Part shown: in pieces, positions 1 through 64,000 of the stretch
Position numbering within the stretch: position 1 is the stretch's first letter
Layout of the letters: each line of letters opens with the position of its first letter
From: Rhizobium sophoriradicis
Lineage (GTDB): Bacteria > Pseudomonadota > Alphaproteobacteria > Rhizobiales > Rhizobiaceae
Reading direction: 5' to 3'
Length of the DNA stretch: 64,000 nucleotides
Assembly (NCBI RefSeq): GCF_003939025.1
Contig: NZ_RQIH01000008.1
Coordinates: 124,001-188,000 of the forward strand
The notes under the pieces: generated by a model
What the model saw: only the letters and a program-made list of their open reading frames with translations
What the model was told of the DNA's origin: nothing
Databases searched by the model: none
Position numbers and translations under genes: made by a program

Positions 1-266
1 ATCAGTTGGATGATCTGCACCCGCGCTTTGCGCGCGCCGCGGGGCGGTTGCCGGGAATAACGCTGGGGGTACGGTGTGTTGGCCATGATCGGGACGAATG
101 GCACCTGCTGTCGCTGGACGGCGTACATTTCGACTGGCGAGACGACGAGCGAGTGATGCTGACTTGGCGAGCCCGCTTTGCGCTTGCGGAGGCTCTAGGA
201 ACCGAGCTGACGCTGACGCGGGTACGGCTCAACGTCGAGGCTCCAATGGGCGGGGTAGCAGCATGA
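1..266 (+). CDS. DUF2169-type T6SS adaptor, C-terminal fragment
   Basis: The gene enters from the left edge; only the last 87 or so codons are visible, in the frame starting at base 3. The fragment carries LHPRF, a conserved LPG, and a VHFDWRDDERVMLTWRARF stretch that resembles the end of DUF2169 proteins. These are adaptors that help load PAAR/DUF4150 effectors onto the VgrG spike of type VI secretion systems. Its stop overlaps the next start in an ATGA (263-266), so the two are translationally coupled; a DUF4150 gene directly behind it is the classical arrangement. The assignment rests on a short piece plus this context. Confidence 0.6.
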   Translation, partial: QLDDLHPRFARAAGRLPGITLGVRCVGHDRDEWHLLSLDGVHFDWRDDERVMLTWRARFALAEALGTELTLTRVRLNVEAPMGGVAA

Positions 267-1765
267 GCATCCCACGCGACAACTATGTCGGCGAGCCCGA
301 TTATCCAAGACCATGGACGACGAAACAACCGCGAGAGGGATTGCGCGACTTGGACGAGGCGCGGGTCGTCTCGCTATCGCCGGATGTCTGCCTGACTCCG
401 GTAGGCTCGTCTGCCGTCCCCGTCCCGTACCCGATCGTCGACTATTGCGGGCACGACAAAGACTACACGCCAACCGTCCGCTTTACCGGCAAGAAGGCGA
501 TGGTCATGCGCTCCTGCACGACCCACGTCCATGGCGATGCACCGGGAACGAAAAAGGGTTTCAAATCCGGCACCGTTGAAAATATTTGCGAGCCGATCGG
601 TCATGCCGAGCAGGTACGCGCTGAGGGCTCCCATGTCATCCGCCATCTCGACCGCTTCTGGATGAACAATCGGAACACGCAGGGCGAAGCGATCTTCATC
701 CGTGGTACCGAGACATTCGCAGCGCCGGAAGACGACGATCCTGTTCCGGGGTCTCTCCGCTGGAACGGCAGTGACGAAGGCAGGGTCATCAGCGATGCCT
801 CACCCGAGCCGATTATCATGGGTGCGCAATATGCTCAGGCGGTCCCGGCAACGGTGCCTCAAACGGTTCCTGTGCCGGCCCGACCAGCCCCGGTGCCTCG
901 ACCGCCGGGACAAGTCATCCGGCCGAATGTCCCGCAGTGGAATAAGCCTCCGCCCCGACCGTCCATCAAAGTTGGCAAATGGGTCGGAAGGCTCGGCCGA
1001 TTTGGTCGGGCGATGACTGGCATCGGAGCATTTATCGAGGGTATGTGGCCAACCTCAACGGCAATGCCGTGGTACGACGAAATGCCTCAAGATGATTTCG
1101 AAAGCGTACTTTTCCGGAAAGCACGCGAACTCGAGGAGCAAGGCGTCGACGTTGATGACATTCAGGAGTGGTTCCGATCGGAGCGAGCAGAGAATGCGCG
1201 ACGCCGGAGGCAACAGGAGATCGAGGAAAAACAGAAACCGCAACCACTTCCTCAGACGGAGGGCGCGCGCGTTGATGAGGAAGGCTCCCAACGTCGGTGC
1301 ATCGTCGGCCCCTATGAGGAGATCGAGCCCATATGTCGGGGCAATGCTCACCATATCGTTCCTGACATGGCTTACAGGCTAGGGCGACGACCTGTTAAAT
1401 CGGAATATAATTCTACAGAGAATCGTATCCCGAACGCGCCCACGCTTAACCAGGGGATGTCAATTTGTTTGCTAACCCGACAGCATGGGAGCGATAGCGA
1501 AGGATTGCATGGCGTGCTCCGGCAACGGTTTTCGGATCTCGCAAGCCCCGTACCGGGCACCGCGCCGATGGGTGCAATACTCGCCGAAAGTCTCAAAGTT
1601 ATTGAAGATATCCCGGATTTGCCGGAAGAATGTAAAGCATTAGCCGCCGCCATGGCTACAGGCCAGGTCGCATCGAAAACAGGATTCGCAGCTCCTGGGC
1701 GAACGAAAGAACGACCGCTCCCGTCCGGCGATGCCGAAACTGTTCTTAGAAGGGGACATTATTAA
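263..1765 (+). CDS. DUF4150 (PAAR-like) T6SS effector with C-terminal HNH-type nuclease
   Basis: 500 aa. The ATG at 263 is chosen because it overlaps the upstream stop by four bases; an open frame continues further upstream but lies inside the previous gene. Residues about 25-140 match the DUF4150/PAAR-like tip domain (LTPVGSSAVPVPYP near its start, then a repeat of Gly, Cys and Thr residues). A proline-rich linker follows at about 190-235, then a charged helical stretch. The C-terminal domain contains AHHIVPD at 362-368, the His-His signature of HNH/ENDO VII-type toxin nucleases, followed by NRIPNAPTLNQG and a later conserved His. Predicted role: a nuclease effector delivered on the VgrG spike. 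The stop overlaps the next start by one base (TAATG). Substrate (DNA or RNA) cannot be read from sequence. Confidence 0.82.
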   Translation: MSIPRDNYVGEPDYPRPWTTKQPREGLRDLDEARVVSLSPDVCLTPVGSSAVPVPYPIVDYCGHDKDYTPTVRFTGKKAMVMRSCTTHVHGDAPGTKKGFKSGTVENICEPIGHAEQVRAEGSHVIRHLDRFWMNNRNTQGEAIFIRGTETFAAPEDDDPVPGSLRWNGSDEGRVISDASPEPIIMGAQYAQAVPATVPQTVPVPARPAPVPRPPGQVIRPNVPQWNKPPPRPSIKVGKWVGRLGRFGRAMTGIGAFIEGMWPTSTAMPWYDEMPQDDFESVLFRKARELEEQGVDVDDIQEWFRSERAENARRRRQQEIEEKQKPQPLPQTEGARVDEEGSQRRCIVGPYEEIEPICRGNAHHIVPDMAYRLGRRPVKSEYNSTENRIPNAPTLNQGMSICLLTRQHGSDSEGLHGVLRQRFSDLASPVPGTAPMGAILAESLKVIEDIPDLPEECKALAAAMATGQVASKTGFAAPGRTKERPLPSGDAETVLRRGHY

Positions 1766-2877
1766 TGATTGGCAGTGACTGGAAGGCGACGATTCAAGCC
1801 GCCGCGGCATTTGACGCAGACCGCTTCACAATATGTGTTGGCGAGCTGGAATATGACGATCCGTTTACTGCGATCATTTCCTACGATGGGAGGTTTTCCC
1901 AACCTTGGAGCAGAACGGATGTTGAGCGCGAAATCGTCGATATCAGTTATATGGAAGACGCAGCTTCGGGTGGTCCAATACCTGTAGCGCTCAGCAACGA
2001 GGGCGACGTGTATGTCCTGAAAAACGAACAGGTGGAGCGATCGAAGATTCTCGGAGCCGGAGTTCTCAGTGACGATGCGGAGGGTTTCGGGGCAGTCAAC
2101 ACCTTGGTGATCGACGGAGATAATCAATATGTCGTCGGGGATAGTCGCCAACTCTACCGCCGAGAGGGCCTTGGAACATGGCAACGGCTTTCTGCGGATA
2201 AGTCCCGGCAGGATGGTTATGAGGCTGAACATTTCGGGAATGCGATTTCCTTGGAAGGTTCGCTCCTGATCGAAAGTTTTCAACGACCTTATTCAGCACC
2301 GAACGCTGCGCAGTTCGATCCCAAAACTTGGGAAAACGTCAGCCCGGAGCAGTTTCTAAAGATGATGAAGGAGCAACGATCCGAGCGCGTTTCAAGGCCA
2401 CGCATCCAACGCGTCTATCATTATCTCGACGGCAGCTTCTCTCGATTAACCCTCCCTGAAGATTGCATGATTAGAGCACTATACCGCGACCCGGAGCAGC
2501 GCATTTGGCTTTTGGGCGTGGGAGGTCTGATTATGCAGGGAACCATCGAAGGAGGATTTGAGAAGGTCGGCTTCCACGGGGATAAAGAAACTTTGTTCAG
2601 CGCCGCGTGGTATCGTTCCGAGTTGTTTGTGGCCACAGACGACGGTCTTCGCCGATTTGACGGCCATAAGCTTAGCATTGTGAAGCCCAAACTAAGTTCT
2701 GCAGCTATAAACCGAAATGTTCCCGCCCCGCTGAAAATTCAATCTTCCGATAACACGCTGATTTATTTTGACAGGAAGCATGGCGTGTGCAGGTGGGACG
2801 GGCTGTCATGGAATTGGTACGAGATTCCGCCGTCACTTCTGCAACGCGAGTTCAGAGGCTTACCTGCCAGACAATAG
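1765..2877 (+). CDS. Candidate T6SS immunity-family protein, paralogue 1 of 3
   Basis: 370 aa, family not recognised. It has no signal peptide or membrane segment, so it is probably cytoplasmic. It shares landmarks with the next two genes: a DRF/DDPF region, then QPWSRTDV, then ALSNEGDVYVL, a SDDA motif, and in the C-terminal half a W-x-GVGG-x-I motif and RRFDGH. The repeated W/G-x-GG and FDG units suggest a beta-propeller-like fold (inference). Its start overlaps the stop of the HNH effector, the usual position of a cognate immunity gene. Immunity is inferred from position and duplication only. Confidence 0.6.
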   Translation: MIGSDWKATIQAAAAFDADRFTICVGELEYDDPFTAIISYDGRFSQPWSRTDVEREIVDISYMEDAASGGPIPVALSNEGDVYVLKNEQVERSKILGAGVLSDDAEGFGAVNTLVIDGDNQYVVGDSRQLYRREGLGTWQRLSADKSRQDGYEAEHFGNAISLEGSLLIESFQRPYSAPNAAQFDPKTWENVSPEQFLKMMKEQRSERVSRPRIQRVYHYLDGSFSRLTLPEDCMIRALYRDPEQRIWLLGVGGLIMQGTIEGGFEKVGFHGDKETLFSAAWYRSELFVATDDGLRRFDGHKLSIVKPKLSSAAINRNVPAPLKIQSSDNTLIYFDRKHGVCRWDGLSWNWYEIPPSLLQREFRGLPARQ

Positions 2878-2989
2878 GGCTCGTCTATCGTATGCTTGCA
2901 GCCATATCTGTAAATAGCGGACACGCCCTGCCTTGCGGGCAACGCGTGATGTCCTGAAGGTCGGTCGGCACCGCTTGAAGTGACGGAAC

Positions 2990-4138
2990 ATGAAGGCATT
3001 CGATCGACACCACATTGATGGAGCCATTGCTCTCGGGAAAGACACGTTTTGTGTCGTGTTCAGCGGCAAAGATTATGAGGATATGTATTCCTATGTGCTG
3101 GTTCATGAAGGCGGATTGGAACAGCCATGGTCCCGCTCCGACGTCCCGCGCAAGATCGATGGTCTTACCGGCAAAATCGGAGAGGATGGACGACCGATCA
3201 TCTACGCCCTCAGTGACGAAGGCGATGTTTATACACTGGCGATGGGACAGAATTCCACACACCGGAAAATCCAAGGAGCCAGCGTCTATTCCGACGATGC
3301 GACCGACCTCGCATACGTCAACTCAATAGCGCTGATTGGCGACGCCTTGTTCGTAACGGGTTATCACTCGCAGCTTTACCGCCTGACGGATATCGACATC
3401 GACTGGTTTCGAAAGGAAAGGCTGCCGCAGGCGCCAGAAACCTATGATTACCTCGTCTTCGGTGATCTGAACGGCATATCAGAAACCAGCCTCTACATGA
3501 ACGTTAAATATTCTCCAACGAGCACAAAGCGCCAATTGACCGAGGAGGAAGAAGAGTGCGCCGCGGAGCTATTTGAGCTAGGAAAAACCGATGAGGCACT
3601 AGCCATTCACCATGCCGCCGAAGGCCAGACGCGTGTTTTGGAGGGCCGCCTCTACCATTGGAACGGGCAAGAATGGCGGATTGTGGCCAAGCCGCGCTCA
3701 GGAAAACACTATCCGGAGCCAGAAACCCTTTCTGACATCTTCGTTGAATCAAAAGACAAGATCTGGGCTGTCGGCGGTAATGGCGTCATTTTGTTCGGCA
3801 ATGCCGAGCATGGTTTTCAGGATATTTCCTTCAAGGGAAATGATGAGAATTTGCGCTCGATTACGAAATTCAAGGATCGGATGGTGATCGCGTCTGATTA
3901 CGCTTTGCACTGGTTCGATGGACATCTGCTGTCTCCCTTGAAACCCGTCCTTGATCCGAGCATCAATCGCAACATTCCCAACCCGCTCAAAGTCCAGGCT
4001 GTTGACGATGTGCTGTATTACTTCGACACGAAACATGGCGTTCATACCTTCGATGGTGAACGCTGGACAGAAATCGAAATTCCGCCTGAGTTGCTGGAGC
4101 GCGATTTCAAAGGACTACGGGCGGCCAAGACTCGATGA
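2990..4138 (+). CDS. Candidate T6SS immunity-family protein, paralogue 2 of 3
   Basis: 382 aa, homologous to the genes on both sides. Shared landmarks are QPWSRSDVPR, ALSDEGDVYTL, SDDATD, WAVGGNGVILFG and WFDGHLLSPLKPVL, and the C-terminus (YYFDTKHGVHTFDGERW and RDFKGL) is close to paralogue 1 (YFDRKHGVCRWDGLSW, REFRGL). A stop codon lies nine bases upstream of the ATG in the same frame, which fixes the start region. A 112-base gap separates it from paralogue 1, so it may have its own initiation signals. It overlaps paralogue 3 by four bases (ATGA). Function is inferred from position behind the effector. Confidence 0.6.
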   Translation: MKAFDRHHIDGAIALGKDTFCVVFSGKDYEDMYSYVLVHEGGLEQPWSRSDVPRKIDGLTGKIGEDGRPIIYALSDEGDVYTLAMGQNSTHRKIQGASVYSDDATDLAYVNSIALIGDALFVTGYHSQLYRLTDIDIDWFRKERLPQAPETYDYLVFGDLNGISETSLYMNVKYSPTSTKRQLTEEEEECAAELFELGKTDEALAIHHAAEGQTRVLEGRLYHWNGQEWRIVAKPRSGKHYPEPETLSDIFVESKDKIWAVGGNGVILFGNAEHGFQDISFKGNDENLRSITKFKDRMVIASDYALHWFDGHLLSPLKPVLDPSINRNIPNPLKVQAVDDVLYYFDTKHGVHTFDGERWTEIEIPPELLERDFKGLRAAKTR

Positions 4139-5313
4139 CCGACGCCATTAATGACGATGAAGATTTCGAAGAGCTCTATGGAGCATGGGAGCCGACGCTT
4201 TACGCCGCGGCTATGGCGGATGATCGGTACTTTGCGCTTTTGCTCGGCGGTCCGCGCTGGGACGATCCCTATACTATCATTCTCACTCGGGATGCCAAAG
4301 CGCAGACATTTTCGCGCCTGGATGTACGACGCGAATTAAGGGATATCAGAGTGGTGCCGCGGGCCGATGACGCGGGCGAGCCATCTTATGTGGCGCTCAG
4401 CCTAAACGGCGACATCTATTTGATCAGTCCCAAAGGCGCAGAGCACTCGATCATTCCGGGAACCCAGGCCGAATCCGATGATGCGCCCGAGATCCTGTTC
4501 AGTTCCATTCTGCCGGTGGAAGATCAATGGCTGGTTGCGGGTGGCAAAGGCTTTCTGAAGCTTTGTAAAGCAAAATCCTGGCAAGATGTTTCTCCGTCTC
4601 CGCCAACAGCGTATCCCTACAACGTGCCCGATTGGACGATCCTTGGGACCAATCATAGCGGTGATATTTTCATCGTGGCGACGCAGGCGGCGAACACGCG
4701 GCATTTCAATCTCTATCCTGGCCATCCGCTTTATCGAGACGGAATGTCTGAGGACGAGGAATTTGAGAATCAGAAAAAGCTTTATGCCGAAATGGATCGC
4801 TATCCGCGTCTGAAAACACTTTCCACAGGCCGGCCCGGCGCCTGGAAGCAGCAGGTATTACCGGATCGCATCGCTCGGTCTCTTCCCGCTTATGGCTATG
4901 TAGCCGATGTCGAGAGTGATGGTGTCGAGGCGAACTACGTCATCGGCTCCGACGGTCTTGTGATGAAGGGTAATCCAAATACCGGTTTTGCCGATATCTC
5001 ATCGATTGCCGATCGCGAGAAGAATTTCAAGGACGCCGTTCGCTTGCGCAACGATCTCGTTCTTGCGACGGGCACTGAACTCTTCCGGTTCGATGGGCAT
5101 TTGGCAAAGCCGTTTGTGCCCAAGGTGAAGATGCGCTCCGCCCCCTTTGTCCTGCAGCCGAGTGCGATTTTCGTCCAGAACGACAAGCTCTATGTTTTCG
5201 ATTACGGGCTTCGCTATTACATCTTGGACGATGCGGGTTGGCATCAATACGATATCCCGAAAGACCTTTCGGCACGGCCGTTCAAGGGTGGGAGCGACAA
5301 AGGATCGCCTTGA
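4135..5313 (+). CDS. Candidate T6SS immunity-family protein, paralogue 3 of 3
   Basis: 392 aa. It is the most divergent of the three paralogues but keeps the same order of landmarks: DDPYTIIL, FSRLDVRRELRDI, ALSLNGDIYLI, SDDAPE, a C-terminal IGSDGLVMKG unit and LFRFDGHLAKPFVPK. It has an acidic N-terminal extension (DDEDFEELYGAWEP) missing from the others. It overlaps paralogue 2 by four bases, so the two are probably co-translated. No signal peptide is visible. Function is unknown; an immunity or effector-binding role is inferred from the locus. Confidence 0.58.
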   Translation: MTDAINDDEDFEELYGAWEPTLYAAAMADDRYFALLLGGPRWDDPYTIILTRDAKAQTFSRLDVRRELRDIRVVPRADDAGEPSYVALSLNGDIYLISPKGAEHSIIPGTQAESDDAPEILFSSILPVEDQWLVAGGKGFLKLCKAKSWQDVSPSPPTAYPYNVPDWTILGTNHSGDIFIVATQAANTRHFNLYPGHPLYRDGMSEDEEFENQKKLYAEMDRYPRLKTLSTGRPGAWKQQVLPDRIARSLPAYGYVADVESDGVEANYVIGSDGLVMKGNPNTGFADISSIADREKNFKDAVRLRNDLVLATGTELFRFDGHLAKPFVPKVKMRSAPFVLQPSAIFVQNDKLYVFDYGLRYYILDDAGWHQYDIPKDLSARPFKGGSDKGSP

Positions 5314-5370
5314 CCGAATCGAGTGGCTGATGAGCAACTGGTGGCCTCACGACAAGAATTTGGAGCCAAT

Positions 5371-6108
5371 ATGGCCGCTACACCTCGGCGCCCCCTGCAG
5401 GAAATAATGGATGAATTCGGACCAATCAAAGACGGTATAGCGGTTTCCGCTTTGCAGGCTGAGCGCTACCGCGGGAAGTTGCCTGACGCCATGGTTGATT
5501 TCTGGATTGAACATGGTCGCGGGCAGTGGCGTGATGGTCTCTACTGGATCTGCGATCCGGAACCGATCATGCCTGTTTTGCATACGCTGTCTGCCGGCGA
5601 TCCGGAATTCGACGCCGGAAGAATGGTGCCTTTCTTGCGTGATGCATTCGGTGAAGTCAGCATCTGGCATCCCACATTTAAGGTGATCACGCTCAATGTG
5701 AATTCCGGCACGGTCACCACCACGGACATTACCACCAAAGTCATCGAGGGTATGCCTCCCTTCGATGACGATATGGCGGTAGCTTCCGCCGTGGACGCCA
5801 GTGTTTTCGATATTAACGGCTGGGTGGATTCTACGACCGGCAAGCCAGTTTTCGATGCCGTACGCCGGCGGCTCGGGCCGATTGATGCCAGTCAGGTCTA
5901 TACTATGGTCCCGCATTTCCGCCTCGGCGGCGCCGGCGCCGCTAAGGATTTTTCAATCGGCGGCTTCATCGAATATCTGGGCGTTCTGACGCAGATGGGA
6001 CCCTTTACATTTGAACGCTATGTCGATCCGAAGGAGAGTGGACGGGGTGCTTTTGGGCATCTCGAAGCTGTTCGTACGATCGGACATGACCGTCTGGTCG
6101 AGAATTGA
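5371..6108 (+). CDS. GAD-like / DUF1851 (Tdi1-type immunity) protein
   Basis: 245 aa. The ATG at 5371 has a GGAG six bases upstream; an upstream in-frame GTG at 5323 is possible but has a weaker site. Residues about 10-115 resemble the GAD-like domain (RPLQEIMDEFGPI, LPDAMVDFWIEHGRG, DGLYWICDPE), and about 150-235 resemble DUF1851 (PIDASQVYTMVPHFRLGG, ending GPFTFERY). This two-domain build is that of Tdi1, the Agrobacterium protein that neutralises the T6SS DNase Tde1. No Tde-type toxin is visible here, so it may be an orphan or acquired immunity gene, or may act on the HNH effector upstream. Confidence 0.72.
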   Translation: MAATPRRPLQEIMDEFGPIKDGIAVSALQAERYRGKLPDAMVDFWIEHGRGQWRDGLYWICDPEPIMPVLHTLSAGDPEFDAGRMVPFLRDAFGEVSIWHPTFKVITLNVNSGTVTTTDITTKVIEGMPPFDDDMAVASAVDASVFDINGWVDSTTGKPVFDAVRRRLGPIDASQVYTMVPHFRLGGAGAAKDFSIGGFIEYLGVLTQMGPFTFERYVDPKESGRGAFGHLEAVRTIGHDRLVEN

Positions 6109-6949
6109 TGTGAAGCGGTTTTCGAACGTCCGAACCTTGTTCTTCGCACCGATCGTCCTGATCGGGCTCGGCGCTCCGGCGGGATTGGCGGGGCAGAATG
6201 AATGCGCCGGCCGTACGGCAGACATCATTCGGCGGGCCTATCCGAGCGCGACAAATGCCGATGATGGTACTCTTCTGTTCGAGGGGGCAACCCTCACGTT
6301 AGCCAAGGGCGACGGTGTTGATGGCGATCCGCATGCGGTGATCTGCCGGGTTTGGCCGGCTCAACCCCAGCTGACGCTGATTGCGGTTCCGTTGATGACG
6401 GAGCAGTCGGATTCGGAAAACGAAGGCGATATCGAACTGCTCGTCGTCGACAGCACCAACCTGCAAGTAAGGCAGCGGCTGCGTCTTGACGGCCTTATGT
6501 CCGACGACGCCTTTCGTGTACGAAGCGTCGCCTTCGATACCGCACGTTATCAGCTCGCGCCGAAGAGAACGGCTTTCGGCCTGCGTGTTTCGCGGGATGG
6601 CAGCTCGCGCGCCAATCCATTTGGTGAAACGACCTTATGGCTTTTTTCGATCGAAGGTGATCGGCTAAAGCCGGTTCTCGACAATATTGTCGTCGGCGAA
6701 AGTCAGGGAGAATGGGATACCGTCTGCGCCGGTGAGTTTAGCGAAACCACCCGCACGCTTTCGATGGTTCCATCAGCGAAAGACACGATTGCCGACATCG
6801 TTGTCACAGAGAAAACGAGGACATCCGTCAACACGGTCGGAACGGATAATGGTTGCAAGAGCGAAGATGAGACGACGACCCGCAAGTACCGGCTGCGGTA
6901 CGACGGATCGGGATATGGCGTTCCCAAAGACCTGAAGCGGGTCGATTAG
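6086..6949 (+). CDS. Exported hypothetical protein of the T6SS locus
   Basis: 287 aa if started at the ATG at 6086, which overlaps the GAD-like gene by 23 bases. From this start the N-terminus reads as a signal peptide: basic residues, a hydrophobic run (TLFFAPIVLIGLGAPAG) and a probable cleavage after GLA. An earlier in-frame ATG at 6011 would bury that signal. The mature part has Cys residues near both ends (NECAG, DNGCKSED), compatible with a periplasmic disulfide protein. The family is not recognised. Its tight coupling to a Tdi1-type gene suggests a role in the same effector/immunity locus, perhaps periplasmic. Confidence 0.55.
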   Translation: MTVWSRIDVKRFSNVRTLFFAPIVLIGLGAPAGLAGQNECAGRTADIIRRAYPSATNADDGTLLFEGATLTLAKGDGVDGDPHAVICRVWPAQPQLTLIAVPLMTEQSDSENEGDIELLVVDSTNLQVRQRLRLDGLMSDDAFRVRSVAFDTARYQLAPKRTAFGLRVSRDGSSRANPFGETTLWLFSIEGDRLKPVLDNIVVGESQGEWDTVCAGEFSETTRTLSMVPSAKDTIADIVVTEKTRTSVNTVGTDNGCKSEDETTTRKYRLRYDGSGYGVPKDLKRVD

Positions 6950-7288
6950 GAGGAGCTGACCGGGATGGTGCGCCAGGCTGCGCATCGAACCGGCGGCGAT
7001 GATCCGACGCCATGGCTGCAGGCTGCCGGATCAGGGTCAAAAAGCGCTGATGCTGTCCGTTCTGCGCGGCAATTATCCGGCAGTAGGGGCAAGGAAGGAC
7101 TTTTTTAAAGCGTCGCTGCCTTGGATGGTCCTGCTTTTGGCAAAGCTGGCGCCGGCGCACTCATGAGCGGCAGCGGCGCAATTGGTCAGTGGGGAATAGA
7201 ATATGGTGCATGGCTGTGCTGCTCTCTTGATCCGTCACGAGTCCGACGACGGCGGCGTGTTGCGCTAAGGCTGGTGCGTGGTCGAGAC
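6950..7288. other. Gap without a recognisable gene
   Basis: About 340 bases between the exported protein and the HAMP remnant. Short open frames exist in several phases, but none has a convincing ribosome site or family resemblance. A run of seven T at about 7101-7107 follows no strong stem. I see nothing definite here; it may be decayed coding sequence. Confidence 0.4.
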
Positions 7289-7843
7289 ATGAACGGCTCC
7301 GGACCGAACACGACGCATCAAGGCCGGGATCCTCGCGATCCCGAAAGCGCGGTGGACCTCGAGGATCAGAAGGCCCGATTCTGCGCTGACATCGCGGCAT
7401 TCGCCGATGGTGCCATGAATGGCGATCTGACGCGGCGAATGAATGCCGACTATACGGACCCGAATTTTAGGCGTTCGGCGACGATGCTCAATGAACTGAT
7501 GTCGTCGATCGGCAGTAACCTCGATGATTTCAACGATGCGATGGCCGCTCTCGCCCAAGGCGATCTCCATCGCGGCATGCGGGACAAGCACCGCGGCGCA
7601 TTTGGACCGCTGCAGAAGAACTTCAATCTTGCCATGGCGACAGTCCGCACCGTGCTCGGCGAACAGGGGGCGGAGCGTTTTACGAACAAGGCTTCAAAAT
7701 TCCGGCGAATGCTGGCCACGGTGGTGCCGGATGAGACTGGTGGCGAAATCCGGTGCTCGGACGATGGTTCGCGACCGGTTCCGTCGCCGCCACACGATCT
7801 TTGGCTGAGGCTCGCCGAGGCGCTGAACGGGTTCCGCCGCTGA
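7289..7843 (+). pseudogene. Truncated double-HAMP fragment of a methyl-accepting chemotaxis protein
   Basis: 184 aa from an ATG at 7289. Two HAMP-like units are visible: FADGAMNGDLTRRM (about residues 35-48), and a second containing AALAQGDLHRGM and RGAFGPLQKNFNLAM (about 85-120). In rhizobial chemoreceptors this pattern sits just before the coiled-coil signalling domain. Here the similarity stops after TVRTVLGE and is replaced by unrelated residues, so the whole methyl-accepting domain is missing, as are the membrane segments before the HAMP pair. It is most likely the leftover of a deleted receptor gene. An independent soluble poly-HAMP protein is a less likely alternative. Confidence 0.6.
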
Positions 7844-7964
7844 AAAGGCCTGCGCGGCCATCGGGGCGAACATGGTCGGTGACATGCCGCAAAACACGAG
7901 CTTGCCGGCAGGCGGACCTCCACTTGAAAGATTTGCGGTCCGACCAGCGCCAGGAACAGGTAGG

Positions 7965-9008
7965 TCAGCCCGTTCCGTTCGATCCCTCGCAGACGGGCGC
8001 GTCCGCGCGCATCAAGCCAAGCATCTTCAGGTCCTCCCACAGCGCGCAAGGGATAGGTGTGCTGCGCCCGCGGGCGTTTGACGCCACTTGATCGACCGAC
8101 TGGCCACCGGGGATGACGGAAACGACAGCTGGATGGAAGAGCGGAAAGTTGAGCGCCGCATCTGCCAGGGCGACTTCGTGTTTGCGGCAGACTTGCTCTA
8201 TTCGCCGGACCTTGTCGACGATTTCGGAAGGGGCGTCGGAGTAATTATATCGTGCGCCGGCAATCGGCCCCGTCGCCAGGATGCCGGAATTATACGGGCC
8301 GCCGAGCACTATGCCGATATCGCGGGCTTCGCACATGGGGAGAAAGGATTCCAATGCCTCCTGCTCAAGCAGAGTATAGCGTCCGGCAAGCAGGAACAGA
8401 TCGAAATCCCCCCGTTCGGCCAGCGCCTGACACATCTCCCACTCGTTTATTCCGCCACCGATCGCCTTCACGACTCCCTGGTCGCGTAGCGAGATCATTG
8501 CCTGGTATCCACCGCCCATGAATTGCCCGACATAGTGGTCGCAGGCTGCTTGCGTGCCGTGATTGAAGACATCCAGGTCGTGTACGAACAGAATATCGAA
8601 GCTGTCGAGACCGGTGCGCTCGAAAGATGCTTCGAACGATCGCATGACGCCATCGTAGCTGTAGTCGAAAACTTCCCGACGACTGGGAGTATCGAAGAAT
8701 TTGCCGATGCCGGTCCGCTGTTCGGGTCGGCAGACCTTCAAGATCCGTCCAACTTTTGTCGACACCACGAAGTCTTCGCGCTTTTTCGTCGCAAGGAAAT
8801 GGCCGACCCGCCTTTCCGCGAGGCCAAGCCCGTAGAGCGGTGCGGTGTCGAAGTAGCGGATGCCGTATCGCCAGGCTGCATCCAATACGGCTGCCGCCGC
8901 ATCATCGGTGATTGCTCGATAGAGATTGCCGAGCGGCGCCGTGCCAAACCCGAGTTCCGTAAAAGTGAGCCCGCTGTCTCCCCTGCGATCCCAGTGTCGC
9001 GTCTTCAT
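7965..9008 (-). CDS. Aldo/keto reductase (D-threo-aldose dehydrogenase-like)
   Basis: 347 aa from the ATG at 9008; a GTG at 9041 would add 11 residues, and neither start has a strong ribosome site. The protein has the aldo-keto reductase TIM-barrel landmarks: LGFGTAPLGN, the catalytic Asp and Tyr in YFDTAPLYG, the Lys in STKVGR, the His in LFVHDLD, and NFPLFHPAVVSVIPGG near the end. The overall sequence resembles the branch holding pyridoxal 4-dehydrogenase, L-fucose dehydrogenase and D-threo-aldose 1-dehydrogenase. It is a cytoplasmic NAD(P)-dependent enzyme. It stands alone and transcribes away from the diguanylate cyclase, so context does not reveal the substrate. Confidence 0.85.
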   Translation of the reverse strand: MKTRHWDRRGDSGLTFTELGFGTAPLGNLYRAITDDAAAAVLDAAWRYGIRYFDTAPLYGLGLAERRVGHFLATKKREDFVVSTKVGRILKVCRPEQRTGIGKFFDTPSRREVFDYSYDGVMRSFEASFERTGLDSFDILFVHDLDVFNHGTQAACDHYVGQFMGGGYQAMISLRDQGVVKAIGGGINEWEMCQALAERGDFDLFLLAGRYTLLEQEALESFLPMCEARDIGIVLGGPYNSGILATGPIAGARYNYSDAPSEIVDKVRRIEQVCRKHEVALADAALNFPLFHPAVVSVIPGGQSVDQVASNARGRSTPIPCALWEDLKMLGLMRADAPVCEGSNGTG

Positions 9009-9432
9009 GTCAACTGCCACTACCCTGAAATTGCCTGCCACCGGTACGAGCTTTATCGTCCCGCTTGAGGGTTTGATTTCGACCGCGAACGCTCCCGCAG
9101 GCCCTCACTTATCGCGACGTGACAGATAATATGGCGCTCCTACACGGGCTGTCGATATCATCGCCTTTCCGGTGCTCATGGCGCGGAGTCCGGCTGGTCT
9201 GTATCAACCGCTCGCGTTGGGATCGCACGCCCAAGGGCAAACCGATACGGTGTAGCTCGGCATGCGTCTGGTACGGGATTGGCGACCGCCGATGCCGCGC
9301 ATTGCGGCCGCGCGCGCCGGCGAACCCTTGCGGCGACAAGATGTTCGCACACAAGTGGAACACTACGCAGTATTGGTCACCCTCCGATTTAACGAAGCTC
9401 AAACCAGTATCGTCGTATAACAGGTTCGTTAC
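9009..9432. other. Divergent intergenic region
   Basis: About 420 bases between the divergent aldo-keto reductase and GGDEF genes. It should hold the promoters of both. Open frames cross it on both strands but show no family resemblance and mostly shadow the neighbours. I see no clear operator or hairpin. Confidence 0.4.
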
Positions 9433-11346
9433 ATGGTTTGGGAAGGTGGAACCAACGCAGTGAATGGCATCTGGACGCAATTCGGTGGCAACCTTTCCTT
9501 CGTATCCCTGGCAATGTCGCTCTGGGCGCTCTTTTCGATTCAGTTTCAGCGCCGGTCGTTCATGCAGGAGAGGATCGCCTTCGGAATCATAGCCGGCGGC
9601 GCCTCCATCGGATCCATATTGCTGGCCGTTGAGTTTCATCCGGGCATCTATATCGATCTGCGATTTTCGCCGCTGGCATTGGCCGGCATGTTCGGCGGGC
9701 CGATAGCGGCGGCTTTTGCCGCATCGCTGGCGATGGCCTTTCGATTTGCCGTCGGCGGCACGGCGATGCTCGACGGGATCGTCACGATGGCCGTGGCTGC
9801 CGGCATTGGTGTGGCCGGCCATTTCTGGACCCGCAAGAGATCTCCGGTGCTTATGGACGTTGCGCTGCTGAGCCTCGCCCTTGGCGTTGCACTGGTTCTA
9901 TCCATGGCTCTGCTTCCCACTCTCGTGACCGCTCATGTGCTCGCCGGCGTCGGTTTTCCCCTGACCGCGTTGAATTGCCTGGCAACCGTTCTGGGCGGTT
10001 CCGTTCTGCTGAAGACACAGCACTGGGAGCTCGAACGCAGCATATTGGTGACGGCATTTTCGCAGTCGCCCGACTATCTCTATGTGAAGGATCGAAACAG
10101 CCGCTTCATCACCGTCAATGAAAACATGACCCGGCTTTTCCGGTTCAGGACGACGGCGGAGATGATCGGATTGTCGGATTTCAATCTGATGTCGCGGCCG
10201 CTCGCCGAGAAACTCTATTATCTCGAGCAGCAGGTCATAGACACCGGCGTGCCGCTGATCGATTCCACCGAATATATTGAAGGCAGATTCCTGCTTGCCT
10301 CCAAGGTGCCGCTCCGGGACAGGCAGGGCCGAGTGATCGGCCTGGCCGGCGTGACACGAGATGTGACCGAGCGCACGGCCTTGGAGCGTGAATTGCGTGA
10401 AAGCAAGAACCTCTTGTCGCATGCAATGGCCGGCATGTCCGATGGTATCGCCATGTACGACAGCAAGGGTTTTCTTATCTTTTGCAACGATCAGTACCGC
10501 AGCGCCTTTCCGCTGTCCGGCGATGCCCGGGTGGTCGGCGCCCATATCAGCGACATCCTGCGCCGTGTCGTTGAAACCGGCGAGCGGCCGGGCGTGGTCG
10601 AGGGTGATCCGGAAGAGTGGATCAAGCTGACCAGCGCGACGTTGCACAGCAACAAGGACGAAGAGGTTCAGCTACACAACGGCGACTGGCGCAGCATTCG
10701 CACGAGACTTGCCGAAGATGGCACGGCGATGGCTGTCGTCTCGGACATCACGGCGACGAAGCAGGCGGAAATCGCGCTCAGGCTGTCGGCGGAGCAATTG
10801 AGGAATCTGGCCGAGACCGACGGGCTGACCGGTATCGTCAATCGCCGCGCCTTCGATGAAATCTTCGCGCGTGAGACCGCCGGCAGCGCCAGGAAGAACA
10901 CGCCCTTCAGCCTGCTGATGGTCGATATCGACCGCTTCAAGGCCTATAACGATACCTATGGGCATCCGGCCGGCGACCAATGCCTGCGCGTCGTCAGCAA
11001 GTGCCTGCGCCAATCCGTCAGCCGGCCGGCGGACATCGTCGCGCGCTATGGTGGGGAGGAATTTGTGGTGTTCCTTCCCGACACCAGCGCCAAGGGGGCA
11101 ATGATCGTCGCCGAGCAATTCGCCCGCCGACTGGCCAAGGAGAATATCCTTCATTCCGGCAGCGAATTCGGATGTGTAACCGCCAGTATCGGCATATCCT
11201 GCGCGACAGGAGCAACGTTGCGCGCCAGCCCCAACCGTCTACTCGCCGAGGCCGATACCGCACTCTACGAGGCCAAGACGCAAGGCCGCAACCGCATCCT
11301 GGCGCATTCGCGCGAGAACGGGCATGCGCTCAAGGAAACCGGTTAG
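9433..11346 (+). CDS. Membrane PAS-GGDEF diguanylate cyclase
   Basis: 637 aa. Residues about 20-195 form a set of hydrophobic helices with PLALAGMFGGPIAAAFAAS, typical of the 5TM receptor domain of the LytS type (5TMR-LYT). Two PAS-like units follow: about 205-330, with SPDYLYVKDRNSRFITVNE, and about 335-450, with GMSDGIAMYD. The GGDEF domain starts with DGLTGIVNRRAF at 466 and has GGEEF at 540-544, a form compatible with catalysis. RPAD lies five residues before GGEEF, which is the canonical RxxD inhibitory site, so feedback by cyclic di-GMP is likely. There is no EAL domain. Predicted role: a signal-controlled synthase of cyclic di-GMP in the inner membrane; the ligand is unknown. Confidence 0.92.
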   Translation: MVWEGGTNAVNGIWTQFGGNLSFVSLAMSLWALFSIQFQRRSFMQERIAFGIIAGGASIGSILLAVEFHPGIYIDLRFSPLALAGMFGGPIAAAFAASLAMAFRFAVGGTAMLDGIVTMAVAAGIGVAGHFWTRKRSPVLMDVALLSLALGVALVLSMALLPTLVTAHVLAGVGFPLTALNCLATVLGGSVLLKTQHWELERSILVTAFSQSPDYLYVKDRNSRFITVNENMTRLFRFRTTAEMIGLSDFNLMSRPLAEKLYYLEQQVIDTGVPLIDSTEYIEGRFLLASKVPLRDRQGRVIGLAGVTRDVTERTALERELRESKNLLSHAMAGMSDGIAMYDSKGFLIFCNDQYRSAFPLSGDARVVGAHISDILRRVVETGERPGVVEGDPEEWIKLTSATLHSNKDEEVQLHNGDWRSIRTRLAEDGTAMAVVSDITATKQAEIALRLSAEQLRNLAETDGLTGIVNRRAFDEIFARETAGSARKNTPFSLLMVDIDRFKAYNDTYGHPAGDQCLRVVSKCLRQSVSRPADIVARYGGEEFVVFLPDTSAKGAMIVAEQFARRLAKENILHSGSEFGCVTASIGISCATGATLRASPNRLLAEADTALYEAKTQGRNRILAHSRENGHALKETG

Positions 11347-11458
11347 ACCGCAATCCTGTTTACCTCCCGGAGAGCTGCGCGCGCTCGATAGGATTTTTCT
11401 ATCAAACCATCGCTTGTAAGGCCTTGATGTTTGTCCGGCTTCGGCAATACAGGGGCGC

Positions 11459-13753
11459 ATGGACACAAAATTCATTGGGAAGAAATCGGCGGCAGCCGGC
11501 GGCTGGGGCGCTTTGAAGAGCTGCGGGAAGCAGTTGCTTCAAAGCGGGATGCCGATCGCTGGGGCGCGAACGATGCTGAAAGCGAACCAGCCGGATGGGT
11601 TCGATTGCCCGGGCTGCGCCTGGGGCGACCCGGAACACGGATCCTCGTTCGAGTTCTGCGAGAACGGGGTCAAGGCCGTCGCCTGGGAAGCGACGGAGAA
11701 GCGGGCAACGCCGGCTTTCTTCGCGGAAAATACGGTATCCGAGCTTCGCCGGCTGTCGGATTACGAACTTGAGCTCAACGGCCGCCTTACCCATCCCATG
11801 CGCTATGATGCAATAAGCAACCGCTACCTGCCGGTGGCGTGGGAGGATGCCTTTACCGAGATCGGCAGCATCCTCAAGGGCCTCGATAATCCCGATCGTG
11901 CGGAATTCTATACGTCCGGCCGGGCCAGCAACGAGGCCGCCTTCCTCTATCAGCTGTTCGTGCGCATCTACGGCACCAATAATTTTCCCGATTGCTCCAA
12001 CATGTGCCACGAGGCCAGCGGCATCGCCATGCGCCAGGCGGTCGGCGTCGGCAAAGGCACCGTTCTGCTGGAGGATTTCGAGGAGGCCGACGCGATTTTC
12101 GTGATCGGACAGAACCCCGGCACGAACCATCCGAGAATGCTCGGCGACCTGCGCCGGGCAGCGCTTCGCGGCGCGCGCATCGTCGTCTTCAATCCGATCC
12201 GCGAGCGCGGCCTGGAGCGCTTCTCCGATCCGCAGGACAAGATCGAAATGCTGCGGGGCGGTTCGACGGATATCGCCAGCCATTATCTCCAGCCGCAACT
12301 CGGCGGCGACATGGCTGCGGTGCGCGGAATGGCAAAGGCCGTGCTGGCTGCGGAAGACGCGGCCGTCGCCGCCGGTCTGCCGCCGGTTCTCGATCATGCC
12401 TTTCTTGTCGAACATTGCGCAGGTTTTGCCGAATACCGGGCGGCTGTGGAGGCGACGAGCTGGGCCGACATCGAAGATCAATCGGGGTTGAGCCGAGAGG
12501 AGATCGAACGGGCGGCCGATGTCTATATCGCTGCCGAACGGGTCATCTGCACCTGGGCGATGGGCGTGACGCAGCATCTGCATTCGGTGGCGACGATCCG
12601 AGAGATTGCCAACTTCATGTTTCTGCGCGGCAATATCGGCCGGTCCGGCGCCGGCCTTTGCCCGGTGCGCGGCCATTCCAACGTGCAGGGCGACCGAACT
12701 GTCGGTATCAACGAACAGCCTTCGGACGATTTCCTCGATGCGCTGGAGAAGCATTTCCGTTTCACGGTCCCGCGCCTGCACGGCCACAACGTGCTTTCCG
12801 CGATCGGGGCGATGCTCGACGGCTCGGCTGAGGCCTTCATCGGGCTTGGCGGCAACTTTGCCCGCGCCACACCCGACAGCACCCTCGTCGAGAAAGCGCT
12901 TCGGCGGCTGAAACTGACGGTGCATATCGCGACCAAGCCGAACCATTCGCATCTGATGCCCGGCGAGACGGCCTTTATCCTGCCGTGCCTCGGACGGACC
13001 GAGATGGACCTCAACGCGGCCGGCAATTCCCAGCTCGTGAGCGTCGAGGATTCGATGAGCATGGTGCATGGTTCCGCCGGCATCAATCGTCCGGCCTCAC
13101 CGCATCTTCTCTCGGAAGTCGCCATCATTGCCGGCATTGCGCAAGCGACGGTCGGCCCTTCCGTGGTCGACTGGGCGGAACTTGCCGAGGATTACGATCG
13201 CATCCGCGATCATATCGAGGCGACCATTCCCGGCTTCGAGGACTACAATAGGCGCCTGCGCAAGCCGCGCGGCTTCCATCTGCGCAATGCCGCCGCCCAT
13301 CGGCAGTGGCAGACGCCCACTGGCAAAGCGTCATTTTCCTGCCAGGCGCTTCCCGAGCAGACGGTGCATCAGCGCGCGCGAAAAGGCGAGGGACGCTTCG
13401 CCCTCCAGACGTTCCGCTCGCACGATCAGTACAATACCACCGTCTACGGCCTCGACGACCGATACCGTGGCGTCTACGGAGAGCGGCAGGTCATCTTCAT
13501 AAATCCTGAAGATCTGAGGGCGATGAATGCCGAGGCCGGCGACCGCATCGATGTAGTCGGCGAGCACGATGACGGCATCGAGCGCGTCGCGCGGAATTTC
13601 CGCCTTGTCCCCTATGACATTCCGCGAGGCAGCATCGCCGGTTATTATCCCGAGTTGAACGTGCTCGTGCCGCTTGGCAGCGCCGGCGATGAAAGCGACA
13701 CGCCGACCTCGAAATCAATCATGGTTTCCTTCCGCCGGCGACATGCCGCGTGA
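11459..13753 (+). CDS. YdeP/FdhF-like molybdopterin oxidoreductase
   Basis: 764 aa, ATG preceded by AGGGG. It belongs to the molybdopterin oxidoreductase superfamily in the YdeP-like branch annotated as formate dehydrogenase-related. Visible landmarks: DCPGCAWGD with Cys50 and Cys53, FEFCENG with a third Cys, NMCHEASG near 181-189, IGQNPGTNHPRM, RGGSTDI, RGHSNVQGDRTVG, and a C-terminal cofactor-binding domain with YGERQVIFINPEDL. The full C-x2-C-x3-C-x27-C cluster of classical formate dehydrogenases is not present. Its substrate is uncertain; formate oxidation would fit the formaldehyde pathway elsewhere in the window, but that is inference. It overlaps the small downstream gene by four bases. 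Confidence 0.85.
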   Translation: MDTKFIGKKSAAAGGWGALKSCGKQLLQSGMPIAGARTMLKANQPDGFDCPGCAWGDPEHGSSFEFCENGVKAVAWEATEKRATPAFFAENTVSELRRLSDYELELNGRLTHPMRYDAISNRYLPVAWEDAFTEIGSILKGLDNPDRAEFYTSGRASNEAAFLYQLFVRIYGTNNFPDCSNMCHEASGIAMRQAVGVGKGTVLLEDFEEADAIFVIGQNPGTNHPRMLGDLRRAALRGARIVVFNPIRERGLERFSDPQDKIEMLRGGSTDIASHYLQPQLGGDMAAVRGMAKAVLAAEDAAVAAGLPPVLDHAFLVEHCAGFAEYRAAVEATSWADIEDQSGLSREEIERAADVYIAAERVICTWAMGVTQHLHSVATIREIANFMFLRGNIGRSGAGLCPVRGHSNVQGDRTVGINEQPSDDFLDALEKHFRFTVPRLHGHNVLSAIGAMLDGSAEAFIGLGGNFARATPDSTLVEKALRRLKLTVHIATKPNHSHLMPGETAFILPCLGRTEMDLNAAGNSQLVSVEDSMSMVHGSAGINRPASPHLLSEVAIIAGIAQATVGPSVVDWAELAEDYDRIRDHIEATIPGFEDYNRRLRKPRGFHLRNAAAHRQWQTPTGKASFSCQALPEQTVHQRARKGEGRFALQTFRSHDQYNTTVYGLDDRYRGVYGERQVIFINPEDLRAMNAEAGDRIDVVGEHDDGIERVARNFRLVPYDIPRGSIAGYYPELNVLVPLGSAGDESDTPTSKSIMVSFRRRHAA

Positions 13754-14025
13754 GCGAAGAGGCATCCGACGCCGGCCGATTTCTTGTCCTTGTCGCTGCG
13801 GCGCAAGCCAGGAATGCGGGGCTGACCTCGATCCAGGCCGGTCTGCTCGTCGCCGCGGAGCTCAACATAGCAACTGACAGCCGCTCCTTTGCACGCAAGC
13901 TGGGGATCGCGCATGCGCTTGTGCTGCGGGAACTCAACGCGCTTGCCGAGCGAGATGACACGCTTGAGATCGTCAAGCGGGATCCGAGAACGATGAGAGT
14001 GTTCTACAGATTGGCCAATCCCTGA
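13750..14025 (+). CDS. Small winged-helix-like partner of the molybdopterin oxidoreductase
   Basis: 91 aa, GTG start overlapping the preceding stop (GTGA), so it is translationally coupled to the oxidoreductase. The sequence has no signal peptide. Residues about 30-85 could form a helix-turn-helix or winged fold (SRSFARKLGIAHALVLRELNALAERDD, then a beta-hairpin-like RTMRVFYRLA; quoted in parts of the whole). I do not recognise the family. Coupling suggests a dedicated maturation, regulatory or subunit role for the YdeP-like enzyme. Confidence 0.6.
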   Translation: MSEEASDAGRFLVLVAAAQARNAGLTSIQAGLLVAAELNIATDSRSFARKLGIAHALVLRELNALAERDDTLEIVKRDPRTMRVFYRLANP

Positions 14026-14080
14026 CGCATGTCGGCCAAACTTGTGCAGTGATTTTGCGATGACTGCGATGCAGGCCGGC

Positions 14081-15079
14081 TTATCGGTGGCTGACGCGCT
14101 TCCTCGTGTCTGAGGGGTATTCCCCATAGGTCGTCCGGTAGACCGCGGAAAAGCGGCCGAAATGGAAGAAGCCCCATTTGAGGCAGATGGCCTTCATCGT
14201 CTCCTTGCTTTCGGGATCGAGCAGGTCCTGCCGCGCCGCGCGCAGACGAAGCATCAGCAGATAGGCGGCGGGAGATGTACCCTTGAAGGCGCGAAAACCG
14301 GTTTCGAGCGCCCTGCTCGAGACGCCGGCCGCTTCGGCCACCTTCGGCATGGTGATCGGTTGATCGATATTGGCCTGCATGAACTCGATCGCCCTGCGCA
14401 CATGCCTCGGAGCGATCAGCGCCGGCCCCTTTTCGAGAAAATGCGACAGCCGGTGCGGCACCATGCGCACGACCAGATCGGACAGCGCCTGAGTCATGTG
14501 CGCCATGGCGATCGGCGACTGCAGCAAGGGGCCGTCGTCGCGCATCCCTGATATGATCGTTTCGGTGAGATTGCCGATCGTCCGGCCGACCGGTGTCGAC
14601 AGGTCCAGTTCCGGCAGCAGGTCGAGCGATCCACTGAACGGCATTTCGAAAGTCTGGCCGATTGTCTGGAGGATAACGGGCCAGTTGATCAGCAGTTCGT
14701 CGATGACGTTCCCTTGCCCATGCATGAGAACGCTATCGGGTTCGAAATTGTTGTAGAGAAGCAATTTTCCTTGCCCGGCTTCGGCCTTGCGCGCTCCATA
14801 GGTCACCCCCATGCCGCCGCGACGGGGGACGACCAGCGACAGATATTCGGCCGTGCTGACGGTCGGCTCGATGTTGAACTGGAACTCCGCCTCATGATAG
14901 CCGGTCAGCAGGACCGCGCTGTTCGCCACCGAAAAATCCAATCCCCAATGGAAGTCCTTGGCGCGGCCGACGGGCTCGGCATCGAACGCGCCAAATGCAC
15001 CCCCCAGGGTTTCCACCATGTTGTCGAAGGACGAACCATGGAATCGGAAGGAGAATGGCTTTGCGCTGTCTTCCGTCAT
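14081..15079 (-). CDS. AraC-family transcriptional regulator
   Basis: 332 aa. The N-terminal two thirds form a cupin-like sensing domain of the AraC_binding_2 kind (EYLSLVVPRRGG, LLLYNNFEPDSVLMHG). The C-terminal 100 residues contain the double helix-turn-helix: ITMPKVAEAAGVSSRALETG for the first and AICLKWGFFHFGRFSAVYR for the second, ending with the typical TYGEYPSDTRKR. It converges on the molybdopterin oxidoreductase pair. The target is not evident; the 1.3 kb upstream holds no clear gene that it could control divergently. Confidence 0.88.
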   Translation of the reverse strand: MTEDSAKPFSFRFHGSSFDNMVETLGGAFGAFDAEPVGRAKDFHWGLDFSVANSAVLLTGYHEAEFQFNIEPTVSTAEYLSLVVPRRGGMGVTYGARKAEAGQGKLLLYNNFEPDSVLMHGQGNVIDELLINWPVILQTIGQTFEMPFSGSLDLLPELDLSTPVGRTIGNLTETIISGMRDDGPLLQSPIAMAHMTQALSDLVVRMVPHRLSHFLEKGPALIAPRHVRRAIEFMQANIDQPITMPKVAEAAGVSSRALETGFRAFKGTSPAAYLLMLRLRAARQDLLDPESKETMKAICLKWGFFHFGRFSAVYRTTYGEYPSDTRKRVSHR

Positions 15080-16376
15080 GCTGTTCCCGTCATTTCTTCT
15101 GACCGAACACGGCGCGAGGCGTCGGTCGCATGGAGATCGAGATGATGTACGTCCCTCTTTCTCACCGCGTTTGCTAACATCGCCTTTCTCCTTCGCACTT
15201 TCGTCAGGACCTGATGGATGGAAGGAAGTGCGAGACCTGAGCGCATATTAGCGAAAATGAAGGCTCAGCACAGCAGATGATGGCGAAGCAGCCAAGCTTC
15301 AACCTGATGCGGACGTTAATAGGTGTTCGGCCAAGCGAATTCGAGTCGACGCCGAACCTGGCAGGTGCTGGAAAAGGCAAGTTTTTGAAGGCTTTATCGA
15401 CAATGCCCATCCGTCGGACTTTCCTGGCCGGTTGGCAGGAACTGACAGAACCGGCAGCACTTGGCAAGCCTTGGCGCTGTTGCTTTTAGGGACATTCCGA
15501 TGATTAAACGATTAGCCAGCTTGCACAGACCGCGAGCTTCGACGCGCAATGCAAACGTCGCCTGCCGAAGGTTCTAAAGTGGACCGCTCGAGATAGCCTT
15601 CGGCAGGCTGACAGGCAGTTGGCATACGCACGGGATGGAGTGCGTATGAATGAGCCCCTCCCATCATTTGGGGTGATCGATAGAGGGGTTTGGCTTCAGA
15701 CCGTAGACCATCATGGCCCCGGTCTCGATTACTTTAGTGTTCCGCAGCCATGGAGCAATTGTCGCGCGTCGATATTGTCGATCGTTCGGCTTTTCGCGAC
15801 GCAGTCTGGACTGCTCCTGCGCAAAATGTACAGGCTGGCGCTTCACGCTCTCCCGTCTTCGCCGCTAGGCCTCAAAGCTCCAAAACGACTCGCCGGCCCT
15901 CGAAGAAAGGCAGAGGGTGCCTGGCGCGGTACGAATTGTCGGAATCTCCATGCGCGCCGACATGGTAGAGCTGCTGGATCGCGGCAGCACCATTTTGCTT
16001 GCTTGCGGTCGTTGCCATTTGAAATGAGGAACGGCGCCGTCGTCGCCGGGACGAAAGTTTCCGCGTATGTGCGCGGCGGCGCGATGAACCGGCATCGGCT
16101 CGACCACGATCATCCCGGCGCCGCCGATGGCGCGTTCGGCTTAATAGGCGACGTGCTGGTCACCAGGCACGCCGTCCCTGGCCATGTTTGCCTTATGCGC
16201 CCCGAAGACGATCCGGTTGCGCAAGCTGTGTCCGCCTAGGCTGACCGGCGAAAACAGACGCGGAAAAAGTTTCGACGTTGGGATCCCTCAGAGACAGCCG
16301 GCTTTCCGGTTGCATCGCATGGCGGCGCACCGAATATCGGTGTCGCCGACCGAGCCGAGAGTCGCCGCGCGCAGCT
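15080..16376. other. 1.3 kb region without a convincing gene
   Basis: Several open frames of 60-206 codons lie here on both strands, but none has a good ribosome site, a recognisable domain or consistent codon usage. The longest (15619-16239, plus) reads as a basic, low-complexity mixture. The region contains the AraC gene promoter side and one strong inverted repeat (15560-15608). It may be the remains of deleted genes, or may hold an RNA I cannot identify. Confidence 0.45.
15560..15608. repeat. 12-bp perfect inverted repeat
   Basis: GCCTGCCGAAGG at 15560-15571 is repeated in reverse complement as CCTTCGGCAGGC at 15597-15608, with a 25-base spacer. It lies in the middle of the gene-poor gap. 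It could be a hairpin in an untranslated or small RNA, a terminator stem, or a binding site; no T-run follows directly on either strand. Confidence 0.5.
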
Positions 16377-17456
16377 TCAGAGTGCAACCGAAAGAGTGTT
16401 GTCGCGCCGGGCGGCCACCTCCTGCGAGTTCACCATCGCGCCGGCGAGCTGGCGGAAGGTGACGAGCCCCAGGGTTTCTCCCGATGGCGACACCACCCTT
16501 GCATCGTCGGCCGACGTCGAGGCCAGCATCCGGACGGCCTCTTCGACCGTCGTTCCGGCCGCGATCGCCAAGCCGACGGGTGCCGCACCGGCGTGCAGCG
16601 GCGTCATGACGGCTTCGACATGGACGACCCGTCCCCGGTTCACTTCCTTGACGAAGTTGGCGATGTATTCGTCGGCCGGGCGCAGCACGATGTCCTGGCT
16701 GGTGCCCTGCTGGATGACTTCGCCGTCGCGCAGGATGGCGATCTGGTCGCCGAGGCGCAGCGCCTCGTCAAGATCGTGGGTGATGAAGACGATGGTCTTC
16801 TTGATTTCCTTCTGGATGTCGAGAAGCACCGACTGCATGTCGGTGCGGATCAACGGGTCGAGCGCCGAATAGGCCTCGTCCATCAGAAGCACCGGCGCAT
16901 CGTTGGCCAGTGCCCGCGCCAAGCCGACACGCTGCTGCATGCCGCCGGAGAGCTGGTTGGGATAGCGCTGCTCGAAGCCTTTGAGGCCGACCCGCTCCAG
17001 CCAGCGCATGGCGATGTCGATGGCCTTCGCCCGCTCCATGCCCTGCACTTCGAGGCCGAAGATGGTGTTGTCGAGGACGTTGCGGTGCGGCAGCAGCGCA
17101 AACTTCTGGAACACCATTGCCGTCTGCTGCCGGCGGAACGTGCGCAATTCGATCTCGTTCATCTTCACGACGTCGACGCCGTCGACCAGCACTTCGCCGG
17201 AGGTCGGGTCGATCAGCCGGTTGATGTGGCGGATCAGCGTCGATTTGCCGGATCCCGAAAGGCCCATGACGACCTGGATGCAGCCGGAGGGGATCTCGAT
17301 ATTGATATCCCGAAGGCCGAGCACGTGTCCGTGCTTCTGGTTGAGCTCGCTCTTCGTCAGGCCTTTCTGCACCGCCTCGACATGGGCGGCGGGGTTGGGG
17401 CCGAAGATCTTGTAGAGGTGGCGGATCTTGATGCCGCCGAAATGATGCTCAGCCAT
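16377..17456 (-). CDS. Quaternary-amine (ProV/HutV-type) ABC transporter ATPase
   Basis: 359 aa from the ATG at 17456, where the family N-terminus IKIRHLYKIFGPNP begins; a longer open frame upstream lies within the permease gene. Walker A is GLSGSGKST, the signature is LSGGMQQRVGLARAL, Walker B is VLLMDEAYSALDPL and the switch His is in VFITHDLDEA. A C-terminal CBS-like section (about 280-355) follows, as in ATPases for glycine betaine, proline betaine or choline. The insertion KSELNQKHGHVLGL near residue 40 is typical of this branch. It overlaps the permease gene by eight bases and forms an operon with the two genes upstream. Confidence 0.9.
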   Translation of the reverse strand: MAEHHFGGIKIRHLYKIFGPNPAAHVEAVQKGLTKSELNQKHGHVLGLRDINIEIPSGCIQVVMGLSGSGKSTLIRHINRLIDPTSGEVLVDGVDVVKMNEIELRTFRRQQTAMVFQKFALLPHRNVLDNTIFGLEVQGMERAKAIDIAMRWLERVGLKGFEQRYPNQLSGGMQQRVGLARALANDAPVLLMDEAYSALDPLIRTDMQSVLLDIQKEIKKTIVFITHDLDEALRLGDQIAILRDGEVIQQGTSQDIVLRPADEYIANFVKEVNRGRVVHVEAVMTPLHAGAAPVGLAIAAGTTVEEAVRMLASTSADDARVVSPSGETLGLVTFRQLAGAMVNSQEVAARRDNTLSVAL

Positions 17457-18336
17457 GGACGGTCTCCCGATGCTTCTGGAGCCTTTTGCCATATGCCTGG
17501 CTGACCCGGTCGAAGATGATGGCGATGCCGACGATGGCAAGGCCGTTGAAAATGCCCAGCGTGAAGTACTGGTTGGCGATCGCTTTCAGCACCGGCTGGC
17601 CGAGGCCCTGGACGCCGATCATCGAGGCGATGACCACCATGGCGAGCGCCATCATGATCGTCTGGTTGATGCCGGCCATGATGGTCGGCAGCGCCAGCGG
17701 CAGCTGCACCTTGAACAGCTTCTGCGACCGCGAGGTGCCGAAGGCGTCGGCGGCCTCGAGCACGTCCTTGTCGACGAGCCGGATGCCGAGATCGGTAAGG
17801 CGGATCATCGGCGGGATGGCGTAGATGACGACGGCGATCAGCCCAGGAACCTTGCCGATGCCGAGCAGCATGACGACGGGGATGAGGTAGACGAAGCTCG
17901 GCATGGTCTGCATGACGTCGAGGATCGGGTTGACGATGCGCTGCAGCCGGTCGGAGCGGGCCATCAGGATGCCCATCGGGATGCCGATGGCGATGGAAAG
18001 AACGGTGCAGACGAAGATCATCGAGACCGTCCGCATCGTGTCGTCCCACATGTCGAAATAGCCGATCAGCAGCAGCGTCACCAGACAGCCGGCGACGACC
18101 TTCAGGCTGCGGCTGGCAAACCAGGCGATGGCCAGGATGATCGCGGTGATGATCGGCCACGGCGTCTGCGTCATGAAACGCTCGGCGGCGATCAGGAAAT
18201 GCTGCAGCGGCACGAACAGGCTTTCGATGCCGTCGCCATAGCTGCGGGTAAATCCGCGAAAGCCGTCATCGATCGCCTTCTTCAGATTGCGAAGCGCGTC
18301 ATCGTTCATGTGCGGGAATTTGTAAAACCATTCCAT
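17449..18336 (-). CDS. Quaternary-amine (ProW-type) ABC transporter permease
   Basis: 295 aa from the ATG at 18336, preceded by AAGGGGAACCGAG. The first 60 residues are a soluble N-terminus (FRGFTRSYGDGIESLFVPLQ), as in ProW/HutW proteins. Several membrane segments and the permease signature region EAADAFGTSRSQKLFKVQLP are visible, followed by LPTIMAGINQTIMMALAMVV. The protein ends with FNGLAIVGIAIIFDRVSQA. It works with the ATPase downstream and the binding protein upstream. A similar but dead permease fragment lies at about 33.9 kb. Confidence 0.9.
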   Translation of the reverse strand: MEWFYKFPHMNDDALRNLKKAIDDGFRGFTRSYGDGIESLFVPLQHFLIAAERFMTQTPWPIITAIILAIAWFASRSLKVVAGCLVTLLLIGYFDMWDDTMRTVSMIFVCTVLSIAIGIPMGILMARSDRLQRIVNPILDVMQTMPSFVYLIPVVMLLGIGKVPGLIAVVIYAIPPMIRLTDLGIRLVDKDVLEAADAFGTSRSQKLFKVQLPLALPTIMAGINQTIMMALAMVVIASMIGVQGLGQPVLKAIANQYFTLGIFNGLAIVGIAIIFDRVSQAYGKRLQKHRETVHG

Positions 18337-18396
18337 CTCGGTTCCCCTTTCGTCAAACAGCCGTGGCAGTCTTTTTGATTTTGTCGGCGCGTGAGA

Positions 18397-18421
18397 AGCG
18401 GTGCGCTTTTCGCGCACCGCT
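18397..18421 (-). promoter_or_regulatory. Intergenic hairpin between binding protein and permease genes
   Basis: AGCGGTGCGC (18397-18406) and GCGCACCGCT (18412-18421) form a perfect 10-bp stem with a five-base loop, in the 93-base gap after the binding-protein gene. No T-run follows on the minus strand, so full termination is unlikely. Such stems commonly stabilise the upstream message or reduce read-through, giving more binding protein than permease. Confidence 0.65.
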
Positions 18422-18429
18422 ATTTTGTT

Positions 18430-19431
18430 TTAGAGAGCAGCTTCGATCTTCGCGGCTGCCTCCGGCGAGACCCATTTGGTCCAGATGTCCTTGTTTTCTT
18501 TAAGGAAGTGCTTGGCGCCGTCTTCGCCGGTCGCCTGGTTATCGGTCATCCACGACATCAGTTTGTTGACCGTGTCGTTGCTCCAGGAGCGCTTCGCCAG
18601 GTAATCCATGACTTCAGGCCCGACCTTTTCCGAGAAGGGCTTGGCAACCAGCGTGACGACATGATCGACCGGCCAGGCCGCCGGCTTCGGATCGGGGCAG
18701 TCGGCGACGGTGATGCAGCGCTTCCATTCGGCTGAATCCTCCGGAACGCCGGCTTCGAGCTTGACCATCTGATACTTGCCGAGCAGCGCGGTCGGCGCCC
18801 AGTAGTAACCGACCCAGCCTTCCTTGCGTTCGTAGGCCTTGGCGATCGAACCGTCGAGGCCGGCGGCAGAGCCGGTGTCGACGAGGGTGAAGCCCGCCTT
18901 CTCCGCGCCGAACGCCTTATAGAGCTGCGAGGTGACGACTGTGCCGCCCCAGCCCTGCGGGCCGTTGACGATGGCGCCCTTCTTCGGATCCTCCGGATCA
19001 GGGAAGAGTTCCGGATGCTTCAGCACGTCGCCGATCGTCTTGATGTCGGGATGGGCGTCGGCGAGATATTTCGGAATCCACCAGCCCTGTACGCCGCCGT
19101 CCGGCAGCGGCGAGCCGACCTGCACGATGCGGCCTTCTTCCGTACCCTTCTTGACGACATCCGGCAGCAGGTCGATCCAGGCTTCCGGAGCAATATCAGG
19201 CTGACCCTTTTCGGCCATGGAGGTGATTGTCGGGACGGTGTCGCCGACGGTGATGTCGGCGCTGCAGCCATAACCTTCGTTCAGGATGAACTTGTCCAGG
19301 TTGGAGAGAACTTCGGCGCTCTGCCAGTTCATGCTGGCGATGGTGACGCTGCCGCATTCGGCAGCGCTGGCAAAAGACGCGCCGCCGAGCAGGCCGAACG
19401 TCAAACATGTCGATGCGAGTAGTTTCTTCAT
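18430..19431 (-). CDS. Quaternary-amine ABC transporter substrate-binding protein
   Basis: 333 aa with a clear signal peptide (MKKLLASTCLTFGLLGG, cleavage probably after FASA). The mature part matches the OpuAC/ProX fold family: VTIASMNWQSAEVLS at the start, PDIAPEAWIDLLPDV, GWWIPKYLADAHPDIKT, and LMSWMTDNQATG near the end. Trp residues such as those in EAW, GWW, GYYWAP and AAWP are candidates for the aromatic box that holds trimethylammonium or dimethylpyrrolidinium groups. The ligand could be proline betaine, glycine betaine or choline; the sequence does not look like a close ChoX. First gene of the three-gene transporter operon. Confidence 0.88.
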   Translation of the reverse strand: MKKLLASTCLTFGLLGGASFASAAECGSVTIASMNWQSAEVLSNLDKFILNEGYGCSADITVGDTVPTITSMAEKGQPDIAPEAWIDLLPDVVKKGTEEGRIVQVGSPLPDGGVQGWWIPKYLADAHPDIKTIGDVLKHPELFPDPEDPKKGAIVNGPQGWGGTVVTSQLYKAFGAEKAGFTLVDTGSAAGLDGSIAKAYERKEGWVGYYWAPTALLGKYQMVKLEAGVPEDSAEWKRCITVADCPDPKPAAWPVDHVVTLVAKPFSEKVGPEVMDYLAKRSWSNDTVNKLMSWMTDNQATGEDGAKHFLKENKDIWTKWVSPEAAAKIEAAL

Positions 19432-19499
19432 TCTCGTTCCCTCTATTTAGCGGCGGATCTAGCAAGGCGGGGTGCCGCAGTACCCGCCCTCAACGGTCG

Positions 19500-20294
19500 T
19501 CAGGAAGCGTCTCCCATACTCACCGATTTCTTGAAAGCTGCCGATAGTCCGTCTGCCACCGCGGCGTCGAACCCGGCGGCGCGCATTGCTTCGATGGCTG
19601 CCGCCGTTGTGCCGCGATAGTCGAGAAAGGCCGCAACGATATCGTCAGGAGATTCGTCGCGACGTTCCGCGAGGTGGCCGGCGCCGACCAGCACGGTATT
19701 GACGGCGCGCCGGGCAATCTCGGGCGAAAGGCCATGGGCAACGGCGTCGCTCATCATGGCGGCAGCGAGCAGTGCCGGAAATGCCGGACCGGATCCTGAA
19801 AGGCCCGTGAGGTAGTCGATGTCGCTTTCGCTTGCGACTTCGTCCTGTGATCCGCAAGCCTCGAAAATCGCGCCGACAATGGCCCGGTCATCTGCCGTGA
19901 CACCGCTCGCGCCAATCCAGGGCGTATAGGATCTGCCCACTTCGGCGGCAGCGTTCGGCAGCGCGCGGACGACGCGACCGGTGTTATGGCGTTCTGAAAG
20001 GGCATCCAGTCGGATACCCGCCATGACCGAGATGACGAGCTTGCCGCCGGCATCGAGCGCCAGGCGATGCCAGTCATCGGGGCGAACGGAGAGAATGATC
20101 ACGTCGGAGCGGTCGGCAAGCGCCTGATTGTCAGAAGTCCAGGAGGAGTTCGGGAAACGGCGCGGCTGCTCGCCGCGATAGGAGAGGCAAAGGTTTCGAG
20201 AATCGACCAGGCCGGCGTCAATGATCGAGCCGGCGATTGCTCCGCCAAGCCAGCCGCCGCCACCGATTATGCCGATCCTCAAGGAAACGCTCAT
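19500..20294 (-). CDS. Pyrroline-5-carboxylate reductase-like (ProC family) protein
   Basis: 264 aa from the ATG at 20294, preceded by GAGGAAGGCTGGAG. The N-terminal Rossmann motif is IGIIGGGGWLGGAI, longer in Gly than the usual GxGxxG of ProC. The rest follows ProC: VILSVRPDDW, a VISVMAGI segment, RALPNAAAEVGRSYTPW, and the ProC signature region YLTGLSGSGPAF with VLVGAGHLA later. It would reduce delta-1-pyrroline-5-carboxylate, or a related cyclic imine, with NAD(P)H. The location next to betaine and proline genes fits. Because biosynthetic ProC is usually elsewhere, this copy is probably specialised. Confidence 0.8.
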   Translation of the reverse strand: MSVSLRIGIIGGGGWLGGAIAGSIIDAGLVDSRNLCLSYRGEQPRRFPNSSWTSDNQALADRSDVIILSVRPDDWHRLALDAGGKLVISVMAGIRLDALSERHNTGRVVRALPNAAAEVGRSYTPWIGASGVTADDRAIVGAIFEACGSQDEVASESDIDYLTGLSGSGPAFPALLAAAMMSDAVAHGLSPEIARRAVNTVLVGAGHLAERRDESPDDIVAAFLDYRGTTAAAIEAMRAAGFDAAVADGLSAAFKKSVSMGDAS

Positions 20295-20307
20295 CTCCAG
20301 CCTTCCT

Positions 20308-20937
20308 CTAACTGGGCCTATAGCCGTGCCGAGAGAAGAAGCGATCAAGCTCCCTCTGCTGCGGCACTTCACCCGTGTAGATCGCAATATACTCCGGAAT
20401 CCGTTTCATGCGGACGGCGATATCCTCCATCGACTGCATGGAGATGTACCCGATCTGCACGAGGTATGTTGTTCGCGCTCTGACATCTGATGTCGTTTCT
20501 GGTACGCCGAACCGCATAAACATGCGCTTCAGCGCCTCCAGCCGGATCTGATCGGCCTGCTGGACTTCGGCCAAAAGCTCGTCCGACTGCAGCGCCCAGC
20601 TGCGGATGGCAAACTCGAATTTCGCGTCGAAGAGATCGGTGTTGAGCCAGCAATCGAAGACGTTGAGCATCGCCTCGGCCAGCGATTCCGCGTAAGCCTC
20701 CGACTGCTTGATGATGTTGCCGGTGTTTTTGTCGCGCCACCGCGCCACCAACGCGCTCAACAGTTCCTCCCGATCCTTGAAGAACCAGTAGAAGCTCGTC
20801 CGCGATAGATTGAGCTTCTTCGCCAAGGGCAGAATTTTTACCGAGTCAACGCCAGACTCGAGCAGGGAATGATAGGCTGCTTCCAGCCATCCCTCCTGCG
20901 ATCCGCGCCAGCCAGTGTCATTCAAAGCCTGATCCAT
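20308..20937 (-). CDS. TetR-family regulator divergent from the demethylase gene
   Basis: 209 aa. An N-terminal helix-turn-helix is visible at about 30-60 (LPLAKKLNLSRTSFYWFFKD), followed by an all-helical ligand domain. It has a slightly unusual N-terminus (DTGWRGSQEGWLEAAY). The gene is divergent from the old-yellow-enzyme demethylase, and a perfect inverted repeat lies between them, so it probably represses that gene and itself and responds to a betaine or a demethylated intermediate. It is followed after 13 bases by the ProC-like gene, suggesting one transcript. Confidence 0.88.
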   Translation of the reverse strand: MDQALNDTGWRGSQEGWLEAAYHSLLESGVDSVKILPLAKKLNLSRTSFYWFFKDREELLSALVARWRDKNTGNIIKQSEAYAESLAEAMLNVFDCWLNTDLFDAKFEFAIRSWALQSDELLAEVQQADQIRLEALKRMFMRFGVPETTSDVRARTTYLVQIGYISMQSMEDIAVRMKRIPEYIAIYTGEVPQQRELDRFFSRHGYRPS

Positions 20938-20977
20938 GAATTATCTCCTATCAAATTACGAGGTGGCGCACAAGAAA

Positions 20978-21039
20978 AATGTACATATGTGTCGAAAATA
21001 ACGACCACGATGTTTTCTGCGTTGACACATATGTACATT
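20978..21039. promoter_or_regulatory. Paired 16-nt inverted repeat, candidate TetR operator
   Basis: AATGTACATATGTGTC at 20978-20993 is repeated exactly in reverse complement as GACACATATGTACATT at 21024-21039, with 30 bases between. Each arm contains its own near-palindrome around ACATATGT, so each arm may bind one TetR dimer. The arms flank the space between the two divergent starts (20937 and 21084), and the right arm overlaps a candidate promoter. It is the strongest regulatory signal in the window. Confidence 0.8.
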
Positions 21040-21050
21040 GCGCATAGCGT
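21022..21050 (+). promoter_or_regulatory. Candidate sigma-70 promoter of the demethylase gene
   Basis: TTGACA at 21022-21027 is followed after 17 bases by TAGCGT at 21045-21050, with the start codon at 21084. The right arm of the inverted repeat covers most of the -35 box and the spacer, so a bound regulator would block RNA polymerase. Confidence 0.55.
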
Positions 21051-21083
21051 TCCCATGTCGTTTTTAATCCGGAACCACGGCCC

Positions 21084-23120
21084 ATGTCGAATGATCCTCT
21101 CCTTCAGCCTTACCAGCTCAAGCATCTGAAGCTGCGCAACCGTATCATCGTGACCTCGCACGAGCCGGCCTATCCGGAAGATGGTATGCCGAAGGAAAAG
21201 TATCGCGCCTATACGGTGGAGCGGGCAAAGGGCGGCGTCGCCCTGACGATGACGGCGGGTTCGGCGGCCGTCTCCAAGGACAGCCCGCCGGTCTTCAACA
21301 ACCTGCTTGCATATAAGGACGAGATCGTTCCCTGGATCAGGGAAATGACCGATGCCGTGCACGAAGAGGGAGCGGCAATCATGATCCAGCTCACCCATCT
21401 CGGCCGGCGCACGCGCTGGGACAAGGGCGACTGGCTGCCGGTTGTGGCGCCGTCGCATCATCGCGAGGCTTCCCATCGCGCTTTCCCGAAGAAGCTGGAA
21501 GACTGGGATATCGAGCGCATCATCAAGGATTTCGCCGACGCGGCCGAGCGCATGAAGGCGGGCGGCATGGACGGTGTCGAGCTTGAGGCCTACGGCCACC
21601 TGATAGACCAGTTCGTGTCTCCGCTCACCAATGAGCTCGACGGCCCCTATGGCGGTTCGCTCGACAATCGCCTGCGCTTCTGTTTCGACGTGTTCAAGGC
21701 AATCCGGAAAAGGGTGGGCGACGATTTCATTCTCGGCCTGCGCTATACGGCCGACGAATGTCTTCCCGGCGGCACGGGCAAAGCCGAAGGCCTCGAAATC
21801 TCCAAGCGATTGAAGGAGAGCGGCCTCATCGATTACCTGAATGTGATCCGTGGACACATCGATACCGATGCCGGTCTGACAGATGTGATCCCGATCCAGG
21901 GCATGGCGAATTCCCCGCATCTCGATTTCGCCGGCGAAATTCGCGCCGCGACCGATTTCCCAACCTTTCATGCGGCGAAAATCCCGGATGTGGCCACCGC
22001 TCGCCATGCCATCGCGTCCGGCAAGGTCGACATGGTCGGCATGACCCGCGCCCACATGACCGACCCGCACATCGTTCGCAAGATCATCGAAAAGCGGGAA
22101 GAGGAAATCCGGCCCTGCGTCGGCGCCAATTACTGTCTCGACCGCATCTACCAGGGCGGCGCCGCCTACTGCATCCACAACGCCGCCACCGGCCGCGAAC
22201 TGACCATGCCGCATATCCTGGCCAAGGCCGATGTGAAGAAGAAGGTCGTTATCGTCGGCGCCGGTCCGGCCGGTCTTGAGGCGGCGCGGGTGGCTGGGGA
22301 ACGCGGCCACAAGGTCGTGGTTTTCGAGGCGGCGAACAATCCGGGCGGCCAGATCCGCCTCACTGCCCAGAGCGAACGCCGCAGGGAGATGATCAGCATC
22401 ATCGACTGGCGCATGAGCCAGTGCGAGAAATACGACGTGACCTTCCACTTCAACACCTGGGCGGAAGCCGACACGATCGAAGCCGAAAACCCCGATGTCG
22501 TCATTATCGCGACCGGCGGCCTGCCGCACACCGAAGTTCTTTCGAAGGGCAACGAGCTGGTGATCTCCTCATGGGACATCATCTCCGGCGACGTGAAGCC
22601 TGGTACCAACGTCCTGATTTTCGACGATGCCGGCGACCATGCCGCCCTCCAGGCGGCGGAATTTCTCGCCAAGGCAGGCGCCAAGGTCGAGATCATGACG
22701 CCCGACCGCTCCTTCGCGCCCGAGGTCATGGCGATGAACCTCGTGCCCTATATGCGCTCGCTTCAAAAGCATGACGTGACCTTCACCGTCACCTATCGCC
22801 TGGAGGCGGTCGAGAAGAGCGGCAATCAGCTTGTCGCCCATGTTGGCAGCGATTATGGCGGGATTGCCAAGCAGAGCAGCTACGACCAGATCATCGTCAA
22901 TCATGGGACCATTCCGCTCGATGAGCTCTATTTCGAGCTGAAGCCCAATTCGAGCAACCTGGGCGAGATGTCGCACGAGCAGCTTCTGGCCGGCGAACCG
23001 CAGTCGGTCGTTCGCAATCCCGAGGGCAAATTCCAGCTGTTCCGGATCGGCGACGCTGTCGCTGCGCGCAACACGCATGCCGCCGTCTATGACGGCCTGC
23101 GCATCGCGAAAGATATATGA
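21084..23120 (+). CDS. StcD/DgcA-like FMN/FAD N-methyl amine demethylase
   Basis: 678 aa, the length of the trimethylamine dehydrogenase / 2,4-dienoyl-CoA reductase class. Residues 1-370 are an old-yellow-enzyme FMN barrel (LKLRNRIIVTSHEPAY, HLGRRTRW, DGVELEAYGHLIDQF, PYGGSLDNRLRF). An iron-sulfur loop follows with C-x5-C-x11-C (CVGANYC, then AYCIHN). After it come KKVVIVGAGPAGLEAARVAG (FAD/NAD domain) and a second Rossmann region. The sequence is close to what I know of N-methylproline demethylase StcD and dimethylglycine demethylase DgcA. These remove an N-methyl group and pass electrons to ETF, releasing formaldehyde; etfBA lie 0.8 kb downstream. Substrate choice between the two is not decided. 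Confidence 0.85.
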   Translation: MSNDPLLQPYQLKHLKLRNRIIVTSHEPAYPEDGMPKEKYRAYTVERAKGGVALTMTAGSAAVSKDSPPVFNNLLAYKDEIVPWIREMTDAVHEEGAAIMIQLTHLGRRTRWDKGDWLPVVAPSHHREASHRAFPKKLEDWDIERIIKDFADAAERMKAGGMDGVELEAYGHLIDQFVSPLTNELDGPYGGSLDNRLRFCFDVFKAIRKRVGDDFILGLRYTADECLPGGTGKAEGLEISKRLKESGLIDYLNVIRGHIDTDAGLTDVIPIQGMANSPHLDFAGEIRAATDFPTFHAAKIPDVATARHAIASGKVDMVGMTRAHMTDPHIVRKIIEKREEEIRPCVGANYCLDRIYQGGAAYCIHNAATGRELTMPHILAKADVKKKVVIVGAGPAGLEAARVAGERGHKVVVFEAANNPGGQIRLTAQSERRREMISIIDWRMSQCEKYDVTFHFNTWAEADTIEAENPDVVIIATGGLPHTEVLSKGNELVISSWDIISGDVKPGTNVLIFDDAGDHAALQAAEFLAKAGAKVEIMTPDRSFAPEVMAMNLVPYMRSLQKHDVTFTVTYRLEAVEKSGNQLVAHVGSDYGGIAKQSSYDQIIVNHGTIPLDELYFELKPNSSNLGEMSHEQLLAGEPQSVVRNPEGKFQLFRIGDAVAARNTHAAVYDGLRIAKDI

Positions 23121-23177
23121 TTGCAGGAGAGGCCACTGACTGGCCGGCTAAAATCGTCTGTTCAGGGAGGGGATGGC

Positions 23178-23783
23178 ATGAGTATACGTGAGGAGAGCCT
23201 GCAGCTTTTCCTGGACGCGGCGTCTCAGGCTTTCCAGGTGTTTGCGACAGCCCCGGAGGCCCGGCGCTCGATCCGGCAGTTTCTCGCAAGGCTGGAGCAG
23301 CCGGGGGCCGCACGGGCGGGGGACGGGAGCCGGTTGCCGGTCTGCACTCACCTTGATGTGGCGCTCGCGATTGATACCTCCTATGATCCTTCGCTGGAGC
23401 GATTGATCGAGGCGTTCAAAGGCATCGAGCCAATGCTTGAATGGCGTCGGCGTACCAAGTATGACCACTCGGCCAGCGACAATTTTGCCGATGGGCATGC
23501 CAATGCGATGATCATCGGCCCCGGTGGATTGGAGGAGCGGAGCGATCTGTGGCTCGGGGTGACGTTGATGGCGCCGCACGTGCGCTATCCGGATCATGAT
23601 CATGCGCCGGAGGAGGTCTATCTCGTGCTTTCCGAGGGGGAGTTCAAGCAGGGTGAGGGGGGCTGGTTTTCGCCTGGCATCGGCGGATCGTTCTATAATG
23701 TCCCAGGGATCAAACATGCCATGCGGTCGGTCGATACGCCGCTTTTCGCCTTCTGGGCTTTGCTTGCCGAACGGCCGCACTAG
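23178..23783 (+). CDS. DddQ-like cupin (DMSP lyase family), ligands intact
   Basis: 201 aa from the ATG at 23178, with GGGAGGGG just upstream. The C-terminal half is a cupin: PDHDHAPEEVYLVLSEG gives the motif HxHx3Ex6G with His140, His142 and Glu146, and His180 in PGIKHAMRS is the fourth expected metal ligand. The family is annotated as dimethylsulfoniopropionate lyase because of DddQ. In soil rhizobia, and here between demethylase and etf genes, a role on betaine-related compounds is more plausible than DMSP cleavage (inference). It follows the demethylase by 57 bases and is probably in the same transcript. Confidence 0.75.
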   Translation: MSIREESLQLFLDAASQAFQVFATAPEARRSIRQFLARLEQPGAARAGDGSRLPVCTHLDVALAIDTSYDPSLERLIEAFKGIEPMLEWRRRTKYDHSASDNFADGHANAMIIGPGGLEERSDLWLGVTLMAPHVRYPDHDHAPEEVYLVLSEGEFKQGEGGWFSPGIGGSFYNVPGIKHAMRSVDTPLFAFWALLAERPH

Positions 23784-23884
23784 CGCCGGGCATAGGTTCA
23801 AAATCTCACGATGTCCTTAGCTTGTCTGGCAAGGCGCCGGCGCTGTAAAGGGACTAGCATTCGGAAGAACAAAGGGGATTGCAA

Positions 23885-24634
23885 ATGAAGATTCTCGTGC
23901 CCGTCAAACGGGTTGTCGACTACAACGTGAAGATCCGTGTGAAGCCGGATGGTTCGGGTGTCGAGCTTGCCAATGTGAAGATGTCGATGAACCCGTTCGA
24001 CGAGATCTCGGTGGAAGAGGCGCTGCGGCTGAAGGAGGCCGGCAAGGCCGAAGAAGTGGTGGTGGTGTCGATCGGCCCGGCCAAGGCCGAGGAGACGCTG
24101 CGGACCGCCCTTGCCATGGGTGCCGACCGGGCGATCCTGGTCGAGACCGACGATCAGGTCGAGCCGCTGGCGGTGGCCAAGATTCTCAAAGGTGTCGCCG
24201 ATGCCGAACAGCCGGGCCTGATCATCACGGGCAAGCAGGCAATCGACGACGATTCCAACCAGACCGGCCAGATGCTGGCGGCATTGCTCGGTTCGGCCCA
24301 GGCGACCTTCGCCTCGAAGATCGAGATCGGTGACGGCAAGGCGACCGTGACCCGCGAGGTCGACGGCGGCCTGCAGACGATCGAGATCAAGCTGCCGGCG
24401 GTCGTCACCACCGATCTTCGTCTGAACGAGCCGCGTTATGCCTCGCTGCCGAACATCATGAAGGCGAAGAAGAAGCCGCTCGACAAGAAGAGCCCGGCCG
24501 ATTTCGGCGTGGACACGACGCCGCGGCTGAAGGTCTTGAAGACCGAGGAGCCGAGTGGCCGCAAGGCCGGCGTCAAGGTCAAGTCGGTCGCCGAACTGGT
24601 CGACAAGCTCAAGAACGAAGCCGGCGTGCTGTAA
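23885..24634 (+). CDS. etfB: Electron transfer flavoprotein beta subunit
   Basis: 249 aa from the ATG at 23885 (AAAGGGG nine bases upstream); a TTG six bases earlier is less likely. It begins [18 protein letters not shown] and carries the EtfB landmarks [37 protein letters not shown], and the AMP-binding/partner region [19 protein letters not shown]. With EtfA it accepts electrons from flavin dehydrogenases such as the demethylase upstream and hands them to the ETF-quinone oxidoreductase. A dedicated copy in this operon fits the DgcA/StcD systems. Confidence 0.95.
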
Positions 24635-24661
24635 TCGGGTTGGAACAGGAGCAACTAAATC

Positions 24662-25591
24662 ATGACCATTCTTCTTCTGGCCGACCATGACGGCAATCAC
24701 CTCTCCGACCAGACCGCCAAGGCGTTGACGGCGGCAAGCCAGATCGGCGGCGATATCCATGTGCTGGTCGCCGGCAAGGCCGCCAAGGCGGCGGCCGATC
24801 AGGCCGCCAAACTCTCTGGCGTCGCCAAAGTGCTGCTGGCCGAAAGCGATGCGCATGCCAACAATCTCGCCGAGCCGCTGGCCGATCTGATCGTCTCGCT
24901 CGCCGGCTCCTACGACACGATCGTCTCGGCCGCCACCTCGGTCGGCAAGACCGTGCTGCCGCGGGTGGCGGCACTGCTCGATGTCGCCCAGGTCTCAGAG
25001 ATCATCGAGGTCGTCAGCCCCGACACCTTCAAGCGGCCGATCTATGCCGGCAATGCCATCCAGACGGTGCAGGCAAGCGACGCAAAGAAGGTCATCACCG
25101 TGCGCACCGCCTCGTTTGCTTCGGCACCGGCAAGCGGCTCTGCAACGGTCGAGGCGATCCCTGCTGCTTCCGATCCGGGTCTGTCGCGCTTCGTCGCCGA
25201 TGCACTGTCGGCCTCCGACCGTCCGGAACTGACCTCGGCGAAGATCATCATCTCCGGCGGCCGGGCGCTCGGCTCGGCCGAGAAGTTCAAGGAGGTCATC
25301 CTGCCGGTTGCCGACAAGCTGGGCGCTGCCGTCGGCGCCAGCCGTGCGGCCGTCGATGCCGGTTATGCCCCGAACGACTGGCAGGTCGGTCAGACCGGCA
25401 AGGTGGTGGCGCCCGACCTCTATATCGCCGCCGGCATCTCCGGGGCCATCCAGCATCTGGCCGGCATGAAGGATTCGAAGGTGATCGTCGCCATCAACAA
25501 GGACGAGGAGGCGCCGATCTTCCAGGTCGCCGACTACGGCCTCGTCGCCGATCTCTTCGACGCCCTGCCGGAATTGGAAAAGGCGCTCTGA
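24662..25591 (+). CDS. etfA: Electron transfer flavoprotein alpha subunit
   Basis: 309 aa, 27 bases behind etfB. It starts [18 protein letters not shown]. The C-terminal FAD-binding domain is clear: [54 protein letters not shown] and [20 protein letters not shown]. It pairs with EtfB to form the soluble one-electron carrier for the demethylase. The gene order etfB-etfA and the short spacing show one operon. Confidence 0.95.
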
Positions 25592-25605
25592 CTGGGGAGA
25601 CAAAC

Positions 25606-26298
25606 GTGGCGCGCGTGGTGGGACGTCCAATCAGACCTGGTGCTGACCTTCTCCTGAACGATGAGGAAAAGCCGGCCTATATAAGGCTGCACGACATCGG
25701 AAGGGAAAGGCGTCCCCGGCCGCTGCAGGAATTTCTCAACGATATCGGTGGGCTGATGCTGTCGGCAGATGCTCCCGCCGTTGCCAGTTTCGTTGCGGGC
25801 AAGGTCCTTCAGAGGCTGCTTAAGACAGGCAAGGTGCACCCGGAGGGAGGCCCTCTTCCAGGCGTGCCCGAAGGGCTGGATGACGCGATCCGTTATTTGG
25901 CAAAATCCGGACGGAAATACGAGGCGATCGCCGGCCAGTTCAAGAGCCTGGCCGACAGACTGCTGTGGAGACGCGGCCGCACCGGCCCGTTTGCCAGCCT
26001 GAACTTCGGCAATACGCACTCCCATGCGGTTCTGGTCGGCCCTGGCGGCATGGAAGAGCGCGCCGATCTCCGGGTCGGAGTGATCTATATGGATCGCTAC
26101 ACCCGCTTCCCCGACCATGTTCAGACGCAGCCGCGCGCCTTCATTCTGCTTTCACCGGGAGAAATCTGCCTTGGTGACTCGCAGTGGTTTTCTGCCGCGA
26201 CCGGAACGGTCTTCGCGAATGATGCCGGGCAATCCTTCGCGATAAGGTGTACGGCCCAGCCGCTTCTGGCGGTGTGGTGTCAGGTCGAGCCGGGATGA
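25606..26298 (+). CDS. Degenerate DddQ-like cupin lacking metal ligands
   Basis: 230 aa, GTG start with GGGGAG seven bases upstream, 14 bases after etfA. It is a divergent relative of the cupin at 23178-23783: [20 protein letters not shown] matches ANAMIIGPGGLEERSDLWLG in the other copy. At the cupin motif, however, PDHDHAPEEVYLVLSEG becomes [17 protein letters not shown], so His142 and Glu146 are replaced by Gln and Arg, and the last His (PGIKHA) becomes Phe (AGQSFA). Only one of four metal ligands remains. It keeps a good start and frame, so it may be a non-catalytic partner rather than a pseudogene. Confidence 0.68.
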
Positions 26299-26381
26299 CA
26301 CTGAGGTGAGGCCGAAGCAGATCGTTCCGATTTCTCGGCCTCCGCATAACAATCGAAATTGAATTAACAGGGAGATATCAA

Positions 26382-26427
26382 ATGGACGTTCGCGCCGCCG
26401 TAGCCGTTCAGGCCGGAACCGCTCGAA
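26382..26427 (+). other. Frameshifted 5' end of adhC
   Basis: An ATG at 26382, with CAGGGAGATATCAA before it, opens MDVRAAVAVQAG, the normal start of class III alcohol dehydrogenase. The family continues GKPLEVMTV; here GGAACCGCTCGAAGTG reads as if two bases (AG of AAG) were lost at about 26418. The original frame then ends at a TAA at 26481-26483. The remaining protein can only be made from the ATG at 26428 or by frameshifting. A sequencing or assembly error is equally possible. Confidence 0.75.
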
Positions 26428-27507
<1,080 letters not shown>

Positions 27508-27509
27508 TC

Positions 27510-28346
27510 ATGAAGACCATCTCGACCGACAAGTCTTACGGCGGTATCCAGGGCGTCTACGTCGATCGCTCCGAGGTCTGCGGCTGCGACATGACCTTTG
27601 CGGTGTTCGTGCCACCGCAGGCGGCCGAGGGCAAGCGCCCGGTCCTGTGGTATCTGTCCGGCCTGACCTGCACGCATGCCAATGTCATGGACAAGGGCGA
27701 GTATCGGCGGCTTGCCGCCGAGCTCGGGCTGATCGTCGTCTGCCCGGATACCAGCCCCCGCGGCGATCACGTTCCTGACGAGCCCGACAATTGGCAGTTC
27801 GGCAAGGGCGCCGGCTTTTACGTCGATGCCACCGAGCCGCCGTTTTCGGCCAACTATCGCATGTACAGCTACATCACCGGCGAACTGCCGCGCCTCCTTG
27901 CCGCGGAATTTCCCGCCGACATGGACCGCCAGGGAATCTTCGGTCATTCGATGGGCGGACATGGCGCGATCACCATCGCGCTCAAGAACCCGGACCGCTT
28001 TAGGAGCTGCTCGGCCTTCGCGCCGATCAGCCACCCCTCGGTGTCCGGCTGGTCGAAACCGGCATTCCGAAAATATCTGGGGCCGGATGAGAAGAGCTGG
28101 CGGGCCTACGACGCCTGCTCGCTGATCGAAGACGGGCACCGGTTCTCGGAATTCTTCGTCGATCAGGGGACCGCGGATTCATTCCTGGAGGATGGGCTGC
28201 GGCCTAACGAACTCCGCCAAGCCTGCGAGGCGGCGGGTATCCCCCTCGAGCTCCGCATGCAGGAAGGCTACGGCCACTCCTACTTTTTCATTTCGACATT
28301 CATGGGAGACCATCTGCGCTGGCACGCGAAGAAGCTCGAAAAATGA
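27510..28346 (+). CDS. fghA: S-formylglutathione hydrolase
   Basis: 278 aa, starting two bases after the adhC stop. It is an esterase-D type alpha/beta hydrolase: [33 protein letters not shown], the nucleophile elbow GHSMGGHGA and the catalytic His in [10 protein letters not shown] are visible, with a candidate acid Asp in [11 protein letters not shown]. It hydrolyses S-formylglutathione to formate and glutathione. Together with adhC and gfa it forms the glutathione-dependent formaldehyde detoxification set. Confidence 0.95.
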
Positions 28347-28401
28347 TTGCAGGGCTCGGCCGGGCATAACGCAAACGGCCAGGGAGGAAGGGAGAAAAGC
28401 A

Positions 28402-28974
28402 ATGAGCAGCATAGCCATTCATCCGGCAGTGGATTCAGGCTTTCGAGCGACTGACGCTGCTTTCACAGGCGGGACGCTGGTGTGCAAATGCACGAGCAAT
28501 CCCGTCAAGGTCAGGATCAAGGGCGATATCGCCCACAATCATGTCTGCGGCTGCACCAAGTGCTGGAAGCCGCAGGGAGCAGTCTTCTCGGTCGTGGCGG
28601 TCGCTCCGACCGAGAGCGTCGAAGTGCTCGAGAACGGCGACAAGCTCGCCGTCGTCGATCCCGCTGCTCTGATCCAGCGGCATGCCTGCAAGGAATGCGG
28701 CGTGCATATGTACGGGCCGGTCGAGCGCGAACATCCCTTCCAGGGGCTGTCCTTCGTCCATCCGGAGCGCTTCCAGGAAAGCGGCTGGGCAAAGCCCACT
28801 TTCGCGGCCTTCGTGTCGTCGATCATCGAAAGCGGCTTTGATCCCGCCAAGATGGAAGCCCTCCGGGCGCAGCTGAAGGCAACGGGTCTCGAGCCCTATG
28901 ATTGCCTCTCGCCCGGCCTGATGGACTACATCGCGACCTGGACTGCCAAGAAAAGCGGCGCGCTCGCCGCTTGA
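28402..28974 (+). CDS. gfa: Glutathione-dependent formaldehyde-activating enzyme (GFA/CENP-V fold)
   Basis: 190 aa from the ATG at 28402, with AAGGGAGAAAAGCA before it; an open frame extends upstream into fghA but has no start signal. The zinc-binding cysteines lie in [25 protein letters not shown] and [13 protein letters not shown], the pattern of Gfa. It speeds the joining of formaldehyde to glutathione. It is the last gene of the formaldehyde block, and a strong hairpin follows its stop. Confidence 0.93.
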
Positions 28975-28980
28975 TCATCC

Positions 28981-29004
28981 GGGGAGCGCCCACGGGCGCT
29001 CCCC
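28981..29004 (+). terminator. Hairpin after gfa
   Basis: GGGGAGCGCC (28981-28990) and GGCGCTCCCC (28995-29004) form a perfect 10-bp GC stem with a CACG loop, seven bases after the gfa stop codon. There is no T-run, so termination may need Rho. It marks the end of the demethylase-to-gfa transcript. Confidence 0.65.
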
Positions 29005-29242
29005 GACCCCGCCATCCCGCGCGATGGGCGCGCCGTCTTCCCGGCGCCAGGCGTCCAAGCCTGACGATCCACAGAATCCCCACACCTGTCAGGCTACCCG
29101 CCTGGATAAACTCCGCGAAGGCTGCCGCCGCGGCGCATTCGGCTGTGCGGTAATTCCGCAATTAGCAGCCCACCTTCGGCGAAACCCGCTCATCCCGATA
29201 CCGGTCTCGGTTTGGTTTTCCGGCATTGTATATTTCCAGAAT
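29005..29242. other. Intergenic region upstream of the GntR operon
   Basis: The 361-base gap between gfa and the GntR gene holds the hairpin at its left end and the GntR operator at its right end. The middle shows no gene or other structure that I can name; it becomes AT-rich towards the operator. Confidence 0.4.
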
Positions 29243-29273
29243 AATAATTGTGTACGTTATGTACACAATTATT
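29243..29273. promoter_or_regulatory. 13-nt perfect inverted repeat, candidate GntR operator
   Basis: AATAATTGTGTAC (29243-29255) and GTACACAATTATT (29261-29273) are exact reverse complements separated by GTTAT. The site lies about 60 bases before the GntR gene start. FCD-type GntR proteins typically bind short AT-rich palindromes with a TGT/ACA core, which is seen here, so autoregulation of the operon is likely. Confidence 0.75.
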
Positions 29274-29335
29274 GACTCCGTCCGAGTGGCGTGGCATTTT
29301 CGCGGCATAGGGCAACAATCGGCCGGAGATCGACG

Positions 29336-30052
29336 ATGGCGAAGACACCCAAGAGCAATCTCTACGAAGATCTGAAACGTCAGATTCTGACGATGGAGCT
29401 GGACCCGGACGCCGATCTGGACGAGGCCAGCTTGAGCGAAAGATACGGGCTGTCGCGGACGCCGGTGCGGGACATATTCCGCCGTCTTGCCGGAGAGGGT
29501 TATATCGATATCCGCGAGAACAGGGGTGCGCGGGTCATCCCGATGAACCACTCCACGCTGCGGAATTTCTTCCTCGTTGCGCCGATGATCTATGCGGCGA
29601 TCGGCCGTCTCGCCGTGCAGAATTTCAAGCCGGCGCAGCTGTCTGACCTGAAGCAGACCCAGGAGCGGTTTCGCGCCGCCAGCCAGAAGACGGACGCTCT
29701 GGCGATGGTGCTGGAGAACAACCGCTTTCACGAAATCTTCGGCGAGATGTCGGGCAACGTCTACATGCAGCCGAGCCTCGGCCGGCTGCTCATCGACCAC
29801 GCGCGCATCGGTCACACGTTTTTCCGGCCGAGGAACGAGGACATGAGGCGGCGGCTTCAACTGGCCGTCGACCATCATGACGGCTTTATCTCCGCGCTCG
29901 GCGCTCACGACGAGGATGCCGTCGTCGATCTCGTTTTTGAACACTGGGAGTTGTCTCGCGAGAACATGGAGATGTTCATCGCACCGCAAGGCCTCAAGGC
30001 GGACGCCTTCGTGGGCGGTCCAGCCACGCACATATTGGAGAAGTCATCGTGA
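29336..30052 (+). CDS. GntR-family (FCD) transcriptional regulator
   Basis: 238 aa from the ATG at 29336, with CGGAGATCGACG before it. The winged helix-turn-helix is at about 8-75 (LYEDLKRQILTMEL, DLDEASLSERYGLSRTPVRD, RRLAGEGYIDIRENRGARV). An FCD effector domain follows, with metal-ligand type residues in NNRFHEIFGEMSGN and DHHDGFISALGAHD. It overlaps the DapA-like gene by four bases (GTGA) and is the first gene of a four-gene operon that it probably controls through the palindrome upstream. Confidence 0.92.
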   Translation: MAKTPKSNLYEDLKRQILTMELDPDADLDEASLSERYGLSRTPVRDIFRRLAGEGYIDIRENRGARVIPMNHSTLRNFFLVAPMIYAAIGRLAVQNFKPAQLSDLKQTQERFRAASQKTDALAMVLENNRFHEIFGEMSGNVYMQPSLGRLLIDHARIGHTFFRPRNEDMRRRLQLAVDHHDGFISALGAHDEDAVVDLVFEHWELSRENMEMFIAPQGLKADAFVGGPATHILEKSS

Positions 30053-30960
30053 AGTTTGAGGGGATCTACACGCCGGTGGTAACGCCGCTCGATCAAAATG
30101 GTCAGATTGACCGGGCCGGATTTGCAGCCGTGCTCGAGTCGCTGATCGAAGCGGGCGTCCACGGCATTATCGTCGGCGGCTCGACGGGCGAATATTACGC
30201 CCAGAGCAGCCAGGAGCGTTTCGAGCTCGGGGCCTATGCGAAAGAGGTCATCGGCACACGGCTGCCGCTCATCATCGGCACCGGCGCCACGCGCACCGAG
30301 GATTCGGTCGAATACGCCAAAGCGGCAAAGGAAATCGGCGCGGATGCAATCCTGGTCTCGTCACCGCCCTATGCGCTGCCGACCGAACGCGAGAACGCGG
30401 TCCATGCCCTGACGGTCGATCGCGCCGCCAACCTGCCGATCATGCTCTACAACTATCCCGCCCGCATGGGCGTGGTGATGGGCGAGGAGTATTTCTCCCG
30501 CGTCGGCAAGTCGAAGAACGTGATCGCCATCAAGGAAAGCTCCGGCGACATGGGCAATCTTCATCGGCTCGCCCGGAAGTTTCCGCACATTGCGCTGTCC
30601 TGCGGCTGGGACGACCAGGCGCTCGAATTCTTCGCTTGGGGTGCGAAGAGCTGGGTCTGTGCCGGTTCCAACTTTCTGCCGCGCGAGCATGTCGCCCTTT
30701 ATGAGGCCTGCGTCCTCGAGAAGAATTTCGACAAGGGCCGGGCGATCATGAGCGCGATGCTGCCGCTGATGGATTTCCTCGAATGCGGCAAGTTCGTCCA
30801 GTCGATCAAGCACGGATGCGAGATCATCGGCCTCAAGGCCGGTCCGGTGCGGGCGCCGCTGCGCGGACTGAACTCCGAAGAAAAAAGAACCCTTCAGACC
30901 GTCGTCGCCACATTGAAGCGCACGGTCGCCCAGATCACGTCGGGAGCCAACCATGCATGA
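30049..30960 (+). CDS. Dihydrodipicolinate synthase-family (class I lyase/aldolase) protein
   Basis: 303 aa, GTG start overlapping the regulator stop. It is a DapA-type TIM barrel: GGSTGEYYAQS (about 43-53), LYNYPARMG with the catalytic Tyr134, and VIAIKESSGD with the Schiff-base Lys162 are all present. The family splits or joins 2-oxo acids and aldehydes. Because it is a catabolic operon with an aldehyde dehydrogenase and an amine/amino-acid oxidase, a lyase or dehydratase step is more likely than lysine synthesis. The substrate is not known. Confidence 0.88.
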   Translation: MKFEGIYTPVVTPLDQNGQIDRAGFAAVLESLIEAGVHGIIVGGSTGEYYAQSSQERFELGAYAKEVIGTRLPLIIGTGATRTEDSVEYAKAAKEIGADAILVSSPPYALPTERENAVHALTVDRAANLPIMLYNYPARMGVVMGEEYFSRVGKSKNVIAIKESSGDMGNLHRLARKFPHIALSCGWDDQALEFFAWGAKSWVCAGSNFLPREHVALYEACVLEKNFDKGRAIMSAMLPLMDFLECGKFVQSIKHGCEIIGLKAGPVRAPLRGLNSEEKRTLQTVVATLKRTVAQITSGANHA

Positions 30961-32470
30961 ACCTTTGACCGCAGCCGAATACAAGGCGATCGCCGTCGGT
31001 CTTCAACTTCCGACGAATGCATTCATCGATGGCGCATTTCGTCCGGCGAATTCCGGCAAGACCTTCACCTCCACCAATCCCGCGACGGGTGAGGCTTTGG
31101 CCGAAATCGCCGCCTGCGATTCCAGCGACGTCGATTTCGCCGTTGAGAAGGCGAAAGAGGCGTTCGAAGACGGGCGCTGGCGGCTCCGCTCGCCGGGTGA
31201 GCGCAAGGAAGTGCTGCTGAAGCTTGCCAAGCTCCTGGAGCGCAACCGGCACGAACTCGCCGTCATGGAAAGCCTCGACAGTGGCAAACCGATACGCGAA
31301 TGCCAGACCGTCGACGTTCCCGATACCATTCATACGCTGCGCTGGCACGCCGAGCTGATCGACAAGCTCTACGACAACACGGCGCCTGTCGGCGCCAACG
31401 CGCTGACGATGATCGTGCGTGAGCCGATCGGCGTCGTCGGATGCGTGCTGCCGTGGAATTTCCCGCTGCTGATGCTCGCCTGGAAGATCGGCCCGGCGCT
31501 TGCCGCCGGCTGCTCGGTCATCGTCAAGCCGGCGCAGGAAACAACACTCACGACGCTGCGCGTCGCCGAACTCGCCCTTGAGGCCGGCATTCCGGCCGGC
31601 GTCTTCAACGTCGTCACTGGTTCGGGCCGCGAGGTCGGCGAACCGATCGGCCTGCACAATGATGTCGACATGGTGGCCTTCACCGGCTCGACGCCGACCG
31701 GCCGCCGCTTCCTGCGTTACGCCGCGGATTCGAACCTCAAGAAGGTGGTGCTCGAATGCGGCGGCAAGAACCCCGCCGTCGTTCTCGACGATGCCGAGGA
31801 CCTCGACCTCGTCGCCGAGCAGGTCGTCAACGGCGCCTTCTGGAACATGGGCGAGAATTGCTCGGCCACGTCGCGTCTCATCGTCCATGCCAAGGTCAAG
31901 GATGAATTGATGAAGCGCATCGGCGCCTACATGCGCGAATGGAAGACGGGCGATCCGCTCGATCCCGAAAACCGCATCGGCGCGCTGGTCAGCAAGTCGC
32001 ACTTCGAGAAGGTGAAATCCTTCCTCGACGATGCCAAGTCGGAGAAGCTCTCCGTCACCCAGGGCGGTGAAACCTATAACGGCATCTTCATCGAGCCGAC
32101 GCTGGTCGAAGGTGTGACGCCGGCCAGCCGCCTGTTCCAGGAAGAGATCTTCGGGCCGATCCTGTCGGTCACGACGTTCAACACGCTCGCCGAGGCGACT
32201 GCTCTGGCCAACGACACCAATTACGGCCTGACGGCATCCGTCTATACGGGCAGCCTGCGCAATGCGATCCGGCTGACCCGCGATATCCGCGCCGGCCTGA
32301 TCACCGTCAACTGCTTCGGCGAAGGCGACGCCACCACGCCGTTCGGCGGCTACAAGGAGTCCGGCTTCGGCGGCCGCGACAAGTCGGTCTTCGCCCACGA
32401 CAACTACTGCGAGCTGAAGACCATCTGGATCGACATTTCGGAACGCTCCGTCGACGAGACGATCCGATGA
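30953..32470 (+). CDS. NAD(P)-dependent aldehyde dehydrogenase (PuuC-like)
   Basis: 505 aa, overlapping the DapA-like gene by eight bases. Standard aldehyde dehydrogenase landmarks: VGCVLPWNFPLLMLAWK, FTGSTPTGRRFLRYA, the general base Glu in LECGGKNPAV, the nucleophile Cys in MGENCSATSRL, and EEIFGPILSV. The overall sequence resembles gamma-glutamyl-gamma-aminobutyraldehyde dehydrogenase and betaine aldehyde dehydrogenase relatives. With the DAO oxidase behind it the pair looks like PuuB-PuuC, oxidising an amine to an aldehyde and then an acid. Confidence 0.9.
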   Translation: MHEPLTAAEYKAIAVGLQLPTNAFIDGAFRPANSGKTFTSTNPATGEALAEIAACDSSDVDFAVEKAKEAFEDGRWRLRSPGERKEVLLKLAKLLERNRHELAVMESLDSGKPIRECQTVDVPDTIHTLRWHAELIDKLYDNTAPVGANALTMIVREPIGVVGCVLPWNFPLLMLAWKIGPALAAGCSVIVKPAQETTLTTLRVAELALEAGIPAGVFNVVTGSGREVGEPIGLHNDVDMVAFTGSTPTGRRFLRYAADSNLKKVVLECGGKNPAVVLDDAEDLDLVAEQVVNGAFWNMGENCSATSRLIVHAKVKDELMKRIGAYMREWKTGDPLDPENRIGALVSKSHFEKVKSFLDDAKSEKLSVTQGGETYNGIFIEPTLVEGVTPASRLFQEEIFGPILSVTTFNTLAEATALANDTNYGLTASVYTGSLRNAIRLTRDIRAGLITVNCFGEGDATTPFGGYKESGFGGRDKSVFAHDNYCELKTIWIDISERSVDETIR

Positions 32471-33807
32471 GCCGCCATGTGATCAAGCACCTGCCGACCG
32501 ATACCGGCGTTTCGGGATGGGAGGCGACCAGCGAACGCACCTTTCCCGTAGCGGCGCTTGAGCACGACATTACCGCCGACTGGCTGATCATCGGCGGCGG
32601 ATTTGCCGGCCTTTCCGCGGCCCGCCGTCTCTCGCAATCGCGCCCTGGGGACAAGATCGTCGTCCTGGATGCGCGTGAGCTTGCCAAGGGGCCGGCCGGG
32701 CGGAATTCCGGCTTCATGATCGACGTGCCGCACAACCTGTCCTCCGGCGAGTATTCGGTGGCGGACGAGGCGGCGACCAAGGACGAGATCCGGCAGAACC
32801 GTCTGGCGATTTCCTTCGCAGCCGACGTGGCGGCCGAATACGGCCTGCCCCGGGAAACCTTCGATCCCTCGGGCAAGGTAAATGCCGCGGCCTCCGACCG
32901 GGGAATGGGGCTCAACGACAATTATAGGAAGTCGCTCGAAAAGATCGGCGAGGAGCATCGCGTTCTCGATGCGAACCAGATGCGGGAGATGACCGGCTCG
33001 CACTATTATCGCGGCGGCCTCTACACCCCGGGCGCGGTGATGATCCAGCCGGCCGATTATATCAGGGGCCTGGCGCGCGGGCTCCATTCGAAGGTTGCCA
33101 TCCACGAGCACTCGCCGGTGCTGGAGCTTTCGCGTGAAGGCAGGAGCTGGAAGGCGAAGACCGCCCGCGGCTCCGTTTCCGCGCCCAAGGTCATTCTCGG
33201 TGTGAACGGTCATATTCAAAGCTTCGGCCATTTCCGTGGAAGGCTGATGCATATCTTCACCTATGCGTCGATGACGTCGGCCTTTTCACAGAACGAATTC
33301 GCAGGCACCGGTGTGGATCGCTGGGCGCTGCTGCCGGCCGACCCGATGGGCGCGACGCTACGCAAGATCACAAAGGACGGGCTTTCGCGGATCGTCGTCA
33401 GGACGAGGTTTACCTATGACCCGAGCCTGAAAGTGTCGGAAAAGCGCGTCGCCGGAATCGCCGCCGAACAGCGCCGGTCGTTCGATGCCCGTTTCCCGGG
33501 GATGGAGCGCCTGCCGATGGAATATAGCTGGGCGGGTGCGCTCTGCCTCAGCAGAAACCATGTGCCCGCATTCGGCGAGGTTGAAGAAGGGCTATTTTCC
33601 GCCTGCTGCGAAAACGGTCTCGGCACCGTCAAGAGCACGCTTGCCGGGATGATGGCCGCCGATCTCGCGACAGGAGCCGCCAGCCCGGAGCTCGACAAAT
33701 TCAAAAACCAGCCGGAACCGAGGAGACTGCCCCCCGAGCCCATCGCTTGGCTGGGCATCAACTCCGTCATCCGCTTTCAGGAATTGCGTGCCGGTCGCGA
33801 GGGGTGA
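32467..33807 (+). CDS. FAD-dependent oxidoreductase (DAO family, PuuB-like)
   Basis: 446 aa, overlapping the aldehyde dehydrogenase by four bases (ATGA). The dinucleotide-binding motif is WLIIGGGFAGLSAARRL at about 39-55, followed by LDARELAKGPAGRNSGFMID, and the C-terminal FAD segment is AGALCLSRNHVPAFG. It resembles gamma-glutamylputrescine oxidase and other secondary-amine oxidases. Last gene of the GntR operon. The substrate is unknown, but the neighbourhood points to an N-methylated or cyclic amine. Confidence 0.87.
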   Translation: MSRHVIKHLPTDTGVSGWEATSERTFPVAALEHDITADWLIIGGGFAGLSAARRLSQSRPGDKIVVLDARELAKGPAGRNSGFMIDVPHNLSSGEYSVADEAATKDEIRQNRLAISFAADVAAEYGLPRETFDPSGKVNAAASDRGMGLNDNYRKSLEKIGEEHRVLDANQMREMTGSHYYRGGLYTPGAVMIQPADYIRGLARGLHSKVAIHEHSPVLELSREGRSWKAKTARGSVSAPKVILGVNGHIQSFGHFRGRLMHIFTYASMTSAFSQNEFAGTGVDRWALLPADPMGATLRKITKDGLSRIVVRTRFTYDPSLKVSEKRVAGIAAEQRRSFDARFPGMERLPMEYSWAGALCLSRNHVPAFGEVEEGLFSACCENGLGTVKSTLAGMMAADLATGAASPELDKFKNQPEPRRLPPEPIAWLGINSVIRFQELRAGREG

Positions 33808-33882
33808 TTTCGATCGCGCAAATTGAAGATCACCGCCTGCAGACTTCGATGGCGAAGGGACGACAGCTGGGGAGTAATAACA

Positions 33883-34190
33883 ATGAAAACTTTGTGGAAG
33901 GCTTTCTGCGGGACCGCAGAGATGTTGTTCAATATCCGTCCTCCCTTTGCGCGTCCGACCATCATGCGGATCAACCTGAGACTAACGACGGCGTCTGGCA
34001 TGGCCGTTGTCGCGGGCATTGCGGGTTCAGGCAGGCTCGAAGGAATGTTCTGCGGCGCGATCAGGACGGTCGATATCGCGACCTCAATCATGCAGCAATC
34101 GCCATCGTGCTATTGACCATGCTGACTGACCGAATATGGCAGAGCGCCGTTCACTTGGGGAATGGGAAGGAAGTCATGAGTAGTTTGGAC
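33883..34190 (+). pseudogene. Remnant of a ProW-type quaternary-amine ABC permease
   Basis: A short frame from the ATG at 33883 (GGGGAG upstream) encodes ARPTIMRINLRLTTASGMAV and then AGSGRLEGMFCGAIRTVDIA, which aligns by eye with the C-terminal half of ProW permeases (LPTIMAGINQTIMMALAMVV in the intact permease of this window). It stops early; at about 34090 the similarity moves to the neighbouring frame and continues NHAAIAIVLLTMLTDRIWQ, the usual end of these permeases. One-base frameshift plus loss of the first half: a dead fragment. A transporter once stood in front of the GbdR-like gene. Confidence 0.7.
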
Positions 34191-34251
34191 TTGCAGTTTC
34201 CGCCCGGCGCAATCTTGATGCCGGCCGTCGACTGGCTCCACGTGGCAGGAG

Positions 34252-35271
34252 ATGAACATGCGAGCTGAGCAGCATCGGGTGGTTGACGATGGCGCAAAGC
34301 AGGCAGCGCGACTCAAAGTTGGGTTCGTTCTGTCGCGTTCCTTCACGCTGTCGGCCTTTGCATTGTTCGTCGACACGCTCAGACTTGCCAGCGACGAACA
34401 GGATCGTTCTGGAAGGGTGCTCGCCGACTGGCAGGTGATCGGCAGCACGCGGCATCTGATTACCTCCAGCTGCGGTGTCCAGGTGGCGCCTACTTCGGAT
34501 TTCGTCGACCCGTCAAGGTTCGATTATATCGTGGTCGTCGGCGGCCTGCTGACGGTCGAAAATCCCGTCGACCAGCAGACAATCACCTTCCTGAGGCAAG
34601 CGGATGCGAAGAAGGTGCCGCTTATCGGCGTGTGCACCGGTTCGTTCATCCTGGCGGCGGCGGGCCTGATGAAACGACACGAATCCTGCGTCAGCTGGCT
34701 GCATTACAAGGAGTTTCGGGAGCGCTTTCCGGAGCTTGCCGTCCGCTCCGACCGGCTCTTCAATCTCGATCGGCAGCGCGGATCCTGCGCCGGGGGCAGC
34801 AGCGCTGCCGACATGGCGGCATTGCTCGTCAGAAAATACATCAGCCGCGATGCCGAACGAAACGCGCTCGAAGTGCTTCAGATCGAGAAGGCCCGAACGC
34901 CATCGGATGTTCAGCCGCGGCGTCCGCTCTACGACGATTATGACGACGCCCGCGTCAAGGCGGCGATGATCACCATGGAGCAGTTCGTCGACGGCAGCAT
35001 GCCGATCGAGAAGCTTGCCGCAATGGTCGGGCTCTCGAGGCGGCAGCTGGAGCGGATATTCATCGAAAAGACGGGCATGTCGCCTGCCAAGGCCTATAAC
35101 CGCGTTCGCATGGAGCGGGCAAAATCGATCCTCGCCCAGTCGAAGGCGCCGCTCATCGAGATTGCGCTCGACGTCGGCTTCGAAAACGCCTCGCAGTTCA
35201 CCAGAACCTTCAAGCGCACATTCGGGCAAACGCCCTCGCAGCATCGTGCGGCGGCCTTGAGAGCACACTGA
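34252..35271 (+). CDS. GlxA/GbdR-like AraC-family regulator
   Basis: 339 aa. The N-terminal two thirds form a DJ-1/PfpI (glutamine-amidotransferase-like) domain, with FDYIVVVGGLLTVENP and VPLIGVCTGSFILAAAGLM. The C-terminal AraC double helix-turn-helix has IEKLAAMVGLSRRQLERIF and IEIALDVGFENASQFTRTFK, ending FGQTPSQHR. This architecture is that of GbdR, the activator of glycine-betaine catabolism in Pseudomonas, and of carnitine regulators. It is convergent with the Rieske reductase gene, whose operon is a plausible target. Two ATGs six bases apart (34252, 34258) follow GGCAGGAG. Confidence 0.88.
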   Translation: MNMRAEQHRVVDDGAKQAARLKVGFVLSRSFTLSAFALFVDTLRLASDEQDRSGRVLADWQVIGSTRHLITSSCGVQVAPTSDFVDPSRFDYIVVVGGLLTVENPVDQQTITFLRQADAKKVPLIGVCTGSFILAAAGLMKRHESCVSWLHYKEFRERFPELAVRSDRLFNLDRQRGSCAGGSSAADMAALLVRKYISRDAERNALEVLQIEKARTPSDVQPRRPLYDDYDDARVKAAMITMEQFVDGSMPIEKLAAMVGLSRRQLERIFIEKTGMSPAKAYNRVRMERAKSILAQSKAPLIEIALDVGFENASQFTRTFKRTFGQTPSQHRAAALRAH

Positions 35272-35317
35272 AGCGTCAGCATCCTGGCAGTTCCCGTATC
35301 GACGATTGACGCGGTGT

Positions 35318-35349
35318 CGCTCAGCGTTCGATGAGGAGATCGCTGAGCG
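35318..35349. terminator. Stem-loop between convergent genes
   Basis: CGCTCAGCG (35318-35326) and CGCTGAGCG (35341-35349) can pair with a 14-base loop. It overlaps the stop codon of the minus-strand reductase gene and lies 46 bases past the stop of the plus-strand regulator. It may act as a shared terminator; no T-run is present. Confidence 0.35.
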
Positions 35350-36412
35350 GCTTCGAGCAGCAGGGCAGGAAGAAGCCGGCGTCGATTTCCCTCTGGCGGA
35401 TGCCGCCATTGTGGTTCATGTCGACCGCGCCTGACGTGAGCATCGACTTGCAGGTGCCGCAGACCCCATTGGCGCAGGAGGATGGTATCCTGACGCCCGC
35501 CTTCTTCGCGCAGGAGAGCACGCTCTGGTCGCCTGTTACCTCGATGCTGCGGGCCTGCTTGGAGAAGGTGACCTGAAAGACCTTGGCGGTCGCTTCCTGA
35601 ATCGCGGGGATTTCAGGTTCGTCGATGACGGCAGCGTCGAAGCTTTCTTCGAGATAATGGGAGGCGGGAACGCCGAGTTCTGCGGCGATGCCGCGCGCTG
35701 CCGCCATGAACGGAGCGGGGCCGCAGCACATCACCGTGCGGTCGGCGATATCGGGAACCGCCAGTCTGAAATAATCCGCCGAAATGCGGCCGGTGAGGCC
35801 GGACCAGGAGGGTTCGCCGGCAACCGTTTCCGGCAGAAAATGCAGCCGCAGCCCTTTCAGCCTGCGGGCGATGCAGGCGAGTTCGTCGCGAAAGATCAGA
35901 TCGAGCGGGGTGCGCGCCGCATGCATGAAGATGACGTCGGCAGGCTCGCAGCTGTCGGCGAGTTCACGCAGAATGGACATGACCGGCGTGATGCCGGAGC
36001 CGCCGGAGAGCAGCAGAAGTTTTGGCTTCGACGCCTCGGACCGGACGAAATGGCCGAGCGGGCCGTTCGCCTTGACCGACGCGCCCGGCACCAGCGTGTC
36101 GTGAAGCCAGTTGGAGATCTTGCCGCCCGGAACGCGCTTCACCGTTACCGAGAAAGCGTTCGTGCGATGCGGCGACGAGGAGATGCTGTAGCAGCGGCTT
36201 TCAGGCTCTCCGTTATGCTCCAGGTCGAACAGGAAATACTGGCCGGCCTTGAAGGCGAACCGCTTGCCGTCAGGGGAGGCGAAGGTGAAGGTCTTGACGT
36301 CATGGGTCTCCTGCTGGACGTCGAGGCAGACGAGCGCATCGTCTTCCTCGGGATTCCAGACGTCGTGACGGGCGGTTTTTGCGAGCGGCGCTTGCGGGTT
36401 CCTAGTATCCAT
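35321..36412 (-). CDS. Ferredoxin-type reductase of a Rieske betaine demethylase (GbcB/StcE-like)
   Basis: 363 aa from the ATG at 36412. The order is FAD domain (SRCYSISSSPHRTNAFSVTV), NAD-binding domain (LLLLSGGSGITPVMSIL and MCCGPAPFMAAARG) and a C-terminal plant-type 2Fe-2S domain (SSCANGVCGTCKS, with the last Cys in FLPCCS). It feeds electrons from NAD(P)H to the Rieske oxygenase, whose gene overlaps its start by 11 bases. The same build is found in GbcB (glycine betaine) and in reductases for stachydrine demethylation. Confidence 0.88.
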   Translation of the reverse strand: MDTRNPQAPLAKTARHDVWNPEEDDALVCLDVQQETHDVKTFTFASPDGKRFAFKAGQYFLFDLEHNGEPESRCYSISSSPHRTNAFSVTVKRVPGGKISNWLHDTLVPGASVKANGPLGHFVRSEASKPKLLLLSGGSGITPVMSILRELADSCEPADVIFMHAARTPLDLIFRDELACIARRLKGLRLHFLPETVAGEPSWSGLTGRISADYFRLAVPDIADRTVMCCGPAPFMAAARGIAAELGVPASHYLEESFDAAVIDEPEIPAIQEATAKVFQVTFSKQARSIEVTGDQSVLSCAKKAGVRIPSSCANGVCGTCKSMLTSGAVDMNHNGGIRQREIDAGFFLPCCSKPLSDLLIER

Positions 36413-37655
36413 GAGCGCGCATCCGGTCGATGTACCAGCTGGCGAACTTGTCGAGGTTCGTCTCGGAGAAGCGGGAATAGGGACCCGGCCGATAAGCGGG
36501 ATCGAGCGCACCGGCATGGGAGCGGGCGACGAGGTCGGCGTCCTGGTCCGTCGTTGCGACCCAGACATCCGTCAGCTTGTCGCGGTCGTAATCCACCCCT
36601 TCGACGGCGTCCTTGTGGACCAGCCACTTGGTCCTGACCAGCGTCTTGCCGGCCGAAAGCGGGATGACGGTCGCCACGATGGCATGGTCGCCCATGAAGT
36701 GGTTCCAGCTGTTATGGCCCCAGAGATGGGTGTCGCCGAGATCCTTGCGGGTCATCTGCCCGAGGAGCTTGGAGGATGCGGCGGTGGCGTCATGCGTCTG
36801 GGATTCGCCGGCGCCTGATATGATCAGCCGCTGCGTGCGGAAGTTCGTGGCGCAGTCGGCGAGCTGCTCGATGGCGGCGGACGGGAAGCCATCGGCTTCC
36901 CATGCCTGGGTGCGCTCCTCGTAAAGCCGGAAATGCTCCTCGGCCTGTTCGCGATCCTCCGGGCTCAGCGTTTCGGGATCGAAGCCGAAGTCGAGGTCGA
37001 CGAAGGAGACGCAGAGCTCTGGATGGTTGGCGGAGCAATGATAGCACTCGCGATTGTTCTCCATCGTCAGCTTCCAGTTGCCGTCCTCGATGACGTCGGT
37101 CTGGTGGGCGATCTTGGCATTGCGGATGTCGTAGGGCGCGAGACGCTCGACCATCGCCTGCTCGAGGCCGGCAATGTCCTCCGGCGGATTGTCGGACAGG
37201 CAGACATAGATCAGGCCGCCGATCGATTTGAAGGTAACCGGCTTCAGACCGTGACAGTCCTTGTCGAAATCCTTGCCCATATGCGGGGCATAGCTGAGCT
37301 CGCCCGTCAGCTCATAGGTCCAAGTATGATAGGGACAGACGAGCTTCGAGACGATCGTCTTGCCCGGGTTGAGAAGACGGGAACCGCGATGGCGGCAGAC
37401 ATTGTGCAGCACGCGGATTTCGCCGTCGTCGTCACGCAGCAGGATCAGGCTCGTCTTGCCGATGTCGACGACTGTGGCGTCGCCGGCCTCCGGAACATCG
37501 CAGTCGAGGCCGACGCAGATCCAGTGCTTGTGGAAGAAGACGTCGATATCCGCTTCGAACACGTCTTCTCTAACGTAGAGGCCGGCCGGCAACGAATGGC
37601 CTTCCGCGCGGGAGTCGAGAAGCGCCGAAATGGAAGAAGGAAGCCTGTTTAGCAT
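36402..37655 (-). CDS. Rieske oxygenase, quaternary-amine (glycine/proline betaine) demethylase
   Basis: 417 aa. The Rieske cluster ligands are Cys87, His89, Cys107 and His110 (CRHRGSRLLN and LVCPYHTWTYEL). The mononuclear iron site is in NWKLTMENNRECYHC followed by SANHP, giving His206 and His211, with a later Asp in the DVWVATTDQDADLV region. This is the GbcA/Stc2 family, which oxidises one N-methyl group to formaldehyde. GbcA would make dimethylglycine from glycine betaine, Stc2 would make N-methylproline from proline betaine. Nearby StcD-like and proline genes favour the second, while the GbdR-like regulator favours the first; I cannot decide. Confidence 0.88.
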   Translation of the reverse strand: MLNRLPSSISALLDSRAEGHSLPAGLYVREDVFEADIDVFFHKHWICVGLDCDVPEAGDATVVDIGKTSLILLRDDDGEIRVLHNVCRHRGSRLLNPGKTIVSKLVCPYHTWTYELTGELSYAPHMGKDFDKDCHGLKPVTFKSIGGLIYVCLSDNPPEDIAGLEQAMVERLAPYDIRNAKIAHQTDVIEDGNWKLTMENNRECYHCSANHPELCVSFVDLDFGFDPETLSPEDREQAEEHFRLYEERTQAWEADGFPSAAIEQLADCATNFRTQRLIISGAGESQTHDATAASSKLLGQMTRKDLGDTHLWGHNSWNHFMGDHAIVATVIPLSAGKTLVRTKWLVHKDAVEGVDYDRDKLTDVWVATTDQDADLVARSHAGALDPAYRPGPYSRFSETNLDKFASWYIDRMRAHGY

Positions 37656-37766
37656 GAGAACCTCTTATGTGAGAGTTTCCCTAGATTGCTCTTGCAGCGT
37701 CGGCCTTTCAACGGCATAAAAAATTAGCTTCGCATAAGTTTTTATCATGCGAATAGGAGTCTTGTG
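37656..37766. promoter_or_regulatory. Divergent control region of the Rieske operon and LysR gene
   Basis: 111 AT-rich bases between the divergent starts. CGCAT (37731-37735) and ATGCG (37747-37751) form a short dyad with an AT-rich centre, and GCATAAA/GCATAAG repeats stand beside it, the kind of T-N11-A site used by LysR proteins. The dyad is close to the LysR gene start, so the regulator probably controls itself and perhaps the Rieske operon. Confidence 0.4.
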
Positions 37767-38654
37767 ATGCAATTTCGAAGACGGCTCCCGTCGCTGACGG
37801 CGCTGGTGACGCTGGAAGCGGTGCTGCGCAGGAAGAGTTTCACCACGGCGGCGAGCGAACTCGGCGTTACCCAGGCAGCCGTCAGCCGGCAGATCGCCGC
37901 TTTGGAAGAGGAACTCGGCCAGCCGCTCTTCCTGCGCAAGCACCGGGCGATCGAGCCGACGGCGGCCTGCGTCAGCCTCGGCGCGACGCTGGTGAAGAGC
38001 TTTGCCGATATCGCGGAAAGCGTGGAGGCGATCCAGTCGCGCAGCCAGGACGTGGTGACGATCGGCGCGACCGTCGCCTTCTCCTCCTTCTGGCTGCTGC
38101 CGCGGCTTGCCGAGTTCCGCCGGGCCAATCCCGGCATTCTGGTGCGGGTGATATCCCAGGATAACCCGATCACTCTGGACGATGGAGAGATCGACGTTGC
38201 GATCCGATACGGCGTGCCGCCCTTCAGCGATGGCACTGTCATTGCCTCGCGCGGCGACGTCGTCTGCCCGGTCTGCTCTCCCGACCACCTCAGGCGCCGC
38301 GGAGATGGCCCGCTCGGCTCTGCCGACGAATTCATCGAAACGGATGTGCTCGATCGTTCCTGGTATGGCTGGGCGCAATGGGTGTCGCTGACCGGCGGCA
38401 ATATCGAGATCAAGCCGTCGCTTCGATTCAACCATTACACGGAAAGCATCGCGGCGGCGCGTGCGGGGCAGGGGATCGCCTTGGGATGGCGCATGCTGAT
38501 CGGCACTTTCCTCGATGATCGAACCCTGGTGCCGGCCGCGGAAACCGAGCTTGCCGCCGAAGGCCGCTACAACGTGATCGTGCCGATCAAGGCCAAGCGC
38601 AGCCATGCGGGCGATCTCGCCGCCGCCTGGCTGACGGCATCGCTGCACGGTTGA
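37767..38654 (+). CDS. LysR-family transcriptional regulator (GcvA-like)
   Basis: 295 aa from the ATG at 37767 (TAGGAGTCTTGTG before it; a GTG one codon earlier is also possible). The N-terminal helix-turn-helix is RKSFTTAASELGVTQAAVSRQIAALEEELG, shown here in its recognised arrangement at about residues 20-50. The effector domain begins with VTIGATVAFSSFWLLPRLAEF and carries the GcvA-like ALGWRMLIG region. It is divergent from the Rieske oxygenase operon and likely controls it. Confidence 0.9.
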   Translation: MQFRRRLPSLTALVTLEAVLRRKSFTTAASELGVTQAAVSRQIAALEEELGQPLFLRKHRAIEPTAACVSLGATLVKSFADIAESVEAIQSRSQDVVTIGATVAFSSFWLLPRLAEFRRANPGILVRVISQDNPITLDDGEIDVAIRYGVPPFSDGTVIASRGDVVCPVCSPDHLRRRGDGPLGSADEFIETDVLDRSWYGWAQWVSLTGGNIEIKPSLRFNHYTESIAAARAGQGIALGWRMLIGTFLDDRTLVPAAETELAAEGRYNVIVPIKAKRSHAGDLAAAWLTASLHG

Positions 38655-40307
38655 TCAGAGACCAAGGCCGGGTGTCGCCGTCCGATGCACGCCCTTCGGG
38701 ACGAAGGCGAACTGATCCGCCAGGTCGAGGAAGTCGGCCGCCAGGTGAATGACCGAGAGCCACATTTCCGTTCCCTGCAGGCTCGGCTCGCCGCCGTCGG
38801 CGAATGGGAAACCCCCGCCGTCCCGCCATCTGTCGAGTGCCCTGGATATCAAGCTGCGGGCGATCGCCTCGCCATCGGTCCGGCGGTAGTCGGTCTGCCG
38901 CCCGATCAGCAGGAGAGGATGGATCGTGTCGAGCAGGTTGCAGGCATTGTATTTCTCGGCAACGAAGCCTTTGTGGTTGCGATAATTCAGATGAACCGTC
39001 TCGATCGCGGCATGCGGATGCGGAAGCGGCATGCCGAACTGCGCGTAAGTGCCGCGCGTCAGGCGATAAAATCCATTCACCGGCTGGAGCCATCCCTCCA
39101 GCGCCGTCGGCTCACCCCAGAGGCCAGAGACGCTGTTGGCATTGCGGCTCAGCCACTCGAAGAGCGCCTGTCGCGGCCCTTTGATGCCGAAATACCTGGC
39201 GTTGAAATACATGGCGGTTCCGATGGCATCGACGACGCTACCGGCGTGCCATGCCCGGCTCGACCAGGGCAGGGTGCTCAGCCATTGCTCCAGCTCTTCA
39301 GCCCCGAGTAGCACCGCCTGGATCGGTTGCCGTGGTCCGGAGCCGAGCAGTTCGAGCGCATAACCGACCGAAAGCACGTTGTAGAGCGCCTTCGGATCTT
39401 CTCTCAACGCCCAGTCCTGGACACGCGAATGCGCTTGCGGAAAGAGGCCGGTCTCCCGATCCTGGAGGCCTTGGAGACGCTCGACGGTTTGCGCCGGATC
39501 GAGCCCGGGCGGCAGCTGATCGAAGCCGGCGGCGATCTCGATGGCATCGCAGAGATGCCGGATCGCCGGCCGCCTGACGCCGTCCGCTTCCAGCGATTCA
39601 TAGCCCTCAGGTGTCTTCCATTGCGCAAGGATATCAGGCCATTGCTCTCTCGCCTTCTGCCCAAGCCTGACCAGCCGATCCTCGATCTCTCCAATGGCGG
39701 ATTTCCTCGCCGGTGCGCCCCGGCTCCGCAGCACCTTTGCCGGTACGCCGCCGGCAATCGCAAGCGCAGGAATATCTTGCGTGACGACCGCTCCGGCCGC
39801 AATGACGGCGCCGTTGCCGATCGTGACGCCATCGAGGATCACGCAATTGGCGCCGATCCAGACATCGTCGCCGATCACAATGCCGATGCTGACGACGCCC
39901 TGGCGATGGATGGGCCGATCGGGATCGTCGAAACCGTGATTGAAGCCGACGATCGACGCATGCGAGGCAATCCTGACCCCATTGCCGCACGTCACCTTGC
40001 CGGAAACGCAGGCATAGGGATTGATCGAGCAATCCTCACCGAGGATCACATCGCCCCGCACCAGCGCATGCCCGCCAATCCAGGACCGCTCGCCCATCGC
40101 CAGGCTCTCGGTGAAGATCGCAGCGTTTTCGGCGATATAGGAGGTCTCGGCCAATTCTGCGCCGCACGCTCGCTGTAGCGCTGCCTTGCGGGCGAGATGA
40201 GCGGGATGGTCGAGATCCGCCGCGATGTGCTCCCAGGGGAGATATTGCAGCCTGCGCGCTTCTCGTTGTACGTTCGCCGATGCTGGCGAGCTGCTGGTCT
40301 GGTCCAT
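38655..40307 (-). CDS. Hexapeptide acyltransferase fused to an alpha/alpha-toroid-like domain
   Basis: 550 aa, unusually long for an acetyltransferase. Residues about 55-200 form a left-handed beta-helix: [59 protein letters not shown] and the closing [14 protein letters not shown] with a candidate catalytic His in GFNHGFDD. From about 240 on the protein is all-helical with repeated Trp, Tyr and Gly-Leu units ([44 protein letters not shown]-like stretches), suggesting a toroid such as in terpene cyclase or glycosidase relatives. The role of the second domain is unknown. It ends one base after the convergent LysR gene. Confidence 0.72.
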
Positions 40308-40449
40308 CTTTCCTCATTCTATATTTCGGCAGCAAAGCACCATAAACGCACATTGCCTCCATCGTAGAACGTTGTTAGGCCGGCGCAATTTCAATGTCCG
40401 CACGCCTATTTGAGAATCCAATCATGTCCTTGGCAAGTTACGAGTCCAT

Positions 40450-41142
40450 ATGAGTTTCATTATTATTACACTAGTCGTGCTCGCCATTTGCGTCCTGTTG
40501 TTCATCGCGGCCATAGCAATTGTCTTTCTTGGGCTGCGCCGTATCTGGCGACGGACACAACCCAACCAAGTCGTTTTAAGAAGCGTCATCATAGCTTGTG
40601 GTCTGGGCGCTGTCGCACTGCCATACGTTGCCATCAAAGTTAGCGAGCGAAACAACCTTCTCGCACGCGTTCCCGAACCCCTTGAAGTGGCTGAAATTGA
40701 ATACCGCCTGGAAGAATCTTGGGGCCTCGGTTTCATGCCCGGAGACAACGAAACCGGCTTTGTCGTCTATCGGCTGACCAATGATAGTGCAGACTGGGCA
40801 CGGAAACAGGGAAGCCGGCTAGGCGATATGCTTTCGGGAACAAGGGGAACGTGGCATGAAACACCGGTCGACGACAGGAGCGACCAGACCGCGATAAGCC
40901 AATGGCACCCCTACGACCGTGATCCGGAGATGATGGCAATGGAGCGTATTCAGCGCCACCCTCCTACAATATTTGAATACCTGGAAAAGTACGGTTTCAT
41001 AATCTCGATCGAAAAAGGTCGCGATCACGAAGCCGACCGGGCAATCCAGTCAAGTGGGTCGTTTTACTCCTACGGAAAGGGCGGCAGCGTCACGATCGTT
41101 GATCCGGCAAGGGGCAAGGTTTATTTCGCCTATGCTGGATGA
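40450..41142 (+). CDS. Hypothetical membrane protein
   Basis: 230 aa. Two hydrophobic segments are visible at about 3-29 (FIIITLVVLAICVLLFIAAI) and 43-61 (VLRSVIIACGLGAVALPYVA), with a basic loop between them (RRIWRRTQPN). A soluble domain of about 170 residues follows, probably periplasmic if the N-terminus is outside, otherwise cytoplasmic. It has FVVYRLTNDSADWARKQG and FEYLEKYGFIISIEKG. No family is recognised. The AT content at its start is higher than in its neighbours, which could indicate transfer. Confidence 0.6.
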   Translation: MSFIIITLVVLAICVLLFIAAIAIVFLGLRRIWRRTQPNQVVLRSVIIACGLGAVALPYVAIKVSERNNLLARVPEPLEVAEIEYRLEESWGLGFMPGDNETGFVVYRLTNDSADWARKQGSRLGDMLSGTRGTWHETPVDDRSDQTAISQWHPYDRDPEMMAMERIQRHPPTIFEYLEKYGFIISIEKGRDHEADRAIQSSGSFYSYGKGGSVTIVDPARGKVYFAYAG

Positions 41143-41199
41143 GCATCGACGGCCTGCCGCAACACTATACACGTAAGTCTGTCGCCCAGTATGGCCGCG

Positions 41200-41219
41200 T
41201 AGGTGGTCTGTATTGCTCA
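41200..41219. repeat. 20-base repeat, copy 1
   Basis: TAGGTGGTCTGTATTGCTCA. The same 20 bases with one change (C for T at position 10) occur at 50879-50898. Both copies are intergenic and lie near Lrp-family genes. Meaning unknown. Confidence 0.4.
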
Positions 41220-41248
41220 TCGCGCCAGAGGTCTGCCACGGATCACCT

Positions 41249-41743
41249 TCACGAAAGACTCGACCCGAATTTGTCCCAGCCTTCCTTGATTGTCTCCATC
41301 GCCACATTCGTCGAGGTGTTGGCTACATGGGGCAGCGTTGAGATGCGTTCGCCGAGAACGCGGCGGTAGCGACCGATGTCGCGGGTGCGGATCTTCAGGA
41401 GATAATCGAAGCGGCCGGCGATCATGTGGCACTCCTCGACTTCCCTGATCTTCTTGATGGCCTCATTGAAGCTCTTCAGCGCATCCTCGCGGGTGTCGGA
41501 AAGCTTCACCTCGACGAAGGCGATGTGGTCGAGCTGCATTTTCGATGGATTGAGGACGGCCTTGAAGCCTTCGATATAGCCGTCGCTGATCAGCCGTTTG
41601 AAGCGGATCTGGCAGGGCGTCTTCGAAAGCCCGACGCGCGCGGCGAGATCTGTGATCGACAGCCTGCCATCCTCGGCGAGTGCGGCGAGGATCTTTCTGT
41701 CGAATTGGTCCAATTCACTAAAGATATCGGCTTCCGTGGCCAT
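41249..41743 (-). CDS. putR: Lrp/AsnC-family activator of putA
   Basis: 164 aa from the ATG at 41743; a longer frame upstream has no better start. Helix-turn-helix: DRKILAALAEDGRLSITDLA then ARVGLSKTPCQIRFKRLISD. The RAM ligand domain follows with VEECHMIAGRFDYLLKIRTRD. The SKTPCQ motif in the recognition helix and the divergent position next to putA match PutR of Agrobacterium, Rhizobium and Rhodobacter, which activates putA in response to proline. The short PutA here lacks its own DNA-binding domain, so separate regulation is expected. Confidence 0.88.
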   Translation of the reverse strand: MATEADIFSELDQFDRKILAALAEDGRLSITDLAARVGLSKTPCQIRFKRLISDGYIEGFKAVLNPSKMQLDHIAFVEVKLSDTREDALKSFNEAIKKIREVEECHMIAGRFDYLLKIRTRDIGRYRRVLGERISTLPHVANTSTNVAMETIKEGWDKFGSSLS

Positions 41744-41779
41744 TTGAACTCTCGATGATCGCTTTATAAGTTCATACAG

Positions 41780-41801
41780 CTTGAAAACTATTGAAATCAA
41801 G
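41780..41801. promoter_or_regulatory. Candidate Lrp/PutR site
   Basis: CTTGA at 41780-41784 and TCAAG at 41797-41801 form an imperfect dyad around an AT-rich centre (AAACTATTGAAA), between the divergent putR and putA units. Lrp-type proteins bind such loosely symmetric AT-rich sites. Confidence 0.35.
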
Positions 41802-41914
41802 TGAGATCGCGATCTGCGGCTGTGGTAGATTATGCCTCGGCAATGGGAGGAAGGGCGCGGACGCTCGGCGCATTGCCGGGATCGATGGCTGCGACGCGCA
41901 AAGGGAGATCACAG

Positions 41915-42121
41915 ATGCATGAGAGAAAAGCGGACGGCGATCAGAAACCCGATCTGCTCGCTCACTATCGGCCGGTGGCCATTAGAGCGGTCGCGGCGGC
42001 ATTCACTCTTAAGCGCGACAAGCCCAATGCGCGGCCGCTTCGCGAGACGGAATATTCCGGCCCGATTTTCACGGACGATGCCACCTGGGATGATGAGCCC
42101 GGTGTTCCATTTATCCGTTAG
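41915..42121 (+). CDS. Small hypothetical protein upstream of putA
   Basis: 68 aa from an ATG at 41915 with AAAGGGAGATCACAG before it, which is the best ribosome site in this stretch. The sequence is hydrophilic with YRPVAIRAVAAAFTLKRD in the middle and a Trp/Asp-rich C-terminus (FTDDATWDDEPGVPF). The family is not recognised. It ends 28 bases before putA and would be co-transcribed with it. It could be a regulatory leader peptide or a small partner. Confidence 0.6.
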   Translation: MHERKADGDQKPDLLAHYRPVAIRAVAAAFTLKRDKPNARPLRETEYSGPIFTDDATWDDEPGVPFIR

Positions 42122-42149
42122 ACGAAACATTCACTGATCAGGATTTCCC

Positions 42150-45100
42150 ATGTTGAACGCAGCGATCGACCCCGCATCCTCCAAAGAACCTGCCGGCAGC
42201 GCGCCGTTCGCCGCTTTTGCGCCGCCGATCCGGCCGCAATCGGAACTTCGCCAGGCGATCACGGCAGCCTATCGCCGTCCGGAAACCGAATGCCTGCCGC
42301 CCCTCGTTGCGGCCGCGCGCGTTTCCGAGGCGAAACGCTATGACATCCGCAGCACCGCTCGCACGCTGATCGAAGCCTTGCGCGCCAAGCACAAGGGCAC
42401 CGGCGTCGAAGGGCTCGTGCAGGAATATTCGCTCTCCAGCCAGGAAGGCGTGGCGCTGATGTGCCTTGCCGAAGCGCTGTTGCGCATTCCCGATACCGAC
42501 ACCCGCGACGCGCTGATCCGCGACAAGATCGCCGAGGGCAACTGGACCTCCCATATCGGCGGCGGCAAATCGATGTTCGTCAACGCCGCCACCTGGGGCC
42601 TCGTCGTCACCGGCAAGCTGACGTCCACGGTCAACGCCCGCAGCCTGTCGGCAGCGCTGACGCGGCTGATCGCGCGCGCCGGCGAGCCGGTCATCCGCCG
42701 CGGCGTCGATATGGCGATGCGCATGATGGGCGAGCAGTTCGTCACCGGCGAAACGATCGAGGAGGCGCTGAAGCGCGCCCGGCCGCTCGAAGCGCGCGGC
42801 TTCCGTTATTCCTACGACATGCTCGGCGAGGCCGCGACGACGGCGGCCGACGCCGAGCGTTATTTCAAGGATTATGAAAAGGCGATCCACGCCATCGGCA
42901 AGGCCTCGAACGGACGCGGCATCTATGGCGGCCCGGGCATCTCGATCAAGCTTTCGGCGCTGCATCCGCGTTATGTCAGGGCGCAGGCCGGTCGCGTAAT
43001 GGGAGAATTGCTGCCCAAGGTCAAGGCGCTCGCCGTTCTCGCCAAGACCTATGATATCGGCCTCAATATCGACGCCGAGGAGGCCGATCGGCTGGAGCTT
43101 TCGCTCGATCTGCTCGAGGAGCTCTGCTTCGCGCCGGAGCTGGCGGGGTGGAACGGGCTCGGCTTCGTCGTGCAGGCCTATGGCAAGCGCTGCCCCTTCG
43201 TGCTCGATTACATCATCGATCTCGCCCGCCGGTCCGGGCGCCGGATGATGGTCCGTCTGGTCAAGGGGGCCTATTGGGACGCAGAAATCAAGCGCGCTCA
43301 GCTGGATGGCCTCGACGACTATCCCGTTTATACCCGCAAGATCTACACCGACGTCGCCTACATCGCCTGCGCGCGCAAGCTGCTCGGTGCGCCGGATGCG
43401 GTTTTCCCGCAGTTCGCGACCCACAATGCGCAGACGCTGGCGACGATCTATCATCTCGCCGGCCCCGATTTCGCGGTCGGCAAATACGAGTTCCAGTGCC
43501 TGCACGGCATGGGCGAACCGCTCTATGACGAGGTCGTCGGCAAGGAAAAGCTCGACCGGCCCTGCCGCATATATGCGCCAGTCGGAACCCATGAGACGTT
43601 GCTCGCCTATCTGGTGCGCCGCCTGCTGGAAAACGGCGCCAATTCCTCCTTCGTGCACCGCATCTCCGATCCGAACGTTTCGGTCGAGGCGCTGATCGCC
43701 GATCCCGCCGAGACCGTTGCGGCTATGCCCGTCGTCGGCGCTCCTCATGTACAGATCGCTGCGCCGAAGGCGCTCTACGGCCATGCTCGCGCGAATTCGG
43801 ACGGGCTCGATCTCTCGAACGAGGCGACGCTGACGGATCTGGCGCGGGCGCTCGCTTCCACGGCCGAGAGCCCGTGGCATGCGCTTCCGATCCTCGCCGA
43901 CGGTTCCACCGATGGGGTGACGCGCGACGTCCTTAATCCCGCCGATCACCGCGACGTCGTCGGCACGGTCACCGAACTGAAGGTGGAGGAGGCGGCCCGT
44001 ATCGTTGCGATGGCGGCCGCCTATGCACCGCAATGGGCGGCCGTGCCGCCGGCCGAGCGGGCGGCCTGCCTGGAGCGGGCGGCCGACATCATGCAGGCCC
44101 GCATCAAGACCCTGATGGGCATCGTCATGCGCGAAGCCGGCAAATCGGCGGCCAACGCCGTCGGCGAAGTGCGTGAGGCGATCGACTTCCTGCGCTATTA
44201 CGCCGAACAGGCGCGCAAGACCCTCGGGCCGTCCCACGCGCCGCTTGGGCCTATCGTCTGCATCAGCCCGTGGAATTTCCCGCTGGCGATCTTCACCGGA
44301 CAGGTGGCCGCTGCCCTCGTGGCCGGCAATCCCGTGCTGGCCAAGCCCGCCGGCGTGACGCCGATCATCGCCTCGGAGAGCGTCAAGATTCTCCACGAGG
44401 CGGGCGTGCCGGTCGGCGCTCTGCAATTCGTGCCCGGCAGCGGCCGGCTCGGCGCCGGCATGGTCGGGGCTCCTGAAACCGCCGGCGTCATGTTTACCGG
44501 CTCGACCGAGGTCGCCCGCATGATCCAGGCGCAACTGGCCGAACGGCTGTCGCCGAGCGGCAAACCGATCCCGCTGATCGCCGAAACCGGCGGTCAGAAC
44601 GGCATGATCGTCGATTCCTCGGCATTGGCCGAGCAGGTCGTGGCCGACGTCATTGCCTCTGCTTTCGACAGCGCCGGCCAGCGGTGCTCGGCGCTCAGGG
44701 TCCTGTGCCTTCAGGACGATGTCGCCGACAGGACGCTTGCCATGTTGAAGGGCGCCTTCCGTGAACTGACGGTCGGCCGGACCGATCGCCTGAGCGTCGA
44801 TGTCGGCCCCGTCATCAACGACGGCGCCAAGGCCGAGATCGACCAGCATATCGAGCAGATGCGCGGCTCCGGCTGCAAGGTGGAGCAGCTGGCGCTGCCC
44901 GCAAGTGCTGCGGCGGGCACTTTCGTTCCGCCGACGATCATCGAGATCAAGTCGCTGTCGGATCTGACCAAGGAGGTCTTCGGACCGGTCCTGCATGTCT
45001 ACCGCTTCAAGAGAAACGGGCTCGACCGCCTGATCGACGACATCAATGCCTCGGGTTACGGCCTCACATTCGGACTTCACACGCGGCTTGACGAAACCAT

Positions 45101-45857
45101 CGCGCATGTGACGAGCCGCATCAAGGCCGGCAACCTCTACGTCAACCGCAACATTATCGGCGCCGTCGTCGGCGTCCAGCCCTTCGGCGGCCGCGGCCTG
45201 TCGGGAACGGGTCCGAAGGCAGGCGGTCCGCTCTATATCGGCCGCCTGGTGCAGCGCGCGCCGGTGCCGCCGCAACAGGATTCGGTTCATACGGACCTTG
45301 CCCTTCGCGATTACATCGTCTGGCTCGACAAGAAGGGCCTGACGGGCGAAGGGGAGGCGGCGCGCGGTTATGCCGGCCGCTCGGCACTTGGGCTCGAACG
45401 CGAGCTCACCGGCCCGGTCGGCGAGCGCAATCTTTACGCGCTGCATCCGCGCGGCCGCATTCTGCTCGTGCCGCAGACGGAGAGCGGGCTCTATCGCCAG
45501 ATCGCCGCAGCCCTTGCAACGGGCAATCATGTCGCGGTGGATGCCGGTTCCCTCTCGAAATCGGCGCTCGCCGATCTTCCGGCGGCGGTCGCAAGCCGCT
45601 TTTCCTGGACCTCGGACTGGGAAAAGGACGGACCTTTCTCGGGCGCGCTCGTCGAGGGCGATCGCGACAGGGTCCACGCGGTCAACAAAAGGATCGCGGC
45701 TTTGCCCGGTCCGCTTCTCCTGGTTCAGGCCGCCACGAGCGAAGAGCTTGCCGGCGATCCTGAGGCCTATTGCCTGAACTGGCTGTTGGAAGAGGTCTCG
45801 ACCTCGATTAATACCGCCGCTGCCGGCGGCAATGCCAGCCTGATGGCGATCGGCTGA
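42150..45857 (+). CDS. putA: Bifunctional proline dehydrogenase / pyrroline-5-carboxylate dehydrogenase
   Basis: 1235 aa, the long PutA type without the N-terminal ribbon-helix-helix DNA-binding domain. Proline dehydrogenase barrel at about 190-490: GPGISIKLSALHPRY, VRLVKGAYWDAEIKRAQ, FATHNAQTLATI, FQCLHGMGEPLYD and GTHETLLAYLVRRLLENGAN. P5C dehydrogenase at about 560-1010: ISPWNFPLAIF, FTGSTEVARMIQ, AETGGQNGMIVDSS and the nucleophile Cys846 in AGQRCSALRVL. A C-terminal aldehyde-dehydrogenase-like section closes the substrate channel. It converts proline to glutamate, passing electrons to the quinone pool and NAD. Controlled by the divergent putR. Confidence 0.97.
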   Translation: MLNAAIDPASSKEPAGSAPFAAFAPPIRPQSELRQAITAAYRRPETECLPPLVAAARVSEAKRYDIRSTARTLIEALRAKHKGTGVEGLVQEYSLSSQEGVALMCLAEALLRIPDTDTRDALIRDKIAEGNWTSHIGGGKSMFVNAATWGLVVTGKLTSTVNARSLSAALTRLIARAGEPVIRRGVDMAMRMMGEQFVTGETIEEALKRARPLEARGFRYSYDMLGEAATTAADAERYFKDYEKAIHAIGKASNGRGIYGGPGISIKLSALHPRYVRAQAGRVMGELLPKVKALAVLAKTYDIGLNIDAEEADRLELSLDLLEELCFAPELAGWNGLGFVVQAYGKRCPFVLDYIIDLARRSGRRMMVRLVKGAYWDAEIKRAQLDGLDDYPVYTRKIYTDVAYIACARKLLGAPDAVFPQFATHNAQTLATIYHLAGPDFAVGKYEFQCLHGMGEPLYDEVVGKEKLDRPCRIYAPVGTHETLLAYLVRRLLENGANSSFVHRISDPNVSVEALIADPAETVAAMPVVGAPHVQIAAPKALYGHARANSDGLDLSNEATLTDLARALASTAESPWHALPILADGSTDGVTRDVLNPADHRDVVGTVTELKVEEAARIVAMAAAYAPQWAAVPPAERAACLERAADIMQARIKTLMGIVMREAGKSAANAVGEVREAIDFLRYYAEQARKTLGPSHAPLGPIVCISPWNFPLAIFTGQVAAALVAGNPVLAKPAGVTPIIASESVKILHEAGVPVGALQFVPGSGRLGAGMVGAPETAGVMFTGSTEVARMIQAQLAERLSPSGKPIPLIAETGGQNGMIVDSSALAEQVVADVIASAFDSAGQRCSALRVLCLQDDVADRTLAMLKGAFRELTVGRTDRLSVDVGPVINDGAKAEIDQHIEQMRGSGCKVEQLALPASAAAGTFVPPTIIEIKSLSDLTKEVFGPVLHVYRFKRNGLDRLIDDINASGYGLTFGLHTRLDETIAHVTSRIKAGNLYVNRNIIGAVVGVQPFGGRGLSGTGPKAGGPLYIGRLVQRAPVPPQQDSVHTDLALRDYIVWLDKKGLTGEGEAARGYAGRSALGLERELTGPVGERNLYALHPRGRILLVPQTESGLYRQIAAALATGNHVAVDAGSLSKSALADLPAAVASRFSWTSDWEKDGPFSGALVEGDRDRVHAVNKRIAALPGPLLLVQAATSEELAGDPEAYCLNWLLEEVSTSINTAAAGGNASLMAIG

Positions 45858-45865
45858 CCGAAACC

Positions 45866-45894
45866 GACGAGGGCGCAGAAAACACGCCCTCGTC
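45866..45894 (+). terminator. Stem-loop after putA
   Basis: GACGAGGGCG (45866-45875) and CGCCCTCGTC (45885-45894) form a perfect 10-bp stem with a nine-base A-rich loop, starting eight bases after the putA stop. The following bases are C/T-rich (CTACCTTCT). Likely transcription terminator of putA. Confidence 0.75.
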
Positions 45895-46079
45895 CTACCT
45901 TCTATGCTCCGACGAAACTCGACACCATTGACTATTTTTTTAAGAGTTATGCCTATCGTGATGGCCTTGGGCGCGGCCACCGCCAATTGAGGACAATGGT
46001 CAATTTGCACGCAGGCGTGCTGTTGCATGGTGGGCGCCGGAGTTAAGAGCCGAATTTCCTGGGCGGGGGCCACCATTTC

Positions 46080-48620
46080 ATGTCGTTGATTGATCGTCTG
46101 TTGCAGCGTATGCGGATCGTAACGAAGGTCCTCTTCTTCGTGGTGCCTCTCGTCATCCTCATCGCGGGCATCGGCCTGTTCGGTTATTTCACGGCTGGTA
46201 CGCTGAATGGCCAGATGACCCTGACCCGGCAGACGATCGATACGCTTTCCAGTTTCCAGCAGCTGCGCTCGTCGCTCACCGCCTTTACCGATCTTCCGAC
46301 ACCGGCCACGCGCGATCGGCTGGTCGCCAGCATCGCCGATCAGCAGAAGGGTGCGGCGACGCTCGATGCCATGTTGATCGATCCCGCCCAGAAACAGCAG
46401 ATCTCCGCCGTGCGCGAACTCGGCGGCAAGATGCAGGGCGGCGCCGACGCGCTCTGGGCGGTGGCGCAGGAGCGGGCCAATACCGAACTGGCGATCGATG
46501 GGGCGGTGGCGCAACTTTTCAAGGAAAGCCAGACCGCCCGCAAGCAGCTCGACGTTCTTCAGGATCAGGCCAACGGCAAGGAGGCCTTCGTCCGGGCGCT
46601 TCTTCTCGACGCCTCGGCCTACAAAAATCTCGCGGAACGCATTGCGAAATTGCGCAACGCGACCGCAGCCGCAGCCGACCCTCAGAAGCTTGGCCAGGCC
46701 ATAGGCAACCTTCTGCCGCCGCTCGTCAAGGAAGTCGGCGAGAGCGAGGCGCTTGGCTCTGATAAGGCGAAAAGCCAGATCGCACCGCTGAAGCCGGTTC
46801 TGGACAAGCTTGCCGCCATGGTGAAGGACAGCGCCAATCTGTCGCTCGAGGGCTATGCTCCCGTCGACCAGGATCTGCAGCGGTTCGAGGAGCAGTTTGC
46901 AAAACTTGCTTCCGGCAATGCGGATACAGCGATCGAGCGTTTTGCCGGCATGGATGCGAGTATAGCAACGCTTCGCTCGATGGTGGCGATCGTCAATGCC
47001 GCGTTCAAATCGATCGACGATCTGCGACTGCACCTGAGCGAACTGAACAGGCGGGTCGATACCGCGTCGCGGGATGCGGTTCTGGTGGATCTGAAGGCCC
47101 TGCGCGAAAGCGCTGCAAAGCTGGAGCCCTTGAGCGGCAAGAACGCCGCTTTGAAGGATCTTGCCAAGAAGATCGAGCCTTCCCTTGTCTTGATCGAAAA
47201 GGGTACCTCGGCACTGATATCGATCGCCGATCGGTGGCAGGGCAACAAGCAGGCGGCGACGGAGCTGGTTGCAGCTGCAAGTCACACGCTCGAACAGTTC
47301 GTCAGCACGGCGCAGGAGAGCGGCAAGGAAATCAGCCAGCGCTCGGCCACAATGTCGCTCTCGGCCATGATTGCGGGCACGGTGCTTGCCATCATCGGCG
47401 GCCTGATGCTGATCGAGACGCTGCGCGGACCGATGAAGCGGATCACCCAGACGATGACGAGACTCGCCGCTGGCGATCTCAATGTTCCGATCGGCGACGG
47501 CAAGCGCGGCGATGAAATCGGCGATATGATCCGCTCCGTGACGGTCTTCCGTGACCAGGCGCTCGAAAAGACGAGGCTCGAAGAGGTCGCTGAAACGAAC
47601 AGGGCGCGGGACGAACAGGAACAGGCCCGCCGCGCGGCCGAGCAGGCCCGCATCGAAGCCGAGCAGAGCGAGGCCCTGGACGCGCTGTCCGACATGCTCG
47701 GCAAACTCGCCGACGGCAACCTCGCTGCCGTGATGAGCGAGGAGCTGGCCGCCGATTATGTCGCGATGGCCAGGACCTACAACCAGGCGATCGATGCGTT
47801 GCGCCGCACACTCGCCGAGGTTCGCAACACCACCTATGAAATCGCCGAGGGCAGCACCAATCTTTCGGGTGCGGCCGACGATCTGGCGCGGCGCACGGAA
47901 CAGCAGGCGGCCGCTCTCGAAGACAGTTCACGCGTGCTCGGCGAGCTGACCGCCAGCGTCCGCACGACTGCCGAAAACGCGCGCCAGACGTCGGTTTCCG
48001 TCGCAGAGGCGCACCGGCAGGCGGAGCATTCCGCGGCCGTCGTCGCCAAGGCCGTCGAGGCCATGGACGCCATCAACCGGTCGTCGGACAAGGTCACCAG
48101 CATCATCGGCGTGATCGACGAGATCGCCTTTCAGACCAACCTTCTCGCACTCAATGCCGGCGTCGAGGCGGCGCGCGCGGGAGAGGCAGGCAGGGGTTTT
48201 GCCGTTGTCGCGCAGGAAGTGCGCGAGCTGGCACAGCGCTGCGCCAAGGCCGCCCGCGAGATCAAGGATCTGATCTCCAACAGCGCGTCGCAGGTCGGCA
48301 CCGGCGTTCGGCTCGTCGAAGAGACCGGCGAGGCGCTTTCGGCGATCATGGAACACTTCACCTCGATCAACGGGCTGGTGCAGGTCATTTCGACGGCCAC
48401 GAGTACCCAGTACAAGGGGATCGACGAGGTCAACAACGCCGTTCGCGACATCGAGCATATTACCCAGCACAATGCCGCCATGGTCGAGGAAAATACCGCG
48501 GAAATTCACCGGCTCCGGCAGCAGGTGGAACTGCTGAACGAACGCATCTCCCGCTTCCAGACCGCCGACGGCCGCAAGGCTTCACAGGCCGCCGGCCAGC
48601 GGATCGCCCTGGCCTCCTGA
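46080..48620 (+). CDS. Methyl-accepting chemotaxis protein with large periplasmic domain
   Basis: 846 aa. First membrane helix at about 17-39 (VTKVLFFVVPLVILIAGIG), a periplasmic all-helical domain of about 390 residues (helical-bimodular type), and a second membrane helix at about 430-450 (MIAGTVLAIIGGLMLIETL). A HAMP domain (RITQTMTRLAAGDLNVPIG) is followed by a second HAMP-like unit (MLGKLADGNLAAVM). The signalling domain contains the conserved hairpin tip IDEIAFQTNLLALNAGVEAA and GRGFAVVAQEVRELAQR. No CheR-binding pentapeptide is visible at the C-terminus (QRIALAS). It senses an unknown ligand; proximity to putA suggests proline or a betaine (inference). Confidence 0.93.
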   Translation: MSLIDRLLQRMRIVTKVLFFVVPLVILIAGIGLFGYFTAGTLNGQMTLTRQTIDTLSSFQQLRSSLTAFTDLPTPATRDRLVASIADQQKGAATLDAMLIDPAQKQQISAVRELGGKMQGGADALWAVAQERANTELAIDGAVAQLFKESQTARKQLDVLQDQANGKEAFVRALLLDASAYKNLAERIAKLRNATAAAADPQKLGQAIGNLLPPLVKEVGESEALGSDKAKSQIAPLKPVLDKLAAMVKDSANLSLEGYAPVDQDLQRFEEQFAKLASGNADTAIERFAGMDASIATLRSMVAIVNAAFKSIDDLRLHLSELNRRVDTASRDAVLVDLKALRESAAKLEPLSGKNAALKDLAKKIEPSLVLIEKGTSALISIADRWQGNKQAATELVAAASHTLEQFVSTAQESGKEISQRSATMSLSAMIAGTVLAIIGGLMLIETLRGPMKRITQTMTRLAAGDLNVPIGDGKRGDEIGDMIRSVTVFRDQALEKTRLEEVAETNRARDEQEQARRAAEQARIEAEQSEALDALSDMLGKLADGNLAAVMSEELAADYVAMARTYNQAIDALRRTLAEVRNTTYEIAEGSTNLSGAADDLARRTEQQAAALEDSSRVLGELTASVRTTAENARQTSVSVAEAHRQAEHSAAVVAKAVEAMDAINRSSDKVTSIIGVIDEIAFQTNLLALNAGVEAARAGEAGRGFAVVAQEVRELAQRCAKAAREIKDLISNSASQVGTGVRLVEETGEALSAIMEHFTSINGLVQVISTATSTQYKGIDEVNNAVRDIEHITQHNAAMVEENTAEIHRLRQQVELLNERISRFQTADGRKASQAAGQRIALAS

Positions 48621-48653
48621 GCGGCGTCTATGTCTTTCCGTTGGGGCGCGCCT

Positions 48654-49979
48654 TTAGAAATCGGCGACTTTGCCCCAGGCGGACGCCGCGAAGCGGCTGG
48701 GATGGTAGGGCCGCGGATCGACGATCGGCTCATCGCCGGTGACGATGTCGGCAATCAGATGACCGGCGCCGGGTCCGATGCCGAAGCCATGACCGCTGAA
48801 GCCCGCAGCGAGGATGAAGCCGGGGAGGGTGGCGATCTCACCGATCCCAGGCACGCCGTCGGGCGTGCTGTCGATATAGCCCGCCCAGGCTGCACTGATA
48901 CCGGTGCCCTTCAAGGCAGGCAGAAGCTTAAGCGCCCGCGCATGCGTCAGAGCAATGGTGGCCGCGTCGACTGCCGGGTCGAGGATGCGCATGCGCTCCA
49001 TCGGCGTCCGGCTGTCGAGCCGCCAGCGCGCCAGGGATTCATGACCGGAACGAATCCCCTCCAACCCGCCGGGCGCGAGGCTCCGCCAGCGCCGGGCGAA
49101 CATCGGCAGGAACTGCGGCGTGAAACGGAGCTGCTGCGCAGTGGGATCGACGCGACCGCGGCCGCTGATCGCCAAAGTGTAACCGCCATCGCCACGACGC
49201 GTCACGGAAACCGCCGATGTATGCAGCGCATCCGGCAGGCCGCTCGCACCTGGTGACACCGAGAGGATCGACGAGCGGATCGACGCTTGCGGAAATCGAA
49301 TGCCAAGTTGCCGGCAGAAGGAGGAGGCCCAGGCCCCGCCAGCCAGGATTGCGACTTTTGTCCGGATCGTGCCGTGCTCTGTAACGACACCCGCAAGCCT
49401 GCCGCCTTCAATGTCGATGCCGCGCGCTGCGCAGGATTGATGCACTGTGCCGCCGAGCTTCAGGATCGCACGCGCGACGGCCGGCGCGGCATTGGCCGGA
49501 TCGGCGATTCCGTCCGTTGGTGAAAACACCCCGCCCTTCCACGCGGCGCCGGTGGCACGCCCCCGTTCGGTTGCTTCCGCGCCGCTCAGCATATGAGTCG
49601 TGACGCCGACCGACCGGGCAAAATCGCGCCAGCTAGCCCAGCCGGATAGTTCCTCCTCACTGTTGCTAAGATAGAAAAGACCGCAGCGCCGGAAGCCGGT
49701 CTCCTCGCCGGTTTCGGTCGCGAATTGCTCCCACAGGTCGAGGCTCTTCGTCGACATCGGCAATTCCCGTGCGTCGCGGTTCTGCTGCCGGCACCAGCCC
49801 CAATTGCGGCTCGACTGTTCCGCCCCGATCCGGCCCTTCTCGATCAGGGCGACCTTCAATCCGCGCCGGACGAGATAATAGGCTGCGAAAACGCCGACGA
49901 TGCCGCCGCCGATCACCACCGCATCGGCGGCAGAAGGTATCTCTGGTGTGGTGTCGACGCGCGTTAGCGGTGCGGGCAT
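48654..49979 (-). CDS. FAD-dependent oxidoreductase (DadA-like), paralogue A
   Basis: 441 aa. The FAD motif is AVVIGGGIVGVFAAYYL at about 20-36. It is followed by EQSSRNWGWCRQQNRD, a distinctive motif shared with the gene at 54541-55863. The C-terminus has GYIDSTPDGVPGIGEI and GFSGHGFGIGPGAG, where the FAD pyrophosphate binds. The family oxidises D-amino acids, sarcosine-type or opine-type secondary amines. It is divergent from an Lrp gene whose palindrome lies between the two starts, so amino-acid-responsive control is likely. Confidence 0.85.
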   Translation of the reverse strand: MPAPLTRVDTTPEIPSAADAVVIGGGIVGVFAAYYLVRRGLKVALIEKGRIGAEQSSRNWGWCRQQNRDARELPMSTKSLDLWEQFATETGEETGFRRCGLFYLSNSEEELSGWASWRDFARSVGVTTHMLSGAEATERGRATGAAWKGGVFSPTDGIADPANAAPAVARAILKLGGTVHQSCAARGIDIEGGRLAGVVTEHGTIRTKVAILAGGAWASSFCRQLGIRFPQASIRSSILSVSPGASGLPDALHTSAVSVTRRGDGGYTLAISGRGRVDPTAQQLRFTPQFLPMFARRWRSLAPGGLEGIRSGHESLARWRLDSRTPMERMRILDPAVDAATIALTHARALKLLPALKGTGISAAWAGYIDSTPDGVPGIGEIATLPGFILAAGFSGHGFGIGPGAGHLIADIVTGDEPIVDPRPYHPSRFAASAWGKVADF

Positions 49980-50156
49980 GGCATGGTCTCCGGTTCAGGG
50001 CTAGTCTAACGGATCCTAAGCCACGCCTTTGCCGGAGATCGACCGGCGGCAGCAGAAGATTCTGTCTTGCGGGGAGCCCGGCAGCCATTTGTGCTTCGCC
50101 ATGTCCCGCAATCTGATCGACACCGCCTTGGTATATGTTAAGCTCGGTGTTGGAAA

Positions 50157-50179
50157 GACGCAGCATAATCTGCTGCGTC
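50157..50179. promoter_or_regulatory. 9-bp perfect palindrome, candidate Lrp operator
   Basis: GACGCAGCA (50157-50165) and TGCTGCGTC (50171-50179) are perfect reverse complements around TAATC. It lies 31 bases before the Lrp gene start and upstream of the divergent DadA-like gene. Probably bound by the Lrp protein encoded beside it; a leader hairpin is an alternative. Confidence 0.6.
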
Positions 50180-50210
50180 ATTGGCGATCTCAAGCACACG
50201 AAGGCGCGTG

Positions 50211-50687
50211 ATGAAACTCGACCGGATCGACATAAAAATCCTCTACGAACTGCAGAAGAATGGCCGCGTCACCAATGTTGAACTGGCCGAGCTGGTCAAC
50301 CTGTCGCCGAGCCCGTGCCTAATGCGGGTGAAGAAGCTGCAATCCGAAGGTTACATCGAAGGCTATTCGGCTCAGATCAATGTCAGCAAGCTCGGTCAGA
50401 CGCTCACCGTGTTCACCGAGATTACGCTGAAGAACCATCGGCAGATCGACTTCGCCCGTTTCCTCGCGGTAATCGAGAAGGTCGATCAGGTGATCGAATG
50501 TCATCTGGTTTCCGGAGGCTATGATTATCTCTTGAAATTCGTCACCGCCGGCATCGACGAATACCAGACGATCATGGAACGGCTCACCGACATGGACGTC
50601 GGCATCGACAAATATTTCAGTTTCGTCGTCCTGAAGTCGCCGATCATCAAAGCCCACATGCCGCTGACCACGCTGTTTCCGCATTAA
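50211..50687 (+). CDS. Lrp/AsnC-family transcriptional regulator
   Basis: 158 aa from the ATG at 50211. Helix-turn-helix: DRIDIKILYELQKNGRVTNV, then ELAELVNLSPSPCLMRVKKL. The RAM domain has VIECHLVSGGYDYLLKFVTAG. The LSPSPCLMRVKKL recognition helix is typical of regulators that sit beside amino-acid or D-amino-acid oxidase genes. It is divergent from the DadA-like oxidoreductase and probably activates it. Confidence 0.92.
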   Translation: MKLDRIDIKILYELQKNGRVTNVELAELVNLSPSPCLMRVKKLQSEGYIEGYSAQINVSKLGQTLTVFTEITLKNHRQIDFARFLAVIEKVDQVIECHLVSGGYDYLLKFVTAGIDEYQTIMERLTDMDVGIDKYFSFVVLKSPIIKAHMPLTTLFPH

Positions 50688-50878
50688 AGAGCGCGCATCG
50701 CTCGGAGATTTATGGCCCGCATGTTGTCTCCTCGGTGACAGCTGTCGCAGCAGCCGGCAGGTTTGGCTGGGTCGTGGATAGATTTCGAAATTATCGACTA
50801 AAGCGAGGCCTTCTTCGGCAACGCTGGCTTCCGCATTGCCTTAATCTCGGGTGACACCACGATCCACCCTAGAGGCAA

Positions 50879-50898
50879 TAGGTGGTCCGTATTGCTCA
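50879..50898. repeat. 20-base repeat, copy 2
   Basis: TAGGTGGTCCGTATTGCTCA, one base different from the copy at 41200-41219. It lies in the 295-base gap between the Lrp and cupin genes, where I see no gene. Confidence 0.4.
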
Positions 50899-50982
50899 AC
50901 CTGGCCGCCGCCCCATCGCGCTCGGAAGCAGTCTACCCCCCGCCTCGTAGATTCAGAACCGCCTCTCAAGAAGGAAGATGAC

Positions 50983-51339
50983 ATGTCACTGTTGGTTACC
51001 ATCGACACCGATCCGGATTTCACGCCGAAGGACGCGATCCCCGGACCGGAGCGGCTCATTTCAGGCAATCCCTTTTTCAAGACCTGGGCTCAGGATGCTT
51101 CTAAGGGAGAGAAGGTGTTAACCGGCGTCTGGGAAGCGACGCCTGGCGAGCATCATTCGATCAAGGGTACGACCTACGAATTCTGTCACATCATTTCGGG
51201 TCTCGTAGAAATCGAGGAGAAGGGCGGGGAGACGAAAACCTACCGTGCTGGTGACAGCTTCGTGATGAAGCCGGGTTTCGTCGGTGTTTGGCGCACGATC
51301 GAGACTGTCCGCAAAATCTATCTTTGTGTTTACGAGTGA
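50983..51339 (+). CDS. Small cupin protein (DUF861 type)
   Basis: 118 aa from the ATG at 50983 (AAGGAAGATGAC before it). A single cupin domain fills the protein: GVWEATPGEHHSIKGTTYEF, CHIISGLVEIEE, and FVMKPGFVGVWRTIETVRKIY near the end. This is the cupin_3/(S)-ureidoglycine aminohydrolase-related family often found beside DAO oxidases of amine catabolism. Enzymatic role unknown. Confidence 0.82.
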   Translation: MSLLVTIDTDPDFTPKDAIPGPERLISGNPFFKTWAQDASKGEKVLTGVWEATPGEHHSIKGTTYEFCHIISGLVEIEEKGGETKTYRAGDSFVMKPGFVGVWRTIETVRKIYLCVYE

Positions 51340-51351
51340 CCCGCAAAACTC

Positions 51352-51376
51352 AGGTGCGCCGACGACTGGCGCACCT
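51352..51376 (+). terminator. Stem-loop after the small cupin gene
   Basis: AGGTGCGCC (51352-51360) and GGCGCACCT (51368-51376) pair perfectly over nine bases with a seven-base loop, 12 bases after the cupin stop. A short TT follows. It separates the gene from the convergent HcnB-like gene. Confidence 0.65.
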
Positions 51377-51577
51377 TTGAACCGCCGTGATGGTGCGCCT
51401 CCTCAAAAGCCCAGGGCGATGATCTGCCCGCTCTTGTAATGTTGCGGGGCTCGCGAGCAGCTCCTCGTGCCCGCCTCAGAATGGCCCCCACTGCGGCCTG
51501 CGGACGCTCCATCAGGTTCTTGCCGGCGCCGCAAGATGAGCGCGACGACAATGCCCCGACGACAGCGGCAGGGGAGA

Positions 51578-53080
51578 TCAGTGGTCCTGCGGACTATCGG
51601 CGGCCCTTTCGACGAATCCGGCGACGGCGATGATGGCTGCCTCCGTGTGCGGCAAAGCGGCGAGCTCGCCCAGCGTTACCGGTTTGATGGGTGGGCGCAG
51701 CCGATAGTAACCGAGCTCGCCGGGCGCTACGCCACGGCATTGCGCCAGCAGCTCAACCGCGGTCAGACCGCATAGACGGCCCTGGCATGGTCCCATTCCG
51801 CATCGGGTGAACGCCTTCATTTGGTTAGGGCCCGGCACGCCGAGCGCCGCAACTTCACGCAGCTTGCCAGCCGTAATTTCCTCACAGCGGCAGACGATGG
51901 TGCCGTCGTCTTCTGGCACACGACACGTTTTGGCGGGCCGGAACCGATGCTCTATGAAACTCCTGCCTCTGAGGGCGCGCGCGAGCTTTCGTGCGAGTTC
52001 GTTGCGGCGCTGTTCGTAGACACCCTGGCTAATTCGATGGAGATCGAGCGCCGCAGTCAGGCCCGCCAGCTCACCTTGGTGAGCCGAGGCAACCGCCCCG
52101 ACAATTCCCGCCGCATCACCGGCGATCGAGACCCCCGGAACCGAACTTGCGCCGCAAATGTCAACGGCCGGGCGGAAGGCTGCCAGGCGCTCGTCCCAGA
52201 CGTAGTCGCAGCCGGCCGCCAGCGCGAGATTGAGGTTTGGTGCGATCCCTTGGTGCAGAAGGAGCAGGTCGCCCGGAATGTCCCGGGACCTGTTGCCGCG
52301 AAGAACCCTTAGAGCACTGAATTGTCCGGAACCAACCGCCTCGACCGCGGTCGCTCCGCGGATGACACGGGTTCGACGGTGAACCTCCCAGAGGAGCTTC
52401 AGGCCCTTGAGGGCATAGGGCGAGGCGGCAAAGCCAAGCACGTGAGGCAGGGCAAAGCGCCAGTTCTCGACCGGCGTGGTATCGACGACCGCTATCACGG
52501 ACACGCCTGCCCGGAGAAGCTGGCTTGCCAGCAAATACAGCAGGGGCCCGGTCCCGGCGAGAATGGTTCGCCCGGACGGCACGAGACCCGACGACTTCAT
52601 CAGGATCTGCGCCGCCCCCGCCGACATGACCCCGGGCATGGTCCACCCCGGGAATGGGAACGGACGCTCGAGCGCGCCGGTCGCGAGGATCACGCGATGG
52701 GCTGCGATCGGTCGAGCGATGCCTCCGAGCGAGATGCCGACCTCGAGCCCATGGGCGCCGTCGCCAGTTTCCTCGTCGGCAGGCCCGACGCTCCAGACCG
52801 TCGCCCGACGGGCATAGCTCAAGTCTGCCGCCTGAAACCGCTTTATCAGCGTTCGACCGGCAGTGTAGTCCGGCCCCATGCGCGCGAGATCGGCGTTCGA
52901 AGCCCGGTCGACCGCCCGATAGATCTGGCCACCGGGGGATTCGTTTTCGTCGGCCAGCAATACGGTGATGCCGTGGGCCGACGCTTCAACGGCTGCCGCG
53001 AGGCCGGAAGGCCCCGCGCCAACAATGATCAGGTCGTAGGCAGGTGCGAGATCAATGGCAGAGTGAATGTTCCGGATCAT
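51578..53080 (-). CDS. HcnB/OoxA-like FAD dehydrogenase subunit with BFD-like 2Fe-2S domain
   Basis: 500 aa from the ATG at 53080, overlapping the small ferredoxin gene by four bases. N-terminal FAD site: YDLIIVGAGPSGLAAAVEA. A second NAD-like site is ILAGTGPLLYLLASQLL. The C-terminal part has the BFD-type cluster ligands in VCRCEEITAG and FTRCGMGPCQGRLCG. This is the alpha subunit type of hydrogen cyanide synthase HcnB, opine oxidases OoxA/NoxA, and D-hydroxyproline dehydrogenase. With the genes upstream it forms a three-subunit membrane-associated amine dehydrogenase. Confidence 0.86.
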   Translation of the reverse strand: MIRNIHSAIDLAPAYDLIIVGAGPSGLAAAVEASAHGITVLLADENESPGGQIYRAVDRASNADLARMGPDYTAGRTLIKRFQAADLSYARRATVWSVGPADEETGDGAHGLEVGISLGGIARPIAAHRVILATGALERPFPFPGWTMPGVMSAGAAQILMKSSGLVPSGRTILAGTGPLLYLLASQLLRAGVSVIAVVDTTPVENWRFALPHVLGFAASPYALKGLKLLWEVHRRTRVIRGATAVEAVGSGQFSALRVLRGNRSRDIPGDLLLLHQGIAPNLNLALAAGCDYVWDERLAAFRPAVDICGASSVPGVSIAGDAAGIVGAVASAHQGELAGLTAALDLHRISQGVYEQRRNELARKLARALRGRSFIEHRFRPAKTCRVPEDDGTIVCRCEEITAGKLREVAALGVPGPNQMKAFTRCGMGPCQGRLCGLTAVELLAQCRGVAPGELGYYRLRPPIKPVTLGELAALPHTEAAIIAVAGFVERAADSPQDH

Positions 53081-53379
53081 GCTTGCTGTCCTACCACGGC
53101 GGCGCCATCCTGCGTTTCGACCCGCATGCCCTCTTCCACGGTGATCAGGCAAGCCTGTCGGTTCGCTTGGCCGTCGATCTTGACGAGGCACTCGAAGCAC
53201 ACGCCCATCATGCAATAAGGAGCGCGGGCAGCGCCGGAAACCGGAGAGCGGCGCGTGATGCAATGTCCGGCAGCCAGCAGTGCAGCGGCGACGCTGTCAC
53301 CGCTGCAGGCAGTGGTCCGCGTGCCGTTGAATGTGAAGGAGACAGAACTCTCCGTTCTGTCAGGCAGCCGTTGGAACAC
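53077..53379 (-). CDS. HcnA-like 2Fe-2S subunit
   Basis: 100 aa if started at a GTG at 53379, which follows GGAGGTTCC and gives the family start FQRLPD; an ATG at 53457 would overlap the upstream gene by 98 bases. The domain is a plant-type ferredoxin with CITRRSP, APYCMMGVCFECLV and QACL providing the four Cys. Such short proteins are the HcnA/gamma-type subunit of heterotrimeric amine dehydrogenases. The coding ends overlap its neighbours on both sides (20 and 4 bases). Confidence 0.82.
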   Translation of the reverse strand: MFQRLPDRTESSVSFTFNGTRTTACSGDSVAAALLAAGHCITRRSPVSGAARAPYCMMGVCFECLVKIDGQANRQACLITVEEGMRVETQDGAAVVGQQA

Positions 53380-54514
53380 GGAACCTCCGGGAATGAAAGA
53401 CGGAGAGATCTGCGCAGAGCTCGCCGGCCGAAATTTGCCGCGGCAGGACCAGCGCATGGTTCGCCGCCAGCGTCACGCCCGAATGGCAGGCGAATGCAAA
53501 CGCACCTGGAAAACTCTCCGATTGCTCGTAAATGGGGTAGCCATCCGGCGTGACCACACGGAATGCCGCCCAGGTCCGCACCGACTTCACATCCCTCAGA
53601 AGTGGGAATGTGCGCACAGCGCGTTCGGCGAGGACCGCGGAAATCGGGCCGCGTGGCCGCTGGTGATCGATTGTCGCTTCCTTGCTCTCACCAATCAGTA
53701 CTGAGCCCTCGTCTGTCTGCCGCAGGTAGCCGGTGGCATGGCTCAGGAAGGGCTTCAGCCGCTCGGTGACGATAATTTGGCCGCGGCTGGGCGAGAGTGG
53801 AACGTTCAGCCCAACCATCGGGGCGAGGGCGGTGTTACCGATCCCGGCCGCAAGCACGATCTTGCCGGAAGTCAGCCTCCACCCGTCCCCGGTCAATTCG
53901 AACACGCCGGCCCGATGGCGGATCGCCGTCGTCTTCCGATGCGGCAGATAATGAACGCCACGCTGCTGCAGCGCCTTGTGAAAGGCCGCGAACAGCCGCA
54001 GCGGGTTGACGTGTCCATCAAGAGGACTGAAAATCGCGCCTGCCACCGTCTCCCCGACCAGCGGCAAGCGGCGGCGTGTCTCCGCCTGATCGAGTATCTC
54101 ATATTCGAGCGGCGGAGTACCTTCCGCCTCCATTCCCGGCTGGCTGGCGAGTTTCGCCATGGATGCGATCCCGCGCTCCAGCTCCGTTGGCGTGAGCCGA
54201 ATTGAGAAACCGCCTGATTGGATGAAGCCAGTGTCGATGCCGGTTTCTCCCTTGAGCTCGGCTGCTAGCTGGTGCCAGTTCGCTGTGGAGGTTCGCGACC
54301 AACGGGAGTAGGCCGCGTTGCCGAGACCTTTGCTTGAGCTCCAGACGAGACCGAAATTTGCCCTGGCGGCCCTGTCTGCAACGTCGCCTTCATCAACGAC
54401 AGCAACCCTCTGCCCGCACTTCGAGAGACCCCAGGCAATGGATACGCCTACGAGCCCGCCGCCGATGACGATTATGTCGTAATCCATTCCGCTAGCTGTC
54501 CCGAGGCACCCCAT
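53360..54514 (-). CDS. HcnC/OoxB-like FAD oxidoreductase subunit
   Basis: 384 aa from the ATG at 54514, preceded by GGAGAAAGCC; an ATG at 54487 (MDYD) is also possible. FAD motif: IIVIGGGLVGVSIAWGL. Later parts include SPLDGHVNPLRLFAAFHKAL and VTPDGYPIYEQS near the C-terminus. It is the DAO-type catalytic (beta) subunit that oxidises glycine (HcnC), opines (OoxB) or D-hydroxyproline in related complexes. It is encoded between the DadA-like and ferredoxin subunits in one operon. Confidence 0.85.
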   Translation of the reverse strand: MGCLGTASGMDYDIIVIGGGLVGVSIAWGLSKCGQRVAVVDEGDVADRAARANFGLVWSSSKGLGNAAYSRWSRTSTANWHQLAAELKGETGIDTGFIQSGGFSIRLTPTELERGIASMAKLASQPGMEAEGTPPLEYEILDQAETRRRLPLVGETVAGAIFSPLDGHVNPLRLFAAFHKALQQRGVHYLPHRKTTAIRHRAGVFELTGDGWRLTSGKIVLAAGIGNTALAPMVGLNVPLSPSRGQIIVTERLKPFLSHATGYLRQTDEGSVLIGESKEATIDHQRPRGPISAVLAERAVRTFPLLRDVKSVRTWAAFRVVTPDGYPIYEQSESFPGAFAFACHSGVTLAANHALVLPRQISAGELCADLSVFHSRRFRVPTAA

Positions 54515-54540
54515 GGCTTTCTCCGGATTTGGCCTCACGA

Positions 54541-55863
54541 TCAGATTGCGCCGACTTTGACCTTCGAACCGTCAAGAAGGCGCGACAGGCGGAAGGGGGT
54601 GGGGTCGACACAGGGTGTATCATTGGCAACCAGGTCGGCCGCCAGGCGGCCGATGCCCGGGCCAAGGCCGAACCCGTGGCCAGAGCAGCCCGCAGCCAAG
54701 TATAGACCTCTCACGCCATCGGCAGGTGAGATGACCGGCACTGCGTCCGGTGTGAAATCCACATAAGCTCCCCAGCTGTCGGCGATTTCGATCCCAGCCA
54801 GCGCGGGAAATTGTTCTTTGACCCGTTTCAAAATAGCGGCGGCCGTCTGACGGCTCGGAGACGGATCAAGCACGCGCGTCTTCTCGAAGGGCGACCTTCC
54901 ACGCCCATCCCAACTCTCAAATGCTTCTGGACCTTTGAAAAAGGATTCGCCGATCCCGAATTGCACCGCCTTCAGACGCTTCATGAACATCGGCATGAAC
55001 CAGCGGGCGTAGCGAAGGCCCTGTGGTGTTATGTCCAGCGTCGCCCGGCCGCTGATCGCAAGTGTGTAGCTGCCATCCAACCGGCGGGTCAAAGCACACT
55101 CGGGCGTGTAGATCGCCTCGCCGAGATCGGCCGTAGGGCGCGTGCGAAGCGCGGTCTGACGCACGCTCGCCTGTGGAAAGAGAACGCCATGCTGACGGCA
55201 AAACATCGACGTCCAGGCACCGCCGGCGCAGAGAACGGCTTGGGTCCGGATCAGCCCCTTTTCTGTGATCACTCCGGCTACTGCTCCATTCGCCAGATCA
55301 AGACCTCGCGCAGCGCAATCTTGATGGACCGTCGCTCCAAGTTTGCGAGCGCCCTCAGCGATGGTCGGCGCGGCGATAGCGGGCTCGCCCTTGCCATCGT
55401 CAATGGAATGAACCCCGCCGAGCCATAGGCGACCATTTGCCGGGATTGCGGCAGCCGCTTCTGCGGCACCAAGCATCTTCGTATTGACGTTGAACTGGCG
55501 AGCCGTATCACGCCATGCTTCCCATTCCGCCAGTTGCTGCGGGTTGTCAGTAGCGTAGAGCAAACCGCATCGACGGAAACCGACGTCCTCGCCAATTTTG
55601 GATTCAAACTCACCCCAGAGCCGCAGCGCGACACCCGAGAGCGGCAACTCCCGCTCATCCCGGTTCTGCTGGCGGCACCAACCCCAGTTGCGGCTCGACT
55701 GCTCGCAGCCGACCTGGCCTTTTTCGACCAGAGCGACCGAGAGTCCCCGCTCCGCTAGAAAGAAAGCCGCCGTTGCGCCAATGATGCCGCCGCCGATGAC
55801 GACGACATCCGCCTTGGCGGGGAGTGCTTCATCGCTGTGTATTCGTTTGAGGAGTGGAGACAT
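54541..55863 (-). CDS. FAD-dependent oxidoreductase (DadA-like), paralogue B
   Basis: 440 aa from the ATG at 55863 (a GTG 42 bases earlier is possible). FAD motif: VVVIGGGIIGATAAFFL. It shares EQSSRNWGWCRQQNRD, DCAARGLDL and GGAWTSMFCRQ-type stretches with the gene at 48654-49979, so the two are paralogues. The C-terminus has YVDFTPDAVPVISPADG and GCSGHGFGLGPGIG. First gene of the minus-strand operon with the HcnC-, HcnA- and HcnB-like subunits; the gap to the next gene is 26 bases. Confidence 0.85.
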   Translation of the reverse strand: MSPLLKRIHSDEALPAKADVVVIGGGIIGATAAFFLAERGLSVALVEKGQVGCEQSSRNWGWCRQQNRDERELPLSGVALRLWGEFESKIGEDVGFRRCGLLYATDNPQQLAEWEAWRDTARQFNVNTKMLGAAEAAAAIPANGRLWLGGVHSIDDGKGEPAIAAPTIAEGARKLGATVHQDCAARGLDLANGAVAGVITEKGLIRTQAVLCAGGAWTSMFCRQHGVLFPQASVRQTALRTRPTADLGEAIYTPECALTRRLDGSYTLAISGRATLDITPQGLRYARWFMPMFMKRLKAVQFGIGESFFKGPEAFESWDGRGRSPFEKTRVLDPSPSRQTAAAILKRVKEQFPALAGIEIADSWGAYVDFTPDAVPVISPADGVRGLYLAAGCSGHGFGLGPGIGRLAADLVANDTPCVDPTPFRLSRLLDGSKVKVGAI

Positions 55864-56311
55864 GGAGGCTGACCTGAACTGATTTGGAACCGACTTATAC
55901 GGCACTGTTTCTGCCCCTCAGGCAGAAGTATCTGAGCCGATGACGGCTATTGTATTGAGTTGAAATGGCGGTGCGAGCTGCCCGCAAATTCGGTGGGCAG
56001 GGGCAGACTGCCTGGATCAAAGATTGGTGTCATGGCGCGTCCTCGAAGTGAACTCAGCTGAAGCTACCGGAGGAAGGCGAGCAGCATGCATCGAATGAAA
56101 ATGCACGGACGGCGGAATGTTCCGTGTTCGGCGGCATGACAGTCAAAACTTTGGCCGTTGAGCTGGTAAATTGTAAAGCATCCTCTGACGACAGTGGTTT
56201 TGAATCGACTTCCGGTCGTAGCACGACAGACGCCGGGTTCAGGGCCACATCAACCCGACTGCTGCCGGCTCCAATTGATGAGCGCGCACAACCAAAATAG
56301 AGATCTAAGCC
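55864..56311. other. Divergent intergenic region
   Basis: About 450 bases between the DadA-like operon and the racemase-family gene; it should contain both promoters. A 54-codon frame from an ATG at 56136 is open but has no good ribosome site or family resemblance. I see no clear palindrome. Confidence 0.4.
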
Positions 56312-57010
56312 ATGCCTACGGAAATTAATGATCGCCCTGCGCTTGCCATGATCCATACGGTTCCCGGGATCATCCCCTCATTTAACGAACTCGTCGGTCT
56401 CCATCTGCCCGGTTGGCGCGCGTTCAACATGTTAGATGAGAGCCTGCTGGGAAACACAATTCGTGAAGGCGCGTTGTCACCTCAAACTATGCGGCGGCTT
56501 GCGGGTCATATTTGGTCGGCGGTGGATGCAGGGGCTTCGGCGGTCCTCGTCACCTGTTCCTCACTCGGTCCGGCAGTGGATGCGGCAATGCCGCTCTGCC
56601 CCGTCCCACTCTTCCGAATAGATGATGGCATGGCGATTGAGGCGATCCGGCGCGGGAACCGAATTGGCGTCCTTGCAACTCTGGCTACGACAATGAACCC
56701 TACAACCCGGCTAATTGAACGCCATGCTCAAGGAATAGGTCATACTGTATCTGTGACCGGTCGTCTTTGTGATGGCGCCTTTGATAAGTTGCGAAGCGGT
56801 GACAGGGCAGCGCATGATGCAATGATACGTGAAGGCTTCGCTTCGCTCGTGGGCAGCGTCGACGTGGTTGTTCTTGCTCAAGCGTCAATGGCGAATGCTC
56901 TCAATGAAATGAGCGAGGCATCGATGCCGGTACTTACCAGCCCTGAGCTTGGTATCCTGCACATGGCCGCCGCGCTAAATGCGCGCTCCCGCATCCAGGA
57001 AAGGCTCTAG
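56312..57010 (+). CDS. Asp/Glu/hydantoin racemase-family protein
   Basis: 232 aa. The fold family is indicated by LAMIHTVPGIIPSFNEL, the first-Cys motif VTCSSLGPAVDAAM at about 80-93, IGVLATLATTMNPT and VVVLAQASMANAL. In two-base racemases a second Cys stands near the C-terminal LT-x-P segment; here it reads VLTSPELGILH with no Cys. With one catalytic Cys the protein may be a decarboxylase, isomerase or hydrolase of the superfamily (as in arylmalonate decarboxylase) instead of a racemase. It is divergent from the HcnABC-like operon and probably works on the same compound. Confidence 0.8.
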   Translation: MPTEINDRPALAMIHTVPGIIPSFNELVGLHLPGWRAFNMLDESLLGNTIREGALSPQTMRRLAGHIWSAVDAGASAVLVTCSSLGPAVDAAMPLCPVPLFRIDDGMAIEAIRRGNRIGVLATLATTMNPTTRLIERHAQGIGHTVSVTGRLCDGAFDKLRSGDRAAHDAMIREGFASLVGSVDVVVLAQASMANALNEMSEASMPVLTSPELGILHMAAALNARSRIQERL

Positions 57011-57165
57011 GCCAGCGGGTTCACCGGTTTTCCGCAGTTCGACCAGGCCGGCTTGGTACTGCGCGATCCTGATCGCAAAGCAGTGAACAAGACGGCCTCG
57101 CGCATCAGGCGGCGCGGCTTTGTAGAACAAGCCAGTCTACCGCGAGCCGCACCATCGGCCTGACC

Positions 57166-58821
57166 TCAGTGACGGCAATAGGCCCGCACGAGTTCCGGAT
57201 CCTGCCTGAGCCCGTCGAGCCACGCCGGATCGAGCTTCGGCACCGACGAGAACAGCAGTTGCGAATAGGGATGCTGCGGCGTTTTCACTTTCGAGGGGGT
57301 GATTTCCTCGACTTTCCGGCCGCCATACATCACGACGATCTCGTCGCAGATCGCCTCCACCACCGAGAGGTCGTGGCTGATGAAGATGTAGGAGAGGCCG
57401 AGTTCGCGCTGCAATTCCTTGAGCAGGTCGATGACGGCGGCGGCGACAACGGTGTCGAGTGCCGAGGTGATCTCGTCGCAAAGGATCAGCTTCGGATCGG
57501 CGGCGAGCGCGCGGGCGAAGTTGACGCGCTGCTTCTGTCCACCCGAGAGTTCTCCCGGCCTGCGGTGGCGCAGGTTGCGGGGCAGGCGCACCATGTCGAG
57601 CAGTTGGTTGATCCTGATGTTCTGCGCCTGTCGATCCATGCTGTGGTAGAACACCAGCGGCCTGGCGAGGATATCCTCGACGGATTTCGCCGGATTGAGG
57701 GCGGTATCGGCATATTGGAAGACGATCTGCATCTCGCGCAGCTGATCGCGTGAACGCTCGCGCGCATTGCGGCGCAGCTCCGTGCCGTCGAAGACGATCT
57801 TCCCGACTGCGGCCGGCAGGATGCCTGCGATGGTGCGCGCGAGAGTCGACTTGCCACAACCGGATTCACCGATGATGCCGAGGTTGCGTCCTCTTTCGAC
57901 TGTCAGGCTCACATGCTCGACCGCACGAACGAGAGGCAGGCCGTCAGCCTGGCGCTGCCCGTAACCGGCAACGACGTCTTCGATTTTCAAGAGCGGCGCC
58001 GGCGCGTTCTCGGCAAGGCTTGCTGGGCCGCGCCGTTTCGGTTCGAAGGCTTCGAGCAGTTGCCGGGTATAGGGATGCTTCGCATTGTTGAGGATTTCAT
58101 CGGTGGTGCCGATTTCCTGGGTCTCCCCCCCTTTCAACACGACGATTCGGTCGGCGATCTGTGCGACGACAGCAAGGTCGTGCGAGACATAGACGCCTGA
58201 TATGCCGCCCTTCTTCATGACCGATTTGAAGGCGCGCAGCACTTCTATCTGGGTCGTCACGTCGAGCGCCGTCGTCGGCTCGTCGAAGATGACAAGAGTC
58301 GGGTTGCCGATCAGCGCCATGGCGGCAGCCAGACGCTGCAGCTGACCGCCGGAAACCTGGTGCGGATAGCGGCTGCCGATCGTTTCCGGTTCCGGCAGGG
58401 ACAGCGCCCGGAAGAGTTCGATGGCCTTGGCACGCGCTTCTTCCGGCGACATCAGCTGATGAATACGCGTGATCTCGACCACCTGATCCATGATTGATGT
58501 GGCCGGGTTGAAAGCGGCAGCGGCCGATTGCGGCACGTAAGCAACCTGGGTGCCGCGTAGTTTGGCCCGCTGCTTTCCGCTGAGCGCCACCAAATCCTTG
58601 CCGGCGACCGATACAGTGCCGCCGGAGATGCGACAGCCTGGGCGGGTATGACCCATGAGGGTCAGCGCGATCGTGGTCTTGCCGGAGCCGCTCTCGCCGA
58701 TCAGCGCGACGATCTCACCCTCGGCAATGTCGAGGTTGACATCTTTGATGATCTCGACACGTCGGCCGGAATCGGTAGTGGCTTCGACCCGGAGGTTACG
58801 AATTTCGACAAGATTGCTCAT
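57166..58821 (-). CDS. Oligopeptide-type ABC transporter ATPase, fused DppD-DppF
   Basis: 551 aa with two complete ATPase units. First: Walker A GESGSGKTT, signature VSGGQLQRLAAAMAL, Walker B LVIFDEPTTALDV, His in YVSHDLAVV. Second: Walker A GESGCGKST, signature LSGGQKQRVNFARAL, Walker B LILCDEITSALDT, His in FISHDLSVV. Both carry the peptide-transporter C-terminal extension (HPYTRQLLEAF and HPYSQLLFSS). It powers the permeases directly upstream, overlapping the DppC-like gene by one base (TGATG region). Substrate: peptide, opine or other amino-acid derivative. Confidence 0.93.
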   Translation of the reverse strand: MSNLVEIRNLRVEATTDSGRRVEIIKDVNLDIAEGEIVALIGESGSGKTTIALTLMGHTRPGCRISGGTVSVAGKDLVALSGKQRAKLRGTQVAYVPQSAAAAFNPATSIMDQVVEITRIHQLMSPEEARAKAIELFRALSLPEPETIGSRYPHQVSGGQLQRLAAAMALIGNPTLVIFDEPTTALDVTTQIEVLRAFKSVMKKGGISGVYVSHDLAVVAQIADRIVVLKGGETQEIGTTDEILNNAKHPYTRQLLEAFEPKRRGPASLAENAPAPLLKIEDVVAGYGQRQADGLPLVRAVEHVSLTVERGRNLGIIGESGCGKSTLARTIAGILPAAVGKIVFDGTELRRNARERSRDQLREMQIVFQYADTALNPAKSVEDILARPLVFYHSMDRQAQNIRINQLLDMVRLPRNLRHRRPGELSGGQKQRVNFARALAADPKLILCDEITSALDTVVAAAVIDLLKELQRELGLSYIFISHDLSVVEAICDEIVVMYGGRKVEEITPSKVKTPQHPYSQLLFSSVPKLDPAWLDGLRQDPELVRAYCRH

Positions 58822-59675
58822 CACTCGCTCCGATCCCGGATTTTCTGCGGCAGGTTGTCGATCAGTAGGTTCACGCTGATCGTGAGGCTGGCAATGGCAA
58901 GCGATGGGAACATGACGGCGGGAGCCCCGAATGGCAGGCCGCCGATGTTTTCACGCACGAGCGCACCCCAGTCCGCATACGGTGGCTGCACGCCCAGTCC
59001 CAGGAAGGAAAGGCCGGAGAGCAGGAGAACGATGAAGACGAAGCGGAGCCCGAAATCGGCAAGTACGGGACCCATGATATTGGGCAGAATTTCCGAGCGG
59101 ATCAGATAGAGCGTGCTTTCACCGCGGATGCGGGCGACAGTGATGAAGTCCATGGAATTGACGTTGACGGCGAGCGCCCGAGCGAAACGATAGGAGCCCG
59201 GAATATAAATTACCGAAAGCGTCAGGATCAGCACCGGGATCGACGATCCGACGGCTGCGACCACGACCAGGCCGAAGAGCTTGGACGGAATGGAATTCAT
59301 GGCATCGAGAAAACGGGAGAGCAACGTGTCGAGCCAACCACCGGCGACCGCCGCGATCATGCCGAGTACGACGCCGCTGAAGCAGGCGATCGTCACCGCC
59401 GCAAGAGAGATGCCGACCGTGTAGCGCGCGCCCATCAGGATGCGCGAGAAGACATCGCGGCCGAGATAATCCGATCCCATCCAAAACTGCTGGGATATCG
59501 GCCCGAAATAGTCGTAATCGACGATTTCGCCCACTGGGTAGGGGATGAGCGTGTGCGCGAAGATCGCGATAAAGGCCCAGAACAGGATGACGGCAAGCCC
59601 CAGGAGCCCAACGAGATTGAAGCGGTAGCTGAGCCGGCGCGCCATGGCGGGCCGTTGTTCGATATGGGATGTCAT
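58821..59675 (-). CDS. DppC-like ABC transporter permease
   Basis: 284 aa. N-terminal helix with NLVGLLGLAVILFWAFIAIF, then the DppC-type GSDYLGRDVFSRILMGARYT segment, several membrane helices, and FITVARIRGESTLYLIRSEI as the ATPase-coupling loop. LSGLSFLGLGVQPPYADWGAL is the characteristic region near the C-terminus. It overlaps the upstream DppB-like gene by four bases and pairs with it in the membrane. Confidence 0.93.
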   Translation of the reverse strand: MTSHIEQRPAMARRLSYRFNLVGLLGLAVILFWAFIAIFAHTLIPYPVGEIVDYDYFGPISQQFWMGSDYLGRDVFSRILMGARYTVGISLAAVTIACFSGVVLGMIAAVAGGWLDTLLSRFLDAMNSIPSKLFGLVVVAAVGSSIPVLILTLSVIYIPGSYRFARALAVNVNSMDFITVARIRGESTLYLIRSEILPNIMGPVLADFGLRFVFIVLLLSGLSFLGLGVQPPYADWGALVRENIGGLPFGAPAVMFPSLAIASLTISVNLLIDNLPQKIRDRSE

Positions 59676-60622
59676 CGCAGCCTCGGATTGGAAAGAATGG
59701 CAATGATATCGGCAAGGGTGATGAGGATGAGGTAGCCGACACAGAAGATCATAGCGCAGGTCTGAATGAGCGGCAGGTCGCGCGTGGCCACCGCATCCAC
59801 CATCAGTTTGGCAATGCCCGGATAGTTGAAGATGGTCTCAACGATGATGACCCCGCCCAGCAGATAGGATAGCGAAAGCGCGATCGCGTTGACGATCGGA
59901 CCAAGGGCGTTCGGCAATGCATGCTTCAGAACAATGCGACTGCGGGAGGCGCCTTTCAGCAACGCCATTTCGGCATAGGGCGTGTTCAGAGTTTCAACCA
60001 CGGCAGCCCGCGTCATCCGGATCATCTGCGCCGATACGCCGAAGGTCAGTGTGATCACCGGCATCGCATAGACCCGCAGCAGATCGGTGAAGGTTTTCGC
60101 TTCATTCGTAAAGGAAATTGCCGGGAGCCACTGCAGATAGACCGCAAAGAACAGGACCGCCGATGTTGCAATCATGAATTCGGGCACGGAGATCACGCCA
60201 ATCGTAAGCACCGTGACCGCCCGGTCATAGAGCGAGCCACGCATCATGGCGGCCGTGATGCCGAGCGTCAGCGCGATCGGAACCGCGAACAAGGCGGTTA
60301 TGCCGGCGAGTTTCATAGAGTTTACGAAACGCCCTCCGATCAAGTCGGCGATCGGCATGTCGTTGGCGTAAGACGTGCCGAGGTCGCCGGACAGGAGCCC
60401 TGTCATCCAGTAGACGAAACGCAGGAACGCCGGCTCGTCGAGATGCATGGCCTTGCGTAGCCCCTCGACCGCCTCCGGGGTCGCGGCCTGCCCGAGCAGG
60501 ATCGACGCCGTGTCACCGGGAAGCATCGTCGTTGCGAAGAACACCGCTAAGGAGACGATCAGAAGCGTGACAGCGGAGATGAACAGTCGACTGGCAATAA
60601 GAGACAGGACCGGATTCTTCAT
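59672..60622 (-). CDS. DppB-like ABC transporter permease
   Basis: 316 aa. First helix near residues 10-32 (FISAVTLLIVSLAVFFATTM), followed by MLPGDTASILLGQAATPE, the family start. The coupling loop has NTPYAEMALLKGASRSRIVLKHALPNALGP in its usual position near residue 220, and membrane helices cover the rest. It forms the heterodimeric channel with the DppC-like protein. It is 86 bases behind the binding-protein gene. Confidence 0.93.
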   Translation of the reverse strand: MKNPVLSLIASRLFISAVTLLIVSLAVFFATTMLPGDTASILLGQAATPEAVEGLRKAMHLDEPAFLRFVYWMTGLLSGDLGTSYANDMPIADLIGGRFVNSMKLAGITALFAVPIALTLGITAAMMRGSLYDRAVTVLTIGVISVPEFMIATSAVLFFAVYLQWLPAISFTNEAKTFTDLLRVYAMPVITLTFGVSAQMIRMTRAAVVETLNTPYAEMALLKGASRSRIVLKHALPNALGPIVNAIALSLSYLLGGVIIVETIFNYPGIAKLMVDAVATRDLPLIQTCAMIFCVGYLILITLADIIAILSNPRLR

Positions 60623-60708
60623 ATGCAGGCCTCCCGTCGGCCGTTGGCTGACAGTACATTACGAAACAGGGGGACGAGCGGGGACTTATCGCCCCCGGCA
60701 TGTGCCGA

Positions 60709-62319
60709 TCAGCCTTCCAGCCAGATATATTCCGGGAAGGAGTAGCCCATCATTCCGCCGAGCGGGTTGGTCTCGAGTCCCTTGACCTTGGAGGACACCG
60801 CATCGACGTTGGAGAGGTAAGCCGGAATGATGGTGCCGGCTTCTTCCGACACCATGACCTGCATCTCGTTGTAGATCTCGCGGCGCTTGGCCTGGTCGAG
60901 CGAGCCGCGCGCTTCGAGCAGCATCCGGTCGAATTTTTCCGACTTGTATTGGCTCTCGTTCCATGGCGCATCGGATGCATAGAGGAGCGAGAACAGGATG
61001 TCAGGTGTCGGCCGCGGATTGATATTGCCAAAATGGATCGGCGCCTTGAGCCAGTAGTTGTCCCAATATCCGTCGGACGGTACGCGCTGCACGTCGAACT
61101 TCATGCCGATTTCTGCGCCGGCGGCCTGGACGATCATGGCCATGTCGATCGCCGAATTCGCTGCATCGGACGCGATCACCGGGATCGACTGACCGAGAAG
61201 GCCGGCTTTCTCGAAGAGGAACTTTGCTTTTTCGGGATCGAACGATTTCGGTTTCAGGTCCCCATTATAATAGAAGTTCGACGGTGAGATCGGCTGATCG
61301 TTTCCGATCTCGGCGAGCCCGCGCAAGGCCGATTTTTGAATCTGCTCGCGATTGATCAGATATTTCATGCCCTCTACGAAGCCCTTTTTGTCGCCGGGCG
61401 CTGTGTCCAGGCGGATATTCAGGTTCGTGTAATTGCCGGCGGTCGTCTTATTAAGGAAGAATCCTTCCTTGCCATCCACGAGGCGCACAGAGCGCGGATT
61501 GATGGCGGCAGCGAGGTGGATGTCGCCCGAGAGCAATGCATTCACGCGGGCGTTGTCCTCAGCGATCGCGAAGAATTCGAACGAGTCAACGTTCGGATGG
61601 TTGGGCTTCCAATAATTCTTGTTCTTCAGGCCGACCGAGCGAACGCCGGGCTCGAAGACCTCGCGGACGAAAGCGCCGGTACCGTTGCCCTTGGAGAAGT
61701 CGGTCGTGCCGTCGGCGACGATCATGAAATGGTGCATGCCGAGGATCATCGGCAGGTCGGCATTCGCGGTTTCCAGCGTGATCTCAACCGTTAATTTGTC
61801 GACCGCCTTGAACCCGGTCATCTGCTTGGCGATCTTAGCGACCTTCGAGCCGACCGCCGGGTCGAGATGACGCTTCATCGAGAAGACGACGTCGTCGGCC
61901 GTAAGCGGCTTGCCGTCGTGGAAGGTGACGCCGCTGCGCAGCTTGATCGTCCAGACCTTTGCGTCCTTGGTTTCGACCGACTCGGCGAGCTCCATTCGCG
62001 GCGTGCCATCGGACTGAATATAGGTGAGGCGATTGTAGAATGCGCAGCAGCGCACATAGTCGGTCGAAAGCGAAGCTTTCGCCGGGTCGAGCGTGTCGGC
62101 CGTCGAGGACGACCAGCCGGCCGCCTTAAGGGCGCCGCCGGCAACGGGCGTGGCCGCGACCGCCTGCGAGGCGCGGCCGAGGATGAGGCCGCCCGCTGAC
62201 ATCGCGACGCCGCCGGCCAGCATCAGTTGCAGAAGTTCGCGCCGAGTCGCGCCGCGGCGGATGGCGGTTTCGATCATGGCGTCGTCGGCTCTGGTCCAAT
62301 TGGTGATCTTGTCGTTCAT
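60709..62319 (-). CDS. Oligopeptide-type ABC substrate-binding protein with Tat signal
   Basis: 536 aa. The N-terminus ATRRELLQLMLAGGVAMSAG carries a twin-arginine export signal, with cleavage probably after VAA near residue 56. The mature part is a cluster-C binding protein: ASLSTDYVRCCAFYNRLTY, VWTIKLRSGVTFHDGKPLTA, and VFSMKRHLDPAVGSKVAKI. It delivers its ligand to the DppBC-DF transporter downstream. Tat export indicates folding in the cytoplasm. First transporter gene of the operon. Confidence 0.92.
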   Translation of the reverse strand: MNDKITNWTRADDAMIETAIRRGATRRELLQLMLAGGVAMSAGGLILGRASQAVAATPVAGGALKAAGWSSSTADTLDPAKASLSTDYVRCCAFYNRLTYIQSDGTPRMELAESVETKDAKVWTIKLRSGVTFHDGKPLTADDVVFSMKRHLDPAVGSKVAKIAKQMTGFKAVDKLTVEITLETANADLPMILGMHHFMIVADGTTDFSKGNGTGAFVREVFEPGVRSVGLKNKNYWKPNHPNVDSFEFFAIAEDNARVNALLSGDIHLAAAINPRSVRLVDGKEGFFLNKTTAGNYTNLNIRLDTAPGDKKGFVEGMKYLINREQIQKSALRGLAEIGNDQPISPSNFYYNGDLKPKSFDPEKAKFLFEKAGLLGQSIPVIASDAANSAIDMAMIVQAAGAEIGMKFDVQRVPSDGYWDNYWLKAPIHFGNINPRPTPDILFSLLYASDAPWNESQYKSEKFDRMLLEARGSLDQAKRREIYNEMQVMVSEEAGTIIPAYLSNVDAVSSKVKGLETNPLGGMMGYSFPEYIWLEG

Positions 62320-62379
62320 CTCATTCCCCTTTTCTTTTGCGGCGGCTGCCTTGCGAGGCGAGTCCGCACCGGTTCATAG

Positions 62380-63093
62380 TCAGGCACGCGCGGCGGCCAC
62401 GGCAGCGGAAAGGCCTGCCATGGACGTGAAATGATAGTCTGGTGTCGTGAATTCGGCCGGTTCGATCGTGCCGCCGTAACCCTTCTGGTCATGGCGCCGC
62501 TCGATCCAGCAATTGGTCAGCCCCAGCTTCCTGGAAATCCCGATATCGTGATGCTGGCTCTGGGCGACATGCAGGATGTCGTTCTTGGAATGCCCTTCCG
62601 AAGCGATGTAGGCGAAGACCGTCTCGAAGAAGGCGGGATCGGGTTTTTCGGTCCCTGTGTCGTCGGCGGTGAAGGCGGCATAGAAGGGATTGCCGAGCTC
62701 TTTCTCAAAGAAGGCGAAGGCCCAGCGTCGGGCATTGGTCATCGCAACCAGACGGTAGTTTTTCGCCAGGCTTGCCAGTGCTGCGGTGCTGTCTGCGAAA
62801 CCTTTCCAGTTTTTCGCCGAGTCCCGCAGCCGCTCGCCGTATTTGCGATCGGCGGGAAGGCCGAGCGTCGGCGCGATTGTGAGATAGACGCGCACGAGGT
62901 CGTCGGGAAAGAGGTCGGCGTCGCCGGAATAGCGGGCCTCGCGATAGAGGCTGAGGGCACGTTCGCCATCGATTTCAATTCCCGTTTCGGCCGCGATCTC
63001 GGCGAGACAGGCCTTGAGGCCGCCCTCGAAGTCGATGAGCGTGCCGACGACGTCGAAGGTCATATACTTGAATCCCAAAAGGCTCTTGCTCAC
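62380..63093 (-). CDS. HAD-family hydrolase (haloacid dehalogenase type II-like)
   Basis: 237 aa from a GTG at 63093 with GGGGAATTCGC before it; the longer frame upstream has no better signal. Motif I is MTFDVVGTLIDFEGG with the nucleophile Asp, motif II is AMTNARRWAF, the motif III Lys is in TGTEKPDPAFF, and motif IV is DILHVAQSQHHDIGISRKLG. The type II dehalogenase-like family also contains phosphatases and phosphonate hydrolases. It is 60 bases upstream of the transporter operon and is probably co-transcribed with it. Confidence 0.88.
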   Translation of the reverse strand: MSKSLLGFKYMTFDVVGTLIDFEGGLKACLAEIAAETGIEIDGERALSLYREARYSGDADLFPDDLVRVYLTIAPTLGLPADRKYGERLRDSAKNWKGFADSTAALASLAKNYRLVAMTNARRWAFAFFEKELGNPFYAAFTADDTGTEKPDPAFFETVFAYIASEGHSKNDILHVAQSQHHDIGISRKLGLTNCWIERRHDQKGYGGTIEPAEFTTPDYHFTSMAGLSAAVAAARA

Positions 63094-63310
63094 GCGAATT
63101 CCCCAGTGTTCGGCTCCGATGGGAGCACGCTTCTCAAAGAAGAATATTCTGTTCCCGGCGGGATCTTTGTCCCGCTCTTGTGGAAGGCCCGCCTTTGCCG
63201 GGATCAAGGCCTTTGGTCGATTTCAGTTTGTCACCTGCACTGCGCCGGATTCTCCGAAATGACGCCATTGAGCGGCACAAAATTCCGAATCCGGCAGTTT
63301 CGCGGTATAC

Positions 63311-64000
63311 TCAGGCGCGCAGCGCCCGGCGCACATCCGGGTCCTCAAGCGTCTCGTCCAGCGTGATGCGCGTGCGCTCGACGATCGCATCGATTTCCGT
63401 TTCGGTGCAGCATAGCGGCGGCGCATAACCGAGGACGCCGTTGGCGAAGGCGCGTATGACGAGGCCGTTCTCCCATGCACGATCGAAGATCCGGCGGGCG
63501 GGTTCAGCAGATGACGGCAGCGGCGTCTTGTTGCTTTTGTCGACCACCAGTTCGACGGCCGCGAGCATGCCGCGGCCACGGACATCGCCGACGAGCGGGT
63601 GATCTCTCAGCGATTGGAGGCCCCGCATCAGCCGCGCCCCGGCTCTGACGCCATTCTGGAGAAGGCCATTTTCGTAAAGCTTCAGGACTTCCAGGCCGAC
63701 CGCGGCGCTGACGGGATGGGCCGAGTAGGTGTAGCCGTGACCGATAGCGGTGGCGCCGGCCCCCTCGGCAATCGTTTCATAGACGTGGTCGGCCATGAAG
63801 ACGGCGCCCATCGGGACGTAGCCGGAGGTGAGGCCCTTGGCAGTCGTTATGAAATCCGGCACGACCTCTTCCTCGCTGCAGGCAAAAAGCGGCCCGGTGC
63901 GGCCAAAGCCGGTGATCACCTCATCCGCCACGAAAAGGATGTCGTGCTCGCGGCAGAAGTCGCGCATTGCCTTCACCCAGCCTTTCGGCGGTACGAGGAC
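63311..64000 (-). CDS. Class-III aminotransferase, partial at window edge
   Basis: The gene runs off the right edge; the visible part, about 229 codons, is the C-terminal half. The cofactor region is ILFVADEVITGFGRTG, the PLP Lys is in FITTAKGLTSGYVPMGAVF, and YTYSAHPVSAAVGLEVLKLY plus VGDVRGRGMLAAVELV follow. It resembles omega-amino-acid/pyruvate aminotransferases. A 217-base gap separates it from the HAD gene; it is transcribed in the same direction and likely belongs to the same catabolic unit. Confidence 0.92.
   Translation of the reverse strand, partial: VLVPPKGWVKAMRDFCREHDILFVADEVITGFGRTGPLFACSEEEVVPDFITTAKGLTSGYVPMGAVFMADHVYETIAEGAGATAIGHGYTYSAHPVSAAVGLEVLKLYENGLLQNGVRAGARLMRGLQSLRDHPLVGDVRGRGMLAAVELVVDKSNKTPLPSSAEPARRIFDRAWENGLVIRAFANGVLGYAPPLCCTETEIDAIVERTRITLDETLEDPDVRRALRA

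Follow-up and report, generated by a model that had tools for sequence, protein, structure and literature searches.

An exact inverted repeat and a predicted 21-bp operator row between a TetR-family gene and an HpbA/StcD-like demethylase gene of Rhizobium sophoriradicis

Genes of the locus and their neighbourhood

The window, that is, the whole stretch of 64,000 nucleotides of Rhizobium sophoriradicis DNA that was analysed, carries the gene of a TetR-family regulator and that of a flavin N-demethylase, which diverge from an intergenic region of 146 bp holding a long inverted repeat. The original prediction had placed the repeat between these two genes, and the coordinates on either side (20308-20937, minus strand, and 21084-23120, plus strand) agree with it. 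The genes considered here are:

14081-15079: AraC-family gene (family match; the R. etli stretch has one too)
18430..19431, minus strand: gene of a betaine-type ABC transporter substrate-binding protein (PF04069; the order in R. etli CFN 42 is identical)
19500..20294, minus strand: pyrroline-5-carboxylate reductase-like gene, after the TetR gene (PF14748, PF03807; start chosen from the length of the R. etli gene)
20308..20937, minus strand: TetR-family regulator gene (PF00440; AlphaFold2 model and Foldseek)
21084..23120, plus strand: flavin N-demethylase gene, HpbA/StcD-like (N-methylproline) (PF00724 and PF07992; identity to annotated HpbA)
23121-23783 and 25606-26298, plus strand: two DMSP-lyase-family cupin genes (PF16867), on either side of etfBA

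On the plus strand, the demethylase gene is followed by the two cupin genes around etfBA and then by formaldehyde-oxidising genes, namely those for S-(hydroxymethyl)glutathione dehydrogenase, S-formylglutathione hydrolase and Gfa, which were named by their position and the annotation of R. etli CFN 42. The betaine ABC transporter and the formaldehyde-oxidising genes also adjoin in R. etli. The demethylase was found to share 73.6% identity over 678 aa with a Paracoccus aminovorans protein annotated as N-methyl-L-proline N-demethylase HpbA, the gene of which likewise diverges from a TetR gene that is followed by a betaine ABC transporter, and it is 90.1% identical to the S. meliloti SM11 gene at the equivalent place. 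This high identity to an annotated member over the full length, together with the betaine-catabolic neighbours, points to an HpbA/StcD-like enzyme with a predicted role in N-methylproline demethylation. As the identity to HpbA, the divergent TetR gene and the betaine ABC transporter occur together, the cluster most likely serves proline-betaine (stachydrine)-type uptake and demethylation, probably for a plant betaine. The accessible part of PMC12239276 connects stachydrine with the colonisation of roots and with nodulation. No paper on a TetR regulator or an operator of the HpbA/StcD pathway was present among the matches listed in the openly licensed literature. The product of the gene at 19500-20294 scored 172.6 bits, which is under the NCBIfam proC cut-off of 196.75, so that its substrate may be a related imine that is perhaps reduced instead.

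The regulator possesses the N-terminal helix-turn-helix domain of TetR type (PF00440, E-value 1.8e-07, 31.3 bits against a cut-off of 24) and its AlphaFold2 model is an all-helical TetR fold with 11 helices and a mean pLDDT of 94.2. The seven Foldseek matches at E <= 0.001 comprised 3rh2 (TetR-like), which had the best E-value with a TM of 0.64, two chains of 2np5 ('transcriptional regulator'), TetR(D), AlkX, TtgR and AmtR. The protein is 100% identical to the copies of R. sophoriradicis and Rhizobium sp. Kim5 and 99% identical to those of R. lentis and R. phaseoli. From the gene content, a betaine- or N-methylproline-type ligand may be guessed as its inducer.

The inverted repeat, its predicted operators and the promoters

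The arms of the repeat at 20978-20993 (AATGTACATATGTGTC) and 21024-21039 (GACACATATGTACATT) are exact reverse complements in 16 of 16 positions and are separated by 30 nt. When the 146-bp intergenic region was shuffled 5000 times with its dinucleotides kept, no exact inverted repeat exceeded 13 nt, a length that arose in one shuffle. Besides, the repeat is the sole exact 16-nt inverted repeat of the 64-kb window with arms at most 60 nt apart, and none of 14 nt or longer with such arms appeared in 30 shuffles of the whole window. The shuffles thus exclude a chance origin, and the perfect 16-nt repeat that had been claimed is real. Both arms are exact in just two of the 80 named relatives (L039 and L040; best 80 of 549), and the 16/16 identity is in part due to chance agreement at four variable positions in the centre. 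What is conserved is the predicted operator and not the mutual identity of the arms.

The region upstream of the TetR gene was aligned for the window and 80 named relatives (best 80 of 549), amounting to 41 effective sequences, and the weighted column information gave AATGTACAYNNRTGTC as the consensus of both arms, with a variable centre. The core of the operator is the dyad ACAYNNRTGT, and as this core lies off-centre within the arm, the two dyads fall at 21029.5 and 20987.5, which are 42 bp apart. The distance of 46 bases given originally is correct as geometry, for the arm centres; the distance of functional relevance would be the 42 bp between the off-centre dyads. Together with a weaker site between them, the predicted sites are:

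21022..21039, minus strand: op1, which reads AATGTACATATGTGTCAA on that strand, dyad centre 21029.5; the right arm and two further bases (conserved columns)
21003..21016, minus strand: middle, weaker site AAAACA-N5-GTC, dyad centre 21008.5 (conserved columns; core match)
20978..20995, plus strand: op2, reading TCGACACATATGTACATT on the minus strand, dyad centre 20987.5; the left arm and two further bases (conserved columns)

Conservation of the arms upstream of orthologous genes had been proposed earlier as a check, and both sites were found to be kept in 80/80 named relatives (best 80 of 549), op1 and op2 each having at most two mismatches over the 12 informative positions in all of them and at most one in 77/80. 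A fully palindromic site, CTTGACATATATGTCAAG, lies upstream of the gene of a distant TetR homologue of 44% identity (L183). These columns argue with high confidence for the arms being two copies of one operator rather than one large palindrome. A single 16+16 palindrome under one dimer was rejected in view of the 30-nt gap and of every arm having its own dyad and variable centre.

When the degenerate operator was searched in the own genome of the strain, 0-1 mismatch was reached only at the two sites of the window, and 25 further places had two mismatches, giving 27 places in total against 8 for the reversed pattern. The lack of any other site at 0-1 mismatch is as expected of a local regulator, and a genome-wide regulon was discarded on the same count. 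Within the window, the scan at <=3 mismatches returned 52 matches against 62.9 expected and no extra site before the ABC-transporter gene (19432-19499).

The dyad of the middle site lies exactly 21 bp from the dyads of both op1 and op2, and the register ACA-N5-GTC is common to all three. Over offsets of +11 to +31 relative to op1, the core match has a single peak, at +21, with a mean of 6.23 out of 8 in the 64 close loci scored (second-best offset 4.27) and of 5.57 in 14 distal ones (second-best offset 3.93). Six or more of the 8 positions match at +21 in 88% of the close and 57% of the distal loci, as against at most 11% and 14%, respectively, at the other offsets tested. The T of the right half-site is mostly missing from the middle site of the close loci, being present in 7% of weighted sequences. 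In Agrobacterium pusense and Rhizobium rhizogenes (L091, L105), op2 is degenerate and the middle site has an exact core, a pattern that looks like compensation, with binding strength moved one site along the row.

The promoter elements recognised around these sites are:

21022..21027, plus strand: -35 box of the demethylase promoter, TTGACA, which overlaps op1; kept in 119/125 loci
21045..21050, plus strand: -10 box of the same promoter, TAGCGT, after a spacer of 17 nt; columns 21045, 21046 and 21048 invariant
20968..20973, minus strand: probable -35 box TTGTGC of the TetR promoter; TTG 17 nt before the hexamer in 77/80 close loci
20945..20953, minus strand: probable extended -10 (TGATAGGAG) of the TetR promoter, with 7 nt between its end and the ATG

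No promoter was returned when 20900-21140 was scanned with the sigma-70 consensus, and the boxes therefore rest on conservation. TAGCGT stands at exactly 17 nt in 41/125 loci and often one base further in others. One arm had been described as covering the TTGACA box; the right arm does overlap 21022-21027, though it covers only four of the six bases. As TTGACA overlaps op1, a dimer on op1 would block RNA polymerase.

On the minus strand, the layout of the TetR promoter between 20937 and 20973 reads TTGTGC-N17-TGnTAGGAG. TGnTA is present in 80/81 close loci and precedes the tetR ATG by 6-7 nt in 77/80 of them, and 12/80 are devoid of a Shine-Dalgarno-like run, which together suggests that the tetR mRNA of the close group is leaderless. 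The motif is missing from 26/46 distal loci, so that the leaderless layout would be limited to the close group. No precedent for a leaderless TetR was found in the openly licensed literature. With this layout, the centre of op2 would be near -50 relative to the tetR start and that of op1 near -28 relative to the demethylase start, and the demethylase gene is predicted to be repressed strongly and the TetR gene more mildly.

Spacing of the sites across relatives

As a distal set we used 83 TetR homologues of the 143 matches listed, made up of 80 and L036-L038, with L009-L035 and 33 others left out. In their upstream regions, the core-to-core distance was 21 in 25/83 and 42 in 12/83, against shuffle means of 0.035 (21 bp) and 0.015 (42 bp) and a largest bin of 2 in any shuffle, a comparison that ignores shared ancestry.

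The distance from op1 to op2 was then counted in 127 loci, namely the window, 80 close loci (best 80 of 549) and 46 distal loci with a divergent demethylase, the 37/83 distal loci without a demethylase in the retrieved DNA being excluded. Six of the 127 have no callable second site. In the other 121, the distance is 21 in 23 loci, 22 in one, 25 in one, 42 in 78, 43 in 17 and 63 in one, where op2 was called with up to three mismatches and some of the '21' calls may be the middle rather than the end site. All except L157, at 25 bp, thus lie within 1 bp of 21, 42 or 63 (120/121). When at most two mismatches are allowed, 31/46 distal loci remain, 30 of them near a multiple of 21. Shuffled distal tails gave a second site in 6.6% of draws and one near a multiple of 21 in 0.7%, shared ancestry again being ignored. 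By contrast, the distance from op1 to the demethylase ATG varies, being 50-58 bp in 111/125 loci and 24 to 161 in the others (L177 and the window left out).

On a quick tree of TetR, in which many forks are unsupported, the spacing class changes at least nine times, and the starred branches alone force three changes for class 42 and two for class 21. Seven short-spaced loci (L118, L037, L038, L140, L146, L158 and L139) carry the site AAAACA...RTGTACATT, which is the left half of the middle site joined in register to the right half of op2, as if it were the remnant expected from deletion of one 21-bp period. Four of the seven (L037, L038, L140 and L146) form one supported clade, so that at most four independent events are represented.

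Among the 416 plasmid records with a match, nine regions were examined. The S. meliloti SM11 locus (L217) has its pair at 42 bp. Of seven Rhodobacterales plasmid loci, L218 and L221 have a 21-bp pair at <=1 mismatch, L223 has one only among several cores with two mismatches, and L219, L220 and L224 (three of seven) have no 21-bp pair, L219 adjoining HpbA. The two exact cores of L222, on a Tritonibacter mobilis plasmid, are 33 bp apart, which is not a multiple of 21. Counted from the estimated start of TetR, these cores lie upstream by about 23 and 56 bp, and one of them is fully symmetric, TTGACACTTGTGTCAA. Apart from these, a 14-mer scan of L155 between 46 and 210 bp upstream of TetR found two operator pairs of 21 bp each, about 110 bp apart, where the row has possibly been duplicated.

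A row of sites at 21 bp on the same helix face can be taken with high confidence as a fact of the sequence in Rhizobiaceae, and more weakly so outside this family. Whether it signifies a same-face row of TetR with a dimer every 21 bp, in which evolution adds or deletes whole 21-bp units and keeps the end half-sites by the promoters, we regard as an even bet.

Proposed repression by a row of dimers, its alternatives and known systems

We propose, with a probability of about 0.78, that the arms are operators of the neighbouring TetR and that a same-face row of three sites represses the demethylase operon. The proposal starts from what is established: the sites exist and are conserved, their spacing is quantised in steps of 21 bp, and one of them overlaps the conserved -35 box. 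Op1, the middle site and op2 would form a row with dyads at 21029.5, 21008.5 and 20987.5, two turns of B-DNA (21 bp) apart, in which each site would be occupied by one repressor dimer, all of them on one face of the helix and near enough for mutual help in binding. In the absence of inducer, the dimer on op1 would cover the -35 box and the spacer of the hpbA/stcD-type promoter, keeping the catabolic operon off, and the middle and op2 sites would strengthen this repression and tune the own promoter of the TetR gene, which probably also drives the pyrroline-5-carboxylate reductase-like and betaine ABC-transporter genes. The repressor would probably be released by a ligand of betaine or N-methylproline type. 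TetR as the binder, the cooperativity, the repression and the inducer are what we infer here.

That TetR binds the predicted operators is likely. We looked at its paralogues of 34-43% identity that have no demethylase in the retrieved DNA (32/37 used; L152, L154, L161, L164 and L182 left out), and the exact core occurs within 120 bp upstream in 6/32 against 0.24 expected, is lacking there in 26/32, and lies inside the gene in none of the 32 stretches.

Two independent TetR operators, one per divergent promoter and without cooperation, would reduce the spacing to packing or inherited layout and the middle block to a promoter or A-tract element, a reading that we hold to be unlikely. Each outer site is complete alone and the middle block is degenerate, and TetR, SimR and DesT are described in the accessible part of PMC4150764 as binding 15-17 bp operators as single dimers. 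However, +21 is the only offset at which the core match within the spacer has a peak, in close as well as distal loci, the spacing shifts almost only by whole 21-bp periods, and seven loci have fused middle and op2 halves. For a cooperative row of three dimers in particular, we put the odds at about even.

Quite improbable is an arrangement in which each arm holds a dimer of dimers on opposite faces, as in QacR or CprB, by means of a second palindrome, ATGTACAT. This palindrome overlaps the main site, is centred 5 bp from the main dyad and occurs in both arms of the window; the outer half is also longer and strongly conserved as far as AAT, and CprB, QacR, CgmR and MS6564 do bind as dimers of dimers on sites of 22-32 bp, CprB with the dimers on opposite sides of the DNA (accessible part of PMC4150764). 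Among weighted sequences, the final base of ATGTACAT at op1 is T in 68% but C in 32%, so that the second palindrome is not strictly kept, unlike ACAYNNRTGT, and some distant homologues have TTGACAYNNRTGTCAA without the second palindrome.

The original prediction had left the choice between two bound dimers and looping over the divergent promoters. The two identical sites do flank the centre in helical phase at 42 bp, but a DNA loop or tetramer bridging both arms across the promoters has a very slim chance, since a loop of 42 bp is very short, known repressor loops being mostly longer, the DNA between the operators is occupied by a further site-like element in phase with them, and many relatives have their sites next to each other at 21 bp. 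With the third site midway between dyads 42 bp apart and this adjacency, a contiguous same-face row fits better than looping, which is not supported. Two bound dimers appear the likelier reading, each arm being one complete operator-like site that is conserved upstream of orthologues, contrary to the lack of conservation that had been named as a refuting outcome. That the sites belong to another regulator, such as the AraC-type protein encoded at 14081-15079, is hardly credible. An AraC-family gene is indeed found in the same stretch and in that of R. etli, but the sites are directly upstream of TetR homologues including the paralogues without a demethylase in the retrieved DNA, the dyad fits a TetR dimer, and AraC sites are usually direct repeats.

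No description of a 21-bp or multi-site TetR array was present among the matches listed in the openly licensed literature. The proposed same-face row shares with TetR/tetO a regulator divergent from its target, an operator over a promoter box and a palindromic stretch of some 16 bp for each dimer. In Tn10 there are two tet operators, whereas here three sites at 21-bp intervals make up one row between both promoters. The accessible part of PMC4150764 describes two kinds of TetR-DNA structure, one with a single dimer on 15-17 bp and the other with a dimer of dimers on a site of 22-32 bp, the dimers of CprB lying on opposite sides of the DNA, and cooperative binding is reported there for QacR and CprB. 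QacR, CprB, CgmR and MS6564, as described in the same source, resemble the present proposal in having more than one dimer per promoter region, but they place two dimers on one site, whereas the sites here are non-overlapping and two full turns apart, so that the dimers would share one face. As for the opposite-face subclass, the dyads of neighbouring sites are 21 bp apart on the same face and so are not of that type, and within the arm the overlapping ATGTACAT palindrome is partly conserved. For proline-betaine-type catabolism in rhizobia, the analysis supplies a predicted operator, AATGTACAYNNRTGTC, along with its candidate regulator. If the row works as proposed, the relatives with spacings of one, two and three periods would be a series made by evolution, on which the role of helical phasing and neighbour contacts could be tested within a single promoter family. 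A row in which the sites do not overlap and are two turns apart appears to fit neither of the TetR-DNA classes described in the accessible part of PMC4150764, and would then signify a TetR-family geometry distinct from both the single dimer and the opposite-face dimer of dimers.
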